DNA from: Mycolicibacterium goodii
Lineage (GTDB): Bacteria > Actinomycetota > Actinomycetes > Mycobacteriales > Mycobacteriaceae
Direction: 5' to 3'
Assembly (NCBI RefSeq): GCF_022370755.2
Contig: NZ_CP092364.2
Coordinates: 2,108,001-2,172,000, forward strand
Length of the DNA stretch: 64,000 bases
Below are positions 1 through 64,000 of the stretch, in pieces. A program made the position numbers and the translations under genes. A model generated the notes under the pieces. It made no database searches. It was given only the letters and a program-made list of their open reading frames with translations, and was not told the origin of the DNA. How positions within the stretch are numbered: position 1 is the first letter of the stretch; each line of letters starts with the position of its first letter.

Positions 1-3000
1 GGACATCGCGCGGCCCGGGCGGGGTCGGGGGAGTGAGCAGCGTCGGAGTGGTGAACCCGTCCAGCACCTCGCACCAGGCCGCGTGTGCGGCCTTCTGATC
101 CTGGGCGGCCAGCCAGTCGATGTAGGTGCGGTACGACCCGGCAGGAGGTAGACGATGTTCGAAGTAGGCGCCGAACAGCTCTTCCAGCAGGACCGGAAGG
201 GACCAGCCGTCGATCACGATGTGATGGAAGGTCATCACGAACCGGTGCCGGTTGCCGGCGGTGCGGATGAGCGCCGCACGGAACGTCGGCCGCGCGGACA
301 GGTCGCACACCGCGGCCCGCTCCGCCGCGCACACCTTTTCGATTTCCGCTTCGGGGGGCCGGTCGTCCTCGCGCAGGTCCATGTATCGCCAAGCCATGAC
401 CGGGTGGGCCGGTATCACCTGCACCGGGGTGCCGAACTGTCCGCAGAAACGCGCGACGAGGTTGGGATGACGCCGCAGCACGGTGTCGAGTGCGTCGTAC
501 AGCCGGTCGGCGTCGAGCACGCCGGTGACGGTGATGTCGAGCTGCATCGAGTACACGTCGGTCGGCGCATCACCCGGCCCGACCATGGAGTGGAAGAACA
601 GACCCTGCTGTAGCGGGGTGAGCGGCAGGATGTCGACGATACGGTGCTGCTCGGCGAGCTCGTCGATCTGCTGCTGGGTGAGTCGTGCGGGTGCGATATC
701 GGACGGAGAGAGCCCGCCGCCTCCCCGCCGCACGTGCGCACAGATGCCGCGCAGGGCGTCGAACCACAACTCGCTCAACCGTTTCACCTGCGCTTCGTCC
801 ACGCTGGACGGCGCCCAGGTCCACGCTGCCCGCAGTGCCGGTCCCGGCCGGTCGGCCTGCGGGCCGAATTCCATGGTGCCGGCGTTGAGTTCCACCGTGT
901 GCATCAACGGCATGGGGACCGCCGAGACCGCGTCGGCCAACCCCAACCCGTCGGGGGCTACCCGCCACAGTCCCTGTGACGGGTGGTCGGCACCGAGCCG
1001 TCCCAGATAGTTGAAGCCGATGGTGGGTTCCGGGCCGCGCAGATCCACCTCGGGGTTGAGGTAGCGCAGCATTCCGTAGGACGTCTCGTCGGGGAGGTTG
1101 CGCAGCTGCTCCTTGGCCGCCTTGATCACCGTGCCGAGTTCGGCCGCACCGTCGCGGACGAGGTCCCACGCAAGGACGCCCAGGGTGAGCGCGACGGGGT
1201 ACTTCGTGGTGAACCAGCCCACGGTGCGGGAAAGGTCGAGGTCCTCCCCGATGCGCTCGCCGAGCTGTTCGGCCCGTCCGTGGCCCTCGACATCGATCGC
1301 GAGCGGGGCCCCGCCGTTGCGGAGAAACTCGTTCCACGCCAATGCGTATGCGATGAGCATGATGTCGCCGACCCCGGCGTGAAACGCATTGGGCACCTCA
1401 CCGAGCAGCTGACGGGTGGTCTCGGTGTCCAGTGAGATCGTCAGGTGCCCGGCACACGCGTAGGTGTCCACCGCCGGTTTCACCGCCGGCATCCCGCGCG
1501 GGGTGGCAAGCACCCGCTGCCAGGCGTCCGCGTGGGCGACGACGTCCGGAGTGCACGCTTGTGCCTGCAACAGTGCGGACCAGCGGGCGAACGACGTCCC
1601 CTCGGAGGGGAGCACCACCGGTCGATCGGAGCGACGTTGGCCCCACGCGATGTTGCAGTCCTCCACCAGGATCCGCCATGACACCCCGTCCACCGCGAGA
1701 TGATGGATCACCAGGGCCAACTGGCGGGTGCGGGGCGCCCACAACGCCGAAAGCATGCGGCCGGCAGCCGGATCGAGCCGCGAACGTGCCGCGGAGAGCG
1801 CCTCTGCGGACAAGGTGTCGACCGTCCGGACGCAATCGGCTGCGCGCACGGCGCCGGGCTCCAGCACCGGCAGCGATGGACCGTCGCCGGGCACCTGGAG
1901 CCGCAAGGTGGGGTGGTGATCCAACAGCGCCTGGACCACGCCCACCACGTCGGTGATCTGGGGACCGGCCGCATCCTCGGGAGCCTGTAACACCAGCGTC
2001 TGGTTGAACTGATCGACCGGACCGTCCACGGTTCGCAGCCAGTGCATGATCGGGGTGGGCGTCACCGGGGCAGTGCCGTCGTCGGTGTCGTCGTGCCCGC
2101 CGGCGACCGTCGCGACGGCCGCCAACCGGGCCACGGTCTGCTCGACGAACACGTCGCGTGGCCTGATCCGGATGCCCCGCATGCGTGCCTGGGCGACGGC
2201 CTGCATCGACAGGATGCTGTCACCACCCAGGGCGAAGAACGAATCGTCGACACCGACTTGCTCGACGCCGAGAACGTGGGCGTAGATCTCGACCAGGATC
2301 CTCTCGGTATCGGTGGTCGGTGCCCGGAAAGCACCTGCGTCGCCCCGGTATTCCGGTGCGGGCAACGCGCGTTTGTCGAGTTTCCCGTTGACGGTCAACG
2401 GGAAGGAATCGAGGACCACGATCGCGGCGGGAACCATGTACGCCGGGAGGCGCTCGGCCAGAGTGCGACGTGCCGCGGCCGGGTCGAGCATGCCGGTGAC
2501 GTAACCGACCAGCCGCTTGTCACCAGGTCGGTCCTCGCGCGCGATCACGACGGCCTGATCCACACCGTCGAGGCGGGACAGCGCGGACTGGATCTCGCCC
2601 AACTCGATGCGGTACCCGCGGATCTTCACCTGCTCGTCGCTGCGACCCAGGTACACCAGCTGACCGTCGCCGTCCCACCGCACGAGATCGCCCGTGCGGT
2701 ACATCCGCTGCCCTGGCGGCCCGAAAGGGCAGGCCACGAACCGCGACGCGGTCAAGCCGGAGCGGCGGGCGTATCCGACGGCGACTCCCGCACCGGCGAG
2801 GTACAACTCGCCGACCACACCATCGGCGACCGGTCTCAGGAATCGGTCGAGGACGAACGTCGCAGCATGGGGGACCGGCCGTCCGATCGGCACCGCCTCG
2901 GCGTCCGGCGACAGCGGTGCGCTGATCGCGGCGTAGACCGTGGCCTCGGTCGGGCCGTAGGCGTTGAGCATCACGCGCCCGGGAGCCCAACGCTGCACAA

Positions 3001-3922
3001 GATCTGCCGGGCAGGCCTCGCCGGCCACGACCAGCGCGGTCGCATCCAGACCTTCCCGCGGGAGCATTCCCGCGGCCGACGGGGTCTGGCACAGGACGGT
3101 GACCCGCTCGCGGACCAGCAGGGCGTTGAGGTCATGCGGCGAACTCGCCACCGCTTCGGGCACCACCACGAGCCGCCCACCGTGCAGCAGGGCGCCCCAC
3201 ATCTCCCACACCGAGACGTCGAACACCAGGGAGTGCCACTGTGACCACACCTGTCCGGGGCCGGCAGGCAGCGCCGGATGGAGACAGCTCACCAACTGGG
3301 TGACGTTGCGATGGGTCACCGCCACGGCCTTGGGCACGCCGGTGGTGCCGGACGTGTACGTCAGATACGCGAGATCGTCAGCCGCGGGCGACCGGAGACC
3401 AGCGAACTCATCGATCCGCTTGAGGTCGGGGCTGTCGATGTCGAGCACCGTGCGGCCGGTCGGGTCCAGGCGTGCGCGATGCGCTCCCGAGGTCACCACA
3501 GCCACGGGATCGGCGTCGGACACCATGAACCGCAGCCGCTCATCCGGATGAGCCGGATCCATCGGCAGGTACGCAGCTCCCGATTTGAGCACCGCGAGGA
3601 TCGCGATGACCGCTTCGGCCGAGCGTGACAGCAACAGCCCGACACATCTGCCCGGCCCGGACCCGTTGCCGGTCAGGCACTTCGCCAGGCGTTCGGCGGC
3701 GTCGTCGAGTTGGCGGTAGGTATAGGTGCGCGCGCCGCACACGAGTGCGACCGCGTCCGGCGTTCTGGAGACCTGAGCGGTGAACAGGTCCGGGATGGTG
3801 GTGTGCGGTGGCCCCGGATCGGCCAGCGCCGATCGGTTACCCCAGTCATCGAGTTTGTCGTATTCGTCGTCGTCGAGCAGATCTATGGTCAACAACCGTC
3901 GTGTCGGGTCACCACCACCCAT
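1..3922 (-). CDS. Non-ribosomal peptide synthetase, A-T-E-C, 3' end outside window
   Basis: The 1307 codons inside the window stay open to the edge. The adenylation domain (about residues 45-520) shows [10 protein letters not shown] near residue 186 and [13 protein letters not shown] near 430. The carrier domain has LGGDSIL with the phosphopantetheine Ser at 569. Next comes an epimerisation domain with HHLAVDG (His740/741), and then, from about 1095, a condensation domain with HHIVIDG (His1233/1234). This is a GrsA-like initiation unit that activates one residue, makes the D-form and hands it on. A hand alignment to GrsA gives a specificity code near D-V-W-C-V-A-A-V-Y-K; it shares D, W and the AA pair with Phe codes, but I cannot name the substrate. 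The ATG at 3922 has a GGGGTGAG element just upstream. The first residues, [12 protein letters not shown], are the usual C-to-A linker, although no upstream C domain remains. Product unknown. Confidence 0.93.
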
Positions 3923-4301
3923 GAACTCACCCCAGATCGTGGTTATGGCGTCCAGAACCGCTTCGAAGCGCTCCCCCTCGGATGCGGCAAAATGGGTCGC
4001 CGTCGAGCTCTTCAGCTCGACAGGCCCGTCTCGAATGAGAGTAGCTGCCGATTCCGCCCGTTATTGGCGTTCCGGCAAATTAGTGGGTTCGGAAACTGTG
4101 GTCTGGTTGCCGGCGGGAGCCGGATCGATGCGTGCGCCACGCAGCGGCCAGGCTGATCATCCCAGTTCAGGACCCTTGGTCTACGCCATGGCGGGGGTGG
4201 CCGCGGTCGACCGGCCTGCGATGGTGAAGTTGCCTAATATTTGCGAGAGAAATTGCATTCAATGAACTCGGACCTCGAATGCCAACGGTGACCGGAATTG
4301 G
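3923..4301. other. Intergenic region upstream of the NRPS
   Basis: There is no convincing gene here. The NRPS frame stays open upstream of its ATG back to a TAA at 4061-4063, but it holds no ATG, GTG or TTG. Its last codons ([10 protein letters not shown]) resemble the C-terminal end of a condensation domain. The stretch 4230-4310 is AT-rich for this genome and is the likely promoter area for the minus-strand NRPS. Confidence 0.5.
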
Positions 4302-4961
4302 TCAATTCTTCACGGTCTTTGACGTCAGGAAATACATTTCTTTTCCGGTCGGGTATCCACCACCATTGGTGGCAATGTGCACGTGATCGAAATGGTTGGC
4401 GGTTTCGTTGCCGTAATCGGCGGTCCAACTCGGTGCGCCGATGCCGGGATAGAAACCCTGCCGCCAGATCACGTGCAGAACACCCCAGCGTTCGGCGTTG
4501 GCCAACGCGAACCCGGCGATCTGGTTGCCCAGTTGGATGCCCTTCTCGGACTGGTGGTCGGGGATCATCACGTCGATCGCCAACCCGTTGGGGTGCCATT
4601 TCAGCGGATCCTGGCGATGGCCGCCGATGGTCTTGATCTCGGGGAACATCACGCTGATGGCACGTGCCGTCCAGACCGTGTTGACCTGTAGCCCGGCCTC
4701 GGGCGCGACGCCCGGTGGCAGCGAGAACTGGAAATCGCGCGCGGCCACGGGTGCGCTGGCGGCCAGCAACTCGGCGGGGGCGGCAGCGGGGACCCCCGCA
4801 GCAGGCGGCTGGTCCGGCTGCGAGGCTGCCGGGGTATCCGCGCAGCACGACGTTTCGCCGCCCTGGGCGTGGAACATTGCGGCCGCGACGATGATCGAGG
4901 CCCCGAACGCCAACCACCGACCACGGCCATCCGCCAACCGGTTACCACCCACGGCCAGCAA
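4302..4961 (-). CDS. Exported M15/VldE-like metal-site protein
   Basis: 219 residues. A hydrophobic segment at about 18-31 looks like a signal sequence or membrane anchor. It is followed by a Pro/Ala-rich linker (about 40-75) and a C-terminal domain with WHPNGLAIDV (His123, Asp130) and NHFDHVHIA (His190, His193, His195). That spacing of His, Asp and HxH resembles the ARB_07466/VldE C-terminal domain and M15-type zinc peptidases, so a cell-wall role is possible but inferred. The long reading begins with TTG at 4961; GTG at 4952 is an alternative, and neither has a clear ribosome-binding site. The gene lies upstream of, and in the same direction as, the NRPS, with 379 bases between them, so cotranscription is uncertain. 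Confidence 0.75.
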   Translation of the reverse strand: MLAVGGNRLADGRGRWLAFGASIIVAAAMFHAQGGETSCCADTPAASQPDQPPAAGVPAAAPAELLAASAPVAARDFQFSLPPGVAPEAGLQVNTVWTARAISVMFPEIKTIGGHRQDPLKWHPNGLAIDVMIPDHQSEKGIQLGNQIAGFALANAERWGVLHVIWRQGFYPGIGAPSWTADYGNETANHFDHVHIATNGGGYPTGKEMYFLTSKTVKN

Positions 4962-5053
4962 TCTACTGTGGCAGCGTTCCGAAAGGGTGCTCTTCGCCTG
5001 TGTTCCCAGGGCGAACTTCGCCGGGGCTGCACCAGGGCCGTATCCGGGCTATC

Positions 5054-5500
5054 TCAACGGCAGCAGGTCGCGACCATCTCTATGTACGCGGCCGCGATGC
5101 CCGACATCCTGAACTCGGCTTCCAGATCGGTTCCCGGCGTCAGCCCGTCCGAGTGCAGGTCGAGCACGGCGGCGCGCCAGGCGCGCGGCACGGAGCGGCC
5201 CCTGGACATGACGAGGGCGGACCGGGCCTCGTCCGGCAACTCGCGCCACCACCTGTCTAGGCGCAGTCGCTCGTCTTCGAGCAGGTTGGCTTCCGCCGAG
5301 CGCAGTTGCCACAGGCGCGACTCCTGTGGCTTCTCGTCCCGGTAGCTGCGCACCGTGTGCGAGGCGATCGCGGCGGCCACGCCGTCGGGCAGATACCCAT
5401 GCGGATTGGCGAGCAGATCCGCCTGCATCCGGCGGTCGAGTCGGTAGAACCAGGCCAGCGGTGAGTGTTTGCTCGTCGGCCGGTATCGACGATGGTGCAT
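5054..5500 (-). CDS. Hypothetical protein, Arg-rich, 148 residues
   Basis: I do not recognise this family. The ATG at 5500 is chosen because GGAGG stands nine bases before it; a longer reading from 5605 has no such site and an unlikely Cys/Arg-rich start. The protein begins MHHRRYRPTSK, is rich in Arg, Trp and acidic residues (RLDRWWRELPDEARSAL), and has no signal peptide or membrane segment, so it is probably cytosolic and helical. It is divergent from the subtilase gene, with about 445 bases between the starts. Confidence 0.6.
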   Translation of the reverse strand: MHHRRYRPTSKHSPLAWFYRLDRRMQADLLANPHGYLPDGVAAAIASHTVRSYRDEKPQESRLWQLRSAEANLLEDERLRLDRWWRELPDEARSALVMSRGRSVPRAWRAAVLDLHSDGLTPGTDLEAEFRMSGIAAAYIEMVATCCR

Positions 5501-5946
5501 GTGGTGACGCCTCCAAACGCTGCCGGCAACGCGGCATGGATCGACGAGAACGCGCAGGCAACCGGTACGGAAGCAGGGATGCGGTGGAATTCCCGAGGGT
5601 GTCACCGATCCGGTGGTGGATCGGTGGAATGGGGTCCAGCCTACCTGATCGCTCGGATGTCCGATCTTTTCCGCCCGTGGTCACTGCTTCAGCAGCCGAC
5701 GCTCATCGAAAACTGCTGCGATGCCGCGGATCCCAATCGCTGTCCGCAGTCGCACCGACCAACCTGACGGTGGAATTCGTCTCGTAGCGCACGTCGACCC
5801 GCTGACATGGGACGGCCGGCTACTTGAATCCGCGTAGTGACCCAGACGGTACGAGGCGGGAAATGAAGTAGTGCGCTACCCGTGACCCCCGGTGGGCCCG
5901 GTGCGGATGCTGAATACGCACGATCGTCTGGCACAGGAGGTTTACG
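5501..5946. other. Divergent intergenic region before the protease/nuclease pair
   Basis: Short open frames exist on both strands, but none has a ribosome-binding site or a sensible protein composition. I read it as the regulatory region between 5054-5500 (minus) and 5947-7173 (plus). The only clear element is AGGAGG at 5935-5940, which sets the GTG start of the subtilase. Confidence 0.5.
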
Positions 5947-7173
5947 GTGACCGTTGTAATGCCAAGTGGCACAGTCAATCAGAAGACCATCATCCTGCGC
6001 ACACCGGGACGGCGGGTGACACGAGACCCGTTCGACGGGCCGGGATCGGCCCCGTTCGAGGCCGCGGAAGCCGCCGCCAACGCCCGTGTCGAGTTCGACG
6101 ACAAGCTGGACAGCAACGGTCTGCGCGCCGTTCTCGATGACCCCACGGTGCTCGCCTTCGCCCCGGCCATGCCGATGACGCTCATCGAACCCGTGGAGTC
6201 CTCGCAAGACGTCACCGAGGCCGGGGCGGCCACATGGGGTGTGGATGCGGTCGGCGCGACGAGTTCATCGTTCACCGGATCCGGCGTGACGGTCGCGGTA
6301 CTCGACACCGGTATCGACGTCTCGCACCCGGCGTTCGACGCCGTGGACCTGACGGCCAAGGACTTCACCGGATCCGGCAGCGCCGACGACACCCACGGAC
6401 ACGGCACACATTGCGCCGGAACAATATTCGGTCGTCAGGTGGACGGGATGCGGATCGGGGTCGCCACCGGGGTGACCAAGGCGCTGATCGGCAAGGTGCT
6501 CGGCGGGCCCGGCGGGGGCGGCAGCGACACGCTGTGTGAGGCGATCATGTGGGCAGCCGACAACGGCGCCAACGTCATCTCCATGTCACTGGGTATGGAC
6601 TTCCCGGGTTGGGTCAACACACTGGTCGACACGCGCAATCTCAGCATCCCGGTCGCCACCTCGATCGCCCTGGAACAGTACCGGGCGAACATCCGGTTGT
6701 TCGAGCAGTTGTCGAACCTGCTGGGCGCAAGGGCGGCCGTGGCCCAGACGGTCCTCGTCGCCGCCGCGTCGGGTAATGAGAGCGGCCGCAACGCCACACC
6801 TCCGTTCGTCATCAACGTGGCCCCGCCGGCCGCGTCGGCGGGCATCGTCTCCGTCGGTGCGCTGGGGCAGACGCCGGACGGCCTGCGGATCGCGCCGTTC
6901 TCGAACACCCGGGCAACCGTCGCGGCCCCCGGCGTCAAGGTGACGAGCGCGAAGGCCGGTGGTGGAACCACCGCGATGAGTGGCACCAGTATGGCCACAC
7001 CCCATGTGGCCGGTGTGGCCGCGCTGTGGGCCGAGAAGCTCGCGGCGCAGGGTTTGCTGAATCCGATTGTTCTGCAGGCCAGGCTGGTTGGTTCGGCCAC
7101 TCTCAACCCCCTGGTGTCGGGCACAGACCCGCTCGACGTGGGAGCGGGTTTGGTGCAGGCGCCGGCGGTGTGA
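5947..7173 (+). CDS. Subtilisin-like serine protease (S8) without signal peptide
   Basis: 408 residues. The catalytic triad is visible: Asp120 in VAVLDTGID, His152 in HGHGTHCAG and Ser348 in GTSMATPHVAG, with the oxyanion Asn277 in AAASGNE. About 100 residues precede the catalytic core and may act as an inhibitory I9-like prodomain. No Sec or Tat signal and no membrane anchor are present, unlike the mycosins (MycP) of type VII secretion, so a cytosolic role is likely. The GTG start has AGGAGG at 5935-5940. The next gene starts 26 bases after the stop with its own strong ribosome-binding site, so the two are probably cotranscribed. Its substrate is unknown; the adjacent protease-nuclease is the obvious candidate. 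Confidence 0.93.
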   Translation: MTVVMPSGTVNQKTIILRTPGRRVTRDPFDGPGSAPFEAAEAAANARVEFDDKLDSNGLRAVLDDPTVLAFAPAMPMTLIEPVESSQDVTEAGAATWGVDAVGATSSSFTGSGVTVAVLDTGIDVSHPAFDAVDLTAKDFTGSGSADDTHGHGTHCAGTIFGRQVDGMRIGVATGVTKALIGKVLGGPGGGGSDTLCEAIMWAADNGANVISMSLGMDFPGWVNTLVDTRNLSIPVATSIALEQYRANIRLFEQLSNLLGARAAVAQTVLVAAASGNESGRNATPPFVINVAPPAASAGIVSVGALGQTPDGLRIAPFSNTRATVAAPGVKVTSAKAGGGTTAMSGTSMATPHVAGVAALWAEKLAAQGLLNPIVLQARLVGSATLNPLVSGTDPLDVGAGLVQAPAV

Positions 7174-7199
7174 CACGTCCTCGAAGGCAGGAGGCAGCC

Positions 7200-9173
7200 A
7201 TGGGCGACGTACTCGAGAAGCTCCGTGGGCGAAATCGGCAGATCCAGCGCCGCGACAGCGTGCTGTCGGCCGAACTGGCGCGGGCACGTGATGCGGTCAC
7301 CGTCGACGTGGGCGCCGGTCCCATGATCTTGCCGAGCCGCGACGGTGATTCGATCGACATCGAAGAGGAGTCGATCATCATGCGCACAGGTCGCCCGGTA
7401 CTGGCGATTCTGCGCAACGAGACACAACTGCGGATCGATGACCCCGACAGTGAGGTGTGGACGAAGCGGCTGACAAAAGTCAAGGCGCACTTGATATCTG
7501 CGGCTGAAGCGGTCGGCCGCATCGAGGTCGACGGTCACAGCATGTCCTGGCTCGGCACCGGCTGGCTCATCGCGCCCGACGTCATCGTGACCAATCGGCA
7601 CGTGGCCGCCGAGTTCGGCAGGCAGGTCGGCACCGAATTCGTGTTCCGGCGTGGACTGGAAGGTGCGGACATGACCGCATCCATCGATTTCCTGGAAGAG
7701 ATCGATCGTCCCGACGAGTGGTCCTTCCGCCTCGAGCGCATCCTGCACATCGAGGATGCCGGTGGACCCGACATCGCTTTCTGCCGCGTGGCACGCACCG
7801 GCGGGGACCGGCTCCCGAACCCGATCATGGTGGCGCCCGTCACCGACGAGGCCGAACTGGTGGCCGTGATCGGTTACCCGGCCCGTGACAGTCGCATACC
7901 GGAGCAGCCGTTGATGGACCGCATCTACGGCGACGTCTACGACAAGAAACGCCTGGCGCCAGGCCAACTCACCGGATCGGCCCACGACGTGATCCGTCAC
8001 GATTGCTCGACGCTGGGCGGCAACTCCGGCTCGGTGGTGCTGTCACTGGACACCGGTGAGGCGGTCGGTCTGCATTACGCGGGCCGGTTCCTGCAGGCGA
8101 ACTTCGCGGTTCGCGGCTCGGTCGTCGCCCGGCGCCTGGAGCACGTGCTGCACGGCACGCCGGTCGCCGTTGCCGGCCCCCGCAACCCGGAAACGGCACG
8201 CCCCGCACAACTCACCTATGTGGTCCCCATCCGGATCACCGTGGAGGTGGACGGTATGCCGCAGCCCGACCAGGCCCCGCCCACGGACGACGCGATCGCG
8301 AACCACGGTGCCGGCGCGGACACCGATGAGGTCTTCACCGCGGCAGTGGCCGCCGACTACGCCGATCGGGAGGGCTATGCGGACAACTTCCTGGGCGACG
8401 GACCGGTGATACCACTGCCCGAGGCCGTCGGGGGCGCCGACGACGTACTGCAGTTCCCCGACAACGGGGGAACGAGCCACGTGCTGCGGTACGAGCACTT
8501 CTCGGTCGTGATGAGCCGCCGCCGCAGACTCTGCCGGTTCAGCGCGGTGAATATCGACGGCGCCACGTCGGTCTCCCGACGCCGGACGTCGTGGCGGACC
8601 GATCCACGCATTCCGGCGACGGCCCAGATCAGCAGGGAATGCTACGGCGACCCGCCGAAGTTCTCGCGCGGGCACATGACACGACGCGAAGACCCGGTCT
8701 GGGGCAGCGATCAGGCCGCGGAACGCGGCAACACCGACTCCATGCACGTCACCAACGCCGTGCCGCAGATGCAGCCCTTCAACGGTGGTGTGTGGCTGGA
8801 CCTGGAGAACTACGCGCTGCAGAACGCGCGCCGCGACGACATGCGGATCTCGGTGTTCACCGGACCGTTCCTGTTCGACGACGATCCGGTGATGTTCGAC
8901 GTCAAGGTGCCCGTGGAGTTTTGGAAGGTGATCGCGTTCATCCACGACGACACGGGCCGGTTGTGCGCCACGGGTTACACGATGTCGCAGCGCGACTTCC
9001 TCGGCGACGAGGAATTCGTGTTCGGTCAACACGAGACGACGCAGACCTCGATCGCCTCGATAGAACAGCGATCGGGGCTGTCCTTCGGCGAGTTGTCGGC
9101 GCACGACCCGCTCGACGAAATCGAACTCGCCACGCTGTCACTCACCGATGTGCGGCAGATCCGGTTCGTGTGA
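7200..9173 (+). CDS. Trypsin-like protease fused to DNA/RNA non-specific endonuclease
   Basis: 657 residues in two catalytic halves. Residues about 100-315 form a V8/trypsin-like serine protease: His134 in TNRHVAAE, Asp191 in GPDIAFCRV and Ser276 in GGNSGSVV. Residues about 425-620 match the NucA/EndA family: SRGHMTRREDPVWG with His492 as the general base, then Asn519, Asn528 and Glu536 in TNAVPQMQPFN...LDLE, the usual metal-binding region. A linker of about 100 acidic residues separates them. No signal peptide is visible. The ATG at 7200 follows AGGAGG (7189-7194); the frame extends upstream, but that part overlaps the subtilase. Such a fusion could be a nuclease held inactive until proteolysis; that is inference. 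Confidence 0.92.
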   Translation: MGDVLEKLRGRNRQIQRRDSVLSAELARARDAVTVDVGAGPMILPSRDGDSIDIEEESIIMRTGRPVLAILRNETQLRIDDPDSEVWTKRLTKVKAHLISAAEAVGRIEVDGHSMSWLGTGWLIAPDVIVTNRHVAAEFGRQVGTEFVFRRGLEGADMTASIDFLEEIDRPDEWSFRLERILHIEDAGGPDIAFCRVARTGGDRLPNPIMVAPVTDEAELVAVIGYPARDSRIPEQPLMDRIYGDVYDKKRLAPGQLTGSAHDVIRHDCSTLGGNSGSVVLSLDTGEAVGLHYAGRFLQANFAVRGSVVARRLEHVLHGTPVAVAGPRNPETARPAQLTYVVPIRITVEVDGMPQPDQAPPTDDAIANHGAGADTDEVFTAAVAADYADREGYADNFLGDGPVIPLPEAVGGADDVLQFPDNGGTSHVLRYEHFSVVMSRRRRLCRFSAVNIDGATSVSRRRTSWRTDPRIPATAQISRECYGDPPKFSRGHMTRREDPVWGSDQAAERGNTDSMHVTNAVPQMQPFNGGVWLDLENYALQNARRDDMRISVFTGPFLFDDDPVMFDVKVPVEFWKVIAFIHDDTGRLCATGYTMSQRDFLGDEEFVFGQHETTQTSIASIEQRSGLSFGELSAHDPLDEIELATLSLTDVRQIRFV

Positions 9174-9237
9174 CACCGGTTGACATCGAGTAGTACTACG
9201 CATCCGGGCAACCCGGGGCACCGGGGAGACTGGAGCC

Positions 9238-10560
9238 ATGCCGACACCGAAAGCCGTGCCGACGGGGGCCGCGGACGCGAACGCCGTGCCAGACGGCGCT
9301 GACGACGCCGAACGTGCCACCAGGCCCGAGCGTGATCGTTCCGTGGATGTCGCGCGACTCGCGGCGCTCGTCGCGGTGATGTTCGGGCACTGCGCGCTGC
9401 TGCTCGCCACGATCGACTCCACCGGTGTGCGCGTCGGCAACATCCTCGCAGCGGTGCCCGCCCTGGCACCCGTCACCTGGGTCTTGCAGGTGATGCCGCT
9501 GTTCTTCCTCGCAGGCGGTGCGGCAGGAACCTACAGCTGGCGGGCAGGCACACCGTGGGGCGTCTGGTTGTTCAGCCGGGCTCAGCGGCTGTGCCGGCCG
9601 GTCTTCGTCTACCTCGCGGTGTGGGCGGTCGCGCTGGTCGCCGTACATCTGACGATGGGCGCGGAATCGGCCGCCGCGCTGGGCCGCGAGAGTGTGGCGC
9701 TGCTGTGGTTTCTCGGCGTGTATCTGGTGGTGCTGGCGTTCGTGCCCGCACTCACCCGGCTGTCCTCAGGGCGTGCGGTGGGCGGGCTGGTGACGGCGCT
9801 GGTGGCGCTTGCCGCGGCGTTCGACGGAATCCGGTTCGCAACGGGCAGTCCCGTCGCGGGCAGCGCGAACCTGGTGGTCGTCTGGCTCATCCCGGTGGTG
9901 ATCGGTGTGGCCTATGCGCGCCGGCTCATCCGGCCCGCGGTCGCGCTGATCGTCGCGGTGTCCACGCTGGCCGCGCAGGCGCTGCTCGCGCTCGTCGGGC
10001 CCTACGACGTGTCGCTGGTGGTGACCGGAGCCGAGCGTGTGTCCAACGTGTCACCGCCCACCCTGCTGCTCGCACTGCACTGCACATGGATGTCGTGCCT
10101 GTTCGTCACGGTCGCCCGCGGTGTCGGTCGGTGGGCCCGGCGGCCGCGGGTATGGCGCGTGGTCGCCGTCGGCAACGGGGGAGCGATGACGCTGTACCTG
10201 TGGCACATCCCGGTGATCGCGGTCGCGGCATTCGGTCTGCACGCGGTGGGACTCGACGCCTTCGATCCGCATGCCCCGGCATTCTGGGGGTTGCTGGCCG
10301 TGCGAGCCGTGGTGTTCGCGGTGCTGATGGCCCTCGCGTTCCGGCTTTTGTCACCGCTTGAGCACCGCCCGCTGCCATGGTGGGACGCTCCGGTGCGGGC
10401 CACCGGCACCCGCTCGAGCGTCGTTGGTGCGCTGATCTGTATGGCCGGTGCGGCGTTGACACTCATGGCCAAGAACGGTCTCGACGGCGTCGTCGGCTGG
10501 TCCGCGCTGGCAGGATTCGCGGCCTCGACGGCGGCGGCCCGGCTCTGCGCGGGGCGGTGA
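9238..10560 (+). CDS. AT3-family membrane acyltransferase
   Basis: 440 residues with about ten hydrophobic segments. The N-terminus carries the acyltransferase-3 signature RPERDRSVDVARLAAL followed by GHCALLL, in the place of the family's conserved Arg and His. Family members move acetyl or other acyl groups from the cytoplasm to sugars or lipids outside the membrane; the acceptor here cannot be read from the sequence. The ATG at 9238 is preceded by GGGGAGACTGGAG. It lies 64 bases after the protease-nuclease and could be transcribed with it, but a functional link is not evident. Confidence 0.88.
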   Translation: MPTPKAVPTGAADANAVPDGADDAERATRPERDRSVDVARLAALVAVMFGHCALLLATIDSTGVRVGNILAAVPALAPVTWVLQVMPLFFLAGGAAGTYSWRAGTPWGVWLFSRAQRLCRPVFVYLAVWAVALVAVHLTMGAESAAALGRESVALLWFLGVYLVVLAFVPALTRLSSGRAVGGLVTALVALAAAFDGIRFATGSPVAGSANLVVVWLIPVVIGVAYARRLIRPAVALIVAVSTLAAQALLALVGPYDVSLVVTGAERVSNVSPPTLLLALHCTWMSCLFVTVARGVGRWARRPRVWRVVAVGNGGAMTLYLWHIPVIAVAAFGLHAVGLDAFDPHAPAFWGLLAVRAVVFAVLMALAFRLLSPLEHRPLPWWDAPVRATGTRSSVVGALICMAGAALTLMAKNGLDGVVGWSALAGFAASTAAARLCAGR

Positions 10561-10568
10561 TGACCCGG

Positions 10569-11147
10569 TCAGTCCCTGGTCGTCGACCCGAAGGTCATCC
10601 GCGCCAGCATTCCGTCCCGCAATGTGACACTGTGCAGCAGCACCGCGCACACGTGCGCGGCGATCGCCGCGACCAGCAGGTACGCCACGACTGTGTGCGC
10701 CTGGCGCAGCACGCCGTAGAGCTCGGCGGAAAACGGTGCGATGCGCGGAAGCCGGACCAGATCGAACACCGATACGTGGTTGCCCGCGGCGGACAGCATC
10801 GCCCACCCGATCAGCGGCTGGGTCAACAGCAGTGCGTACAACGAAAGCTCCGACAGCACAACCGCTTTGCGCTCCAGCGCGCCGACGGTCGGCGGGAGCG
10901 GCGGCCCACGGTGGAACAGCCGGTTGCCGATGCGAATCACCACGACGAGCAGGATCGTGACGCCCAGCGCCTTGTGGACGATCAACAGTCTGGCGTAGCT
11001 CGCCACCGAGTTCACCATCACGAAGCCGACGAACAACGCGGCGAACACCAGAACCGCTGTGAGCCAGTGCAACAGCCGGGTCGAGACCGCGTGACGTGCC
11101 GACCCGGTCTCAGCGGCAGTCTGGCCGGTGGCGCCCGTGGCCGTCAC
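10569..11147 (-). CDS. Cytochrome b561-type membrane haem protein
   Basis: 192 residues with four main hydrophobic helices. His residues in RLLHWLTAV, IVHKALGV, RQAHTVVAYL and AAHVCAV are placed as haem b ligands in bacterial cytochrome b561 proteins. The GTG start (11147) overlaps the TGA of the upstream catalase-like gene by four bases (GTGA), so translation is coupled. Likely role: passing quinol electrons across the membrane to, or from, the exported haem protein encoded next to it. This physical pairing is seen; the electron path is inferred. Confidence 0.88.
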   Translation of the reverse strand: MTATGATGQTAAETGSARHAVSTRLLHWLTAVLVFAALFVGFVMVNSVASYARLLIVHKALGVTILLVVVIRIGNRLFHRGPPLPPTVGALERKAVVLSELSLYALLLTQPLIGWAMLSAAGNHVSVFDLVRLPRIAPFSAELYGVLRQAHTVVAYLLVAAIAAHVCAVLLHSVTLRDGMLARMTFGSTTRD

Positions 11148-12232
11148 CGGGCCACCTCTTCGACCTTGTCGACCTGAACCTGCGGCGGCATCGATGGGGT
11201 TTCACCGGCGCGCAGCCGGTACGAGGCGGCGTAGACCGCAGAACGGGCACTCAGCATCGGATCCTCTGACGGTTCGATACCGTCGGGCAGCACCAGGGGA
11301 TCGAAATTGATGTCTCGACCGTTGCCCGGGCCGTCGGTCTCGATGGTGTCGAGCGTCAGCGTCCCGGCGTCGATGACGCGCCGTTCGGCAGGCCAGGGCA
11401 CGGTGGCGTCGGCGACCGGGTCTCCCGGTTCGCCCACCGTGAGCAACATGCGCCAACGCAGGGGACCGGTGCGGATCTGCCGGATCAGCGCGTCGAACAG
11501 ACGGTCATCCCCGCCGCCGGCGGGCAGCGCCTTCTGCATGGGCTCCAACGACCAGCGCACCGGGGTCCGGGTGCCCTTGTCGTCGACGAAATAGAACGCC
11601 ATCAGGCTTCGGAAGGTGCTGTCGGCGAAGCCCGGGCTCGGGGTCTGGGCCTTGATGATGTTCATCGCCGCCTTGGTCTCCGGATGCTCGGCAAGGAACC
11701 TCGGCATCGCATCGGGATCCGGTTTTCCGGTGGAGGCCAAGGGTTTTGCGGCGAGCGTACGCTCGTAGAAACCCTGCGGGGTGTTGTCGGGGAACACCGG
11801 CAGGTTCAGCATGGCCATCCGCCACTGCTGACCGGTCGGAAACGCGAAAGCCAAACCCAGGCCGCGGGCCAGCGATGGATCGTCGGGGACATGCGGGTTG
11901 CCGCCACCGAACGAAAACCGGCCGAGCACAGTTGTTCTCCCCGGCGCGAATCCCGCGGCACGGGAGATCTCCCGCCCGTTGCCGTTGCTGTCGAAGAACC
12001 CGGACACCGCGACACCCTTGGCGTGGTTGGCGCGGTAGCCGCGGGGGCGACCACCGGCGGGGGCGAGTGCGTCGAGAAATGCCTTCGGGGTGAGGCGCTG
12101 CGTCCCAATGGTGTTGGTGGCGAACAGCAACGCACCGAGATCCACGGCCAGGAAGCCGCCGATCGCCGCCGCTCCCAGCAGGACTCTGCGCCGGTTCACC
12201 ACCGGCTTGGGGAAATCGGGCACGAACATCAT
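11144..12232 (-). CDS. Catalase-related peroxidase with Tat-type leader
   Basis: 362 residues, the size of the minimal catalase-related (SrpA/YdgD-type) proteins rather than full catalases. The N-terminus VNRRRVLLGAAAIGGFLAVDLGALLFA is a twin-arginine-like leader or anchor (residues about 13-38), so the enzyme should face the periplasm. RANHAKGV (His70) marks the distal haem side, and RSAVYAASYRLR near the C-terminus carries the expected proximal Tyr. Two ATGs stand in tandem at 12232 and 12229, with no clear Shine-Dalgarno. The gene is translationally coupled to the cytochrome b561 downstream. Role: haem peroxidase handling peroxide or an organic oxidant at the envelope. Confidence 0.88.
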   Translation of the reverse strand: MMFVPDFPKPVVNRRRVLLGAAAIGGFLAVDLGALLFATNTIGTQRLTPKAFLDALAPAGGRPRGYRANHAKGVAVSGFFDSNGNGREISRAAGFAPGRTTVLGRFSFGGGNPHVPDDPSLARGLGLAFAFPTGQQWRMAMLNLPVFPDNTPQGFYERTLAAKPLASTGKPDPDAMPRFLAEHPETKAAMNIIKAQTPSPGFADSTFRSLMAFYFVDDKGTRTPVRWSLEPMQKALPAGGGDDRLFDALIRQIRTGPLRWRMLLTVGEPGDPVADATVPWPAERRVIDAGTLTLDTIETDGPGNGRDINFDPLVLPDGIEPSEDPMLSARSAVYAASYRLRAGETPSMPPQVQVDKVEEVAR

Positions 12233-12291
12233 TAAGCCACAGTTCGGCCGCTCACGACTGTCCGAACTGATTACCGAAGTGTGACGGCTCG

Positions 12292-12903
12292 TCAGCGCGG
12301 TCCGTGCGCGGTGGGGTGGACCTGCACGGGATATCCCTGCCGCAGCACGTGAACCGACAACGCGGGCGTGAGCACCGCGGCGCTCTCTGGGCCCTCCGCG
12401 GCAGGGATCGCGTCGGTGTAGCCCTGCGGGGACCATCGGTGCAGCCCGCCCCGCCAGATGAGCCGGAAGTCGTTGTCGCCGACGGAAATGAATGTGCCAT
12501 CGGGCAGTGCGCCGACGCGCGACGCGGTGCGGGGCAGCTTGCGGGACTCGTGGAGTTCTCTGTCGAGATCCTGTGCGCCCTCGACCGGATGGGGATTCTG
12601 CACGTTGACCGCGTCGATGTAGGCACGGTAGGACCCTCGTCGGCATTCACCGCACGGACGGTGTCCCGCCGCGAGCGCGACCGCTTCGTCGAGGAAGAAC
12701 AGTTCGGTGTACGTGCCCGGACGCATGAGCTCGCGTCTGCGGCCCTTGAACTCCAGACGGCAGATCAGCCACATGCGATTTCGGGATGCGCGGACGATAC
12801 GTCGGGCATCGTCGTGCAGGATCCCGCGGTTGCCCATGAAGGTGCCGCGCCCCGAGTCGGCGATGATGGCACCGGTCGGGGTGACGCGATTCTGCAGCGG
12901 CAT
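12292..12903 (-). CDS. Conserved hypothetical protein with HRPCGECR motif
   Basis: 203 residues, soluble, unrecognised. HRPCGECRRGSYRAYID near residue 80 resembles the Cys/His metal-binding core seen in Ada-type domains, but the rest does not look like Ada. A second half (GTFISVGDNDFRLIWRGGLHRWSP) is Trp- and Gly-rich. It starts 8 bases after the icl2 stop and runs in the same direction, so it is almost certainly cotranscribed with icl2, and perhaps with the catalase-like gene 59 bases further on. No function is assigned. Confidence 0.75.
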   Translation of the reverse strand: MPLQNRVTPTGAIIADSGRGTFMGNRGILHDDARRIVRASRNRMWLICRLEFKGRRRELMRPGTYTELFFLDEAVALAAGHRPCGECRRGSYRAYIDAVNVQNPHPVEGAQDLDRELHESRKLPRTASRVGALPDGTFISVGDNDFRLIWRGGLHRWSPQGYTDAIPAAEGPESAAVLTPALSVHVLRQGYPVQVHPTAHGPR

Positions 12904-12911
12904 GCCGTGTT

Positions 12912-15224
12912 TCAGTCCTCCTTGCGGATCAACCTGAGCAGCGCCTCACGGTCGGACGCCAGCAGGTCCTCGATGCGGGGCTTGTTCACATCGGCCACGA
13001 TGATCTCGCCGACCTCTTGATAGACGTCACTGAAGATGCCGTGCGCCTTCATCTTCTCGGTCTGGTAGATGTTGTCCTCGGTGGGCGTCACGTAGTAGAC
13101 GATCTCGGCCTTGAAGCGGTGGATCAGCCACAGGTGGATCAGGTCCATCAGGCGCTTCTTGCGCATCTGCTCGGCGAACGTGTTCTGGTCGCGCACGGTG
13201 AGGATGCTGCGGCCGTGGCGATCCTTGATGGGGTCGACGACGACGTTGGCCAGCGGTGTCTCGCCGTCGCCGAGGATCTGCAGGTCCAGCACGTCTGAGC
13301 CGGCGCGTCGCGGACGCAGTTGCACACGGAGTTTCTCCGGCAACCGATAGTGCTCGCTCCACATCGCAAGCCATTCCTCGAGCAGTTTCTTGGGCACCTC
13401 GGTCTGCACGAGGTGCTGATGCTGCGTGGAGCCTTTGCCCATGGCCTTGGTGGTCGCGGTCCGGCCGGACGACGCCGCCAAGGCGGCATCGCTTCGCGGT
13501 CCGCCCACGAGGGTTTGCGGTGTGCGATAAGGAGATTCGACAAGACGCATCTTGCGCTGCAGCCGGGCCAAGGCGAGCATGCCCTCCTGGCGCAGCGCGG
13601 TGGCGAACTCCTCGCACGCCACCCCGTCCACCTGATGGCCGCCGTAGGTGATGAAGTTGAAGACAAAGCCCATCTTGCCGAGTTCCTCGGGAAACGCGCG
13701 CATCTCATCGTCGGTCATGCCGGTGGTGTCCCAGTTGAACGACGGCGACAGGTTGTACGCCAGCATCTGATCCGGATACACGGCGTGGATGGCGTCGGCG
13801 AACTGCTTCGCGTCGGCCAGGTCGGCGGTCTTGGTCTCCATCCACAGGATGTCCGCGAACGGGGCGGCGGCTAGCGACTTGGCGATCGCATAGGGAATCC
13901 CGCCGCGCACCTGGTAGTAACCCTCCGGGGTCTTGGCGGGCTCGCAGTCCCACGCGACGTCGACACCGAGCTCCCTGGCCTTGGTGGTGGCCGTGTACAA
14001 CGGGGCGCGTGTCGCGAACTCGCGCCATTCGGCGGCGCTCATCTCGACGGACTCACCCTCACGCTCACGGAACTCGAGCAGCTCGGCGACGGCCTCGCCG
14101 TACGTGTTGAGGCCCGCGTCGTCCTGCCAGGCGTCGACGAACTTCGACTCCACCGCGTCGTACAGATCGTCGACCGAGGTCGCGGAGCCGTTCTTCCAGG
14201 ATTCGACCGCTTCGGCCACCGCGTCCATGATGCCCGCGTTCGTCAGCCAGGCCTCGGCCGCGGCGTACTCACCGTCCGGCAGGGCGTAGAGCAGGTGACC
14301 GTTGACCTCGGTCAGGCCCTGGTCGTAGAACCGTCGCATCATCGCCAGGAAGCACGACTTGTACGAGGGGATCTTGAGGTTCGTGACACCGAGCAGGAAC
14401 GGCTGGTCGCGCTCGTCGGCACGGCTGTCGATCAGGTTCGCGGCCTCGGCGTCGGTGCGCGCCACGATGATTCCCGGCACCTGCATGATGTCGAGCTGGA
14501 ACCGTGCGGTGTTGAGGCGTTTGATCTGTTCGTCGGAGGGCACCAGCACCTTGCCGCCCTGATGACCGCATTTCTTGGTGCCGGGCCGCTGGTCCTCGAT
14601 GTGGTAACCGGGCACTCCGGCTTCGACGAAACGGCGGATCAGGTTGCGCACGTGGGGATCCCCGCCGTGTCCGGTGTCGGCGTCGGCGATGATGAAGGGC
14701 CGGTAGTCGACGGGCGGCTGGGTGGCGCGCTGTTCGGGAGTCATGCGCAGCCGCAGGTAGTGCTGGTTGCGGTCGGCGGTCAACAACGCGCGAACCAGAC
14801 CGGCGGCCTCGTCGGGCACCTGGCTCAGCGGATAGCTCGCGAGGTCAGGACCGGGATCCTCACTGATCGACCCCTTGGCCGACGTGGCCCACCCGCCCAG
14901 ATAGATGCCGCCGATGCCCATGCGTTTCATCACCACGGCCTGTCCCGGGGAGTACGGACCGAACGTGGTGATGCTCTTCTTCTGCGCGAACAGTTCCCGC
15001 AGGTACGGGTAGAAGGCCGTCGCCGCCTCACGCGCCACGGTGTAATCGGTGGCGACCGTGCCGCGCTGCTCGACGACCTGGCGGGCCGAGTACAGCCGGG
15101 TGATGCCCTCGAACCGCGGACTGTCGAAGTAGGCCTGCGTGGCCGCCACCTCGCCGTCGAAGTCCTGCTCGAAGTCCCTTGCTGACGACGACAGGTTGTG
15201 TGCGTCGGCTTCGATTGTTGCCAT
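12912..15224 (-). CDS. icl2: Isocitrate lyase, long form (Icl2/AceA)
   Basis: 770 residues, the length of mycobacterial Icl2 and far longer than Icl1 (about 430). The catalytic loop [11 protein letters not shown] is intact, with Cys219. The enzyme splits isocitrate into succinate and glyoxylate in the glyoxylate shunt; in mycobacteria it also works on methylisocitrate and is needed on acetate, fatty acids and propionate. The ATG at 15224 ([10 protein letters not shown]) is preceded by AGGAGCG; an upstream ATG at 15272 gives an unlikely leader. The C-terminal third (from about 600) is the Icl2-specific extension. Downstream genes in the same direction are the HRPCGECR protein, the catalase-like protein and cytochrome b561. 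Confidence 0.96.
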
Positions 15225-15340
15225 GGTGCCGCTCCTGACTCGGGTACCCCAATCATCGCGTCGAATCGGCACGACGGGGCCGGGTTGCGAGTTTTCTCAG
15301 GACCTTCACCGTCAGACGGACAGGAACCTAAGCTGCTGCC

Positions 15341-15748
15341 ATGTCGGTGGATCGCGCGGCGCTCGCGGCTGGCGCCATCAGGTTCGCCTCCGGACTGTCC
15401 TTCCTGGTCGATCCGCTGCGCGCAAACCGCTTGTGGGGATCGACAGACACGCCGGACGCGACGGCCAGGTTGCTGTTGCGGTCGATGGGCTACCGGGACG
15501 CGCTCATCGGCGGACTGCTGCTCGTCGCAGGCGTGCGCGGACGGGGGACCCGCGGTTGGTTCCTCGCCTCGGGCGGGGCCGACGCCGCCGATCTGCTGGG
15601 TGGGATGACCGTCCACCGCGAGATGCCGAGGTCGCAGCGCCTGATCGGGCTGGGCGGAGCCGTCGTCGGCATCGGCGTCGGACTCTGGGGCGCCACCCGA
15701 CGCGTGAACGCCGGCGCGGACAAAGAGCTCAGCGAGCCTCTTCGATGA
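15341..15748 (+). CDS. Small membrane protein, DUF4267-like
   Basis: 135 residues with about four weakly hydrophobic helices and the Gly-rich pattern GYRDALIGGLLLVAG typical of DUF4267-type actinobacterial proteins. Function unknown. It is divergent from icl2, with 116 bases between the starts, and its 3' end overlaps the 3' end of the convergent MFS gene by 20 bases. Confidence 0.7.
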   Translation: MSVDRAALAAGAIRFASGLSFLVDPLRANRLWGSTDTPDATARLLLRSMGYRDALIGGLLLVAGVRGRGTRGWFLASGGADAADLLGGMTVHREMPRSQRLIGLGGAVVGIGVGLWGATRRVNAGADKELSEPLR

Positions 15749-17021
15749 GGTCACGGCGATAGCGCCGCGACGCTGCCCAGTAACAGAGCGCCCCGATCAG
15801 CTGCATCGCAGGCACCAGCAGAAGCAGTGCACGCCCCAATGCCTGCGAGCCCAGATCGGCGGTCAGCGAGTCACTGAGCATTCCGACCACGAACGGGCCG
15901 ACCGATCCGAACACCGCGTTGAAGAACAGGAACATCGCCGAGGCCGTCGCGCGCTGCTCGGGCAGCACGAGGCGCTGGACGGCCGCGATCGACGGTGCCA
16001 GGTAGGACGTGCCGATCGCGTAGCTCAACGCCAGGAACAGCACGCACAGCGTCCGGTCCGCGACCACGAAGGCCAGTACCGACGCAGGCAGCAGCAGCAG
16101 CGTCAACGCCACGACGATCCACAGGAGCCAGCGCGGATCCCGTTCGGCCAGCCGGTCGGCGAGCCTCCCCACGATCAGCAGCCCGAGAACCCCGATCAGC
16201 CCGGTCGCCAGGCCGTACTCGACACCGACCTCACCGAGCGACATGCCGCGCGTGCGCATGAGGAACGCGGGGGAGAACGTGGTGAGCGAATATCCGGCGG
16301 CCGAGATGAATGCCGTGCCCGCCACGACGACGAGGAAGCTGGGCTTTCGCAGCAGGTTCCACCAGGAGGCGGCGCGTTTGTCCACAGCCGTCACGGGCGC
16401 CGCGGGCAGCGACTGGCGCACGCCGACCACGAGCAACACCAGCGGTGCGAGCGCCACGCTCACCGCACCCATGATCACGAAAGCCGTACGCCAGCCCAGG
16501 CTTTGGGCCAGCAGACCACCGCCGAGCAGGCTGGCGGTGCTGGCCAGCGGTATGGCGATGGTGATCACGGCCAGCGGGACCGAGCGCCGCTGCGGCACGA
16601 AGTTGCGTGCCACATAGGCATGCGCGGCCGGGGTGCTGCCCGCCTCGCCGATCGCGACACCGACCCGGGTGAGGGCCAACTGGAACCCGGACTGGACCGC
16701 GCCGCCGAGCATCGTCATGGTGCCCCACAACGTGAGGCATCCGGCCACCACGGCGCCGAACGCGCCGCGATCGGCGACGCGGGCAACTGCGATGCCCATG
16801 ACCGCGTAGACGATCAGGAAACCGAACCCGTTGATGACACCGATTGCGGTGTCGGACAATTCAAGATCATGCTTGATGGGCTCGGCCAGCACCGCAGGCA
16901 GAAACCGGTCGACGTAGTTCAACGTGCCGACCAGTGCGAGCACCGCGACCGCGGCCCATGCCCGCCTGGGGGCGTGGCTGTCGGCGTGTTCCACGTCGAC
17001 GGTCGTGCGTGGTGCTGACAT
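15729..17021 (-). CDS. MFS transporter, Spinster-like
   Basis: 430 residues and about 12 membrane helices. LNYVDRFLPAVL in the first helix and the ARVADRG loop between helices 2 and 3 are typical of the major facilitator superfamily, closest in style to Spinster/YnfM-like carriers. The substrate cannot be inferred. The ATG lies at 17021 and the upstream SDR gene ends 18 bases before it, so the two form a probable operon (SDR then MFS). Confidence 0.9.
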   Translation of the reverse strand: MSAPRTTVDVEHADSHAPRRAWAAVAVLALVGTLNYVDRFLPAVLAEPIKHDLELSDTAIGVINGFGFLIVYAVMGIAVARVADRGAFGAVVAGCLTLWGTMTMLGGAVQSGFQLALTRVGVAIGEAGSTPAAHAYVARNFVPQRRSVPLAVITIAIPLASTASLLGGGLLAQSLGWRTAFVIMGAVSVALAPLVLLVVGVRQSLPAAPVTAVDKRAASWWNLLRKPSFLVVVAGTAFISAAGYSLTTFSPAFLMRTRGMSLGEVGVEYGLATGLIGVLGLLIVGRLADRLAERDPRWLLWIVVALTLLLLPASVLAFVVADRTLCVLFLALSYAIGTSYLAPSIAAVQRLVLPEQRATASAMFLFFNAVFGSVGPFVVGMLSDSLTADLGSQALGRALLLLVPAMQLIGALCYWAASRRYRRDLIEEAR

Positions 17022-17039
17022 CAGCGTCTCCTCACCTGA

Positions 17040-17948
17040 TCAGCGCGCAGCGCCGCGTTTGAATCGCCACAGGTACTGCGCCAGATGCCGCACCGGAACC
17101 GGCCGTGGCCAGGCGTCGGTGCGGAAGTACGCGTCGGACCCACCGTCGACGAAGACGATGCTGCCGCACAGGAAGTCCGCAGAGTCGGAGAGCATGAAGC
17201 AGATCCAGTCGGCCAGGTGACCGGCGTCGCCGAAGCCCCCGATGGGCACCGGGAACGCGCGGACGGCCTTGCCCTCGAGAGGCTCGGACAGCTGGCTCTG
17301 CAGCAGCGGCGTCATGATCGCGCCCGGTGCGAGCGCGTTCAGACGAATCCCGGCACCCGCCCATGCGGTGCTCACGGCATTGCGCCGCACCCAGCGGCTG
17401 ACGGCGATCTTGGACGCCGCGTACATGATCGGGGTACCGCTGCGGCCCAGTAACCGCGTGGTGCGGACCGCCTTGTCGGTGTCACGGGCCAGCAAGGCGC
17501 GGATCGCCCGTCCGGGCACGGCGGGCACCGTGGTGGTGGAGTTGCTGCTCACCACCACGACCTTCGCGCGGCCGGCGGCCGCGAGCGCGGGCCGCCATGC
17601 CTCGAGCAGTTCGACGACGCCGAGGAAGTTGACCTCGGCGATCAACCGGGGCCGGTCGGCCCCCGGGCCGGGGCCGAGTCCCGCGGCGAGCACCGCGCCG
17701 TCGAGCATGCCGCCCGACAGAGTCAGGACCTCCTGGGCGGCACGCACGCGCCCGCCAGGGGTGGACAGGTCCGCCGAGACGTCCGCACCTTCTTTGAGGT
17801 CGACTCCGATCACGGTGTGGCCGAGACCACGCAGCTTCTGGGCCGCCTGGTATCCCATGCCGGATGCCGCTCCGGTCACCGCGTACGTGCCGATGATTCC
17901 TCCTCCGCGCGGGTCTTTGCCCTGTGACGCCGACAGAAACTGTGACAT
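17040..17948 (-). CDS. Short-chain dehydrogenase/reductase
   Basis: 302 residues with TGAASGMG (25-32) for NAD(P) binding, an Asp at the end of the second strand (GVDLKEG) favouring NAD, an NSTT serine region near 136-140 and YAASK (Tyr176, Lys180). This is a classical SDR, similar in style to hydroxysteroid or acyl reductases. The ATG at 17948 is supported by GAGGTGA seven bases upstream. An internal GGAGGAGGA lies before codons that offer no good start, so the longer form is preferred. Followed at 18 bases by the MFS permease. Confidence 0.88.
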   Translation of the reverse strand: MSQFLSASQGKDPRGGGIIGTYAVTGAASGMGYQAAQKLRGLGHTVIGVDLKEGADVSADLSTPGGRVRAAQEVLTLSGGMLDGAVLAAGLGPGPGADRPRLIAEVNFLGVVELLEAWRPALAAAGRAKVVVVSSNSTTTVPAVPGRAIRALLARDTDKAVRTTRLLGRSGTPIMYAASKIAVSRWVRRNAVSTAWAGAGIRLNALAPGAIMTPLLQSQLSEPLEGKAVRAFPVPIGGFGDAGHLADWICFMLSDSADFLCGSIVFVDGGSDAYFRTDAWPRPVPVRHLAQYLWRFKRGAAR

Positions 17949-18280
17949 ACGCCGTCACCTCGTAGGTGCGGCGGTCGCACCTGATGGGACGTCGCCGGCG
18001 AAGCCTCGCGGATCAACCGAACTCTCATTTGATGAGGACTTGATGAAAATCTGGCGGAATCGGGGTGCTTCCGCCGCGCCGACGGCGTATAGATCGCGGT
18101 ACGGATCGAGGTCAACGCGCAGGTAACGCGCTCGGGGTGGACGTCGATACATGCGGCAAGGCGGTGTTCGGACGTGATCGGTGTGCGGTTTTCGGTCGTT
18201 CTCGGGATGCCGCCGGGCAACGACCGAAATAGGCTCGTCGCCGATCACGCAGGCACTGCGACGGAATTGGGGCCATACGG
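17949..18280. other. Divergent intergenic region
   Basis: Between the SDR (minus) and the DUF7159-like gene (plus). No open frame here looks real. The stretch 18015-18060 (TTTGATGAGGACTTGATGAAA) is the only AT-rich part and may hold promoter sequence. I see no clear repeat or riboswitch. Confidence 0.4.
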
Positions 18281-19327
18281 GTGAAGACGGTATTGGGATT
18301 GTCGGCGACGTCCGAGGGCGTCGGCTGGGTCCTGATCGACCAGAGCGCAGGCGATGCGTCCGACGTGCTCGATGACGACGCCTTCGAGGTCGACCCCGAC
18401 GCCGACCTGGCCGAACGCTGTGCCGCCGCGGCGCGTGGTGCGCGTGGGATCGCCGCATCGAGCGGTGACGAGATCGGGGCCATCGGACTGTTCTGCGACG
18501 ACGACGTGCTGGTCGAGCCGATCGCCGCGGCGCTCACGTCGGCCGGTTTCGACGACGTGCGCACGGTGCCGCGGGACCTGGTCGGGACCGATGACACCGG
18601 GGCGCTCGAAGAGACGGCCCTCGCCGCCGCGCGCGCCGTTGCCACCGATGTGGTTCCGGCCGCGCGCGTGCGGTGTCTGCTCCCGCCGTGCCGGCATCGG
18701 AGCACGGTGCTCCGGGTCGTCGGTACTGCCGCCGCGGCGGCGATCGTCGCGCTCACCACCGTCGGATCGACGTTCATCGCCGGCGGGACCGAGCGCGCCG
18801 GCGATCCGTCTCTTGATGCAACCGGCCCGATCCAGATCGTCACCGCCGCGATTCCTCATGCGCCGCACCCCGCGCCGGTCCGGACCGTGAGCAAGCCCGT
18901 GCGCCCATCGGTGGCATCGACTTCTTCGGCACCCGCGCGAGCAACGGTCACCGAGCGGGCACCCCAGGTGTGGTTCGCGCGTCCGCAGTCCCAACCCGTT
19001 CCGCAGGCGGCTCAGGTCTCTTCGGGCGCGGGCCAGGCCGCCCCCGAGGCTGCGCCGGTGGTGGGCGTGCAGCACCTCCAGAACCCGGTCGCCGCACCAG
19101 AGGTCGCATCACCCATGCCGCATCTGCCTGAAGGCCTGCCTGCAGGCACCGCACCATTGCCGGGTGCGGTGCCGCTGCCGGGTGCGGTTCAGCAGCAAGC
19201 ACTCACGCCGCAGGCGTCGGGGCTGCCCGGGCCCGCGCAAGCATCGGCACCGCCGCCGGACGCGCAGATGCCCGCACTTGCTCCGCGGCCGGTGTCGCTG
19301 AACCCGCTCGTGTCCGGTCTGCCGTGA
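18281..19327 (+). CDS. Mycobacterial DUF7159-like protein with Pro/Ala-rich tail
   Basis: 348 residues. Residues 1-130 form an acidic globular domain beginning MKTVLGLSATSEGVGWVLID, the style of the DUF7159 proteins that mycobacteria carry in several copies. A hydrophobic segment at about 144-168 probably spans the membrane. The rest is low-complexity Pro/Gln/Ala with the short repeat PLPGAVPLPGAVQ, so it is likely an exported disordered tail. Function unknown. The GTG at 18281 has no strong ribosome-binding site. Confidence 0.75.
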   Translation: MKTVLGLSATSEGVGWVLIDQSAGDASDVLDDDAFEVDPDADLAERCAAAARGARGIAASSGDEIGAIGLFCDDDVLVEPIAAALTSAGFDDVRTVPRDLVGTDDTGALEETALAAARAVATDVVPAARVRCLLPPCRHRSTVLRVVGTAAAAAIVALTTVGSTFIAGGTERAGDPSLDATGPIQIVTAAIPHAPHPAPVRTVSKPVRPSVASTSSAPARATVTERAPQVWFARPQSQPVPQAAQVSSGAGQAAPEAAPVVGVQHLQNPVAAPEVASPMPHLPEGLPAGTAPLPGAVPLPGAVQQQALTPQASGLPGPAQASAPPPDAQMPALAPRPVSLNPLVSGLP

Positions 19328-19337
19328 CTCGCTGTCG

Positions 19338-19393
19338 CGAATGTGAAACCACTGCCATTTTCCGGGCGTCTCTTCGCTGAGGTTTCACACTCG
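19338..19393. repeat. Inverted CGARTGTGAAACC repeat between convergent genes
   Basis: CGAATGTGAAACC at 19338-19350 and its reverse complement, with one change, at 19381-19393 are separated by 30 bases. The right arm covers the stop codon of the minus-strand ligase. The same 13-mer recurs at 37044-37056. It may be a bidirectional terminator or a dispersed protein-binding motif. Confidence 0.6.
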
Positions 19394-20893
19394 CGGAGGC
19401 TTTCGGCCGGCCAGCGTGGCGCGCGCGAGATCACGTACCCGGTCCTTGGCGATCTTTCCGTTGCCGGTGAGGGGCAATTCGTCGACGAACAGTACGGCCC
19501 TGGGGCGTTTGAAGGCGGCGATGGCCGAACGCACGTGGCCGATCAGGTCGTCCGGATGCGGGTGGCGTCCGTCGACGGGGACGACCACGGCACACACGGC
19601 CTCACCCCAGTAATCGTCGGGAACGCCGACGACGGCGACCATGTCGACGTCGGGATGCACCGACAGCACGTCCTCGACCTCCCGCGACGAGACGTTCTCG
19701 CCACCCGTCACGATGATGTCCTTCAGCCGGTCCACCACGAACAGCCGGCCCGTGTCGTCGAGACGTCCGATGTCGCCGGTGCGCAACCAGCCGTCGACCG
19801 TGCTCGGCCGGTCCGGCCAGTACCCGCACGCCACCTGCTCACCGCGCACCATGATCTCGCCGGTGCCGCCCGGCGGCAACGGTGTTCCGTCGGCGTCGAC
19901 GATGCCGATCTCGACCCCGCTGTGCGGGTGACCGGCACTCGCGAGCACGCCAGGATCACCCGCCGCGCCCGCCCGATGGTCGGCAGGCCCGAGAAACGTT
20001 ACGTTGCCGCCGGTTTCGGTCATGCCGTACCCCTGATGGAAGTCCACGCCGAGCGTCTCGATCGCCCGGCGCAGTAGATCCAGCGGCATCGCCGCAGAGC
20101 CGTAGGCGACGGACTCGAGGGTCGGCAGCGAGGTCCCGGTGCGGTCGAGGTACGCAAGGAGGGCGTGCAACATCGTCGGCGCCAGCGAACACGATCGCAC
20201 GGCATGAGTGCGCACCAGATCGGCGAATGACTCGGGCCGGAACCGGGGCGTGAGCACCACCGTGGCACCGACGGCATGCTGGACGAGCATGTTGTAACCG
20301 GCGATGTGGCACATCGGGAAAGGGAGCAGGTACACCCCCGACGGTGCCGCCGACCGACCCTCGACCGTTCCGCGCACCGCGGCGGCGATCGAACGATGAC
20401 TGTGCACAACACCTTTCGGTACTCCGGTGGTGCCGCTGGTGAACAGCAACCAGGCCGGATCGTCGGCGTCCGCCACCTCGGGGGCCGTTGCGGTGGTGCG
20501 CGTCGCGGCCCGCCAGTCCGCTGAGCCGAATTCGATCGCGGGCGTGATGTCCGGTAGCGCCCAGAGGTACGCCTCGTCGCCCAGCACCAGGGCAGGCCGC
20601 GCCGTTGCCAGTTGCGCGGCCTGCTCGGCCGCACCGAGTCGCTGGTTGATCAGTGTGAGCACCCGTCCCGCGAGTGGTACGGCGTAGTAGAGCACGGCGT
20701 AGGCAAGGCTGTTGTCGGCGATCACCGCCACCCGGTCTCCGCGCTCGGTGCGGCCCGCGATCCAGCCTGCGACACAGCGGATCCGGTGGTCGAACTCGGC
20801 GTAGCTGAGTGCGGAGCCATCCTCGGCGATGAGCGCGGGACGGCTCGGTGCGGTCGCCGCGGCGGACGAGATCAGCTCGTGCAGGAGGCTCAT
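19385..20893 (-). CDS. AMP-forming acyl-CoA synthetase/ligase
   Basis: 502 residues of the ANL superfamily. [18 protein letters not shown] is the nucleotide loop, YGMTETGGN is motif A5, GWLRTGDIG the hinge region, and LPLTGNGKIAKD carries the C-terminal catalytic Lys. The enzyme should activate a carboxylic acid through an acyl-AMP and pass it to CoA; the short N-terminus and overall style are closer to medium-chain or aryl ligases than to long-chain FadD proteins, but the substrate is open. The ATG at 20893 (MSLLHELI) fits the family start; an upstream ATG adds an unlikely leader. It stands alone between an inverted repeat and the gal operon. Confidence 0.9.
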   Translation of the reverse strand: MSLLHELISSAAATAPSRPALIAEDGSALSYAEFDHRIRCVAGWIAGRTERGDRVAVIADNSLAYAVLYYAVPLAGRVLTLINQRLGAAEQAAQLATARPALVLGDEAYLWALPDITPAIEFGSADWRAATRTTATAPEVADADDPAWLLFTSGTTGVPKGVVHSHRSIAAAVRGTVEGRSAAPSGVYLLPFPMCHIAGYNMLVQHAVGATVVLTPRFRPESFADLVRTHAVRSCSLAPTMLHALLAYLDRTGTSLPTLESVAYGSAAMPLDLLRRAIETLGVDFHQGYGMTETGGNVTFLGPADHRAGAAGDPGVLASAGHPHSGVEIGIVDADGTPLPPGGTGEIMVRGEQVACGYWPDRPSTVDGWLRTGDIGRLDDTGRLFVVDRLKDIIVTGGENVSSREVEDVLSVHPDVDMVAVVGVPDDYWGEAVCAVVVPVDGRHPHPDDLIGHVRSAIAAFKRPRAVLFVDELPLTGNGKIAKDRVRDLARATLAGRKPPRV

Positions 20894-21009
20894 CGGATCC
20901 CGGACCGTGCAACGCGGCGACTGCTGGGCATGGCCTGAGTCTAGGTATCGGGCGACGACCCGAGCCGGGCGCATGACATGGGAGGCCGGTCCGGGGTGGG
21001 CCGTTCGTG

Positions 21010-21057
21010 CGTAACGCCATGGCGGTGCTGGACGCGATTCTCCGCCGTGGCGTTACG
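21010..21057 (-). terminator. Hairpin terminator of the galTK operon
   Basis: A 16-base stem, CGTAACGCCATGGCGG against CCGCCGTGGCGTTACG, with one wobble position and a 16-base loop, starts 13 bases after the galK stop. There is no T-run, as is common for mycobacterial hairpins. Assigned by position and stem strength. Confidence 0.7.
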
Positions 21058-21069
21058 TGAGGCGCCCAG

Positions 21070-22170
21070 TCAGTCGGTGACAGGCCCGGCGCCGGACGCG
21101 GCCTGCGCGTGGCTGATCGTGGGTTCCGGATAGCCTGCGCCGACGACGGTGGACCGCACGGTGTCCGCGACGGAATCGGCCAGGGGCTCGGGCGCCAGGG
21201 CGATGACGCAGCCGCCGAACCCGCCGCCGGTCATCCGGGCGCCCAGCGCACCGGCCCGCACGGCGGTGTCGGCGATCAGATCGATGTGCTCGGTCGTGAT
21301 CTCGAAGTCGTCGCGCATCGAGGCGTGTGAGGCCGTCAGGATCTCGCCGGCGGCGGTGAAGTCGGAATTTCGCAGCGCCGCAACGACATCGAGCACACGT
21401 TGGTTCTCGGTGAGGATATGGCGGGCCCTGCGGAAATCCTCGGCATCGGTCACCGCCTCGAGTGCGGACAGACCCCGGTCCTGCAGGTCCCGCAACGAGT
21501 CGACACCGAGCGCGGCCGCGACCCGTTCACACGATGCCCGTCGCGCGGCGTACTCGCCACCGGCATGGCGGTGCGGTGCACGCGAATTCATCACCAGCAA
21601 CGTCAGACCCGCGGTCTGCGGCGTGAACGGCACGTGGTGCACCGTGAGATCGCGGAAGTCGATGAGCATCGCGCGGCCGGGTTCGCCGAAGAGCGACGCG
21701 AGTTGATCCATGAGCCCTGTCGGTGCGCCGACGTAGACGTTCTCGGCGCACTGTGCGATGCGGGCCTGCTCGACGCGGTCGATCTGAGAGCCGTGGGTCA
21801 GCGCGGACAACACGGCGCACTCCAGCGCGGCCGACGACGCCAGGCCCGACCCCATCTCGACGTCGCTGGTGATCGACATGCGGCCGCCGTCGACCCGGTG
21901 GCCCTTGTTGCGCAGGGCCCATACCACCCCGGCGATGTAGGCCGCCCATCCGGCGATGTCTCCGGGCGTGGTGTCGAGCGGTATCACGACGTCCCCGGCC
22001 TCCTGGGCACTGGACACCGTGATGGCAGCCGAGTCGTCGGGTTCGTAGCGCACCACGACACGTTGGGGCAGCGCGATGGGCAGCGCCAGGCCCAGGTTGT
22101 AATCGGTGTGCTCGCCGATCAGGTTGATCCGCCCGGGGGCGGCGTAGGTGACCGTATCGCCCACCGTCAC
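21070..22170 (-). CDS. galK: Galactokinase
   Basis: 366 residues, the normal size for bacterial GalK. The galactokinase signature [13 protein letters not shown] stands at residues 13-25, the ATP loop [11 protein letters not shown] near 108, and [11 protein letters not shown] near the C-terminus. It phosphorylates galactose to galactose-1-phosphate in the Leloir pathway. The GTG start overlaps the galT TGA by four bases, so translation is coupled. Last gene of the deoR-galT-galK operon, followed by a strong hairpin. Confidence 0.97.
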
Positions 22171-23255
22171 ACCTCTCGAAGTCGCTGTGCGACGCTTTCG
22201 GGCGTCACATCGCTGATGAAAGCATCCATCGCCGATTCGCTTCCGGCGAGGTATTTGAGTTTGTTCTCGCTGCGCCGCACCGACATCAACTCGACGTGGA
22301 AGTACCCCTCACGCTGCCGTTCACTGTCCCGGTACTGGTGCAGCGCCGAGATGTACGGCAGTTCGGTGGGATACAGGCGGTCGAACCGCTGCAGGACGTC
22401 GCGGTAGATGTGCGTGAACTCGTCGAGCTCGGTGTCGTCGAGATCGAGCAGGTTGTGAGCGAACCGGTTGGGGTAGATGTGCACCTCGACCGGCCAGCGC
22501 GCCGCGAACGGCACGAACGCGGTGAACGAGTCGGTCCGCGCGACGATGCGCACGCCGTCGGTGTGCTCGTGGGCCAGCAGATCGGAGAACAGGTTGGTGC
22601 CGTTGCGGGCGCGGTGCTCGGCGGCCGCCCGCAGCATCTGTTCGGTGCGTGGCGTCAGGTACGGGTAGCCGTAGATCTGCCCGTGTGGGTGGTTGAGGGT
22701 GACGCCGATGGCCTCCCCGCGGTTCTCGAAGCAGAAGACCTGCTCGATACCGTTGCGGCTCAACAGGTCTGCGGTGCGGTGCCGCCACGCCGAGACGACG
22801 AGGCGGGCATGGGGGATGGGCAGCTGTGAGAAGGCGCCGGAGTGGTCGCTGGAGAAGCAGATCACCTCGCAGCGGCCGTGTCCCGGCGCGGAGACGAATG
22901 CGGTGCCCGACGACGCGGCGTCGGGCAGCGTGAACTCGCCGCCGCCGGAGAGGCTGGGGAAGCGGTTCTCGAACACGACGACGTCGTAGTCGGGTGCGGG
23001 CACCTCGCTGGTCTCGCCGGTGGGCCCCGGGCACAACGGGCACTGGTCGGCCGCGGGCAGATAGGTACGGTCCTGGCGCAACGCGGCGATGACCACCCAT
23101 TGACCGGTCTGGCGGTCGAACCGCAACTCCGACTGCCGATCCGAGCGCGGCGGCAGCGGCCTGCGGTCGCGGACCGGGGCGGGGGTGTGTCCCGGCAGCG
23201 AGAAGTACAGCTGTTCGCGGCCGTCGGCGAGCGTCCAACGCAGTGGTTCGGTCAT
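22167..23255 (-). CDS. galT: Galactose-1-phosphate uridylyltransferase
   Basis: 362 residues. CPLC (Cys72, Cys75) is the metal-binding pair, and [12 protein letters not shown] holds the HPH active site (His189, His191) that carries the uridylyl group. The enzyme swaps UMP between UDP-glucose and galactose-1-phosphate. The ATG at 23255 overlaps the stop of the DeoR-type regulator (ATGA), and the 3' end overlaps galK (GTGA). No galE or galM is present in the window. Confidence 0.97.
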
Positions 23256-24058
23256 CGTCGTCTGGTCACCTCGGCGGTCATGACGGTGCCGACGGAACCG
23301 GCCAGTGTCGCGCGGTCGGCATCGGCCAGCCCGTCGTCGGTGATGAGCGTGTCGACCTGCCTGAGGTCGGCGAAGACGTTGGTGCCGACCTCGCCGTACT
23401 TGGTGTGGTCGGCCAGCACGATCAGTTTCGCGCCGATCCTGATCAGCGCCCGGTTGGTGTGGGCCTCGGCGATGTTCGGCGACGTCAGTCCGGCATCCGG
23501 ATCGATGCCGTGCACGCCCACATAGGTGGCGTCGACCCGGAACGACGCGATCGCGGTGTCGGCCACCGGTCCCACCAGGGCGTCGGACGGTGTGCGGGTG
23601 CCTCCGCACAGATACACCGTGGGTCCCTCGGCGTCGTCGTCGGCCATGTCTGCGGTGCGGCCGGTCAACACGTCGAAAACGCTGAGCGAGTTGGTGACGA
23701 CCGTGATCGACGGGCGGCGGCGCAGCCGACGGGCCAGCTCGGTGGTGGTGGTTCCCGCACTGAGCGCGATCGTGACCCCGTCGGCGACCGTCGTGGCCGC
23801 CAGGTCGGCGATCGCGGCCTTCTCGGCGCGCTGCTGCGCGGCCTTGACCGATGCCCCGGGCTCCTCGCCACGGTGGTGCCGGCTGACCGCACCGCCGTGC
23901 ACCTTGCGGAGCTGCTGCTCGGCATCCATGGCGTCGAGGTCGCGCCGCACGGTCATCTCCGAGACACCGAGCCGCGTCGCGAGGTCGGCGACCCGCACGG
24001 CGCCGCCGCTGTCATCGAGGGCGCGCAGGATCGCCCGGCGGCGTTCGGCGGCAAGCAT
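23252..24058 (-). CDS. DeoR-family transcriptional regulator of the galactose operon
   Basis: 268 residues. The N-terminal helix-turn-helix (about 18-55) has VADLATRLGVSEMTVRRDLDAM, the DeoR hallmark, followed by LRKVHGGAV. The C-terminal DeoRC sugar-phosphate sensor runs from about 75 on, with ALSAGTTTTELARRL. The ATG at 24058 (MLAAERRRAI) is the normal family start. It is first in the galTK operon and divergent from the sugar symporter, so it most likely represses both units and responds to a galactose metabolite. Confidence 0.93.
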   Translation of the reverse strand: MLAAERRRAILRALDDSGGAVRVADLATRLGVSEMTVRRDLDAMDAEQQLRKVHGGAVSRHHRGEEPGASVKAAQQRAEKAAIADLAATTVADGVTIALSAGTTTTELARRLRRRPSITVVTNSLSVFDVLTGRTADMADDDAEGPTVYLCGGTRTPSDALVGPVADTAIASFRVDATYVGVHGIDPDAGLTSPNIAEAHTNRALIRIGAKLIVLADHTKYGEVGTNVFADLRQVDTLITDDGLADADRATLAGSVGTVMTAEVTRRR

Positions 24059-24106
24059 GCTCGGGGGATCACTTCCTGTGTGGACGCGGCTGACGTAAGG
24101 GGATCG

Positions 24107-24179
24107 AACAATAACAAACAAATTCGCACCAATGATGACATACCCTGGCGATCGGGCTGTTACCTTTTGATTGTTTTAG
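24107..24179. promoter_or_regulatory. Candidate DeoR operator pair between gal operon and symporter
   Basis: The 149-base divergent region contains an AT-rich patch with AACAATAACAAAC at 24107-24119 and, inverted, CTTTTGATTGTTTTAG at 24164-24179. Both share an AACAAT core, on opposite strands and about 45 bases apart. That suits a DeoR-type repressor acting on both promoters. Seen in sequence; binding is inferred. Confidence 0.5.
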
Positions 24180-24207
24180 TCGCTATTACGACCACTCAGA
24201 GGTGTGG

Positions 24208-25932
24208 ATGACCACGACCACAACACTGGCTGCAGACCTGGCAGCGGATAACGTCCTGCGCCTCTCGGTCGGTGCGCTCGACTACCTGCTGATCGCGATC
24301 TACTTCGTCTTCGTCCTTGGCATCGGCTACATCGCGCGTAGCCAGATCTCGACAAGCCTCGACTTCTTCCTGTCCGGTCGCCGCATGCCGGCGTGGGTGA
24401 CAGGTCTGGCGTTCGTCTCGGCCAACCTCGGCGCCATCGAGATCATGGGCATGTCCGCCAACGGCGCCGAGATCGGCCTGTCCACGATGCACTACTACTG
24501 GATCGGCGCCGTACCGGCGATGGTGTTCCTGGGCATCGTGATGATGCCGTTCTACTACGGCTCCAAGGTCCGCAGCGTGCCGGAGTTCATGCGCAGGCGG
24601 TTCGGACCGGGCGCACACCTGGTCAACGCCATCAGCTTCGCCGTCGCGCAGGTTCTCATCGCGGGCGTCAACCTGTTCCTGCTCGCGACCGTGATCAACG
24701 TGCTGCTGGGCTGGAACCAGTGGGTGTCCCTGGTCGTCGCGGCGGTCATCGTGCTCACCTACACCGCGCTGGGCGGGCTCTCGGCCGCCATCTACAACGA
24801 GGTGCTGCAGTTCTTCGTCATCCTGGCGGCCCTGGTGCCGCTCACGATCTTCGGTCTGATCAAGGTCGGGGGCTGGAGTGGCCTGAAGGACAAGGTGATT
24901 GACACCATGTCCGACGGCGCGGTCACCGCGTCGACCGACGATCAGCTCACCACGTGGCCCGGTCAGGCGCTGTCGGGATTCTCTAGCCCGGTGTGGTCGG
25001 TGATCGGCATCGTCTTCGGCCTCGGCTTCGTGCTGTCCTTCGGATACTGGACGACGAACTTCGTCGAGGTGCAACGTGCCATGGCGTCGAATTCGATATC
25101 GGCGGCCAGGCGCTCACCGATCATCGCGGCGTTCCCGAAGATGTTCATCCCCTTTGTCGTCGTGGTGCCCGGCATGATCGCCGGCGCGGTGATCGGCGAT
25201 GTCGTCCATCTGAAATCCACCGGTTCGGGCGATGTCACCTACAACGACGCGATGCTCGTGATGATCCGCGACATCCTGCCCAACGGTCTGATCGGCGTGG
25301 CGATCACGGGTCTGCTGGCGTCGTTCATGGCGGGCATGGCCGCCAACATCTCGGCGTTCAACACCGTGTTCAGCTACGACATCTGGCAGCAGTACGTGGT
25401 CAAGGACCGGCCGGACGCCTACTACATCGGGGTCGGCCGGATCGCGACCGTCGCCGCGACCGTGCTCGCGATCTTCACCGCGCTGATCGCGGCGGGCTAC
25501 TCCAACCTGATGGACTACCTGCAGACGCTGTTCGGGTTCTTCAACGCACCTCTGTTCGCGACGTTCATCCTGGGCATGTTCTGGCGCCGCATGACGGCGA
25601 CCGCGGGCTGGACCGGTCTGGTGGCCGGAACCGCTTCTGCCGTCGTCGTTTTCCTGCTCGGCGAGTCCGGTGTGATCAACCTGCCCGGGCAGGGTGTGCC
25701 CTTCGTTGCGGCGGCCGCGGCGTTCGTCGTCGACATCGCCGTGAGCGTGGTGGTGAGCCTGGTGACCACGCCCAAGCCCGCCCACGAACTCGCCGGGCTG
25801 GTGTACTCGGAGACCCCGCGCGAGATCTTCCACGACCCGGAGAGCGCCGGGAAGCCCTGGTACCTGCGGGCCACGCCGTTGGCCGCGGTCGCGCTGGGCC
25901 TGGCCGTCGTGCTCAACATCGTCTTCCACTGA
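24208..25932 (+). CDS. Sodium:solute symporter (SGLT-like), probable galactose uptake
   Basis: 574 residues and about 14 membrane helices. SSS-family features include DFFLSGRRMPAWVTG, GGLSAAIYNEVLQFF and MAGMAANISAFNTVFSYDIW. The closest family style is the SglT/sugar branch. Its position, divergent from deoR-galT-galK, makes galactose (or a related sugar) the likely substrate. The ATG at 24208 is preferred over the GTG at 24202 because AGAGGT lies at the right distance. The small membrane gene 25946-26257 follows 13 bases later. Confidence 0.92.
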   Translation: MTTTTTLAADLAADNVLRLSVGALDYLLIAIYFVFVLGIGYIARSQISTSLDFFLSGRRMPAWVTGLAFVSANLGAIEIMGMSANGAEIGLSTMHYYWIGAVPAMVFLGIVMMPFYYGSKVRSVPEFMRRRFGPGAHLVNAISFAVAQVLIAGVNLFLLATVINVLLGWNQWVSLVVAAVIVLTYTALGGLSAAIYNEVLQFFVILAALVPLTIFGLIKVGGWSGLKDKVIDTMSDGAVTASTDDQLTTWPGQALSGFSSPVWSVIGIVFGLGFVLSFGYWTTNFVEVQRAMASNSISAARRSPIIAAFPKMFIPFVVVVPGMIAGAVIGDVVHLKSTGSGDVTYNDAMLVMIRDILPNGLIGVAITGLLASFMAGMAANISAFNTVFSYDIWQQYVVKDRPDAYYIGVGRIATVAATVLAIFTALIAAGYSNLMDYLQTLFGFFNAPLFATFILGMFWRRMTATAGWTGLVAGTASAVVVFLLGESGVINLPGQGVPFVAAAAAFVVDIAVSVVVSLVTTPKPAHELAGLVYSETPREIFHDPESAGKPWYLRATPLAAVALGLAVVLNIVFH

Positions 25933-25945
25933 ACCAGGAGCCCGA

Positions 25946-26257
25946 ATGTCTGACAAGGCCACTGACACTGCCAACGCACAACACCGATTCCGGCTGTTCG
26001 ACATCCGCAGCATCATCGGTGCGCTGATGGCGATCTACGGCGTCGTGCTCCTCGTCGCGGGTCTGGCGCCAGGTCTGCTCGCCGAGCACGAGAGCGGGCA
26101 GGCCGACAATCGTGTCGACCTCTACATCGGCACCGACGCGAACTGGTGGGTGGGCGCGGCGCTGCTGGCGGTTGCCGCGATCTTCTTCGCCTGGGCGTAC
26201 CTACGGCCGGTCGCCGTCGTCACCAGCGATGAGGAAACCGGCGAGACCACACGCTGA
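25946..26257 (+). CDS. Small two-helix membrane protein linked to symporter
   Basis: 103 residues with two hydrophobic helices (about 23-43 and 70-90) and a loop rich in acidic residues and Trp (TDANWWVG) between them. It starts 13 bases after the symporter stop, behind CAGGAGCCCG, so it belongs to the same operon. It may be an accessory subunit; such small proteins occur beside SSS carriers in actinobacteria. Function not proven. Confidence 0.8.
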   Translation: MSDKATDTANAQHRFRLFDIRSIIGALMAIYGVVLLVAGLAPGLLAEHESGQADNRVDLYIGTDANWWVGAALLAVAAIFFAWAYLRPVAVVTSDEETGETTR

Positions 26258-27913
26258 TCAGGACGTGACGGCCGCCGTGGCAACCTCCTTGGCCCACCGG
26301 TAGTCGGCCTTGCCCGCGGGGGAGCGCATGATCCCGGCCGACCGGATGAACGCCTTGGGGACCTTGTAGCTCGCGATCGAACGCTTGCACACCTCGACGA
26401 GTTCCTCGTCGGTGGCGCTGGCGCCCTCGGCGAACTGGACGACCGCCACCACCTCGCTGCCCCAGCGTTCCGACGGCCGGCCCACCACGACCACGTCGTA
26501 GATCGCCGGGTGTGCGGCGATGGCCCGCTCGACCTCCTCGACGAAGATCTTCTCGCCGCCGGAGTTGATGGTGACCGAATCGCGGCCCAGCAGCTGAATC
26601 CGTCCGTCTGGCAAGACGTTTGCCCGGTCACCGGGCACCGACCAGCGCACCCCCCCGATGGTGGGGAAGGTGCGCGCGGTCTTCTCCCGGTCACCCAGGT
26701 AGCCGAGCGGGATCAGATCGCGCCGGGCCAGCCAGCCGCCGCCCTCGCCTGGGCCGAGCACGCGGGTGAGATCCTCGGACACCACGGCGGTGTCAGGTTG
26801 TGGGGTGAACGTCGCGGCCTGGGTCTCGGCGCCGGTGGTGGTGTACGCGCTCATCTGCGCACCCGACTCCGACGCGCCCACCGCGTCGAGCAGCAGCAGA
26901 TGTGGCAGGGCCGCGAGGATCCGGGACCGCACGGTCGGCGACAGCGGTGCGCCGCCGTTGCTGATGGTGACCAGACCGGACAGGTCGTACCTGCCGGTCT
27001 CTATCTCATCGACCAGGGGGCGCGCGATGGCGTCACCGACGACCGGAATGCTCATCACCCGTTCACGTTCGGCGAGTCGCAACACCTCGTCGGGTCGCAG
27101 GCGCACCACGTCGTCGGGGATGACCAGCTTTCCGGCCATGGTGATCGCGGTGTAGGAGGCCCACTGCGCCGCGCCGTGCATGAACGGCGGGATCATGAGC
27201 ATCGACATCGCACCCGCCGAGGCGCGGGCTTTCTCGGCGAGTTCCTCGTACGAGCTCAGGAAGTTCTCGGCGCCGAAGGGGCGACCTCCCATCGACGACA
27301 GGAATATGTCGTGCTGACGCCACAGCACGCCCTTGGGCATGCCGGTGGTGCCGCCGGTGTAGAGGATGTAGAGGTCGTCACCCGACGGCGTCGGCATCCC
27401 GTTCTCAGGTTCCGGGGTGGTCAGGATGGCGTCGTAATCGACTGCGCCGGGCAGCAATTCGTTACCAGAATCGTCGGCCACCTGGATGAGCACCGCCAGG
27501 TTGGGCAACCGGTCGCGGATCGCGGCGACCCGCGGCGCGAACTCGGCGTTGTAGACCAGGGCACGCGCGCGCGAATCGGTGAGCAGATAGAGCAGTTCCT
27601 CTTCGACGTAGCGGTAGCTGACGTTGAACGGGGCGACGCGTGCCCGGTAGCCGCCGATCATCGCCTCGAGGTACTCGTTGCCGTTGCGCAGGTAGATCCC
27701 GAGGTGGTCCTGTCCGGATTCGTGGCCCTCGAGCGCGTCGCGTTCGGTGTGCAGGCCGAGTCCGGCCGAGACGAGAAATCGCGCGAAACCGTCGACGCGG
27801 GCCTCGAACTGGGCGTAGGTAAACCGGCGGTCACGCCACACCATGAAGGTCTGTTCGGGGACCGACGCGGCGACCGTGGAAAAAACCGTGGACAGATCGA
27901 ACGAGACACTCAT
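26258..27913 (-). CDS. Fatty-acyl-CoA/AMP synthetase (FadD-like)
   Basis: 551 residues. DDLYILYTGGTTGMPKGV is the nucleotide loop in the TGGTTG form seen in a subset of mycobacterial FadD proteins, INSGGEKIFVEEVE is the hinge/A8 region, and RSPAGKADYRW carries the C-terminal Lys. The enzyme forms acyl-AMP and then acyl-CoA; the substrate is unknown. The ATG at 27913 has CAGGAG five bases upstream. An inverted repeat at 27942-27968 lies in its promoter region. The 3' end abuts the convergent small membrane gene with no spacer. Confidence 0.93.
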   Translation of the reverse strand: MSVSFDLSTVFSTVAASVPEQTFMVWRDRRFTYAQFEARVDGFARFLVSAGLGLHTERDALEGHESGQDHLGIYLRNGNEYLEAMIGGYRARVAPFNVSYRYVEEELLYLLTDSRARALVYNAEFAPRVAAIRDRLPNLAVLIQVADDSGNELLPGAVDYDAILTTPEPENGMPTPSGDDLYILYTGGTTGMPKGVLWRQHDIFLSSMGGRPFGAENFLSSYEELAEKARASAGAMSMLMIPPFMHGAAQWASYTAITMAGKLVIPDDVVRLRPDEVLRLAERERVMSIPVVGDAIARPLVDEIETGRYDLSGLVTISNGGAPLSPTVRSRILAALPHLLLLDAVGASESGAQMSAYTTTGAETQAATFTPQPDTAVVSEDLTRVLGPGEGGGWLARRDLIPLGYLGDREKTARTFPTIGGVRWSVPGDRANVLPDGRIQLLGRDSVTINSGGEKIFVEEVERAIAAHPAIYDVVVVGRPSERWGSEVVAVVQFAEGASATDEELVEVCKRSIASYKVPKAFIRSAGIMRSPAGKADYRWAKEVATAAVTS

Positions 27914-27941
27914 GGCACTCCTGTGTGACGGCGTCCCATGA

Positions 27942-27968
27942 CCATACAACGACCGAGCGCGTGTATGG
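27942..27968. promoter_or_regulatory. Inverted repeat CCATACA-N13-TGTATGG, candidate operator
   Basis: Perfect 7-base arms at 27942-27948 and 27962-27968, located 29 bases upstream of the FadD-like start. The size suits a TetR-type or similar dimeric regulator. No regulator gene is adjacent. Confidence 0.45.
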
Positions 27969-27975
27969 CCGGTGA

Positions 27976-28401
27976 TCACACCGGGAAGAAGCCGTTTCCC
28001 GTGAAGACTCCTGGCTGCCAACCGCGATCACCCAGGCACAACATGGGCCTGCCGTCGGGCGACTGGGCCGCGGCCTGCGGACCGGGGCACGGCGCGCCGA
28101 TGTCCTGCACGCCATGGAGGGGATACGAATACGTCCAGAACCCCGTCGAGACGGGTGGCCACTGGTTCGGGATCCACTTGCACTGCATCGCAACGCCTCC
28201 GGGGCCCCGCCCGAACACGTTGCGCTCCCAACTGAAGCACGGCGCGCCCATGTGCGCCTCGTAGCTCATGCCTGGCACGTCCGTTGGATAGCGGCCGGGC
28301 TCGTCGAAGTACATGTTGCTGTCGTCGTCGGCTGCCGCCCCGGGTGCTGTTGCCAGTGCGGCCCCGGCGATCGCGGTCGCCACGAGAAGTTCGCGAATCA
28401 T
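27976..28401 (-). CDS. Secreted mycobacterial protein, Cys-paired
   Basis: 141 residues with a cleavable signal peptide (MIRELLVATAIAGAALATAP, cut near AAA-DD). The mature part has four Cys (APCFSWE, MQCKW, APCPGP, MLCLGD) that could form two disulfides, and is rich in Trp, Pro and Gly. Similar small exported proteins of unknown function are common in mycobacteria. The gene points into the FadD-like gene but is separated from it by the inverted repeat. Confidence 0.8.
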   Translation of the reverse strand: MIRELLVATAIAGAALATAPGAAADDDSNMYFDEPGRYPTDVPGMSYEAHMGAPCFSWERNVFGRGPGGVAMQCKWIPNQWPPVSTGFWTYSYPLHGVQDIGAPCPGPQAAAQSPDGRPMLCLGDRGWQPGVFTGNGFFPV

Positions 28402-28499
28402 GCTCCACCCTCAGCTCTGCGGGCCACCTGGACGCAGGTGTGCCCTGGGGCAGAAGCCTAGCGGGTGCCCGCGGCGACCTGTCGGCTTTTCCGCTCCGC

Positions 28500-28922
28500 T
28501 CAGTCGTCGGTGCTCGACCCCTTGTCCACGTCGCCGGAGGACCTGGGTGTCGCGTCGAGCACGCTCACCGGGATGCCGTACGGCAGGAAGCGCACACGAC
28601 GCGACGGATCGGTGTTGGTGGAGTTGGCCCGCAGCGCGTCGAGTTCGGTGGGGAACACCTGCTCGATCTGGGCGCCGCCCTGGTCGTCGACGGTGTAGAT
28701 CGCCCACACGCCGTCACCCATCTCGCCCGTGGTCTCCGGTTCCGTCCTCGGGCGGGAGAACCGCGTGAACTCATCGAGCAGCCCGGCGAGGCCGGCCCGC
28801 TCACCCGACGTGGTGAACATCCTGGCGATCCCGTCCAGGGCGTCGCGCAGGCCTTCACCCGCCTCGCGCGCGACGCGATCGAAATCCTCGGGATCGAATC
28901 CGAAAGGTCCGTTACCGCTCAT
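28500..28922 (-). CDS. Conserved hypothetical protein, acidic, 140 residues
   Basis: Cytosolic, no signal. It starts MSGNGPFGFDPEDFDRVARE and has a second part (WAIYTVDDQGGAQIEQVFPTE...RVRFLPYGIPVSVLD) that looks like a small beta-rich domain. The ATG at 28922 follows GAGGAGGA five bases upstream, an unusually strong site. I do not recognise a characterised family. Divergent from the SnoaL-like gene at 28992. Confidence 0.75.
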   Translation of the reverse strand: MSGNGPFGFDPEDFDRVAREAGEGLRDALDGIARMFTTSGERAGLAGLLDEFTRFSRPRTEPETTGEMGDGVWAIYTVDDQGGAQIEQVFPTELDALRANSTNTDPSRRVRFLPYGIPVSVLDATPRSSGDVDKGSSTDD

Positions 28923-28991
28923 CGCGTCCTCCTCAGCCGAACGGTGGTCAACCTCCAGTGTGCGCGTCCCCGGCCGAGCGCGGGATGGTAA

Positions 28992-29837
28992 ATGATGGCT
29001 ATGGGCCTCACACGTGCCGAGCTGTTGACCGCGGTCGAACGATCGCCGCAGGCCGCGGCCGCGCACGACCGGGCGGGCTGGGTGAACCTGTTCGCTGACG
29101 GCGGACAGGTCGAGGACCCCGTCGGTTCGCGGCCGCACCGGGGAGCCGCCGAGATCGCCCAGTTCTACGACACTTTCATCGGCCCGCGCGACATCACGTT
29201 CCACCGCGACGTCGACATCGTGGCAGGCAGCACGGTGATCCGTGACCTTGAGCTCGAGGTCGCCATGGGTCCGGCCGACGGCGCCCCGGTCACCATGCGG
29301 ATCCCGGCCTACCTGCGGTACGCGCTGCAACCCTCGCCGGAGCCCTCGTCGCGCGGACCACGGATCGCCGAGCTCCAGGCGTACTGGGAGTTGCCCGCGA
29401 TGGTCGTCCGGTTCCTGCGTCACGGAACACGCGCGATCCCAGCGGGTCTGCAACTGGCGGGCGCTCTGTTGCGAAACCAGGGCCCGGTCGGCGCAGTGGG
29501 CTTCGCAGCAGGTTTCCGTGGTGTGGGCGCGCGACCGCCCAGTCAGGGTCGGCGCCGGTTCATCGGGCTGCTCGACGATCTGTGCGCGGGTGACGAGGTC
29601 TCGGTGCGGCGCAGGCTCGGCCGCGGCGCCCGCGTGGTGTCGGGCGAGGACACACCGTTGGGAGCCTCGAAGTTGACGGCTCTGACCGCCGGGGCCTCCT
29701 GGCGCAAGGTCATCGTGTCGGGATCGGCTGCAGTCGCCGGCCTCGACACCGAATCCGGGCGCAGCGTGCTGATCGCCGAACTCACCCCTGTGGCGATCCG
29801 GCGCGTGCGGTACTTCACCGACGACATCGGGAGCTGA
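28992..29837 (+). CDS. SnoaL/NTF2-like protein
   Basis: 281 residues. The N-terminal half (about 5-130) has the NTF2-like pattern AAAHDRAGWVNLFADGGQVEDPVGSRPHRG, as in ketosteroid isomerase and SnoaL folds. The second half (TLGASKLTALTAG...AELTPVAIRRVRYFTDD) appears to be another alpha/beta unit, perhaps a second, diverged NTF2-like domain. ATGs at 28992, 28995 and 29001 are all possible; none has a clear ribosome-binding site. Catalytic role and substrate unknown. Confidence 0.75.
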   Translation: MMAMGLTRAELLTAVERSPQAAAAHDRAGWVNLFADGGQVEDPVGSRPHRGAAEIAQFYDTFIGPRDITFHRDVDIVAGSTVIRDLELEVAMGPADGAPVTMRIPAYLRYALQPSPEPSSRGPRIAELQAYWELPAMVVRFLRHGTRAIPAGLQLAGALLRNQGPVGAVGFAAGFRGVGARPPSQGRRRFIGLLDDLCAGDEVSVRRRLGRGARVVSGEDTPLGASKLTALTAGASWRKVIVSGSAAVAGLDTESGRSVLIAELTPVAIRRVRYFTDDIGS

Positions 29838-29909
29838 CAGGCGTCCGCACGGGTCCACCCGGCCTGCCGGTACCGGCGCGGCTCCGTGACGTGAGACCGT
29901 AGTCAGACC

Positions 29910-30473
29910 ATGGTTGACCACGACTACATCACCTACGAGGAATTCGGCCGACGGTTCTTCGAGGTCGCCGTCTCAGAGGACCGCGTCGGCGACGCGATCG
30001 GCGCGATCGCCGGCGACGAGTTCGAGATGGGCCCCATCGCGCAGGGGCCGGGCAAGATCGCGAAGGTCACCGCGCGGGTGAAGATCCAGAAGCCGCGGGT
30101 GAGCCGCGAGATCGGCGACACCATCACGTTCTCGATCCGGATCCCGTTGGAGATCGACATGGTCATCGACCTGCGGATCGACCGCCCGCAGTTCATGGTG
30201 TTCGGTGAGATCGCACTGCGCGCGCATGCGCTCGCGGCCAAACCGCTGTTGCTGATCCTCGACGTCAAGAAGCCGCGACCGTCCGACATCTCGATCCACG
30301 TCACATCGAAGTCGTTGCGCGCCGAGGTGCTGCGCATCCTGGCCGGCGTCGACGCCGAGATCAAACGCTTCATCGCCGCACACGTCGCGGGCGAGATCGA
30401 CAGCCCGGAATCGGAGAAAGCCAAGGTGATCGACGTGGCCAAGGAACTCGACTCGGCCTGGACCGGTATCTGA
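29910..30473 (+). CDS. Conserved mycobacterial hypothetical protein
   Basis: 187 residues, soluble and highly charged. It alternates beta-like stretches (ITFSIRIPLEIDMVIDLRIDRPQF) with a C-terminal helix (AEVLRILAGVDAEIKRFIAAHVAGEI), which suggests a lipid- or ligand-binding barrel-like fold, but this is only a guess from composition. No signal peptide. Same direction as its neighbours, 72 bases after the SnoaL-like gene and 33 bases before the secreted DUF732-like gene. Confidence 0.7.
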   Translation: MVDHDYITYEEFGRRFFEVAVSEDRVGDAIGAIAGDEFEMGPIAQGPGKIAKVTARVKIQKPRVSREIGDTITFSIRIPLEIDMVIDLRIDRPQFMVFGEIALRAHALAAKPLLLILDVKKPRPSDISIHVTSKSLRAEVLRILAGVDAEIKRFIAAHVAGEIDSPESEKAKVIDVAKELDSAWTGI

Positions 30474-30506
30474 GCCGGCTGCCACGCAGACCCGTACGAT
30501 CCAAGG

Positions 30507-30941
30507 ATGCGCAGAAACCTACGGGCCCTCGGTGTGGTCCCTGCCGTGATGGCCACCGTGATGGCCGGGGCTGCCATCGCCGTCGCTCCGGCCCATGCCG
30601 ACCCCGCGATCCCCGGCGTCCCCATCGACCCTGCGGTCCCCGGCGTGCCCACCGACCAGGCCTTCGTCGATGCGCTGGGCCAGGCCGGGGTGAACGCGGT
30701 CGACCCGGCCCAGGCGGCAGCGATGGGTGAGGCGGTGTGCCCGATGCTCGCCGAACAGGGGCAGAGCGCCGCGGACGTCGCGTCCACCGTCGCCGACACC
30801 GGCGGTATGCCGCTGGGGCCCGCCACGATGTTCACGGGCATCGCGGTCTCGATGTTCTGCCCTGCGATGGTGTCGAAGCTCAGTCAGGGCGTGCCGCCGG
30901 ATCTGCCGGCGAACCTGCCGTGGCCGATGTTCGGCTTCTAG
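30507..30941 (+). CDS. Secreted DUF732-like protein
   Basis: 144 residues with a signal peptide ending near AHA-DP (residue 31). The Pro-rich start of the mature protein (PGVPIDPAVPGVP) is followed by FVDALGQAGV...GEAVCPMLAEQGQS...MFCPAM, the two-Cys helical pattern of mycobacterial DUF732 proteins. Function unknown. The stop abuts the convergent SGNH hydrolase gene. Confidence 0.82.
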   Translation: MRRNLRALGVVPAVMATVMAGAAIAVAPAHADPAIPGVPIDPAVPGVPTDQAFVDALGQAGVNAVDPAQAAAMGEAVCPMLAEQGQSAADVASTVADTGGMPLGPATMFTGIAVSMFCPAMVSKLSQGVPPDLPANLPWPMFGF

Positions 30942-31709
30942 TCACCCGACTCGCGACAACACCGGGCGACGCGGCGTCCGGCCGTCACCGCTCGATCGGC
31001 CACGCAGGTGCCGCCAGGCCCACGGCAGCAGCATGTTGCGGGTCCACAGGACCTGCGAGTGTGCGCGGGACCTGAACGACCCTGGTTCCGCCGCGGCGCT
31101 CGGCAGCGCCCAATCATGGCTGCTGCCAGGAAGATCCAACGCTTCGGCCGCGGCCGCCGCGAACAACATGTGCCCGCGCGGGGACCCGTGGACACGGTCG
31201 GCGCTCCACGTCTCGATCTCGTTCATCGACGGAGCGTTGTAGAGATCCACCAGCCGGAAGCCGTGCCGACGCGTCGCCTCCCGGATCGCATCGTTGATCA
31301 ACAGGACCCGCCGGTTGAGCAGCCGACCGACCGGCAGGATCCGCACGATATCGGGAAACGTCGTGGTGACCACGGTGGCGTCGGTCTGTGCCAACGCGGC
31401 GTAGATCCGCTCCAGATCGAGGAGCGCACGGCCGAAGGAACGCCCTGGCCGCGTCACGTCGTTCATGCCGACGCAGATGGTCACGAGATCGGGGCGCATC
31501 TGCACAGCCCGCGGCAACTGCTCGTGGAGCACGTCGCGGATCCGTCGGCCGCGGATCGCCAGGTTCGCGTACGCCAGCCCCGGATGAAGCTCGTCGAGCC
31601 GGGCCGCGAGCCGGTCGGCGAATCCCCTCAACCCCACGGTGTCGTCGCCGTCCCACAAACCCTCGGTCTGGCTGTCTCCCATTGCGACGTAACGGGTGAA
31701 AGTCGGCAC
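30942..31709 (-). CDS. SGNH/GDSL-type hydrolase
   Basis: 255 residues. Block I is VAMGDSQTEG (catalytic Ser), block II contains NLAIRGRR, block III CVGMNDVTRPG, and block V is near DRVHGSPRGHMLFA with the catalytic Asp/His pair. This is a lipase or esterase of the SGNH superfamily, with no signal peptide, so an intracellular esterase. The start is taken as the GTG at 31709 (VPTFTRYVAMGDS); an upstream ATG at 31766 would add a Cys/Arg-rich leader running into the terminator hairpin. Substrate unknown. Confidence 0.88.
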   Translation of the reverse strand: MPTFTRYVAMGDSQTEGLWDGDDTVGLRGFADRLAARLDELHPGLAYANLAIRGRRIRDVLHEQLPRAVQMRPDLVTICVGMNDVTRPGRSFGRALLDLERIYAALAQTDATVVTTTFPDIVRILPVGRLLNRRVLLINDAIREATRRHGFRLVDLYNAPSMNEIETWSADRVHGSPRGHMLFAAAAAEALDLPGSSHDWALPSAAAEPGSFRSRAHSQVLWTRNMLLPWAWRHLRGRSSGDGRTPRRPVLSRVG

Positions 31710-31757
31710 GTTGCAGACTCTAGCGCCGAGGCGGTGCCCGCATCGTCGCGCACGACA

Positions 31758-31783
31758 GAGGGGCACCCGAATGGGTGCCCCTC
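31758..31783. terminator. Strong hairpin terminator
   Basis: Perfect 11-base stem GAGGGGCACCC / GGGTGCCCCTC with a GAAT loop. It lies 25 bases after the stop of the minus-strand secreted protein gene (31808) and upstream of the SGNH gene. In the plus direction it is followed by GTTACGTTTTC. Confidence 0.8.
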
Positions 31784-31807
31784 GTTACGTTTTCGGCCCG
31801 GCGCGAG

Positions 31808-32113
31808 TTACTTCACGTCGACGTAGACCGTCTTGTTGGTCACTGTGGTCTTCACGGTGTCACGGCCGCCGGGAACCGAGGAATCGGTCCTGGTGAAGGT
31901 CTGGCCCGGTCGCACCGAGACGACGGTGGCCTCGCTCAGCGGAGTGGTCCCCACCCGGTTCACCACCACGGTGTAGCCCTCCGACTGCAGTTCGTTGATC
32001 GTGTCCTGCGCGCTGACGGGTCCCGAAGGTGCGGCGGCAGCGGTACCGGCCAGCCCGATCACCGCGGCGGTGACGCCGCCGGCGAGCGCTACGGCAAACC
32101 CGAGCTTCTTCAT
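31808..32113 (-). CDS. Small secreted PASTA-like protein
   Basis: 101 residues. The signal peptide (MKKLGFAVALAGGVTAAVIG) is cut near AAA-AP. The mature part, DTINELQSEGYTVVVNRVG...SVRPGQTFTR, follows the helix-strand plan of a single PASTA-like unit. The ATG at 32113 follows GTAGGAGACAACGA, a clear ribosome-binding site. A strong hairpin ends the gene. A similar protein is encoded at 36587-36997. Function unknown; an envelope or peptidoglycan contact is possible. Confidence 0.78.
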   Translation of the reverse strand: MKKLGFAVALAGGVTAAVIGLAGTAAAAPSGPVSAQDTINELQSEGYTVVVNRVGTTPLSEATVVSVRPGQTFTRTDSSVPGGRDTVKTTVTNKTVYVDVK

Positions 32114-32413
32114 TCGTTGTCTCCTACTTTGTTCTTTTGTGGCTGCGCCGCTGGGCGTGCGGATTGGGCGGTGTCACGTTCACCGGCGCAACATCTCTTG
32201 TCCTCTTTTGTGTTACGCCCAGTTAAACTCCCAGCTCAGGGATTTCATTCCCGGTGCAGGTAAGGGTTGTGGCCGGATCGCACGTGTGCCCTCGAATGTC
32301 GAGCGGGTCACATCGGGCCGGCGGTGGACGGCATCGTGGTGACCCCCGCCATACCGTTGACAGCAAAGTGTGGTCGGTCACCGTCGCCTGCGCTGTGCCG
32401 TAACCTGAACGGA
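32114..32413. other. Divergent intergenic region
   Basis: 300 bases between the secreted PASTA-like gene (minus) and the NUDIX gene (plus). The part nearest 32113 is relatively AT-rich (TTGTTCTTTTGTGG; TCCTCTTTTGTGTTACGCCC) and should contain its promoter. I see no open frame with a ribosome-binding site and no conserved RNA structure. Confidence 0.45.
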
Positions 32414-32920
32414 ATGCCGAAGCTCAGCGCCGGGTTACTGCTCTATCGCGTCGTCGACGACGTCGTCGAAGTGCTGCTCGCCCATCCGGGTGGACCGTTC
32501 TGGGCCCGCCGCGACGACGGGGCATGGTCGGTGCCCAAGGGGGAGTACGCCGCCGAAGACGATCCGTGGGCCGCAGCGCAACGCGAGTTCACCGAAGAGC
32601 TGGGCGCACCTCCGCCGGACGGGCCGCGGCTGGCACTGGCCCCGGTACGCCAATCCGGTGGGAAGGTGGTCACCGCATTCGCCGTGCGGGGCGACTTCGA
32701 CGTCGCCACCGCACGCAGCAACACCTTCGAGATCGAGTGGCCGAAGGGGTCGGGCATGCTCAAGGAGTTTCCCGAAATCGACCGCGTGGCATGGTTTCCC
32801 GTGGCGGTCGCCCGACAGAAGCTGCTGGCCGGTCAGCGTCCGCTGCTCGACGAGTTGATGGCCGCACCGCACCTCGCGGGTCACCGGGAAGGCGGCGACG
32901 CGGCCGCTCGGTTGGGCTAG
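32414..32920 (+). CDS. NUDIX hydrolase
   Basis: 168 residues. The NUDIX box is GEYAAEDDPWAAAQREFTEELG, with REFTEELG intact and an Asp where the consensus has the first Glu. SAGLLLYRVVDDVVEVLLAHPGGPFW is typical of the AP4A/NTP pyrophosphatase branch. The enzyme should cleave a nucleoside diphosphate linked to another group; substrate not determined. The ATG at 32414 fits the domain start. Its 3' end is 7 bases from the convergent kinase gene. Confidence 0.9.
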   Translation: MPKLSAGLLLYRVVDDVVEVLLAHPGGPFWARRDDGAWSVPKGEYAAEDDPWAAAQREFTEELGAPPPDGPRLALAPVRQSGGKVVTAFAVRGDFDVATARSNTFEIEWPKGSGMLKEFPEIDRVAWFPVAVARQKLLAGQRPLLDELMAAPHLAGHREGGDAAARLG

Positions 32921-32927
32921 CAGCGCA

Positions 32928-34388
32928 TCACGGGAGGCCGTTGCTGCGTCGGATCGCCTCACGGCACTCGCGGCGCGTCATCCCGGTCTGCTGCATGCAG
33001 ACCCGTACGGGGGACTCCTCGGCGAACGGCAGCGGTTCGTCGGTCGCGGCGGCCGTGACCGTCGGGCTCGGAACGGTTCCCTGTGTGAGGGACCAGATCG
33101 ACGCTCCCGTGGTCTGCAGCGTCGAGCAGTAGGCCGTCGTGCCGTCGGAGGTCGTCGCGGTGGCGCCCACCGGTGTGCACGACGCACCGATCACCGCTGC
33201 CGGCGCTGCGGTGGTTGTCGTTGGGCGAGTTGGCGCTACACCCGTCGCATCGGAGGTGGCGGCCTCGGTCGCGGTATCGGTGACGGTGACCGTATCGGTC
33301 ACCTCCGGTGGCGGCGGTGGTGCCGGGGCGGTGGTGGTCACCGGGGCCGTGCGGGTGGTCGTCGCGGTCGATCCCGCCATCGGCCGCTCGTCATCGGCGC
33401 GTCGAATCTCGACGGCCGCAACGATGATCGCCGCCACCAGCAGTACTCCGAGGACAGCGGCGATCCGCGCGGCCGTCCTCGGGCGCTTGTTCGCGTGGGT
33501 GGCGACCGGTGCGATGCGGGTGGCGTCCGGATCCGCGGCGGCGGCCTCGGTCTCAAGACGATGGCGTAACGCCCGGGCGAAATCGGCGCAGCGGGCGAAG
33601 CGATCCTTGGGATCCTTCGCCAGCGCCTTGGTGAACACCGGATCGAGCGAGGCGAGATCGGGCCGGTGCGCGCCCACCGGGGGCGGGTTCGCGGACAGGT
33701 GCTGACTGATCACCACGGCGGGATTGGAATGCTCGAACGGCGTGCGCCCCGTGAGCAGTTGATAGGCGGACGCGGCGAGCGCGTACTGATCGGCCCGCCC
33801 GTCCAGCTGGTTTCCCAGCAACTGTTCAGGCGCCGCGTAAGACACCGTGCCCACCGTCACGTTGGTGGCGGTCAGGCCGCTGGCCTCGCTCGCGTAGCGC
33901 GCAATACCGAAGTCGGCCAGCATGATCCGCTGATCGTCGGTGCCTGGATGCGCGAGCAGGATGTTGGCCGGCTTGACGTCGCGGTGCAACAGGTCGCGCT
34001 GGTGGGCGTAGTCGAGTGCGTTGGCCACCGCCGTCACGATCTCGCACACCTGGTGCGGGGGCATGCCGCCACCGAACTGCGCTTTCAGCAGCTTGGCCGC
34101 GTCGGTGCCGTCGACGTAGTCCATCGTTATCCACAGTTGCCCGTCGTGTTCTCCGCGGTCGTGGATCTCGACGATGTGCGGATGCCACAGAGCGGCGGCG
34201 ATGTCGGCCTCACGGTTAAAGCGTTCGCGGTACTCGGAATCGGCGGAGATCGACGCGGGCAGCACCTTGAGCGCATCCTGCCGGGGCAACCGGGGGTGCG
34301 CGGCGAGGTACACCTCACCCATACCCCCGGACCCGAGCAGGCGGATGATGGTGTAGCCGGCGAATGTCGCACCAGCGGCCAACGGCAT
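32928..34388 (-). CDS. Membrane Ser/Thr protein kinase (PknF-like)
   Basis: 486 residues. The kinase domain has the Gly loop [10 protein letters not shown] (18-27), Lys41, HRDVKPAN (135-142) and DFG (159-161), followed by [11 protein letters not shown] in the activation region. A membrane helix lies at about 308-327, then a Thr/Pro-rich extracellular linker and a small Cys-containing ectodomain ([28 protein letters not shown]). The layout is that of mycobacterial PknF/PknH-type receptors, with no PASTA repeats. The ligand is unknown. The upstream ferredoxin reductase gene ends 23 bases before its start. Confidence 0.93.
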
Positions 34389-34411
34389 GGGCCGAATGGT
34401 ACCGCCGCAGA

Positions 34412-35536
34412 TCAGAGCTCGAGGGTCAGACGCTGACCGTCCCCGCCGCGTGACACGCACGTGAGCAGATACCCCGCGGCGCGTTCGGGTTCGGTGAGCA
34501 GCGTGTCGCGGTGCTGCACCTCGCCTTCCCCTGATGTCCCGCCTTCGACCCGTGTCACCCGGACCCGGCAGGTCCCGCAGAACCCCTGCTGACACGAGTA
34601 CGGTGCGGTCACCCCGGCCCGGTTGAGCGCCGCGAGCAGCGTCTCGTCGGCACCGACGGAGACGGTCGCACCCGTCGACGCGATCGACACCGAGAACTCG
34701 GTGCCGTCGACCACCGGCGGCGCCGCGAACCGCTCGAAGTGCAGTTCGACGTCGTCGCGGCCGACCAGGGCCGACCGGATCGTGGTGAGCATCGGCGCCG
34801 GTCCGCACGCGTAGACCGTGGTGCCGCCGGCGCACGGGCCGAGCAGATCCGATGCGCTGGGCAGACCCTTTTGATCGTCGGTCCTGATGTGGATCCGGTC
34901 GCCGTGCCGTTCGAGTTCCTCCAGGAACGGCAGGCTGTCACGGTGCCGTCCGGCGTAGACCATCGACCAGTCGACGCCGAGCCGCTCCGCGAGGTCGAGC
35001 ATCGGCAGGATCGGCGTGATCCCGATGCCGCCCGCGACGAACCGCAACCGCTGTGCGGGCGACCCGTAGCCGGGGACGGTGAGAGGGAACGCGTTTCGCG
35101 GACCGTGCGTGGTGAGCAGGGTACCGACCCGCACGGTGTCGTGGACCTCGATGGATCCGCCACCGCCGTCGGGGATGCGGCGCACCGCGATGCGATAGGT
35201 CTCGGCGTGCGGATCACCGCACAGCGAGTACTGCCGGATACGGCCGCTCGCCAGGTGCAGGTCGATGTGCGCGCCCGGGTACCAGCGCGGCAGTGCCTTG
35301 CCGTCGGCGGCCGCCAGAGTCAGCGCGATGACGTCCTGATCGTGCGCGACCACTTGGCGATCGACGACCCGCAACGCGATCGTGCGGTCGGTGGCCGGTG
35401 GCGGAACCGGCCTGCGGACGTAGCGCGTCACGCCCCACATGGTCTTGATGGCGACGTGCGCCATCGCCAGCATCGGGTCGTGCCGGAACCGCCCGTTGGT
35501 GCTCGGCGGCAGCTGCCGCAACCGCGACACGATCAC
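34412..35536 (-). CDS. Ferredoxin-NAD(P)H reductase with C-terminal 2Fe-2S domain
   Basis: 374 residues. An FAD domain (RQYSLCGD) and an NAD(P) domain ([18 protein letters not shown]) are followed by a plant-type ferredoxin domain with CQQGFCGTC and a distal Cys in LLTCVS, a complete 2Fe-2S ligand set. It transfers NAD(P)H electrons to an oxygenase or desaturase partner. The GTG start at 35536 overlaps the TGA of the PF10118 gene (GTGA), so the diiron-type protein is the likely partner. The organisation resembles DesA3/Rv3230c-like pairs, but the partner belongs to another family. Confidence 0.92.
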
Positions 35537-36432
35537 AGGTGCGCGGCCCGGGCGGCGGGGGAGCTGGCCAGGTAGGCGACGGCCTGCGCGGTCGAGCCCA
35601 TCTCCTCTGGCGTGAACGACGGCCGGCAGTACGCGAGGGTGTTGGTGCCGAACAACGTCGAGAACTTCGGCAGCAGACCGAGTTTCGAGTCCCGCATGCG
35701 CAGCCGGTGCATCTTCCACCACCCGATGTCCAGCGTGGGATCCTTCCTGACGAGCGCCCACGTGCCGCGCTGGAAGAACATGTACACCGCGGTCGCCGCG
35801 ATGGTCATGGCCCGCACGCGGCTGAAGTAGCTGTCCTGGAAGTAGACCGCGACATCGTGCGCGACGCTGCGGTGTTCGACCTCCTCGGCACCGTGCCAAC
35901 GGAAGAGATCGGTCAGGGTCGCGTCGGCGCCGTAGTCGTCCCACGAGCAGTTCAGCACGAAATCGCCGAGCACCGCGGTGTAGTGCTCGATCGCCGCGAT
36001 CAGCCACAACCGGTCGCACAGATCGTTGAGCCGTCGACGCGGATCGTCCGACGGTGTGGGAGCCAGCATCTTGGTGAAGACGTGGTCGACGAGTTCCAGG
36101 ATCGGTTCGTAGTGCACGCCGTGCCCGGTGAGGAACTCCTCGAGGACCTTGTCGTGGGTTTCGGCGTGAGTGGCCTCCTGGCCGATGAAGCCCCGCATGT
36201 CGTCGGCGAGCTTCGGGTCCCGCACGTAGGGCAGCGCCTCGTTGAAGGTTGCGACGAACCAGTGCTCGGCCACCGGGAGTACGACGTTGAACAGGTTGAC
36301 CATGGTCGACGCGACGGGATGTCCCGGTATCCAGTGCAGCGGGATGCCGGTGAGGTCGAAATGCACCTTGCGGGCCTGGATCTGCACAGGTCCGGGATCG
36401 ATCTCGTGGTCGAACCGCAGTGGGCGCAACAT
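35533..36432 (-). CDS. PF10118-type metal-dependent hydrolase/diiron protein
   Basis: 299 residues. His/Glu motifs suited to a carboxylate-bridged diiron centre: E56-H57, QEATHAETH (E86, H89), E149-H150 and EEVEHRSVAH (E183-H192). The family is annotated as predicted metal-dependent hydrolases, but the ligand pattern and the coupled ferredoxin reductase suggest an oxygenase or hydroxylase. The ATG at 36432 starts MLRPLRFDHE; longer starts are not supported. Soluble, no signal. A convincing oxidation substrate is not evident. Confidence 0.85.
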   Translation of the reverse strand: MLRPLRFDHEIDPGPVQIQARKVHFDLTGIPLHWIPGHPVASTMVNLFNVVLPVAEHWFVATFNEALPYVRDPKLADDMRGFIGQEATHAETHDKVLEEFLTGHGVHYEPILELVDHVFTKMLAPTPSDDPRRRLNDLCDRLWLIAAIEHYTAVLGDFVLNCSWDDYGADATLTDLFRWHGAEEVEHRSVAHDVAVYFQDSYFSRVRAMTIAATAVYMFFQRGTWALVRKDPTLDIGWWKMHRLRMRDSKLGLLPKFSTLFGTNTLAYCRPSFTPEEMGSTAQAVAYLASSPAARAAHL

Positions 36433-36538
36433 GTCGGGCCTCCCTGGTGTGAGTGGTCTGCCGAGCAGTCTACAAAGTAGGTGGGAACGCCGGTACCGCA
36501 TGTTTCTCGCCCGGTGTGTCGCCCCCTCGAGCGGACGA

Positions 36539-36564
36539 GCCCGCGATCCGAGGGGATCGCGGGC
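36539..36564. terminator. Hairpin terminator
   Basis: Perfect 11-base stem GCCCGCGATCC / GGATCGCGGGC with a 4-base loop, 22 bases after the stop of the secreted gene 36587-36997 and ahead of the PF10118 gene. Confidence 0.78.
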
Positions 36565-36586
36565 CCGTGAGGTCGATCAGAGCGGC

Positions 36587-36997
36587 TCAGGCAGGCGGCG
36601 GCGTGCCTGCGCCCGGGGCGCCTGCGATCGGCACGACCGGCGTCGGGGTCACCGTGGTGACACCGTTGCTGCCCACGCGCGGCCCACCGGACACCGCGGT
36701 GTCCTGTGCCTGCTCCGCGGCCGCCTCCGTGCAGTCCAGCATCAGGATCATCTTGCCGCTGGAGTTCACCTTCTGAGAGTCCACGAGGCACTCGGCCTGC
36801 GGCAGGGCGCTTCCGCGCGATCCCCCGAAGGTGGCCTTGATGCCCTGACTCTTGAGGATCTGCAGTGCCTTCATGTACGGCTCGCCGACCACGTTGATCG
36901 AGGTCGAGGTCGGCTGCGAGGTGGCGATCCCCGCGCCCAGCAGGGCGACCGAACCCGCAGCGACCAGTCCGCCGCCGAGTACAACAAGCTTCTTCAC
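36587..36997 (-). CDS. Secreted PASTA-like protein with Pro-rich tail
   Basis: 136 residues beginning VKKLVVLGGGLVAAGSVALLG, a signal peptide ending near IATSQP. The middle part (PYMKALQILKSQGIKATFGG...AECLVDSQKV) has a PASTA-like helix-strand plan with two Cys (AECLV, MLDCTE) that may form a disulfide. The C-terminal tail is Pro/Gly/Thr-rich. GTG at 36997 chosen because GGAGAT precedes it. Bounded by a hairpin downstream and the CGAATGTGAAACC element upstream. Confidence 0.78.
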   Translation of the reverse strand: MKKLVVLGGGLVAAGSVALLGAGIATSQPTSTSINVVGEPYMKALQILKSQGIKATFGGSRGSALPQAECLVDSQKVNSSGKMILMLDCTEAAAEQAQDTAVSGGPRVGSNGVTTVTPTPVVPIAGAPGAGTPPPA

Positions 36998-37043
36998 GTG
37001 ATCTCCGTCAGTCGGTTGCGGTGCGAACATATCGCAGCTGTGA

Positions 37044-37056
37044 CGAATGTGAAACC
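37044..37056 (+). repeat. Third copy of the CGARTGTGAAACC motif
   Basis: Identical over 13 bases to 19338-19350, and alike further right (RCTG). It lies between the end of malQ and the start of the secreted PASTA-like gene, a promoter-like position, unlike the two copies at 19.3 kb. Confidence 0.5.
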
Positions 37057-37089
37057 GCTGTGCGAGCCCTCGGCGTTACAGGGCGGACG

Positions 37090-39261
37090 TCACGCCCCTG
37101 GCAGCTCCGCACGGGCGCCCGACGCGGCCCCCTTCGTCGCGGCCGCCATCGCGTCGGCGAGGCGGGCCGCGCGGACATCGTCGAACACCTCCTCGAGCAG
37201 CAGCGGACGACCATCGGGGCCGCTGAGCGGCACCCGCCAGTTGGGGTACTCGTCGGTGGTGCCCGGCTGGTTCTGTGTCTTGAGGTCACCGACGGCGTCG
37301 GTCAACGACAAGGCCAGCAGCTTCGAGGGGGTGCGGCCCAGGTAGCGGTGCAGCGCCAGTACGACGGTGTCGGTGTCGGGCGACGGTTCGGGCCCGAGCA
37401 GACCCACGCGGCGGAGTTCGTCGAGCCACGCGGCCTGCGCGGCGCGATCATCGGCCAGTTCCTCGGCGGCCGGCCGGGTGAGCAGATCGAGTTCCTCCCG
37501 CAGTCGGACGTGTTCACCGGCCAGATAGCCCGCCGTGGGTGGAAGGTCGTGCGTGGTCACCGACGACAGGCAGTACTCGCGCCAGCGCTCGGCCGGAAGC
37601 GGGCCGCCGTCGGAGTCCGATTCGAACCACAGGATCGACGTGCCGAACAGCCCACGGTCGCGCAGATAGTCGCGCACCCACGGCTCGACCGTCCCGAGAT
37701 CCTCGCCGACCACCACCGCACCGGACCGGTGCGCTTCGAGCGCGATGATGCCGATCATCGCCTCGTGGTCGTAGCGCACGTAGGTGCCCTCGGTCGGCGC
37801 GGCGCCCTTGGGGATCCACCACAACCGGAACATGCCGATGATGTGGTCGATCCGCACCCCACCGGAGTGCCGCAGCGCGGTGTTGACCAGCGCCCGGAAC
37901 GGTTCGTACGCCTGCTCGACCAGCCGGTCGGGCCGCCACGGCGGCTGTGACCAGTCCTGGCCGAGCTGGTTGAACTCGTCGGGCGGCGCGCCGGCGCTGA
38001 CCCCCAGCGCGAGCACTTCCTGCAGCGACCACGCATCGGCGCCGTTCGGATCCACCCCGACCGCGAGATCGCTCATGATGCCCAGCGCCATGCCCACCTG
38101 CGTGGCGGTGGCCTGTGCCGCGGTCAGCTGGTCATCGAGCTGCCACTGCAGCCAGCGGTGGAAGTCGACGGCCTCGGCGTGCGCGGCCGCGAACGCCGCC
38201 ACCTCGTCGCGCCGCGGATGCTGCAGTTCGACCGGCCAGGTGTGCCAATCGTTGCCGTACCGCTCAGCCAGCGCACACCACGTCGCGAAGTCGTCGAGGC
38301 TGCGGCCCTCGCGGGCCCGGTACGCCGCGTAGGCGATATCGCGCCCGGCCGATCGCGGTACGCGATAAACCTGTTGCAGGACAGCACGTTTTGCCTTCCA
38401 CGCGGCGTCACGGTCGATGCGGCCGCGGCGAACCGCGCGCCGGTTGATCGAGGCCTGTGCCTTTCGGATCCGCCCGCGCCCGCGCACGGCCGCGTACTCG
38501 GGTATCGCCTCGACCCGCAGATACAGCGGGTTGACGAAGCGCCGCGAGGTCGGCAGATACGGTGACGGCTCCATGGGTTCGGCCGGGGACGCCGCGTGCA
38601 ACGGGTTGATGAGCACAAAACCCGCGTCGTGCCGGGTCGCCGACCACACCGCGATGTCGGCGAGATCGGTGAGATCTCCGGTGCCCCAGGAGTTTCGGGA
38701 GCGAACACTGTAGAGCTGCAGAGCCATGCCCCAGGTGCGCCCGGCCCCGAGGCGGGCGGGCAGTGCCAACGTGGCGGGGGAGATGACCACCGGGGTCTCG
38801 GCTTCGAAGTCGCAGAGCTCACCGACCCGCAGGTGCAGGCGGTGATACCCCAGCGGCAGGTCGGCAGGCAGTTCGAACGAGGCCTCGCCGACCAGGCGGT
38901 CGCCGAGGTCGAAGGGCGGACGGTTGTTCTCCAGTTGCCGCAGCCCGTACCGCGTCGTGCCGTCCTCAAGGGTCAAGAACACCTCGACCGAGTCGCCGTG
39001 GGTCACGTGCACCCAGAAAGTCGACGTGGTCCCCGAACGGCCGAGCACGATCGGCGGCAGCGGCCGCCGCCAGTACTCACGGTCATGGGCGGCCAGCGCG
39101 GCGGCACGGCCCTCCTCGGTGCGCGCGTCGATCCCCAGCGCGTCGAGCACCGCAATCAGGGTGGACTCCGGCACCGCGATGCGACGCCCGGCCCAGTCCT
39201 CGTAATCGCTGGCCACCCCGTAGCGGGCGGCGAGTTCGGCAAGGGCCGATGAGGTGGTCAT
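37090..39261 (-). CDS. malQ: 4-alpha-glucanotransferase (amylomaltase)
   Basis: 723 residues, the length of mycobacterial MalQ. GH77 features include YAAYRAREGR, GVDPNGADAW, GGVRIDHIIGMFRLWWIP (nucleophile Asp in RIDH), VVGEDLGTVEPWVRDYL (acid Glu) and TTHDLPPTAGYLAG. It moves maltosyl and longer glucan units between alpha-1,4 chains in glycogen and maltose metabolism. An N-terminal extension of about 150 residues is normal for the actinobacterial form. Starts at the ATG at 39261. Confidence 0.96.
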   Translation of the reverse strand: MTTSSALAELAARYGVASDYEDWAGRRIAVPESTLIAVLDALGIDARTEEGRAAALAAHDREYWRRPLPPIVLGRSGTTSTFWVHVTHGDSVEVFLTLEDGTTRYGLRQLENNRPPFDLGDRLVGEASFELPADLPLGYHRLHLRVGELCDFEAETPVVISPATLALPARLGAGRTWGMALQLYSVRSRNSWGTGDLTDLADIAVWSATRHDAGFVLINPLHAASPAEPMEPSPYLPTSRRFVNPLYLRVEAIPEYAAVRGRGRIRKAQASINRRAVRRGRIDRDAAWKAKRAVLQQVYRVPRSAGRDIAYAAYRAREGRSLDDFATWCALAERYGNDWHTWPVELQHPRRDEVAAFAAAHAEAVDFHRWLQWQLDDQLTAAQATATQVGMALGIMSDLAVGVDPNGADAWSLQEVLALGVSAGAPPDEFNQLGQDWSQPPWRPDRLVEQAYEPFRALVNTALRHSGGVRIDHIIGMFRLWWIPKGAAPTEGTYVRYDHEAMIGIIALEAHRSGAVVVGEDLGTVEPWVRDYLRDRGLFGTSILWFESDSDGGPLPAERWREYCLSSVTTHDLPPTAGYLAGEHVRLREELDLLTRPAAEELADDRAAQAAWLDELRRVGLLGPEPSPDTDTVVLALHRYLGRTPSKLLALSLTDAVGDLKTQNQPGTTDEYPNWRVPLSGPDGRPLLLEEVFDDVRAARLADAMAAATKGAASGARAELPGA

Positions 39262-39505
39262 GGGGTCAATCTTGGGGTGCCGAAAGCGATCGCGTCACCC
39301 GACCCGGTCCGCCGGCGAAGCGCCCCGGTTCGCGCGGAACGCGCCGGGGTGCGCAATATCGTTGGGCGCCAAGATGATCGGCGTCGAGCAGATCGGGCCG
39401 ATGCCGGACTGGCGTCGCGCAGCGGTCGATGACCAGAATTGAAGACCATGCGCCAAGCGTGCCCGCGCACCGGCCACGGTAAACCCGGGCGGTAGTGTCG
39501 CCTCA

Positions 39506-40738
39506 GTGGTGACAGAACAGCGTGACCCGGTGATGACACGCCGCGCCAGGGTCGCCGTCGCGGCCCTGTTCCTCACGAACGGCGCCATCTTCGCGAACCT
39601 GCTGCCGCGTTATCCCGAGATCAAGACCGACCTGCAGCTCAGCAACGCCACCTACGGCGCGGCCGTCGCGGCGTTCTCGGCCGGAGCGCTGGTCGCGGGT
39701 CTGACCGCAGGCGCGCTGATCCGCCGGTTCCGCAGCTCTCGGGTGGCCGTCACCCTCACCGTCGCGCTCGCGGTGTTCGTGCTCGCGGCCGGTCTGGCGT
39801 CCACACCGATCCTGTTCGCAGCGGCGCTGTTCCTCGCCGGCGCGTGCGATTCGGTCGTCGACGTCGCCCAGAACGCACACGGACTACGGGTGCAACGCGA
39901 GTACGGCCGGTCGATCATCAACTCGCTGCACGCCGTCTGGGCGATCGGCGCGGTGCTCGGCGGGCTGACCGGCGCCGCCACCATCGCGATGCACATCCCG
40001 CGCGGTGTGCACCTGGCGGTGATCGCCGTCCTGTTCAGCGTCATCGCGGTCGCCGCATACCGCTATCTGCTGCCGGGCGCCGACCACGACGACCACCCGG
40101 CCGTCCATGCTCCGGCCGGGCTGAGGGCCGGCCCGCGCATCTACCTGATCCTGCTCGCGCTCGTGGTGATCGCGATCGCCGGCGCCACTGTCGAGGATGC
40201 CGGAAGTTCGTGGGCCACCCTGTATCTGCGGGACACGCTGAACGCCCCGCCGGCCGTCGCGGCGTTCGGTTACATCGCGCTCGTCGGCTTCATGTTCATC
40301 GGCCGCATGATCGGCGACCGGATGGTCGACCGGTTCGGCGAGACCACGGTGGTCCGGGCAGGCGGGCTCGTCGCCGCCGTCGGAATGGGCACCGCGCTGG
40401 CCTTCCCGAGCCTGGCGGGGTCGATCGCGGGGTTCGCCGCGGCCGGTTTCGGCGTGGCCACGCTGATCCCCGCGGCCATGCACGCCGCCGATCAGCTGCC
40501 CGGCCTGCGGCCTGGCACCGGGTTGACCGCGGTCACCTGGCTCATGCGGGTCGGGTTCTTCGGCGCACCGCTGCTCGTCGGCGTGATCGCCGACGCGGCA
40601 GGCCTGCGCGCCGGCCTGCTGGCGGTGCCTGCCGCCGGACTGCTCGCCATCGTGCTCGCGGGTGCGCTGCGGCCGCGCCCCGTCCCGGCGCCGGCCTCAG
40701 TGCGTGGCGCCGGCCAACTCGATCGTGAACACCCCTGA
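39506..40738 (+). CDS. MFS transporter
   Basis: 410 residues and about 12 membrane helices. LLPRYPEIKTDLQLSNATYGAAV near the N-terminus and GDRMVDRFGETTVV between the halves are typical of the fucose/YbjJ-like MFS group. Substrate unknown. The start is GTG 39506 (or 39509), with no strong ribosome-binding site. The last 42 bases overlap the convergent SMR gene. Confidence 0.9.
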   Translation: MVTEQRDPVMTRRARVAVAALFLTNGAIFANLLPRYPEIKTDLQLSNATYGAAVAAFSAGALVAGLTAGALIRRFRSSRVAVTLTVALAVFVLAAGLASTPILFAAALFLAGACDSVVDVAQNAHGLRVQREYGRSIINSLHAVWAIGAVLGGLTGAATIAMHIPRGVHLAVIAVLFSVIAVAAYRYLLPGADHDDHPAVHAPAGLRAGPRIYLILLALVVIAIAGATVEDAGSSWATLYLRDTLNAPPAVAAFGYIALVGFMFIGRMIGDRMVDRFGETTVVRAGGLVAAVGMGTALAFPSLAGSIAGFAAAGFGVATLIPAAMHAADQLPGLRPGTGLTAVTWLMRVGFFGAPLLVGVIADAAGLRAGLLAVPAAGLLAIVLAGALRPRPVPAPASVRGAGQLDREHP

Positions 40739-41023
40739 CACGATCAGGGCGATGCCCAGCAGCATCATCGGCGTGAGGGGATCGTCGAACAGCACGCGCG
40801 CGACCACCGCGACGAGCGCGACACCGCACGCCGTCCAGATGCCGTACGCGATGCCCACCGGAACCCCCAGGGACAGCGCGACCCACAGCAGATAGAACGA
40901 CGCCGTGTAGCCGATCACCACCGGAACGATCCAGGCCTTGCGGCGGAACCCGTCCGAGGCGCGCAGCGCGAGCGTCGCCATCACCTCGACCACGATCGCG
41001 CCGGCCAGGGCCAGCCACATCAC
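40697..41023 (-). CDS. Small multidrug resistance (SMR) subunit
   Basis: 108 residues and four helices. IVVEVMATLALRAS in helix 1 contains the essential Glu that binds cations and protons, and PVGIAYGIWTACGV is the family signature. The ATG overlaps the TGA of the upstream SMR gene by four bases. Two unequal SMR genes in tandem indicate a heterodimer such as EbrAB or YkkCD, exporting cationic drugs or guanidinium-type compounds. Confidence 0.93.
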   Translation of the reverse strand: MMWLALAGAIVVEVMATLALRASDGFRRKAWIVPVVIGYTASFYLLWVALSLGVPVGIAYGIWTACGVALVAVVARVLFDDPLTPMMLLGIALIVSGVFTIELAGATH

Positions 41024-41361
41024 GACCGGGCCTCGCGTTCGTGCGATCCGAATTCGACCAGCAGGACCCCGGCGATGATCAACCCGATACCGGCCACGAT
41101 CGGCCAGGTGAACGGATCACCGAACAACAGCGCGGCCAGGACCGCGGTGCTCGCGGTACCGAGCGCACCCCAGATGCCGTAGGCCACGCCGACCGGCATG
41201 CCTGCGCGCAACACCAACGTCAGCAACAGGAATGCCGCGACATAACCGGTGACCACGAGAACCAGCCACAGTGGGTGGTCCTGGGACGCCCTCAGTGACA
41301 GTGTGGCGGTCACTTCGACGACGACAGCCCCCAACAGCAACGCCCACTTCCGCACCCGCAC
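41020..41361 (-). CDS. Small multidrug resistance (SMR) subunit, partner
   Basis: 113 residues and four helices; VVVEVTATLSLRAS has the membrane Glu and PVGVAYGIWGALGT the signature. It is the first gene of the SMR pair. The C-terminus is slightly longer and charged (GSHEREARS), while the partner ends almost at helix 4, consistent with opposite topologies in a heterodimer. Exact substrate unknown. Confidence 0.93.
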   Translation of the reverse strand: MRVRKWALLLGAVVVEVTATLSLRASQDHPLWLVLVVTGYVAAFLLLTLVLRAGMPVGVAYGIWGALGTASTAVLAALLFGDPFTWPIVAGIGLIIAGVLLVEFGSHEREARS

Positions 41362-41389
41362 AAACTAGCCGATGGGCCGAGGCGCGCCC

Positions 41390-42466
41390 TCAGGCGATGG
41401 CGGCGGCGGGCCGGCTGTCGAACAGTTCGGCCACCGCGTCGACCACGGCGTCGAGTTGCTCCGCGGAGTGCCTGCCCAGACCGCATTCGGTGGACAGGCC
41501 GAACCGGTCGAGGAACTTACCCGCGAGCGCGGCGCGGTGACGGGCACCCGCCGCACCGTCCTCGGCGTGGACCAGGCCCAGGTAGAACTCAGTTTCGGGT
41601 TCGATGGCCAGGTTCGCCAACGGTTGCCAGTGCGCGAGCTTGTTCCACGTCGTCACGGTCGCGGCATGGAAGGCATCGATGCGTCGCGGCACATGCCGCG
41701 ACAACCCGTTGGCCACCGCGACGATCACCGATGCGTCCCGCGGATAGACGTGCCTGCCGCCGCGGGCCGCGGCCTCGGCGTCCGGCGGGTCGCCCATGAA
41801 CGGCGACGCACCGAACTTGGAATCGCCGTAGCAGAGGTGGAAGGTCAGCTCGACGTCATGGGCGACCCAGGACGCCGGGCGCGCGGTCGCGGCGTAGATC
41901 TCCTCGAAATCCTTGTACGGGTTGGGGAACCAGCCCTCGATGGTGGCGTCCTCGATCGGCAGGTCCCATTGGATCACCAGATCCTCGTGCGGGATCGCGG
42001 CCTGGATGGCATCGACGCTGTCCTTCAACGGCTTCTCGTAGGCGCGGGCGACCTCGACCTGAGAGTCGAACTCCACGAAGAAGTTCACCGCGTTGAACGG
42101 CGTCGGGATCGACACCAGGAACTTCGACTGCGGCGCCAGTTCGCCACGGTCGCGGGCCTTGCGGAACAGCGCGTACGACGCGATCGCGTGATCGGGGTAA
42201 TCGAACGCCGGGAAACTCACGTCGGTGGCGGTGCTGCCGGGGCGCAACCGCGCCAGACGCCGCCCGTCGGCCTCGACCACATCCAACGTCGGGTTGTCGA
42301 GGAAATGCGAGGTCTGCGTCAGCACCCAGTTGGCCCGCTCACCCGGTTCCCCGTCGGGCACCCGGCTGACCGCGGGTTGCAGGCGCGAGCCCACGAACCG
42401 GAAGGCGTCGGCGACGGTGGGCCGATTGATGCTGCCGGTGAGATAGAACTTGTTCTGGTAGCTCAT
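41390..42466 (-). CDS. MetE-like (cobalamin-independent methionine synthase-like) protein
   Basis: 358 residues, about the size of a single MetE C-terminal barrel. SINRPTVADAF and SRVPDGEPGER near the start and GLSTECGLGRH near the end match the UROD/MetE-like plan, with Cys in the zinc-ligand position. It lacks the N-terminal half of MetE, so classical methionine synthesis is unlikely; methyl or sulfur transfer on a small compound is more plausible. It lies 21 bases after the SfnB-like gene in the same operon. Confidence 0.82.
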   Translation of the reverse strand: MSYQNKFYLTGSINRPTVADAFRFVGSRLQPAVSRVPDGEPGERANWVLTQTSHFLDNPTLDVVEADGRRLARLRPGSTATDVSFPAFDYPDHAIASYALFRKARDRGELAPQSKFLVSIPTPFNAVNFFVEFDSQVEVARAYEKPLKDSVDAIQAAIPHEDLVIQWDLPIEDATIEGWFPNPYKDFEEIYAATARPASWVAHDVELTFHLCYGDSKFGASPFMGDPPDAEAAARGGRHVYPRDASVIVAVANGLSRHVPRRIDAFHAATVTTWNKLAHWQPLANLAIEPETEFYLGLVHAEDGAAGARHRAALAGKFLDRFGLSTECGLGRHSAEQLDAVVDAVAELFDSRPAAAIA

Positions 42467-42487
42467 GTTGTTCGGCTCCTTCGGAGT

Positions 42488-43753
42488 TCACAGCACCAGG
42501 CCCAGCCGGGGCGGCCGGGTGCCGTGCAGGGTGTGGTTGCCCAGGTGGACGTACTTCCACCGGGCCGGGTCGTGCAGTGAGTGGGTGCGGACATTGCGCC
42601 AGTGCCGGTCCAGGTTCACCGCGGTGTCGGTTCCCGAGGTCCCGGTGAGCTCGAAGATGCCACTGGCGATCTCGACGGCGTACTCCTGCGCCAGGGCCTT
42701 GGCGGCCGCGACGGTCAACGACGCCTCTGCGGCGGTGTCGCGCGACAGCTCCGCCTCGGCCTGGCCGGCGTCGATGGCTGCCGTACCACGCGCCAGCAGC
42801 GCCTCGAGGGCATAGAGCCGGGCGGTGAGCTCACCGAACCGGCGCACCACGTGGGGTTCCTCGGCGGCACTGCCGACACCGGCCAGCACGGCCTCCTTCC
42901 ACGGCCGTGACCTGGTGCGCACGAACTCCGCGCCGTCCTCGAGTGCGGCGCGCGCGATCCCGATGTCGATCGCGGCGTGCAACGCCTGGTCGTACGCGCC
43001 GAGCACCGACGGTGGCGCGTCGACCGGGTCGGGCGCCGCGCCCTCCTCGATCACCAGATCGGCGTCGACCACGACGTCGACGAGGCGCACCTCACCGCTC
43101 GCGGTGCCGCGCTGCCCGAAGGCCGACCATTTGTCGAGGTCGAGGGTGACGCCCTCCTGATCGGGCCGGACGAACAGCGTCGCGGTCTCGCCCTCCCGGT
43201 CGGCGATGGCCGCCGCCACCGCGATCCACGTCGCGCCCAATGCGCCGGTGGCGTAGTACTTGGTGCCGTTGAGCAGCCACGTGCCGTCCCCACGCCGGGC
43301 CACCGAGGTGCGCCGGTCGAGTGCCGTCGCGGTGCCCCGCTCGGCGGTCGCGTTGCCCAGCTGCGCGCCTGCGAGGATGTCGGCGTAGATCCGGGGCGCA
43401 GGGGCCGCATCACCCAACCCCGAGATCGCCTCACCGATCACGAAGTGCGACAACAACAGCTGACCGAGGGCGCCGTCACCGCGAGAGAGCCGTCGCAACA
43501 CCTCGACCTTGGTCGAGGCGGGCAGGCCTGGTCCGCCGTGCGCGGCGGGCACCACGATGCCCAGCAGCCCCGATTCGGCGACCTGACGCAGCTGCGGCAA
43601 CAGGGACGCCCGCCGCAGCTCGCGCTCGGCGCTGTCGGCGGCGAACACCTTCGCCAGCGCATCGGCAGTGGCCAGCGCCTCCTGCGAGGTGCGCGGCACC
43701 GGCGCTCCGGTGGGAAGGGGATAAGAGGTCGGATCAGGGACGGTGACGGTCAT
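42488..43753 (-). CDS. Acyl-CoA-dehydrogenase-fold flavin monooxygenase, SfnB/DszC-like
   Basis: 421 residues with the acyl-CoA dehydrogenase fold (helical N-terminal part, KYYATGALGATWIAVAA in the beta domain, helical C-terminus). It lacks the typical catalytic Glu context of beta-oxidation dehydrogenases and resembles SfnB/DszC-type monooxygenases that release sulfur from organosulfur compounds using FMNH2. The ATG at 43753 (MTVTVPDPTSY) is chosen; the longer reading adds a Cys-rich leader. First gene of a two-gene operon with the MetE-like protein; no flavin reductase is present. Confidence 0.85.
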   Translation of the reverse strand: MTVTVPDPTSYPLPTGAPVPRTSQEALATADALAKVFAADSAERELRRASLLPQLRQVAESGLLGIVVPAAHGGPGLPASTKVEVLRRLSRGDGALGQLLLSHFVIGEAISGLGDAAPAPRIYADILAGAQLGNATAERGTATALDRRTSVARRGDGTWLLNGTKYYATGALGATWIAVAAAIADREGETATLFVRPDQEGVTLDLDKWSAFGQRGTASGEVRLVDVVVDADLVIEEGAAPDPVDAPPSVLGAYDQALHAAIDIGIARAALEDGAEFVRTRSRPWKEAVLAGVGSAAEEPHVVRRFGELTARLYALEALLARGTAAIDAGQAEAELSRDTAAEASLTVAAAKALAQEYAVEIASGIFELTGTSGTDTAVNLDRHWRNVRTHSLHDPARWKYVHLGNHTLHGTRPPRLGLVL

Positions 43754-43929
43754 GGCGGGTGAACGTACTGGTGCCTGCGCGATGCAGCGAGGTTTGCAAC
43801 CAGCGAGAGTGTTTCTCGGTCCCGACGGAAAACCGCAGTTCACACCGGCTTACCGGAATCGTCGGTATCGTGGATGCCGCTTTGCGAGTGGTCCCGATTC
43901 CAACGTCCAGCGAACGTCGAGGAGGTCAG

Positions 43930-45492
43930 ATGCCCAACGCCGCACGGATCGTCGACGGCCCGGTGGCCGAGACCGAATACGGTCCGGTCCGTGGCATCGA
44001 CGACGGAACCGCGAAGGCGTGGTCGGGAATTCGCTTCGCCCGCGCACCGATCGGCGAATTGCGTTGGCGGGCACCAGAACCGCCAGCACCGTGGCGTGAC
44101 GTGTTCGACGCGACAACGGTGGGGCCGGTGTGTCCGCAATCCACCGACCCGAGGATCCCGCTCGATCTCGGTGGCAGGCAGGACGAGGACAGCCTGGTGC
44201 TCAACGTGTGGGCTCCCTCCGGGTGCCGGCCCGGTGACCGCAGACCCGTCATGGTGTGGGTGCACGGCGGTGCCTATGTGCTGGGGTCGGCGAGCCAACC
44301 GCTCTACCGGGGGCGGGTGCTCGCCTCAGAAGGTGACGTCGTGGTCGTCACCGTCAACTACCGGCTCGGCGCCTTCGGCTTCCTCGATCTGTCCGAGTAC
44401 AGCAGCCGCACCATGCGGTTCGACACCAACCTCGGTCTGCGCGACGTGATCTTCGCACTGCAGTGGGTCCGCAACAACATCGCGGCCTTCGGAGGCGACC
44501 CCCACCGCGTGACGCTGTTCGGGGAGTCCGCGGGCGGCGGCATGGTGACGACCCTGCTGGCCAGTCCGGCCGCCGAGGGCCTGTTCTCGGCCGCGATCGC
44601 GCAGAGTTCGCCCGCGACGTCGGTGTACGACGCCGAGCGCTCACGCCGGGTCGCGCGGCAACTGCTCGACCGGCTCCTGATCGAACCCGACGATGCGGCG
44701 CGGCTCGCGAACGTGCCGCTGCCGGCCATCCTGGCCGCGTCCCACCAGATCTTCAACGAGGTACCTTCCCAGTCCCCGGGCACGCTGGCGTTCGCGCCGA
44801 TCGTCGACGGTGACGTGGTACCGGACTATCCGGTGCAGGCCGCGCGTGCCGGCCGCACGCATCCCGTCCCGCTGCTCATCGGCACCAACAAGCACGAGGC
44901 ATCGCTGTTCCGCTGGATGAAGTCACCGCTGATGCCCATCACGCCCGAGGCGATCCGGACGATGTTCGAGGGAATCGCCTCCGAACAGCCGGGCCTGGCT
45001 CTGCCCACCGAGGACGAGATCCGCGCGGCGTACGCGGGTATGCGGACCAGGGCGATCGGCATGGGGGTCGCGCGCGACATCGGCTTCCGGATGCCCACGT
45101 TGTGGTTCGCCGACGGACACAGCACGTCGGCGCCGGTGTACCTGTACCGGTTCGACTTCTCCACGCCGATGCTGCGGCTGCTGCGGCTGGGCGCCTCGCA
45201 CGCCACCGAGCTGCCGTATGTGTGGGGCAATCTCGTTGCGGGGCCGAAAGATCCGACGTTCAAGCTGGGTGGTCTCAAGCAGGGCAGGAAGGTCTCGCAG
45301 CGCATGCGTCGCCGCTGGGTGAACTTCGCGACCACCGGCGAGCCCACCGGCGCGCTGGGCGAACCGGTCTGGCGCCGCTACCGGCGCGAGGACCGGGCCA
45401 CGCTGGTGATCGACAAGCAGGACAAGACGGTGACCAACCTCGACCAGGAGTTGCAGGCGGCGTGGGGTGATCAGGTACTCAACTTCCGGTGA
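43930..45492 (+). CDS. Type-B carboxylesterase
   Basis: 520 residues. The oxyanion-hole region VWVHGGAYVLGS, the nucleophile elbow FGESAGGG and the catalytic His in GASHATELPYVWGN identify the carboxylesterase B/para-nitrobenzyl esterase family. No signal peptide. ATG 43930 is preceded by GAGGAGG, so the longer open frame from 43759 is not the start. It is divergent from the SfnB-like gene and 21 bases upstream of the desaturase-family gene. Confidence 0.93.
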   Translation: MPNAARIVDGPVAETEYGPVRGIDDGTAKAWSGIRFARAPIGELRWRAPEPPAPWRDVFDATTVGPVCPQSTDPRIPLDLGGRQDEDSLVLNVWAPSGCRPGDRRPVMVWVHGGAYVLGSASQPLYRGRVLASEGDVVVVTVNYRLGAFGFLDLSEYSSRTMRFDTNLGLRDVIFALQWVRNNIAAFGGDPHRVTLFGESAGGGMVTTLLASPAAEGLFSAAIAQSSPATSVYDAERSRRVARQLLDRLLIEPDDAARLANVPLPAILAASHQIFNEVPSQSPGTLAFAPIVDGDVVPDYPVQAARAGRTHPVPLLIGTNKHEASLFRWMKSPLMPITPEAIRTMFEGIASEQPGLALPTEDEIRAAYAGMRTRAIGMGVARDIGFRMPTLWFADGHSTSAPVYLYRFDFSTPMLRLLRLGASHATELPYVWGNLVAGPKDPTFKLGGLKQGRKVSQRMRRRWVNFATTGEPTGALGEPVWRRYRREDRATLVIDKQDKTVTNLDQELQAAWGDQVLNFR

Positions 45493-45513
45493 CTGGGTTA
45501 CGCTCCCGGGCTG

Positions 45514-46443
45514 ATGGACGTGTTGCGGTCCGTGCTGGACTTTCTGCCCCCGCCGATGCGGGATCCCGTGATGTTCGCGATCCCGTTCTTCCTTCTGCTG
45601 CTGACGCTGGAGTGGACCGCCGCGCGTCGGTTGGAGCACATCGACGACAGCACGGCAGCGGCCGGGCGCGCGCCCGCCGGTGCCTTCCACACCAGGGACG
45701 CGTGGACCAGCCTCTCGATGGGGATGGTGTCGGTCGCGACCACGGCCGGATGGAAGCTGCTGGCGCTGCTGGGATACGCCGTGCTCTACGCCTACGTCGC
45801 ACCGTGGCAGCTGCCGGCGGACCAGTGGTACACGTGGGTGATCGCACTGCTGGGGGTGGATCTGCTGTGGTACACCTACCACCGGGTGGCGCACCGGGTG
45901 CGGCTGATCTGGGCGACGCATCAGGCGCACCATTCGAGCGAGTACTTCAACTTCGCCACGGCACTGCGCCAGAAATGGAACAACAGCGGTGAGATCGTGG
46001 CGTGGATTCCCCTGCCGCTGTTGGGGGTTCCACCGTGGGTGGTGTTCGCGAGCTTCTCGGTGAATCTCATCTACCAGTTCTGGGTGCACACCGAGCGCAT
46101 CGGCAAGCTGTGGCGGCCGATCGAGTTCGTCTTCAACACCCCGTCGCACCACCGCGTGCACCACGGCAGCGACGAGCTGTATCTCGACCGCAACTACGGC
46201 GGCATCCTCATCATCTGGGACCGCCTGTTCGGCACGTTCCAGGAAGAGGTGTTCCGTCCGCGCTACGGGCTGACCAAACCGGTCGGGACCTACAACATCT
46301 GGAAGCTGCAGACCCACGAATACGTGGCGATCGCGCGCGACGTGCGCAGCGCCCGCCGCTGGTCGGACCGGCTCGGTTTCGTGTTCGGCCCACCCGGCTG
46401 GTGCCCGGCGCCGACGGGTGAAACGGCCGAAGTGCGGACCTGA
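45514..46443 (+). CDS. erg3: Sterol desaturase/fatty acid hydroxylase family membrane protein
   Basis: 309 residues with several membrane helices and the three His boxes HRVAHR, HQAHHSSE and HHRVHHGS that bind the diiron centre. Its place and sequence style match Rv1814 (annotated erg3, C-5 sterol desaturase) of M. tuberculosis. Mycobacteria do not make ergosterol, so the real substrate, perhaps a lipid or host sterol, is uncertain. Follows the esterase by 21 bases. Confidence 0.9.
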   Translation: MDVLRSVLDFLPPPMRDPVMFAIPFFLLLLTLEWTAARRLEHIDDSTAAAGRAPAGAFHTRDAWTSLSMGMVSVATTAGWKLLALLGYAVLYAYVAPWQLPADQWYTWVIALLGVDLLWYTYHRVAHRVRLIWATHQAHHSSEYFNFATALRQKWNNSGEIVAWIPLPLLGVPPWVVFASFSVNLIYQFWVHTERIGKLWRPIEFVFNTPSHHRVHHGSDELYLDRNYGGILIIWDRLFGTFQEEVFRPRYGLTKPVGTYNIWKLQTHEYVAIARDVRSARRWSDRLGFVFGPPGWCPAPTGETAEVRT

Positions 46444-46469
46444 TCGGGCCGGAGTCGCAGTATGGGGGA

Positions 46470-46979
46470 ATGGATGTCAAAGAGGTACTGCTACCCGGCA
46501 TCGGCCTGAGGTTCGAATTCGAGAACCGCGACGGTGACCGTATCGGCGTCGTGGCCCTGCGCACCGGCGATTTCGAGGTGGTGGTCTACCCGCACGAAGA
46601 CCCCGATCAGGCACAGCGTGTGTTCCGGCTGACCGACGAGGAGGCCGAGGCGCTGGCCCAGATCCTCGGCGCACCACGCATCGCCGAGAAGTTCGCCGAC
46701 CTCACCCGCGAAGTGCCCGGTCTCGATGCCGGCCAGGTGACGATTCGCCCGGCCAGTCCGTTCGTCGACCATCCCCTCGGTGACACCAAGGCGCGCACCA
46801 GAACCGGCGCGTCGATCGTCGCGATCGTCCGTGACGACGAGGTGCTGGCATCGCCGAGCCCGTCCGAGATCCTGCGCGCCGGTGACGTGCTCGTGGTGAT
46901 CGGCACCGTGGACGGCATCGCCGGCGTGGGGCAGATCGTCGCCAACGGCGACATTTCAGGTCCTGCCGACCAGGCCTGA
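46470..46979 (+). CDS. RCK_C (TrkA-C) regulatory subunit of a cation/proton antiporter
   Basis: 169 residues. The C-terminal 80 (GASIVAIVRDDEVLASPSPS...GDVLVVIGTVDGI) are a TrkA-C domain; the N-terminal half is the KhtT-type companion domain. It starts two bases before the antiporter gene's own GTG region, so the two are translated together. It should gate the membrane subunit in response to a nucleotide or small ligand. Confidence 0.9.
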   Translation: MDVKEVLLPGIGLRFEFENRDGDRIGVVALRTGDFEVVVYPHEDPDQAQRVFRLTDEEAEALAQILGAPRIAEKFADLTREVPGLDAGQVTIRPASPFVDHPLGDTKARTRTGASIVAIVRDDEVLASPSPSEILRAGDVLVVIGTVDGIAGVGQIVANGDISGPADQA

Positions 46980-46981
46980 CC

Positions 46982-48139
46982 GTGGAGGTATCGGGGGCAC
47001 TACTTCTCGAACTCGGCGTCATCCTGCTCGCGTTGACGGTGCTGGGCACCGCGGCGCGCCGGTTCGCGCTGTCACCCATACCGCTCTATCTGGTCGCCGG
47101 TCTCGCGCTGGGCGAAGGCGGGCTCGCTCCGGTGCCTGCGACCGTCGAGTTCGTCAACACCGGGGCGTCGATCGGCGTGGTGCTCCTGCTGCTCACGCTG
47201 GGTCTGGAGTTCTCGATCGGCGAGTTCGCGAGCAGCCTGCGCCGTCATCTGCCCTCGGCGTGGATCGACCTGGTACTCAACGCACTTCCCGGCGCGATCG
47301 TGGGTTGGCTTCTGGATCTCAGCGCCGTCGGGATCCTGGCCCTGGCCGGTGTCACCTACATCTCGTCGTCCGGGGTGATCGCGCGTCTGCTCGGTGATCT
47401 GCGCCGGCTCGGCAACCGCGAGACCCCCGCCGTGCTGTCGGTGCTGGTGCTCGAGGATTTCGCGATGGCGGCCTACCTTCCGCTGCTCGCGGTCCTCGCG
47501 GCGGGTGGGACCCTGCTGCACGCGCTGTTCGGCGTGGCCATCGCGGTCTCGGCGCTGGTCGTCGCGTTCGTGGTGTCCTACCGGTGGGGGCATCAGGTGA
47601 CGCGGTTCGTCTCGCACCCCGACAACGAGCAACTGCTGCTCCGCGTGCTCGGCCTGACGCTGATCGTCGCGGCGCTCGCCGAATTCATCCACGCCTCCGC
47701 GGCGGTCGGCGCGTTCCTGGTGGGGCTCACCCTCACCGGAGAATCCGCGCACCGCGCCCGGACCGTGCTGATCCCGCTGCGTGACCTGTTCGCGGCGATC
47801 TTCTTCGTCGCGATCGGTCTCTCGGTGGACCCGGCGAAGCTGATCCCCATGCTCGCCCCGGCACTCGGGCTGGCGGCCGTCACCGCGGCCACCAAGGTGG
47901 TCACGGGCCAGTTCGCGGCGCGCCGCGACGGTGTCGCGCGGGCCGGGCAGTTACGTGCAGGCACGGCCCTGATCGCGCGAGGCGAGTTCTCCCTCGTCAT
48001 CATCGGTCTGGTCGGTGCCACCCACGAGCAACTCGAGGCCCTCGCGACCCCGTACGTCTTCATACTCGCCATCGTCGGACCGATCGTCACCCGCTACTCG
48101 GGCGGGCGCGCGGCGGTCCGGACCCGGCCTGCACCCTGA
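46982..48139 (+). CDS. CPA2-family cation/proton antiporter (KhtU-like)
   Basis: 385 residues and about 12 helices. LLLLTLGLEFS, GVTYISSSGVIARLL and SVLVLEDFAMAAYLPLL are typical of CPA2 (KefB/KhtU) exchangers, and there is no C-terminal KTN domain because regulation is by the separate upstream subunit. It likely exports K+ or another cation in exchange for protons. GTG start at 46982, two bases after the regulatory subunit's stop. Confidence 0.92.
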   Translation: MEVSGALLLELGVILLALTVLGTAARRFALSPIPLYLVAGLALGEGGLAPVPATVEFVNTGASIGVVLLLLTLGLEFSIGEFASSLRRHLPSAWIDLVLNALPGAIVGWLLDLSAVGILALAGVTYISSSGVIARLLGDLRRLGNRETPAVLSVLVLEDFAMAAYLPLLAVLAAGGTLLHALFGVAIAVSALVVAFVVSYRWGHQVTRFVSHPDNEQLLLRVLGLTLIVAALAEFIHASAAVGAFLVGLTLTGESAHRARTVLIPLRDLFAAIFFVAIGLSVDPAKLIPMLAPALGLAAVTAATKVVTGQFAARRDGVARAGQLRAGTALIARGEFSLVIIGLVGATHEQLEALATPYVFILAIVGPIVTRYSGGRAAVRTRPAP

Positions 48140-48179
48140 TTGCACACCGCACCCGCCCCCACCCCGTAGTCTGCGCAGG

Positions 48180-49586
48180 GTGCAGACCGTCTTCGATGCC
48201 GACGTGGATCCCGCCCTCGTCGACCGCGCCCTCGCCCCGACGTCCTTCGGTTCGATGTGGCTCGATGTGCCACGGCCCGGGTATCCGGCCCTGACCCAGC
48301 CGGTCAGTTGCGATCTGGTGGTGATCGGCGCGGGTTACACCGGACTGTGGACCGCGCTGCACGCCGCGGAACGCCACCCCGACCGGCGCATCGTGCTGAT
48401 GGACGCGAACCGGGTGGGCTGGGCCGCGTCCGGGCGAAACGGCGGCTTCGTCGACGCCAGCCTGACGCACGGCGCCGAGAACGGAAAGTCACGCTGGCCC
48501 GACGAGATCGACAAACTCGACGCGATGGGCCTGGAGAACCTCGACGGCATGCAGGCCGACATCGAGCGGCTGGGCCTCGATGTCGAATGGCAGCGCACCG
48601 GCATGCTCACCGTCGCCACCGAACCGCACCAGCGTGCGTGGCTGGCCGAGGCCGCGGCCGCCGGTGAGGGGCAGTTCCTCGACACCGCCGACGTGCGGGC
48701 ACAGGTGAATTCACCGACGTACGAGGCCGGGCTGTTCAGCGCGGACACGTGCGCCATCGTGCATCCCGCGAAGCTGGCCCTCGAGCTGGCGCGGGCCTGC
48801 ACCGAGGCCGGGGTGCAGATCCACGAACACACCACGGCACACTCGATCAACTCCGGTGGCGCGGCGCTGCGGATCGACACCGGCGGCACCGTCATCACCG
48901 CGCGGCAGGCGGTACTGGCCACCAACGTGTTCCCGAGTCTGTTGCGGCGCAACCGTTTCCACACGGTTCCGGTCTACGACTACGTGCTGGCCACCGAACC
49001 GCTCACCACCGGGCAACTGGACCGGATCGGCTGGCGGAACCGACAGGGTGTCGGTGACTGCGCCAACCAGTTCCACTACTACCGGCTCACTGTGGACAAC
49101 CGCATCGTCTGGGGCGGCTACGACGCGGTCTATCACTTCGGCCGCAAGGTCAAGGACGCCTACGAGGATCGGCCGGCCACCTACCGAAAGCTCGCCGCGC
49201 ACTTCTTCGTCACGTTCCCGCAACTCGACGACGTCAGGTTCAGCCACCGCTGGGCCGGTGCCATCGACACCAACACCCGCTTCTGCGCGCACTGGGGGCT
49301 GGCCCGCAACGGGCGAGTGGCATACGTCAACGGATTCACCGGTCTGGGTGTCGCCGCAACCCGTTTCGCGGCCGATGTCTGTCTGGATCTGCTCGACGGT
49401 CACACCACCGCGCGCACGGCGCTGGAGATGGTGCGCAAGCGTCCGCTGCCGTTTCCGCCGGAGCCGTTGGCCAGCATCGGAATCCAGGCGACGCGCTGGT
49501 CGCTGGATCGCGCCGACCATGCTGCCGGCAAACGCAACCTGTTCCTGCGTGCGCTCGACGCCGTTGGCCTCGGATTCGACTCCTGA
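48180..49586 (+). CDS. FAD-dependent oxidoreductase (DadA/GlcD-amine oxidase type)
   Basis: 468 residues. The dinucleotide site is DLVVIGAGYTGLWTALHAAE, followed by GWAASGRNGGFV and, near the C-terminus, NGFTGLGVAAT. It resembles gamma-glutamylputrescine/sarcosine-type oxidases of the DAO family. GTG 48180 (MQTVFDADV) is chosen because the upstream extension is only Arg/Pro/Ser-rich. A probable D-amino acid, polyamine or amine oxidase; substrate unknown. Confidence 0.9.
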   Translation: MQTVFDADVDPALVDRALAPTSFGSMWLDVPRPGYPALTQPVSCDLVVIGAGYTGLWTALHAAERHPDRRIVLMDANRVGWAASGRNGGFVDASLTHGAENGKSRWPDEIDKLDAMGLENLDGMQADIERLGLDVEWQRTGMLTVATEPHQRAWLAEAAAAGEGQFLDTADVRAQVNSPTYEAGLFSADTCAIVHPAKLALELARACTEAGVQIHEHTTAHSINSGGAALRIDTGGTVITARQAVLATNVFPSLLRRNRFHTVPVYDYVLATEPLTTGQLDRIGWRNRQGVGDCANQFHYYRLTVDNRIVWGGYDAVYHFGRKVKDAYEDRPATYRKLAAHFFVTFPQLDDVRFSHRWAGAIDTNTRFCAHWGLARNGRVAYVNGFTGLGVAATRFAADVCLDLLDGHTTARTALEMVRKRPLPFPPEPLASIGIQATRWSLDRADHAAGKRNLFLRALDAVGLGFDS

Positions 49587-49739
49587 CGGCGCGTCGGCAC
49601 TCTACCTGCGATCTTTGCGCTTTCAGCGCCATGAAATGTTCACGTCGATTTTGATTTCCGCCGAGCGGAATGGCCCACAGGCAAAGCTCTCGTCGGTAGG
49701 CTCGTGCGATCCGGATGACCCCGAGGAAAGGAAAGTCGA

Positions 49740-50387
49740 GTGGGCGACACTTTGACTGCAGGCCAGAAGCTTCAGAGAGGGGAGTCGCTGACGTCCAACA
49801 ACGGCGCGTACACGCTGACGTTGCAGGACGACGGCAACCTGGTGTTGTACGCCCGCGACAAAGCTGTCTGGTCCACGGCCACGGATGGCCAGGACGTCGT
49901 GCGCGCGGAGGTGCAGACCGACGGCAACTTCGTGCTGTACACCCAGGAGAAGCCGGTGTGGCACTCCGACACCAAGGGCAAGAAGGACGTCAAGCTGGTG
50001 CTGCAGGACGACCGGAACCTGGTGCTGTACGCCAAGGACGGGCCGGCGTGGTCGTCCAACACCGACACCACGGAGCCGCCGCCCCCGGCACCCGCCAAGG
50101 AGCCCGAGGCTGCGCCCGCCTCGGCGCCTGCCCCGGCGCCCGCCCCGGTGCCCGAATCGGCCTCCGAACCGGCTCCCGCCGCCGAGCCGGCACCAGCACC
50201 GGCCGCGCCGCCGCCACCGCCGGCCCCGCCCGCACCCCGCACGTACACCGTGGTGTCCGGTGACACGCTGTGGGCGATCGCCGAGCGCTTCTACGGAGAC
50301 GGCAACAAGTATCAGCAGATTGCCGACGCCAGCGGTATCGCCAATCCCGACCTGATCCACCCCGGACAGGTGCTGACGATCCCCTGA
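49740..50387 (+). CDS. Mannose-binding B-lectin fused to LysM (MSL-type)
   Basis: 215 residues. Residues 1-110 are a bulb-type lectin domain with three QxDxNxVxY mannose sites: QDDGNLVLY (29-37), QTDGNFVLY (59-67) and QDDRNLVLY (89-97). A Pro/Ala/Glu-rich linker follows (112-165), then a LysM domain (168-215; YTVVSGDTLWAIAERFYG) that binds peptidoglycan. This matches the characterised M. smegmatis lectin MSL, a mannose-specific dimer. No signal peptide is visible, so how it reaches the wall is open. The GTG has GAGGAAAGGA upstream. Confidence 0.95.
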   Translation: MGDTLTAGQKLQRGESLTSNNGAYTLTLQDDGNLVLYARDKAVWSTATDGQDVVRAEVQTDGNFVLYTQEKPVWHSDTKGKKDVKLVLQDDRNLVLYAKDGPAWSSNTDTTEPPPPAPAKEPEAAPASAPAPAPAPVPESASEPAPAAEPAPAPAAPPPPPAPPAPRTYTVVSGDTLWAIAERFYGDGNKYQQIADASGIANPDLIHPGQVLTIP

Positions 50388-50421
50388 CCTGCGACAAAAG
50401 CAGTACCGAAGTACCAGAAAG

Positions 50422-50453
50422 CGGCGGCCCGGACCGTGCGGTCCGGGCCGCCG
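50422..50453 (+). terminator. Strong hairpin terminator after the lectin gene
   Basis: A perfect 14-base stem CGGCGGCCCGGACC / GGTCCGGGCCGCCG with a GTGC loop, 34 bases after the lectin stop. No T-run, but the stem is among the strongest in the window. Confidence 0.85.
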
Positions 50454-50553
50454 ACTGCTGTTCACATGTCCGGCAGGACCATTCGGCCGCGCAATGGTTC
50501 GCCCGACCGGTACGCTGTCGAGATAACGACACCGCAAACGAACGGAGACGACT

Positions 50554-51252
50554 GTGCGTCAGTTGTTATCTCACACGTTGCGGGCACTGCCGGTGTTCCT
50601 TCTGATGGCAGCGCTTTCCGCCTGGCCCTCACACGCAGACCCGGGAGTGCAGGTCTTCCCCGGCATGGAGATCCGGCAGGACAACAATGTCTGCACCATC
50701 GGTTTCGTCGACCCGGTCGCGCGCGTGGCGTTCACCGCCGGTCACTGCCGTGGCAGCGGTTCGGTCGGCGATCGCAACGGGAACTTCATCGGCGTGCAGG
50801 CCGCCTTCCACGACAACACGCCCAATGGCGCCACCGTCGACACCAATCATGTGATCTCCGACTGGGAAACGATCCAGCTCACCGGTGATGTCGGGGTCAA
50901 TCCCGCGCTGCCCACCGGTCGAATCCTGGTCGAAGACCCCGCAGTCGGCGTCGCGCCGGGAATGCCGGTGTGCCACTTCGGTGTCGTCACCGGCGAGAGT
51001 TGCGGCGCCGTCGAGGCCGTCAACAACGGATGGTTCACGATGGCCAACGGTGTGGTGAGTGCCCGCGGCGACTCCGGTGGCCCGGTCTACACGGTGATGC
51101 CGGACGGCCGCGCGGTGATCGTCGGTCTCTTCAACAGCACGTGGGGTCAGTACCCTGCCGCGGTGTCCTGGCCCAGTGTCAGCGGCCAGGCCCGCCACAC
51201 CATCGTGCAGGCCTCTGCCGATCCGGCGAATCTGTTCGTGCAACAGCCGTAA
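50554..51252 (+). CDS. Secreted chymotrypsin-like serine protease (Rv1815-like)
   Basis: 232 residues with a signal peptide ending near SHA-DP (residue 29). His64 in TAGHC, Asp103 in SDWET and Ser174 in RGDSGGP give an intact S1 triad; Cys47/65 and Cys140/150 can form disulfides. It corresponds in place to Rv1815 of M. tuberculosis. GTG start at 50554; an envelope or extracellular protease of unknown target. Confidence 0.9.
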   Translation: MRQLLSHTLRALPVFLLMAALSAWPSHADPGVQVFPGMEIRQDNNVCTIGFVDPVARVAFTAGHCRGSGSVGDRNGNFIGVQAAFHDNTPNGATVDTNHVISDWETIQLTGDVGVNPALPTGRILVEDPAVGVAPGMPVCHFGVVTGESCGAVEAVNNGWFTMANGVVSARGDSGGPVYTVMPDGRAVIVGLFNSTWGQYPAAVSWPSVSGQARHTIVQASADPANLFVQQP

Positions 51253-51265
51253 GCCGTAAGCGATC

Positions 51266-51718
51266 TCACGTACTCGACTCGGTGTCGGCCAGCGCGAAGA
51301 CCGGGATGTGCGGTGCGGCCGCGCGTAGCTGCTCCGGTGACGAGTTCGGGGTCAGACCGGCCATGTGGCCCTTGACCTCCCAGTACCACCGGTCGAGATA
51401 GCGCTGCAACAGCGCCGGTTTGGCGTCGTCGGAGATCTCGCAGATCTGCGCCGTACGGCGGTGCCGGCGTGGCCCGACCTCAACGACGCCCGCCGCCCTG
51501 GCATTGCGGACCCACTCGGTCTCGCCGCGTGGTGCGACCACGTACCGCCGGCCGTCGACCGTCATCATGTTGACCACCACGCTGCGCGGTTGGCCGGTCC
51601 GTCTGCCCCGCACCCGCAGCGCGGTCGACCCCGCGATGCTGATGCCGTGCTCGGCGAGTCGCCGGATGAGCGCATTGCCCGCGCGGGCCAGTCCACTCGG
51701 TGCGTCGTACCGCGTCAT
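51266..51718 (-). CDS. Deazaflavin (F420)-dependent nitroreductase-family protein
   Basis: 150 residues, the size of Ddn-family proteins. ALRVRGRRTGQPRSVVV and VNMMTVDGRRYVVAPRGE...WVRNARAAG follow the F420-binding split-barrel pattern. It likely uses reduced F420 to reduce a quinone, nitro or other electrophile. Divergent from the TetR regulator, with 112 bases between the starts, so the regulator may control it. Confidence 0.85.
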   Translation of the reverse strand: MTRYDAPSGLARAGNALIRRLAEHGISIAGSTALRVRGRRTGQPRSVVVNMMTVDGRRYVVAPRGETEWVRNARAAGVVEVGPRRHRRTAQICEISDDAKPALLQRYLDRWYWEVKGHMAGLTPNSSPEQLRAAAPHIPVFALADTESST

Positions 51719-51748
51719 GAGTCATGTCCTTTCTCGATCCCACAAAAC

Positions 51749-51817
51749 GTGATCACTGCTCTCGTTTCAGAGTGGCGCGAGATCCGGCGGAATTCAAGAG
51801 CGGTGATCTCGTTTCTG
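51749..51817. promoter_or_regulatory. Direct repeats in the Ddn/TetR divergent region
   Basis: GTGATC and CTCGTTTC blocks occur twice (51750-51768 and 51804-51816), separated differently in each copy. A weak operator candidate for the neighbouring TetR protein. Confidence 0.3.
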
Positions 51818-51830
51818 GCACACTGGCCGC

Positions 51831-52520
51831 GTGGGCAAGCGTCAGGAGAGCCGTGAGCGCATCGAGGCGGCGATCATCGAGATCGGCAGGCGTCACCTCG
51901 TGACCGAGGGCGCGGCTGGGCTGTCGTTGCGTGCCATCGCGCGTGACCTCGGCATGGTCTCGTCGGCGGTCTATCGCTATGTCGCCAACCGTGACGAATT
52001 GCTCACGCTGCTGGTGGTGGACGCATACACCGAACTGGCGCGGGCCGTGACGGACGCGGTGGCCTCGGATGCGGACGCCGCGGCGGACTGGCGGGCGCAG
52101 ATCGTGGCGATCGCACGGGCAACCCGAAACTGGGCGCTGGACCAGCCCGCGCGCTGGGCCCTGCTGTACGGCAGTCCGGTGCCCGGCTACCACGCTCCGG
52201 CGGAACGCACGGTCGTGCCGGGCACCCGGGTGGTGGCGGCGCTGTTCGCCGCGGCGGCCCGGGGTGTCGCACAAGGGGCGATCGCCGCGCGGGAGGAGCC
52301 TGTCGCGCAACCGCTTTCCGCGGATTTCGACAGGCTGCGGGCCGAGTTCGGGCTGACTGTCGACGACGTCACGATGGCCAGATGTTTCGGGCTGTGGGCC
52401 GGGCTGATCGGAGCGGTGAGCCTCGAGGTGTTCGGTCAGTACGGTGCGGACACCCTCACCGACCCACGGCAGTTGTTCGATCTCCAGATCGGGTCGCTCA
52501 TCGACACGCTGACGAACTAG
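51831..52520 (+). CDS. TetR-family transcriptional regulator
   Basis: 229 residues. The N-terminal DNA-binding domain (about 10-55) has GLSLRAIARDLGMVSSAVYRYV as its helix-turn-helix; the C-terminal part is the WHG-type ligand domain. It corresponds to Rv1816 by position. The stop codon TAG is also the first part of a KstR-type box for the next genes. Its own operator may be the repeated GTGATC/CTCGTTTC blocks in 51749-51817. Confidence 0.9.
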   Translation: MGKRQESRERIEAAIIEIGRRHLVTEGAAGLSLRAIARDLGMVSSAVYRYVANRDELLTLLVVDAYTELARAVTDAVASDADAAADWRAQIVAIARATRNWALDQPARWALLYGSPVPGYHAPAERTVVPGTRVVAALFAAAARGVAQGAIAAREEPVAQPLSADFDRLRAEFGLTVDDVTMARCFGLWAGLIGAVSLEVFGQYGADTLTDPRQLFDLQIGSLIDTLTN

Positions 52521-52531
52521 AACACGTTCTA
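52518..52531. promoter_or_regulatory. KstR-type operator
   Basis: TAGAACACGTTCTA matches the published KstR consensus TnnAACnnGTTnnA at every fixed position and is a 6-base inverted repeat. It begins inside the TetR stop codon and lies 33 bases before the GTG of the VOC gene. KstR controls cholesterol-catabolism genes in mycobacteria, so the VOC/flavoprotein pair is a probable member. Confidence 0.8.
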
Positions 52532-52564
52532 GCCATCGTGTCGGGTCAGGGATATCCTCATGGC

Positions 52565-53059
52565 GTGCCGAATCAGACACCTGTCCAGATCGCCTGGGTC
52601 ACCCGGGACCTGGGCGAGTCCGAACGGGCGCTGACGGCTCTGCTCGGGGCGCGCCGCTGGATCCGCATGCCCTCGGTCCACTTCGGCCCCGACACCTGCA
52701 CGCACCGTGGGCAACCGGCCGATTTCGTCGCCGACATCGCGCTCAGCTATGCCGGCGAGACCCAGCTCGAGCTGATCGCGCCAGTCCGCGGCGAGAGCGT
52801 CTACACCGAGTTCCTGCACCGTTGCGGCCCCGGCCTGCACCACATCTGCCTCGAGGTGCCCGACCCGGCGGCGTTCGATCGGCGGCTGGCCGACGCGGCG
52901 CGAAGCGGAACTCCCGCGGTGTGCCACGGGGAGTTGGCGGGCGGCATGCGTTTCGCATACCTGTCGGCCGCCCACGCCGGGGTGCCGTACCTGGAAATCG
53001 CCTACTTCCCGCCCGAGATCCGGGCGTTCTTCGACTACGTGAAACAGGAGCAGCAGTGA
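52565..53059 (+). CDS. VOC/glyoxalase-superfamily protein
   Basis: 164 residues. Paired beta-alpha-beta-beta-beta units (QIAWVTRDLGESERAL...GPGLHHICLEVPDPAAFDRRL) with Glu/His positions typical of metal-dependent VOC enzymes such as epimerases or dioxygenases. GTG 52565 is chosen; the frame extends upstream only through the TetR gene. Its stop overlaps the GTG of the flavoprotein (GTGA). It sits behind the KstR-type box, so a step on a steroid or acyl-CoA intermediate is possible. Confidence 0.85.
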   Translation: MPNQTPVQIAWVTRDLGESERALTALLGARRWIRMPSVHFGPDTCTHRGQPADFVADIALSYAGETQLELIAPVRGESVYTEFLHRCGPGLHHICLEVPDPAAFDRRLADAARSGTPAVCHGELAGGMRFAYLSAAHAGVPYLEIAYFPPEIRAFFDYVKQEQQ

Positions 53060-54531
53060 ACGAGATCCCCGACGTTGTCAGCGCCGCCGATGTCGAGGCC
53101 TGGTCGGACGAGACCGATGTCGTGGTGATCGGCTTCGGTATCGCGGGCGGCTGTGCGGCGGTCAGCGCGGCGGCAGCGGGCGCGCGGGTCCTGGTCCTGG
53201 AACGTGCGGCAGCCGCGGGCGGCACCACCGCGATGGCCGGCGGCCACTTCTATCTGGGCGGCGGCACCGCCGTGCAGCAGGCCACCGGGCACGACGACAG
53301 CCCCGACGAGATGTACAAGTACCTCGTCGCGGTCGCAAAGGATCCCGACCACGCCAAGATCCGCGCCTACTGCGACGGCAGCGTCGAGCACTTCAACTGG
53401 CTCGAATCCCTCGGATTCGAGTTCGAGCGCACCTACTATCCCGGCAAGGTCGTGGTGCCGCCCGGCACCGAGGGTCTGTCCTACACCGGCAACGAGAAGG
53501 TGTGGCCGTTCTGCGAGCAGGCCAAACCGGCCCCGCGCGGTCACTCCGTCCCGGTCCCCGGTGAACTCGGCGGCGCCGCGATGGTGATCGACCTGCTGCT
53601 CAAGCGTGCCGAGGAACTCGGCGTCGTGATCCGGTACGAGCACGGGGCGACCAATCTCGTGGTCGACGAGGGGGCCGTGGTTGGCGTGAGGTGGAAGCAC
53701 TTCAGCGAAACCGGTTGTGTCAAGGCCAAATCGGTGATCATCGCCGCGGGCGGATTCGCGATGAACCCCGACATGGTCGCGCAGTACACACCCGCGCTGG
53801 GCGCCAAGCGCAAGACCAAGCACCACGGTGAGGTCGAGCCATACATCCTGGGCAATCCCAACGACGACGGCCTGGGCATCCGCCTCGGGGTGTCGGCGGG
53901 TGGCGTGGCCAGGGACATGGACCAGTTGTTCATCACCGCCGCCGCCTACCCACCGGAGATCCTGCTGACCGGGATCATCGTCAACAACCGCGGTGAACGG
54001 TTCGTCGCCGAGGACTCCTACCACTCGCGCACATCGGCGTTCGTGCTCGAACAGCCCGATCAGGAGGCGTATCTGATCGTCGACGAGGCGCACATGGAGA
54101 TGCCCGCGATGCCGCTGATCAAGTTCATCGACGGCTACGAAACCATCGACGAGATGGCCACGGCCCTCGGCATCCCCGTCGACAAGCTCACCGCGACACT
54201 GCAGCGCTACAACGAGAACGCCATGCGCGGTGAGGATCCCGACTTCCACAAGGACCCCGCCTACGTCGCCGCGCAGGACACCGGCCCGTGGGCCGCCTTC
54301 GATCTCTCGCTGGGCCGTGCGATGTACTCCGGCTTCACGATGGGCGGGCTCACGGTGTCGGTCGACGGCGAGGTGCTGCGCGAGGACGGCAGCGTCGTCC
54401 GGGGGCTCTACGCCGCGGGTGCGTGCGCATCCAACATCGCCCAGGACGGCAAGGGGTACGCCAGCGGCACCCAACTCGGGGAGGGCTCGTTCTTCGGTCG
54501 CCGCGCAGGCGCACACGCGGCGGCGCCCTGA
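53056..54531 (+). CDS. FAD flavoprotein, fumarate reductase/3-ketosteroid dehydrogenase family (Rv1817-like)
   Basis: 491 residues. The dinucleotide site DVVVIGFGIAGGCAAVSAAA lies at about 21-40, and ERAAAAGGTTAMAGGHFYLGG follows as in ketosteroid dehydrogenases and flavocytochrome c. Near the C-terminus, YAAGACASNIAQDGKGYASG binds FAD. It matches Rv1817 by position. Translationally coupled to the VOC gene and probably under the KstR-type box. A role in steroid or acyl oxidation is plausible but unproven. Confidence 0.9.
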   Translation: MNEIPDVVSAADVEAWSDETDVVVIGFGIAGGCAAVSAAAAGARVLVLERAAAAGGTTAMAGGHFYLGGGTAVQQATGHDDSPDEMYKYLVAVAKDPDHAKIRAYCDGSVEHFNWLESLGFEFERTYYPGKVVVPPGTEGLSYTGNEKVWPFCEQAKPAPRGHSVPVPGELGGAAMVIDLLLKRAEELGVVIRYEHGATNLVVDEGAVVGVRWKHFSETGCVKAKSVIIAAGGFAMNPDMVAQYTPALGAKRKTKHHGEVEPYILGNPNDDGLGIRLGVSAGGVARDMDQLFITAAAYPPEILLTGIIVNNRGERFVAEDSYHSRTSAFVLEQPDQEAYLIVDEAHMEMPAMPLIKFIDGYETIDEMATALGIPVDKLTATLQRYNENAMRGEDPDFHKDPAYVAAQDTGPWAAFDLSLGRAMYSGFTMGGLTVSVDGEVLREDGSVVRGLYAAGACASNIAQDGKGYASGTQLGEGSFFGRRAGAHAAAP

Positions 54532-54552
54532 GCGGGGGCCGCCCGGCGCTGT

Positions 54553-56514
54553 TCAGGACCGTTCTGAGACCGCGGTGAACTCCCACCGCCCGGCGCCGAG
54601 CAGCGCCAGCTGCCGGTCGTGATGTCGGTTGACGCTGTCGCGATGGCTCACCGATACCACGATGCTCATCGGAAGCCGTTGACGCAGTATGGAATACAGC
54701 GCGAACTCCTGGCCGGCGTCGAGTGCCGAGGTGGCCTCGTCCAGGAAGACCGCACGGGGTCGGGCGAGCAGTATGCGCGCGAACGCCACGCGTTGCTGCT
54801 CGCCGGGGGAGAGCACCTTCGCCCAATCCGCCACCGTGTCCAACTGCGAACCCAGATGGCCCAGCGTCACCGCGTCGAGCGCGGCGCGGATCGTCTTGTC
54901 GTCGAACGCATCAGGCGGCGACGGATAGCACACGACGCCGCGCAGATCGCCCAGCGGGGCATAGGGCAACTGCGACAGGAACATCACGCTGTGCTGCTCG
55001 GTGGCTGTGTCAGCGCCGGTGCCCGTGGCGGGCCCGTCGCTGCCGCCCGGAAACCGCACCGTCCCGGTGCTGTACGGCCACAGCTGCGCCAGGCTGCGCA
55101 GCATGGTCGTCTTACCGGTGCCCGACGGACCCGTGATCACCAGCCAGTCACCCGGCGCCAACCTCAGGTCCAGGTTGTCCAGCAGTACATCGCCCGACGG
55201 TGAGCGCACCTCGACGGCCTCGAGTTCGACACCGCCGTCGGTGCTGCGCCGCGCCTGCAGACGCGGTAGCGCCCTTGCCTGTTCGTTCGCGGTGACCAAC
55301 CCGTCGAGCCGGATGATCGCGGCACGGTACCCCGCGAACGCGTCGTACACCGCACGGAAGAAGCTCAGCGAACTCTGCACCCTGGAGAACGCACTCGACG
55401 ACTGCGTGACGTCGCCGAGTTGCAGTTCACCGGCGAACAGCCGCGGCGCCTGCACGATCAGCGGAAGCGGTTCGATGATCTGGCTGATCGAACGGTTCCA
55501 GCCCAAGAACGCCACGCCGCGCAACACGAGCCTTCGGTAATTCGCGATGATCCGCGCGAAACGGGTTGCCAGTGTGGCACGTTCGGTGCGTTCGCCGCGG
55601 TAGAAACTCACGGCCTCGGCGGCGTCGCGAACCCGCACGAGCGCGTACCGGAACGCGGCGTTGGTCAACTCGTTGCGAAAGGTCAACCGGATGATCGGCC
55701 TGCCGATCCAGAACGCGACGACCGTGGTGGCGCCCACCCAGATCAATGCGATCCAGAACAGGGCCTTGGGCACCGTCACCCCCAGGATCGTCAGCGGCCC
55801 GGCGAGATTCCACAAAATGGGCGTGAACGCGACAACCGAGATGACGGCGTACACCGAGCCGAAGAGCAGGGTCTGCGACGTCGCCACCGTCGGTGTGTTG
55901 GTCTCGGGTCCGGTACCCGTGGTGAAGATGTCGATGTCCTGCTGGATGCGCTGATCCGGGTTGTCGACCGGTTCACCGTCGAACGCCTCGAGGAACCTGC
56001 CGCGATAGTAGGCACGATCGTCGAGCCAGTCGCCGGTGAGACGGTCGGTGAGCCACACCCGCCAGCGAATGATGAAGTACTGCATGAGATACAGGTCGAG
56101 CAGAGTGCGCGTGATATCGGCCGCGACGAGCAGTCCGAAGATCAGGATCGACTTCCAGAACCCGGCGATCCCGGAATCGCGGACGGCGTCGTCGCCCGCG
56201 CCGGCACCCTCGAAGGCCACCTGCAGCGCGGTCGCCTGATCGTTGGCGTAGTAGCTGAACAACACGTCCATGCGCACCGACACCAGGACCGACAGCAGCA
56301 GCACGCCCAGCAGCGCCCACACCGGGACGCTCTGGCGTCCAACGAAATAGCTTCCGCTGACGTGCCAGAACTGCCTGCCCCAGCCGGTATGGCGCGCGAT
56401 CAGCGCGAGCACCACCAGCAAGACGGCGGCGCTGATCGCCCACCCTTTGGCCACCCAGATCAGCGACGCCAGGATTTCGTTGCCCCAGTCGAGTGACTGG
56501 GTGAACACCTCCAT
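54553..56514 (-). CDS. BacA-family ABC transporter, paralogue
   Basis: 653 residues. N-terminal SbmA/BacA-like membrane domain (about 1-340), with [16 protein letters not shown], then an ATPase domain with [10 protein letters not shown] (Walker A), [10 protein letters not shown] (signature) and [10 protein letters not shown] (Walker B). Related to Rv1819c (BacA), a broad importer of hydrophilic compounds including cobalamin. It follows the closer Rv1819c-like copy by 22 bases, so the two form an operon and probably arose by duplication. Confidence 0.92.
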
Positions 56515-56537
56515 GGCGGCAAATTACCTTGGCGCGC

Positions 56538-58469
56538 CTAGGCGAGCGCCTTCTTCGGGTTCTCACCGTCCTTGACTCGGCCCAGGCGCCATTCGCCGTC
56601 GCCCAGCAACTGCAGTTCGTGGGTGTGATGCTGCTCGACCGTGGTGCGGTGGCTTACGCTGACCAGGATCGTGTCCGGCAGTTCCGTGCGCACCAGTTGA
56701 TACAGCAGGAATTCGAGGCCTTCGTCGAGCGCCGAGGTGGACTCGTCGAGGAACACCACCTTGGGCTTGGTCAGCAGGATGCGCGCGAACGCGATGCGCT
56801 GCTGCTCACCGGGCGAGAGCACCTTGGCCCAGTCCTGCACCTCGTCGAGGCGCTCGACGAGGTGCGGCAGTGCGACCTTGCTGAGCGTGTACGCGAGCCG
56901 TTCGTCGCCGACGGATCCCGTTTCGGCGGGATACGACACCACGGCCCGCAGATCACCCAACGGCACATACGGCATCTGGGACAGGAACATGGTCTCGTTG
57001 GGGCCGCACGGACGGGTCAGCGTGCCGGACGTGAACGGCCACAGTTCGGCGAGGCTGCGCAGCAGCGTGGTCTTGCCGCTGCCCGACGGTCCGGTGATCA
57101 CGAGGGTGTCCCCGATCTCCAGGCGCATGTCGAGCGGTTTGATGAGCTGACGTCCGTCCGGCGTGCGGACCTCGACCTTCTTGAGTTCGACCGTGCCGTC
57201 GACGCATGCCGTCGTTGTCACCTCCGGCAGGGCGCGGGCCTCTTCGTTGGCGATCACCAGACCGTGCAGACGGATGATCGCAGCGCGGTAACCGGCGAAC
57301 TGGTCGTAGGCGTTGCGGAAGAACGACAGTCCGTCCATGAGATTGCGGAACGCACTCGCGGTCTGCGTCAGCCCACCCAGGGTGACCTCACCGCTGAAGA
57401 ACCGCGGGAACTGCACGATGTAGGGGATGAGCTCCTGGGCCTGGCTCACCGACAGGTTCCATCCGTAGAACTTGGCCATCCGGTTGATGTAGCGCTTGTA
57501 GTTCGCGACGACGGGCGCGAACAGCCGCCGCAGCCCGGTGCGTTCGGCGAGTTCGCCGCGGTAGAAGGCCACGGCTTCGGCCGCGTCGCGCATCCGCACC
57601 AGCGCGTACCGGAACGCCGCGTTGAACTTCTCGTTGTCGAACGCCAGCCAGATGATGGGGCGGCCGATCCAGAACGCGATCACCGTGGCCACCACCACGT
57701 ACAGGATGCCGATGAAGAACATCGCCCGGGGGAGCTCGATGCCGATCAGTGGCAAGGTCAGGTTGCCGGACAGGTTCCACAGAATCGCGGTGAACGAAAT
57801 CATCGAGGCGATCGCGTTGACCGCGCCGAACAACAGCGTCGCGGTCGAGGTGTTGTTCGGCGTGTTGGGTGTCGGACCGACGCCCGCGGTGAAGATGTCG
57901 ATGTCGGTCTGGATACGTTGATCCGGGTTGTCGATCGTGTCGTCGATGAACCTGGAGCGGTAGTAGGCCTTGCCGTCGAGCCAGTCGCTGGTGAGCCGCG
58001 CGGTCAGCCACTGGCGCCAGGCCAGCATGAACCGCTGCGCCATGAACAGATCGAGCATGATGCGGCCGACATTGAGCGCGGCCAGGACGGTGAAGACCGT
58101 CAGCGACATCCAGAAGCCGTTCTTGCCGGACGTCCGTACCGCCTCGTCGCCGGCCGCGACGCCCTCGGCGATGACCTGGAAGCTGGTCATCATGTCGTTG
58201 CCCTGATAGGTGAACAGCACCGACAGGCGCACACCGGTGATCACCGACAAGAGCAGCGCCGCCAGCCACACCCACACCTTGACGCTCTCCGGACCGGTGA
58301 AATACCCACCGGTGATGCGCCAGTACTGCCGACCCCACGTGGTGAAGCGGACGAGCAGTGCGAGGACCGCCAAAGTACACACCGCCGCGATCACCCAGCC
58401 CTTGGCGATCCAGATCAGCGATGCGAGGAGCTCGTCGCTCCAGTCGAGAGTCGGGCTGAACATTCCCAT
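56538..58469 (-). CDS. bacA: BacA-family ABC transporter (Rv1819c-like)
   Basis: 643 residues, very close in length and plan to Rv1819c. [18 protein letters not shown] ends the first half, followed by a membrane domain and an ATPase with [30 protein letters not shown] and [12 protein letters not shown]. Rv1819c is a multi-solute importer that takes up vitamin B12 and peptides such as bleomycin. The ATG at 58469 ([10 protein letters not shown]) fits the family start. Divergent from secA2, with 84 bases between the starts. Confidence 0.94.
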
Positions 58470-58553
58470 GCGGGCAAGGTACCGCGCGATCCTGCATCGA
58501 GGGCGGTGGAGGCACGGCTGCTGCGCCGGCGAACCTCCGCGTACCGTAAACGT

Positions 58554-60917
58554 GTGCCGAAGACGTCCAGCGCCAAACCGGGGCGCTTGAGTAGCAAGTT
58601 CTGGAAGCTGTTGGGTGCCAGCACCGAGCGGAATCAGGCCCGCTCGCTGTCGGAGGTCAAAGGGGCGGCCGACTACGAGAAGAAGGCCGCGGACCTCGAC
58701 GACGAGCAGCTCACCAAGGCCGCCAAGCTGCTGAAGCTCCAAGACCTGGCCGGATCGGCCGACACGCCGCAGTTCCTCGCGATCGCGCGGGAGGCCGCCG
58801 AGCGCACCACGGGCCTGCGCCCGTTCGACGTGCAGCTGCTGGCCGCACTGCGCATGCTCGCCGGGGACGTCGTCGAGATGGCCACCGGTGAGGGCAAGAC
58901 CCTTGCCGGCGCCATCGCCGCGGCCGGATACGCGCTCGGCGGACGCCGCGTCCACGTCATCACCATCAACGACTACCTCGCGCGCCGCGACGCCGAGTGG
59001 ATGGGCCCGCTGCTGAAGGCACTCGGGCTCACGATCGGCTGGATCACCGCCGACTCCACCGCAGAGGAACGGCGCGAGGCCTACCAGTGCGACGTCACGT
59101 ACGCGTCGGTCAACGAGATCGGCTTCGACGTGCTGCGCGACCAGCTGGTCACCGACGTCGCCGACCTCGTGTCGCCGAACCCCGACGTCGCACTGATCGA
59201 CGAGGCCGACTCGGTGCTCGTCGACGAGGCCCTGGTGCCGCTCGTGCTCGCGGGCACCAGCCACCGCGAACAACCGCGCGTCGAGATCATCCGGATGGTC
59301 GGCGAACTCGAGCCGGGCACGCACTACGACACCGACGCCGAGAGCCGCAACGTGCACCTCACCGAGGCCGGGGCCAAGGTGATGGAGGCCAAGCTCGGTG
59401 GCATCGACCTGTACTCCGAGGAGCACGTCGGCACCACGCTCACCGAGATCAACGTGGCACTGCACGCCCATGTGCTGCTGCAGCGCGACGTGCACTACAT
59501 CGTGCGTGACAACGCCGTCCACCTGATCAACGCCTCGCGCGGCCGCATCGCGTCGCTGCAACGCTGGCCCGACGGCCTGCAGGCCGCGGTCGAGGCCAAA
59601 GAGGGCATCGAGACCACCGAGACCGGCGAGGTGCTCGACACCATCACCGTGCAGGCGCTCATCAACCGGTACCCGCGGGTGTGCGGTATGACCGGTACGG
59701 CTCTGGCGGCCGGTGAGCAGTTGCGCCAGTTCTACAAGCTGGGAGTCTCTCCCATCCCGCCGAACACCCCGAACATCCGCAAGGACGAGCCCGACCGCGT
59801 GTACATCACCGCGGCGGCCAAGACCGACGCGATCGTCGAGCACATCGCCGAGGTGCACAAGACCGGGCAGCCCGTGCTCGTCGGCACCCACGACGTCGCC
59901 GAGTCCGAGGAACTGCACGAGAAGCTGCTCAAGGCCGGTGTGCCCGCGGTCGTGCTCAACGCCAAGAACGACGCCGAGGAGGCCGCGGTGATCGCCGAGG
60001 CCGGCAAGCTCGGTGCGGTCACCGTGTCGACGCAGATGGCAGGTCGCGGCACCGACATCCGGTTGGGCGGCTCCGATGTCGGCGACGACGACGCCGAGAA
60101 GAAGAAGGTCGCCGAACTCGGTGGCCTGCACGTCGTCGGCACCGGGCGCCATCACACCGAACGACTCGACAATCAGCTGCGCGGGCGCGCGGGACGCCAG
60201 GGCGACCCCGGTTCGTCGGTGTTCTTCTCCAGCTGGGAGGACGACGTCGTCGCAGCGCACCTCGAACGCAGCAAGCTGCCGATGGAGACCGACCCGGAGA
60301 AGGGTGACGGCCGCATCGTCGCGCCGCGCGCCGCGAGCCTGCTCGACCACGCACAGCGGGTCGCCGAGGGCAGGCTGCTCGACGTGCACGCCAACACGTG
60401 GCGCTACAACCAGCTGATCGCGCAGCAGCGCGCCATCATCGTCGAGCGTCGCGAGACCTTGCTGCGCACCGACACCGCGCGCGAGGAACTCAAGGAGCGC
60501 TCACCCGAGCGGTACGCCAAGCTGTCCGAGGAACTCGGCGGAGAGTCCGCAGACGCCGAGGAACGCCTGGAGAAGATCTGCCGGCTGATCATGCTGTACC
60601 ACCTCGACCGTGGCTGGTGTGAGCACCTGGCGTTCCTCGCCGACATCCGCGAAAGCATCCACCTGCGGGCGCTGGGCAGGCAGAACCCGCTCGACGAGTT
60701 CCACCGCATGGCCGTCGACGCGTTCGCGTCACTGGCCGCCGACGCCATCGAGGCCGCCCAGCAGACGTTCGAGACCGCCGAGTCGATCGCCGACGAACCC
60801 GGCGTCGACCTGTCGAAACTCGCACGCCCGACGTCGACGTGGACATACATGGTGCACGACAACCCGCTGGCGGACGACACGATGTCGGCGCTGAGCCTGC
60901 CGGGTGTGTTCCGCTAG
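58554..60917 (+). CDS. secA2: Accessory preprotein translocase ATPase SecA2
   Basis: 787 residues, SecA2-like in length and lacking the zinc-binding C-terminal linker of SecA1. Walker A is TGEGKT (111-116), the DEAD-type box DEAD at 216-219, and [12 protein letters not shown] near 490 is the motor motif. It exports a subset of proteins, many without signal peptides, and is accessory rather than essential. GTG 58554 is preferred; an in-frame extension runs back through the antisense of bacA. First of a conserved run with pgsA2. Confidence 0.97.
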
Positions 60918-60940
60918 GTCCAAGCCATTAGGTTCTAGGC

Positions 60941-61570
60941 ATGGAAGACGCGCCTGCTGCCCAGGGCGGGAGCGCGGCGCCGGGGGCGCGGGACCTTGGC
61001 CGCGATCGGGTGCTGACGGTGCCCAACGTGCTGAGCTTCGTGCGGCTGCTGTTGGTGCCGGTGTTCCTGTACCTGCTGATGGTGGCGCATGCGCAGGGCT
61101 GGGCCGTCGCGGTCCTGATGTTCAGCGGGTTCTCCGACTGGGCCGACGGCAAGATCGCCCGTCTGGTGGCCAACCAGTCCTCGCGGCTCGGGGAACTGCT
61201 CGACCCGCTGGTGGATCGCATCTACATGGTGACCGTCCCGGTGGCACTGGCGCTCTACGGCGCGGTGCCGTGGTGGATCGTGGTGACGCTGCTGGGCCGT
61301 GACGCCGTGCTCGCGGCGACGCTGCCGGTGTTGCGCAGGCGCGGCCTGGCGGCGCTGCCGGTCACCTACATCGGCAAGGCCGCGACGTTCGCGCTGATGT
61401 CGGGCTTCCCGCTGGTGCTGCTGGGCCAGTGGGACGCGCTGTGGAGTCGTGTGGTGCTGGCCTGCGGCTGGGCCTTCCTGATCTGGGGGTTGTTGCTGTA
61501 CCTGTGGTCGGCCGTGCTGTACCTGATCCAGGTCGTCCTGGTGGTGCGGCGAATGCCGCCGGTCCGATGA
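60941..61570 (+). CDS. pgsA2: CDP-alcohol phosphatidyltransferase
   Basis: 209 residues with about six helices. The catalytic motif DWADGKIAR...G...D...D (D66, D69, D88, D92) is intact. Corresponds to Rv1822 (pgsA2), a CDP-alcohol phosphotransferase making a phosphatidylglycerol-type or cardiolipin-type lipid; the exact product is not settled. The stop overlaps the next ATG (ATGA). Confidence 0.92.
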
Positions 61571-62481
61571 GCATGCTCGGGGGGTACGGCTCGTTCACCG
61601 GCCCTCGCACCGACCCCGACGCGAACCTCGGCGCCGACGCGCCGACCCGTATCCCGGTGCCGTCCCTGCTGCGGTCGCTGCTCTCGGAGCACCTCGACCC
61701 CGGCTATGCGGCGGCGGCCGACGCACGCAAGGCCGGAAAACCGGGCCGCAGTCGCATGGCCGAGTGGGGCTGGCAGGTGCTCGCGGCGCTGGCGATCGCC
61801 GCGGTGTTCGCGATCGCCGCGGCTCAGGCGCAGATGGCGGCGCCCGCCGCCAGGGAGGCCCAGCACGCGTTCGCGGCGCGGGTCCGTGCCGCCGCCATCG
61901 CGGCCGACCAGGCCAGTGCCGAACGCAACGCACTGGCCGATCAGGTCGACGCCGAGCAACGCCGGCGACTCGGCATGGACGCCGACGGTCAGCAGTTGCT
62001 CGGCAATCTCGACTCCGCGAACATCGCCGCGGCCGCGGTGCCGATGATCGGACCCGGGCTCACGGTGACGGTCACCGATCCCGGTGCATCCCGTGACCTC
62101 AGCGACGTGTCCAAGCAGCGGGTCGCGGGCAGCCAGCAGGTCATCCTCGACCGTGACCTGCAACTGGTGGTCAACTCGCTGTGGGCCAGTGGCGCGGAGG
62201 CGATCTCGGTCGGCGGTGTGCGCGTCGGGGCCGGGGTCACCATTCGGCAGGCCGGTGGCGGGATTCTGGTCGACAATCAACCGATCACCAGTCCGTATGT
62301 CATCGTCGCCATCGGCCCTCCCAATGCGATGGCCCAGGTGTTCGACCGGAGCCCGGCGTTGCAGCGGCTGCGGCTGCTGGAGACGTCATACGGCGCCGGT
62401 GTGAACGTGAGCACCGGCGACGGCCTGAACGTGCCCGCAGTCGCGGTGCGAGATGTCAACTTCGCCAAGCAGATCGGATAG
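61567..62481 (+). CDS. DUF881 membrane protein (Rv1823-like)
   Basis: 304 residues. One helix at about 72-90, then a coiled-coil-like stretch and a DUF881 domain ([12 protein letters not shown]...[16 protein letters not shown] core, ending [16 protein letters not shown]). Position and length match Rv1823. The family is thought to act at the division site or envelope, but no function is certain. ATG overlaps the pgsA2 stop. Confidence 0.9.
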
Positions 62482-62510
62482 CAGTGGGTAGAACGGGATT
62501 GACGAACTAG

Positions 62511-62843
62511 ATGATAGGGATCGTTGCGCTTGTCGTCGGTATCGTCCTCGGGCTGGTGTTCCGCCCCGACGTGCCGGAGGTCGTCGAGCCGTACCTGCCC
62601 ATCGCCGTGGTCGCGGCGCTCGATGCCGTGTTCGGCGGGCTGCGGGCCTATCTGGAGGGCATCTTCGACTCCAAGGTGTTCGTGGTGTCGTTCGTGTTCA
62701 ACGTGCTGGTGGCGGCGTTGATCGTGTACCTCGGCGACCAGCTCGGGGTGGGCACGCAGTTGTCTACCGCGATCATCGTGGTGCTGGGAATCCGAATCTT
62801 CGGAAACGCCGCGGCGTTGCGGCGCAGACTGTTCGGAGCATGA
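62511..62843 (+). CDS. Small membrane protein, DUF1290-like (Rv1824-like)
   Basis: 110 residues with three helices (IGIVALVVGIVLGLVF; PYLPIAVVAALDAVFGGLRAY; VVSFVFNVLVAALIVYLG). This is the small basic protein that always sits between the two DUF881 genes in actinobacteria. Its role is unknown. Start ATG 62511. Confidence 0.9.
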   Translation: MIGIVALVVGIVLGLVFRPDVPEVVEPYLPIAVVAALDAVFGGLRAYLEGIFDSKVFVVSFVFNVLVAALIVYLGDQLGVGTQLSTAIIVVLGIRIFGNAAALRRRLFGA

Positions 62844-62871
62844 GATTCGGACAACATCCGGAAATGCCGAT

Positions 62872-63711
62872 ATGAGTGAGAACCAGCCCCCCGAGCAGCC
62901 GACCCCTGCACCGTCCGGTCGCGGTGTCGAACATCACGGTCGCCACGAGATGCCCGAGTCCGCGTCGCGGTGGCGGATCTTCGGCCGCGATCTCGGCCTC
63001 GCGCCGCGGAGCCGCTCGCAGTTGCTCTTCGGTGCGCTCGGCGTGCTGCTGTGCCTGCTGCTCGGCGTGGCGATCGTCACGCAGGTGCGCCAGAACGAAT
63101 CCGGCGATTCGTTGGAGACCGCGCGACCGGCGGACCTGCTGGTGTTGCTCGATTCTCTGCAGCAACGCGAGGCGTCGCTCAACACAGAGGTGGCCGAGCT
63201 GCAGCGCACACTGCAGGAACTGCGGGCGTCGGGGACCAGCGACCAGGCCGCCATCGAGAGTGCCCAGGCGCGCCTGGCCGCGCTGTCGATCCAGATCGGC
63301 ACCGTCGCCGCCACGGGTCCCGGCGTCACGCTGACGATCACCGACACGGGGCCCGGGGTGTCGGCCGAAACCATGCTCGACGTGATCAACGAGTTGCGCG
63401 CGGCGGGTGCCGAGGCCATCGAGATCCGCGGTGGCGGTGACCAGCAGAGTGCGGTCCGCGTCGGCGTGGACACCTGGATCGCCGGGGCCCCCGGTGAGCT
63501 GACCGTCGACGACATCGCGGTGCGTCCGCCCTATTCGGTTATCGCCATTGGGGATCCGCCGACGCTGGCCGCTGCCATGAACATCCCCGGCGGGGCGATG
63601 GACAGCGTCAAGCGGGTCGGCGGCACGATGGTGATACAACAAGCCGAGCAGGTCGACGTCACCGCCTTGCGGCAACCGAAACCGCGCCAATACGCTCAGC
63701 CCGTCAAATGA
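62872..63711 (+). CDS. DUF881 membrane protein (Rv1825-like)
   Basis: 279 residues. A helix at about 47-65 anchors the protein; a coiled-coil-like stretch (VLLDSLQQREASLNTEVAEL) leads to a DUF881 domain with GPGVTLTITDTGPG and SVIAIGDPPTLAAAMN. Same family as 61567-62481. Follows the small DUF1290-like protein by 28 bases. Confidence 0.9.
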   Translation: MSENQPPEQPTPAPSGRGVEHHGRHEMPESASRWRIFGRDLGLAPRSRSQLLFGALGVLLCLLLGVAIVTQVRQNESGDSLETARPADLLVLLDSLQQREASLNTEVAELQRTLQELRASGTSDQAAIESAQARLAALSIQIGTVAATGPGVTLTITDTGPGVSAETMLDVINELRAAGAEAIEIRGGGDQQSAVRVGVDTWIAGAPGELTVDDIAVRPPYSVIAIGDPPTLAAAMNIPGGAMDSVKRVGGTMVIQQAEQVDVTALRQPKPRQYAQPVK

Positions 63712-63732
63712 CTCGGACCGATAAGGAGCGCC

Positions 63733-64000
63733 GTGAGCGAGATCCCAGCCGACCTGTACTACACCTCCGAGCACGAGTGGGTGTTGCGCACCGGTGACGA
63801 CACGGTGCGCGTCGGCATCACCGACTACGCACAGTCCGCTCTCGGCGACGTGGTGTTCGTGCAGCTGCCCGACGTCGGCGCGGAACTCGCGGCGGGCGAC
63901 GCGTTCGGCGAGGTCGAATCCACCAAGTCGGTGTCGGATCTCTACGCGCCGGTCACCGCGAAAGTCGTTGCCGTCAACGGTGATCTGGAAAGCAGCCCCG
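63733..64000 (+). CDS. gcvH: Glycine cleavage system H protein, 3' end outside window
   Basis: 89 residues visible. [10 protein letters not shown] carries the lipoyl-lysine (Lys65), and [11 protein letters not shown] is the usual N-terminus. GcvH shuttles the aminomethyl group of glycine between the P and T proteins. GTG 63733 follows AAGGAGCG. Same place as Rv1826. Confidence 0.96.

What the first reader, a model, noticed from the sequence alone, without database searches (positions are those of the whole stretch)
5947..9173. Two-gene cytosolic protease cascade: subtilase next to a trypsin-nuclease fusion
A leaderless S8 protease is paired with a protein carrying both an S1 protease and an EndA/NucA-type nuclease, each with its catalytic residues intact. 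A nuclease joined to a protease and placed behind a second protease suggests stepwise proteolytic activation, as in a suicide or anti-phage system. I know of no described mycobacterial system of this make-up.
Basis: partly seen in the sequence, partly recalled or inferred. Interest (0 to 1): 0.8.

Follow-up and report, generated by a model that had tools for sequence, protein, structure and literature searches.

The report
Subtilase beside a trypsin-nuclease fusion
A mycobacterium carries a small inserted two-gene cassette, a protease next to a protease-nuclease fusion, that belongs to an already predicted class of bacterial self-destruct or immune systems; it is a real, compact example, not a new kind.

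Summary
Gene 1 (5947-7173) is a leaderless subtilase; gene 2 (ATG at 7200, to 9173) fuses a trypsin-like domain to an Endonuclease_NS (NucA/EXOG-type) domain. Catalytic residues are present. The fusion is patchy (10 of 198 genomes sampled in the genus), and the pair lies in a ~4.25-kb insert absent from the same site in one relative. Some relatives sit beside other peptidases, STAND-like ATPases, CHAT, caspase or TIR genes; many show no such partner.

The claim that no such system is described is wrong. Kaur et al. 2020 predicted the class ('System 3': trypsin + NucA, sometimes S8, a proteolytic cascade). Caulobacter LypC has the same fusion architecture; there the peptidase is needed for lysis, the nuclease active site is not.

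Best reading: a minimal actinobacterial member of the NucA-trypsin conflict systems, with the subtilase as partner or activator protease. Cleavage of the fusion, a trigger and phage defence are untested. This subtilase subfamily is seen near a fusion only once more, as a fragment at a contig edge; other S8 subfamilies recur near fusions. New member of a known kind; interest about 0.4.

The parts
5947..7173 (+). Leaderless subtilase (S8), 408 aa; residues 1-110 precede the catalytic domain and look like an I9-type prodomain (inferred, no Pfam match)
7200..9173 (+). Trypsin-like peptidase + NucA/EXOG-type endonuclease (Endonuclease_NS) fusion, 657 aa
7554..8072 (+). Trypsin_2 domain (residues 119-291), H134, D191, S276
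8160..8369 (+). Pro/Ala-rich interdomain linker (about residues 321-390) with the motif VPIRITV; model confidence below 50 here
8466..9089 (+). Endonuclease_NS domain (residues 423-630), H492, N528, E536, SRGH motif, no large insertion against the Pfam profile or Serratia nuclease
5935..5940 (+). AGGAGG, likely ribosome-binding site of gene 1
   Evidence: sequence
7189..7194 (+). AGGAGG, likely ribosome-binding site of gene 2; 26 nt from gene 1 stop to gene 2 start, so probably one transcript (inferred)
   Evidence: sequence
4972..9223 (.). Segment without counterpart at the corresponding site in relative G020 (L111), where the left flanking gene and the acyltransferase lie about 0.1 kb apart; borders approximate
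5054..5605 (-). Orphan gene inside the insert (true start probably further in); relatives are not tied to the fusion

Best explanation
The locus is a minimal two-gene member of the NucA-trypsin conflict systems, probably an abortive-infection or regulated cell-death cassette. Proposed working: both proteins are made in the cytosol and held inactive (the subtilase by its N-terminal prodomain, the fusion by keeping nuclease and protease tethered). On an infection or stress cue the subtilase becomes active and cuts the exposed linker of the fusion, or prompts the fusion's own trypsin domain to do so. The freed EXOG-like nuclease, and perhaps the freed trypsin domain, then destroys nucleic acid or protein of cell and phage. 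Shown: the two genes, intact active sites, no sign of leaders, tight gene spacing, patchy insertion, and the domain make-up of a predicted conflict-system class. Inferred: zymogen state, order of cleavage, trigger, and defence role.
For: Domain make-up equals the core of 'System 3' of Kaur et al. 2020, for which a proteolytic cascade deploying NucA was predicted. Patchy: 10 of 198 genomes of the genus, own included; 14 of 394 in the class by profile, own included, several hits covering one domain only. The insert has no counterpart at the collinear site in G020; G021 has there a 423-codon open frame that neither gene matches. Neighbours of relatives: EAD5-trypsin and an AAA_16/STAND-like ATPase (L021), EAD5-ankyrin (L020), MoxR + SAV_2336 (L052), CHAT + caspase + TIR + S8 (L050), trypsin + AAA_16 ATPase (L060, L061). 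Relatives of the window subtilase sit beside CHAT (61%, 47%, 38%) or in a caspase/TIR cluster (54%). S8 genes lie directly upstream of the fusion in L050 and L058, with an 80-aa gene between, and face it in L030 and L034. PADLOC models 'subtilase' (1.1e-17) and 'nacht' (4.8e-18, on the trypsin part) match the two proteins. No STAND, MoxR or caspase family is among the 25 of 48 Pfam families printed for 38 other window proteins, so the two genes could act alone.
Against: No sensor gene or oligomerisation domain was found. No defence island in the window. Many fusions show no partner: in the hand-assigned table, 14 of 39 loci have no peptidase or STAND-like partner within about 3 kb that my reference set or the annotation shows, 3 are ATPase operons, and 7 are too close to a contig edge to tell. 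The fusion-adjacent S8 genes of L050/L058 are only 31-33% identical to the window's. The window subtilase's nearest relative (70%, G083) sits beside alpha/beta-hydrolase genes, not a fusion. LypC's nuclease active site was not needed for lysis. The gating loops that define HamM-type pro-nucleases were not seen. The structure models could not test autoinhibition: the fusion model has mean pLDDT 57.7 with residues 322-528 below 50, the subtilase model 31.5.
Confidence: 0.5

Rival explanations
1. LypC-like: the trypsin domain is the business end, cutting cell targets or releasing another lytic effector; the nuclease is auxiliary or only stabilises the protein.
For: In Caulobacter LypC, S296A abolishes lysis but H471A and N505A, alone or together, do not, and one homologue lacks the nuclease. 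In L061 the nuclease positions are lost (S and G instead of H and N) while the trypsin triad is kept.
Against: The nuclease H/N/E positions are kept in 28 of 29 aligned fusions, L061 being the exception, and the (S/A)RGHMTRREDP motif is the same in all 11 sequences of the close alignment across four phylum-level groups, so the nuclease is under strong constraint.
Confidence: 0.2
2. The two genes are only neighbours: the fusion works alone by self-cleavage, and the subtilase belongs to other (CHAT/caspase-type) circuits or to protein turnover.
For: A subtilase was seen within 10 kb in only 8 of 39 fusion loci. A 70% identical subtilase in G083 sits beside alpha/beta-hydrolase genes, far from that genome's fusion. 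Two close fusion relatives have M4 (L026) or M36/M28 (L018) neighbours instead.
Against: 26-nt spacing in one direction; S8 genes near fusions exceed the background: about 0.4 expected within 10 kb of 21 loci in 20 genomes, 4 seen at 3 loci (hand arithmetic; two of those loci are close kin).
Confidence: 0.2
3. A toxin or degradative enzyme pair that leaves the cell by a leaderless route (for example type VII secretion) and acts on competitors or nutrients.
For: Subtilase, trypsin, nuclease, Tle1-type lipase and astacin neighbours would suit extracellular attack; some relatives lie among metabolic genes (L058, L059).
Against: No leader; no immunity gene recognised; some relatives linked to STAND-like, EAD5, MoxR, CHAT and caspase genes. 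Type VII signals were not tested.
Confidence: 0.1

Closest known systems
NucA-trypsin conflict systems, 'System 3' (Kaur et al. 2020, PMC7159879)
   Same: Trypsin-like peptidase plus NucA/Endonuclease_NS domain, fused or in one operon; an S8 peptidase added in some; proteolytic cascade proposed (section 32 read).
   Different: Described as mostly alphaproteobacterial, with S8 mentioned in the same polypeptide; here actinobacterial, S8 as its own gene, and no EAD1, Death-like or STAND part found.
LypC of the LypABC CARD-NLR-like system, Caulobacter (Banks et al. 2026, PMC13236601)
   Same: LypC has an N-terminal trypsin domain, flexible linker and C-terminal endonuclease ending at residue 662 (section 9 read).
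   Different: No LypA/LypB-like genes were found beside the pair and a subtilase is present; LypC's sequence itself was not available to compare.
Gated MBL-nuclease/trypsin pairs and Canu (Tuck et al. 2025, PMC12799240)
   Same: A protease activates a nuclease in phage defence (Results read).
   Different: Different nuclease fold (MBL), separate genes, gating loops; the paper's main text has no hit for subtilisin, subtilase or Endonuclease_NS.

Membership tests
NucA-trypsin conflict system (System 3) | NucA (Endonuclease_NS) domain | tested here: met
   PF01223 4.1e-41, H/N/E conserved
NucA-trypsin conflict system (System 3) | Trypsin-like peptidase fused to it or in the same operon | tested here: met
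   PF13365 2.6e-14 in the same protein, triad conserved
NucA-trypsin conflict system (System 3) | Optional parts: S8 domain, EAD1, bDLD2-STAND, TM segments | tested here: inconclusive
   S8 present as a separate gene; no EAD1, STAND or hydrophobic segment found in the two proteins; these parts are optional in the definition
NucA-trypsin conflict system (System 3) | Proteolytic cascade deploys the nuclease | not testable with these tools
   A prediction also in the source paper; needs biochemistry
CARD-NLR system (LypABC type) | CARD-trypsin(-ATPase) gene and NLR-like ATPase gene beside the effector | tested here: not met
   Immediate neighbours are an acyltransferase and two genes without a match over a family's cut-off; no STAND family among the 25 of 48 families printed for 38 window proteins
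CARD-NLR system (LypABC type) | LypC-like trypsin-endonuclease effector | tested here: met
Gated MBL pro-nuclease/protease pair | MBL-fold nuclease as separate gene with gating insertions | tested here: not met
   Endonuclease_NS, fused; profile positions 12-217 matched by 208 residues, no large insertion
Secreted nutrient-degrading protease/nuclease locus | Leader peptides | tested here: not met
   No hydrophobic N-terminus by hydropathy, not by a signal-peptide program; export by other routes not tested

The most novel reading that the evidence does not exclude
The trypsin-nuclease fusion is a plug-in death effector whose activating protease is interchangeable: peptidases of unrelated families (S8 here, M4 in L026 and, beside a separate nuclease gene, in L085, M36/M28 in L018, astacin/M12 in L033 and L051, other trypsins elsewhere) take the same place, and in the window a subtilase alone replaces the whole CARD-NLR sensing arm, giving a sensor-free two-gene immune cascade in mycobacteria.
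Probability: 0.2. Interest if true: 0.65.

Novelty: new member of a known kind. Interest (0 to 1): 0.4.

Why it matters
It brings a predicted but little-tested class of bacterial cell-death systems down to two adjacent genes, which makes the central prediction, that one protease switches on a protease-nuclease fusion, simple to test. If the activator really is interchangeable, it would show how bacterial death effectors are rewired much as caspase cascades are.

Tried and rejected
Considered and rejected: (1) Secreted nutrient locus: no leader, and no relative opened lies in an evident nutrient-degradation cluster, though two lie among transport and metabolic genes. (2) Membership in CARD-NLR or gated MBL systems: defining parts not found. 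(3) Orphan gene 5054-5605 as a third partner: tblastn in the loci then held found only the window's own copies; 14 of 196 genomes match, own included, four others at 50-59% identity, none of these at a fusion locus. (4) Phage carriage: no match among 50,697 phage records; in viral contigs 15 and 150 pattern matches, none confirmed. (5) Linker as a proven cleavage site: a VPIRITV-type pattern is found in 19 of 39 fusions; it is commoner where a second peptidase lies nearby (12 of 15 against 3 of 17, seven edge loci dropped, Fisher p 0.001; p 0.00003 and 0.003 under two other groupings), but neighbour classes were assigned by hand, the rows are related by descent, fusions without a seen partner (L029, L081, L083) also have it, and linker length did not differ significantly (p 0.059). 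A lead only. (6) Defence island: of 35 PADLOC families matched among 38 window proteins (37 of the 55 other genes my caller gave, plus one), 32 fall on one protein kinase-like protein at 32928-34835 and 2 on the protein at 54553-56514; the protein matching the remaining one (PDC-S40) was not located. (7) Structure: the subtilase model, made from one sequence, is useless (pLDDT 31.5); the fusion model is usable for the trypsin part only.

Rows dropped: the 39-row table leaves out L082 (no nuclease gene called), L062 (fusion broken across frames), L085-L087 (no fused gene called) and duplicate records H2-H4 and H8. Of 97 plasmid records with a match, 30 were listed and 11 opened (H1, H5, H6, H7, H9-H15); of 76 for the subtilase, 30 were listed and 2 opened as such (H31, H32).

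Papers: Kaur 2020: section 32 read, other passages found. Banks 2026: outline, section 9, passages. Tuck 2025: outline, Results, passages. Death/TRADD-N 2021 (PMC8195603): passages only. The original CARD-NLR phage paper was not read; it is known to me only through Banks 2026. No test of an S8 + trypsin-NucA pair was seen in the listings.
Full report
What is there. Gene 1 (5947-7173, +) encodes a 408-aa subtilase (Peptidase_S8, E 9.3e-38) with D120, H152, S348 and N277. Gene 2 begins most likely at the ATG at 7200, 26 nt after the gene 1 stop and behind a good ribosome-binding site; it encodes 657 aa with Trypsin_2 (119-291) and Endonuclease_NS (423-630). In 11 aligned sequences, the window and 10 relatives from four phylum-level groups, H134, D191, S276, H492, N528 and E536 are invariant. 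In a wider alignment of 29 fusions the trypsin triad is present in 29 and the nuclease H, N and E in 28; the exception is L061. The SRGH signature is shared with human EXOG. Neither protein has a hydrophobic leader. The two best solved matches of gene 1 are intracellular subtilisins, with extracellular ones close behind. The trypsin part resembles V8- and HtrA-type proteases in the model and, by recalled chymotrypsin numbering, lacks the Asp189 that gives trypsin its Arg/Lys preference, so its specificity is probably not tryptic (inference).

How it got there. The genus is Mycobacterium: G162, in the window's genus, holds a 50,217-base contig with the same match as a record titled Mycobacterium sp.. 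In relative G020 the counterpart of the gene at 4302-4961 and the acyltransferase gene lie about 0.1 kb apart, and window 4972-9223 has no counterpart; in G021 a 423-codon open frame, matched by neither gene, occupies the same place. So the pair, with an orphan gene, is an insert at a variable spot. No tRNA gene was found in the window, and the repeat scan showed no clear border repeat.

How common it is. Fusion relatives: 10 of 198 genomes in the genus at E <= 1e-3, own included; three others are close (52-67% identity), the rest distant. 10 of 396 in the phylum at 1e-30, own included, six of them in frames of about 270-310 aa with the nuclease only. 14 of 394 in the class by profile at 1e-60, own included, several covering one domain only. 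The one genome-contig scan found 10 loci in actinobacterial, Bacteroidota, Acidobacteria-type and deltaproteobacterial records. Plasmids: 97 of 72,556 records match, 14 over at least 80% of the query. Phages: 0 of 50,697. The subtilase: 5 of 396 genomes in the genus at 1e-25 and 3 of 201 in the family sample at 1e-30, own included in each.

What it travels with. Among 39 fusions tabulated, a subtilase was seen within 10 kb in 8: the window, L017 (only its last 34 aligned residues, 73% identical, at a contig edge), L030, L034, L050, L055, L058 and L061. By hand arithmetic (114 subtilase matches, a few of them pieces of one gene, in about 129 Mb of 20 genomes), about 0.4 would be expected within 10 kb of 21 fusion loci; 4 were seen at 3 loci, two of which are close kin, so the enrichment in actinobacteria is modest. 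Other neighbours are M4 (L026), M36 + M28 (L018), astacin/M12 (L033, L051), further trypsins (L017, L020, L021, L051-L053, L060-L062), AAA_16/STAND-like ATPases (L021, L060, L061, L062), EAD5 domains (L020, L021), Tle1-type lipases (L030, L034), MoxR and SAV_2336 (L052), and CHAT, caspase and TIR (L050; caspase also L051). The M4 of L026 and M36 of L018 also lack a hydrophobic start; the others were not measured. Against this, of the 39 rows 14 were classed as showing no peptidase or STAND-like partner within about 3 kb, 3 as ATPase operons, 15 as having a second peptidase, and 7 as contig edges (classes by hand). The Pfam families printed for the window's own surroundings are mostly metabolic, transport and secretion families (25 of 48 printed).

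The subtilase's own kin. Relatives sit beside CHAT proteins (L036 61%, L050 47%, L055 38%) and in a caspase/TIR cluster (L056 54%). One at 54% in Nonomuraea (L057, unannotated) has no CHAT neighbour by my reference set, only a trypsin-like frame about 4 kb away. The nearest, 70% in G083, lies beside alpha/beta-hydrolase genes, far from that genome's fusion. The S8 genes directly upstream of the fusion in L050 and L058 are a different subfamily (31-33%). The pair therefore looks like a combination of two conflict-system parts, not a fixed unit.

What is already known. Kaur et al. 2020 define this class: NucA plus trypsin, fused or in an operon, S8 in some, probably activated by a proteolytic cascade; 45 organisms in their table. 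Banks et al. 2026 studied LypC, of the same architecture, within LypABC: peptidase needed, nuclease residues not. Tuck et al. 2025 showed protease activation for a different, MBL-fold nuclease held shut by inserted loops; such loops were not seen here, so any control must lie in the linker or in the tethering (inference).

Mechanism. I favour a two-step death cassette: subtilase activated from a prodomain-bound state, cut of the Pro/Ala-rich linker, release of the nuclease. Shown are the parts, active-site residues, spacing, insertion and kinship; every step of activation is inferred. The LypC result is the strongest point against giving the nuclease the leading part. The linker motif is a lead, not proof.

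Verdict. Observation confirmed; interpretation partly supported; new member of a known, mostly predicted, kind.

Noticed in passing
L050:2797-16103 (Agrobacterium Ti plasmid record): One stretch holds a caspase gene, two TIR genes, a CHAT gene, two S8 subtilases of different subfamilies and the trypsin-nuclease fusion.
   Followed up: partly
L050:13538-13780 and L058:11523-11765: An 80-aa gene lies between S8 and fusion in both (no Pfam match for the L058 copy); by eye it looks like a free-standing subtilase prodomain or inhibitor.
   Followed up: partly
window 8160-8369; linkers of L016-L020, L026, L027, L029, L030, L034, L050-L053, L058, L081, L083, L089: A short strand-like motif (IPLTVTV-type) floats in otherwise variable Pro/Ala-rich linkers, in 19 of 39 fusions.
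   Followed up: partly
L061:11785-13761: Paracoccus plasmid fusion in an S8-trypsin-ATPase gene row keeps the trypsin triad but has lost the nuclease active-site residues.
   Followed up: no
L085:4474-14082: M4 protease, two trypsins and a STAND-like ATPase next to a separate nuclease frame: an unfused actinobacterial version.
   Followed up: partly
L125:7851-11095: A subtilase 70% identical to the window's lies between two alpha/beta-hydrolase-type genes (the second by weak matches), perhaps another effector pairing.
   Followed up: partly
window 5054-5605 (-): Orphan gene within the insert, with scattered relatives in the genus (14 of 196 genomes, own included).
   Followed up: partly
window 2-3922 (-): Part of a non-ribosomal peptide synthetase gene (AMP-binding, carrier and condensation domains).
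   Followed up: no
L053:6150-22694: Around the fusion on a Bradyrhizobium plasmid lie a phospholipase D-like gene, an S1/P1 nuclease gene and dpd DNA-modification genes (annotation).
   Followed up: no
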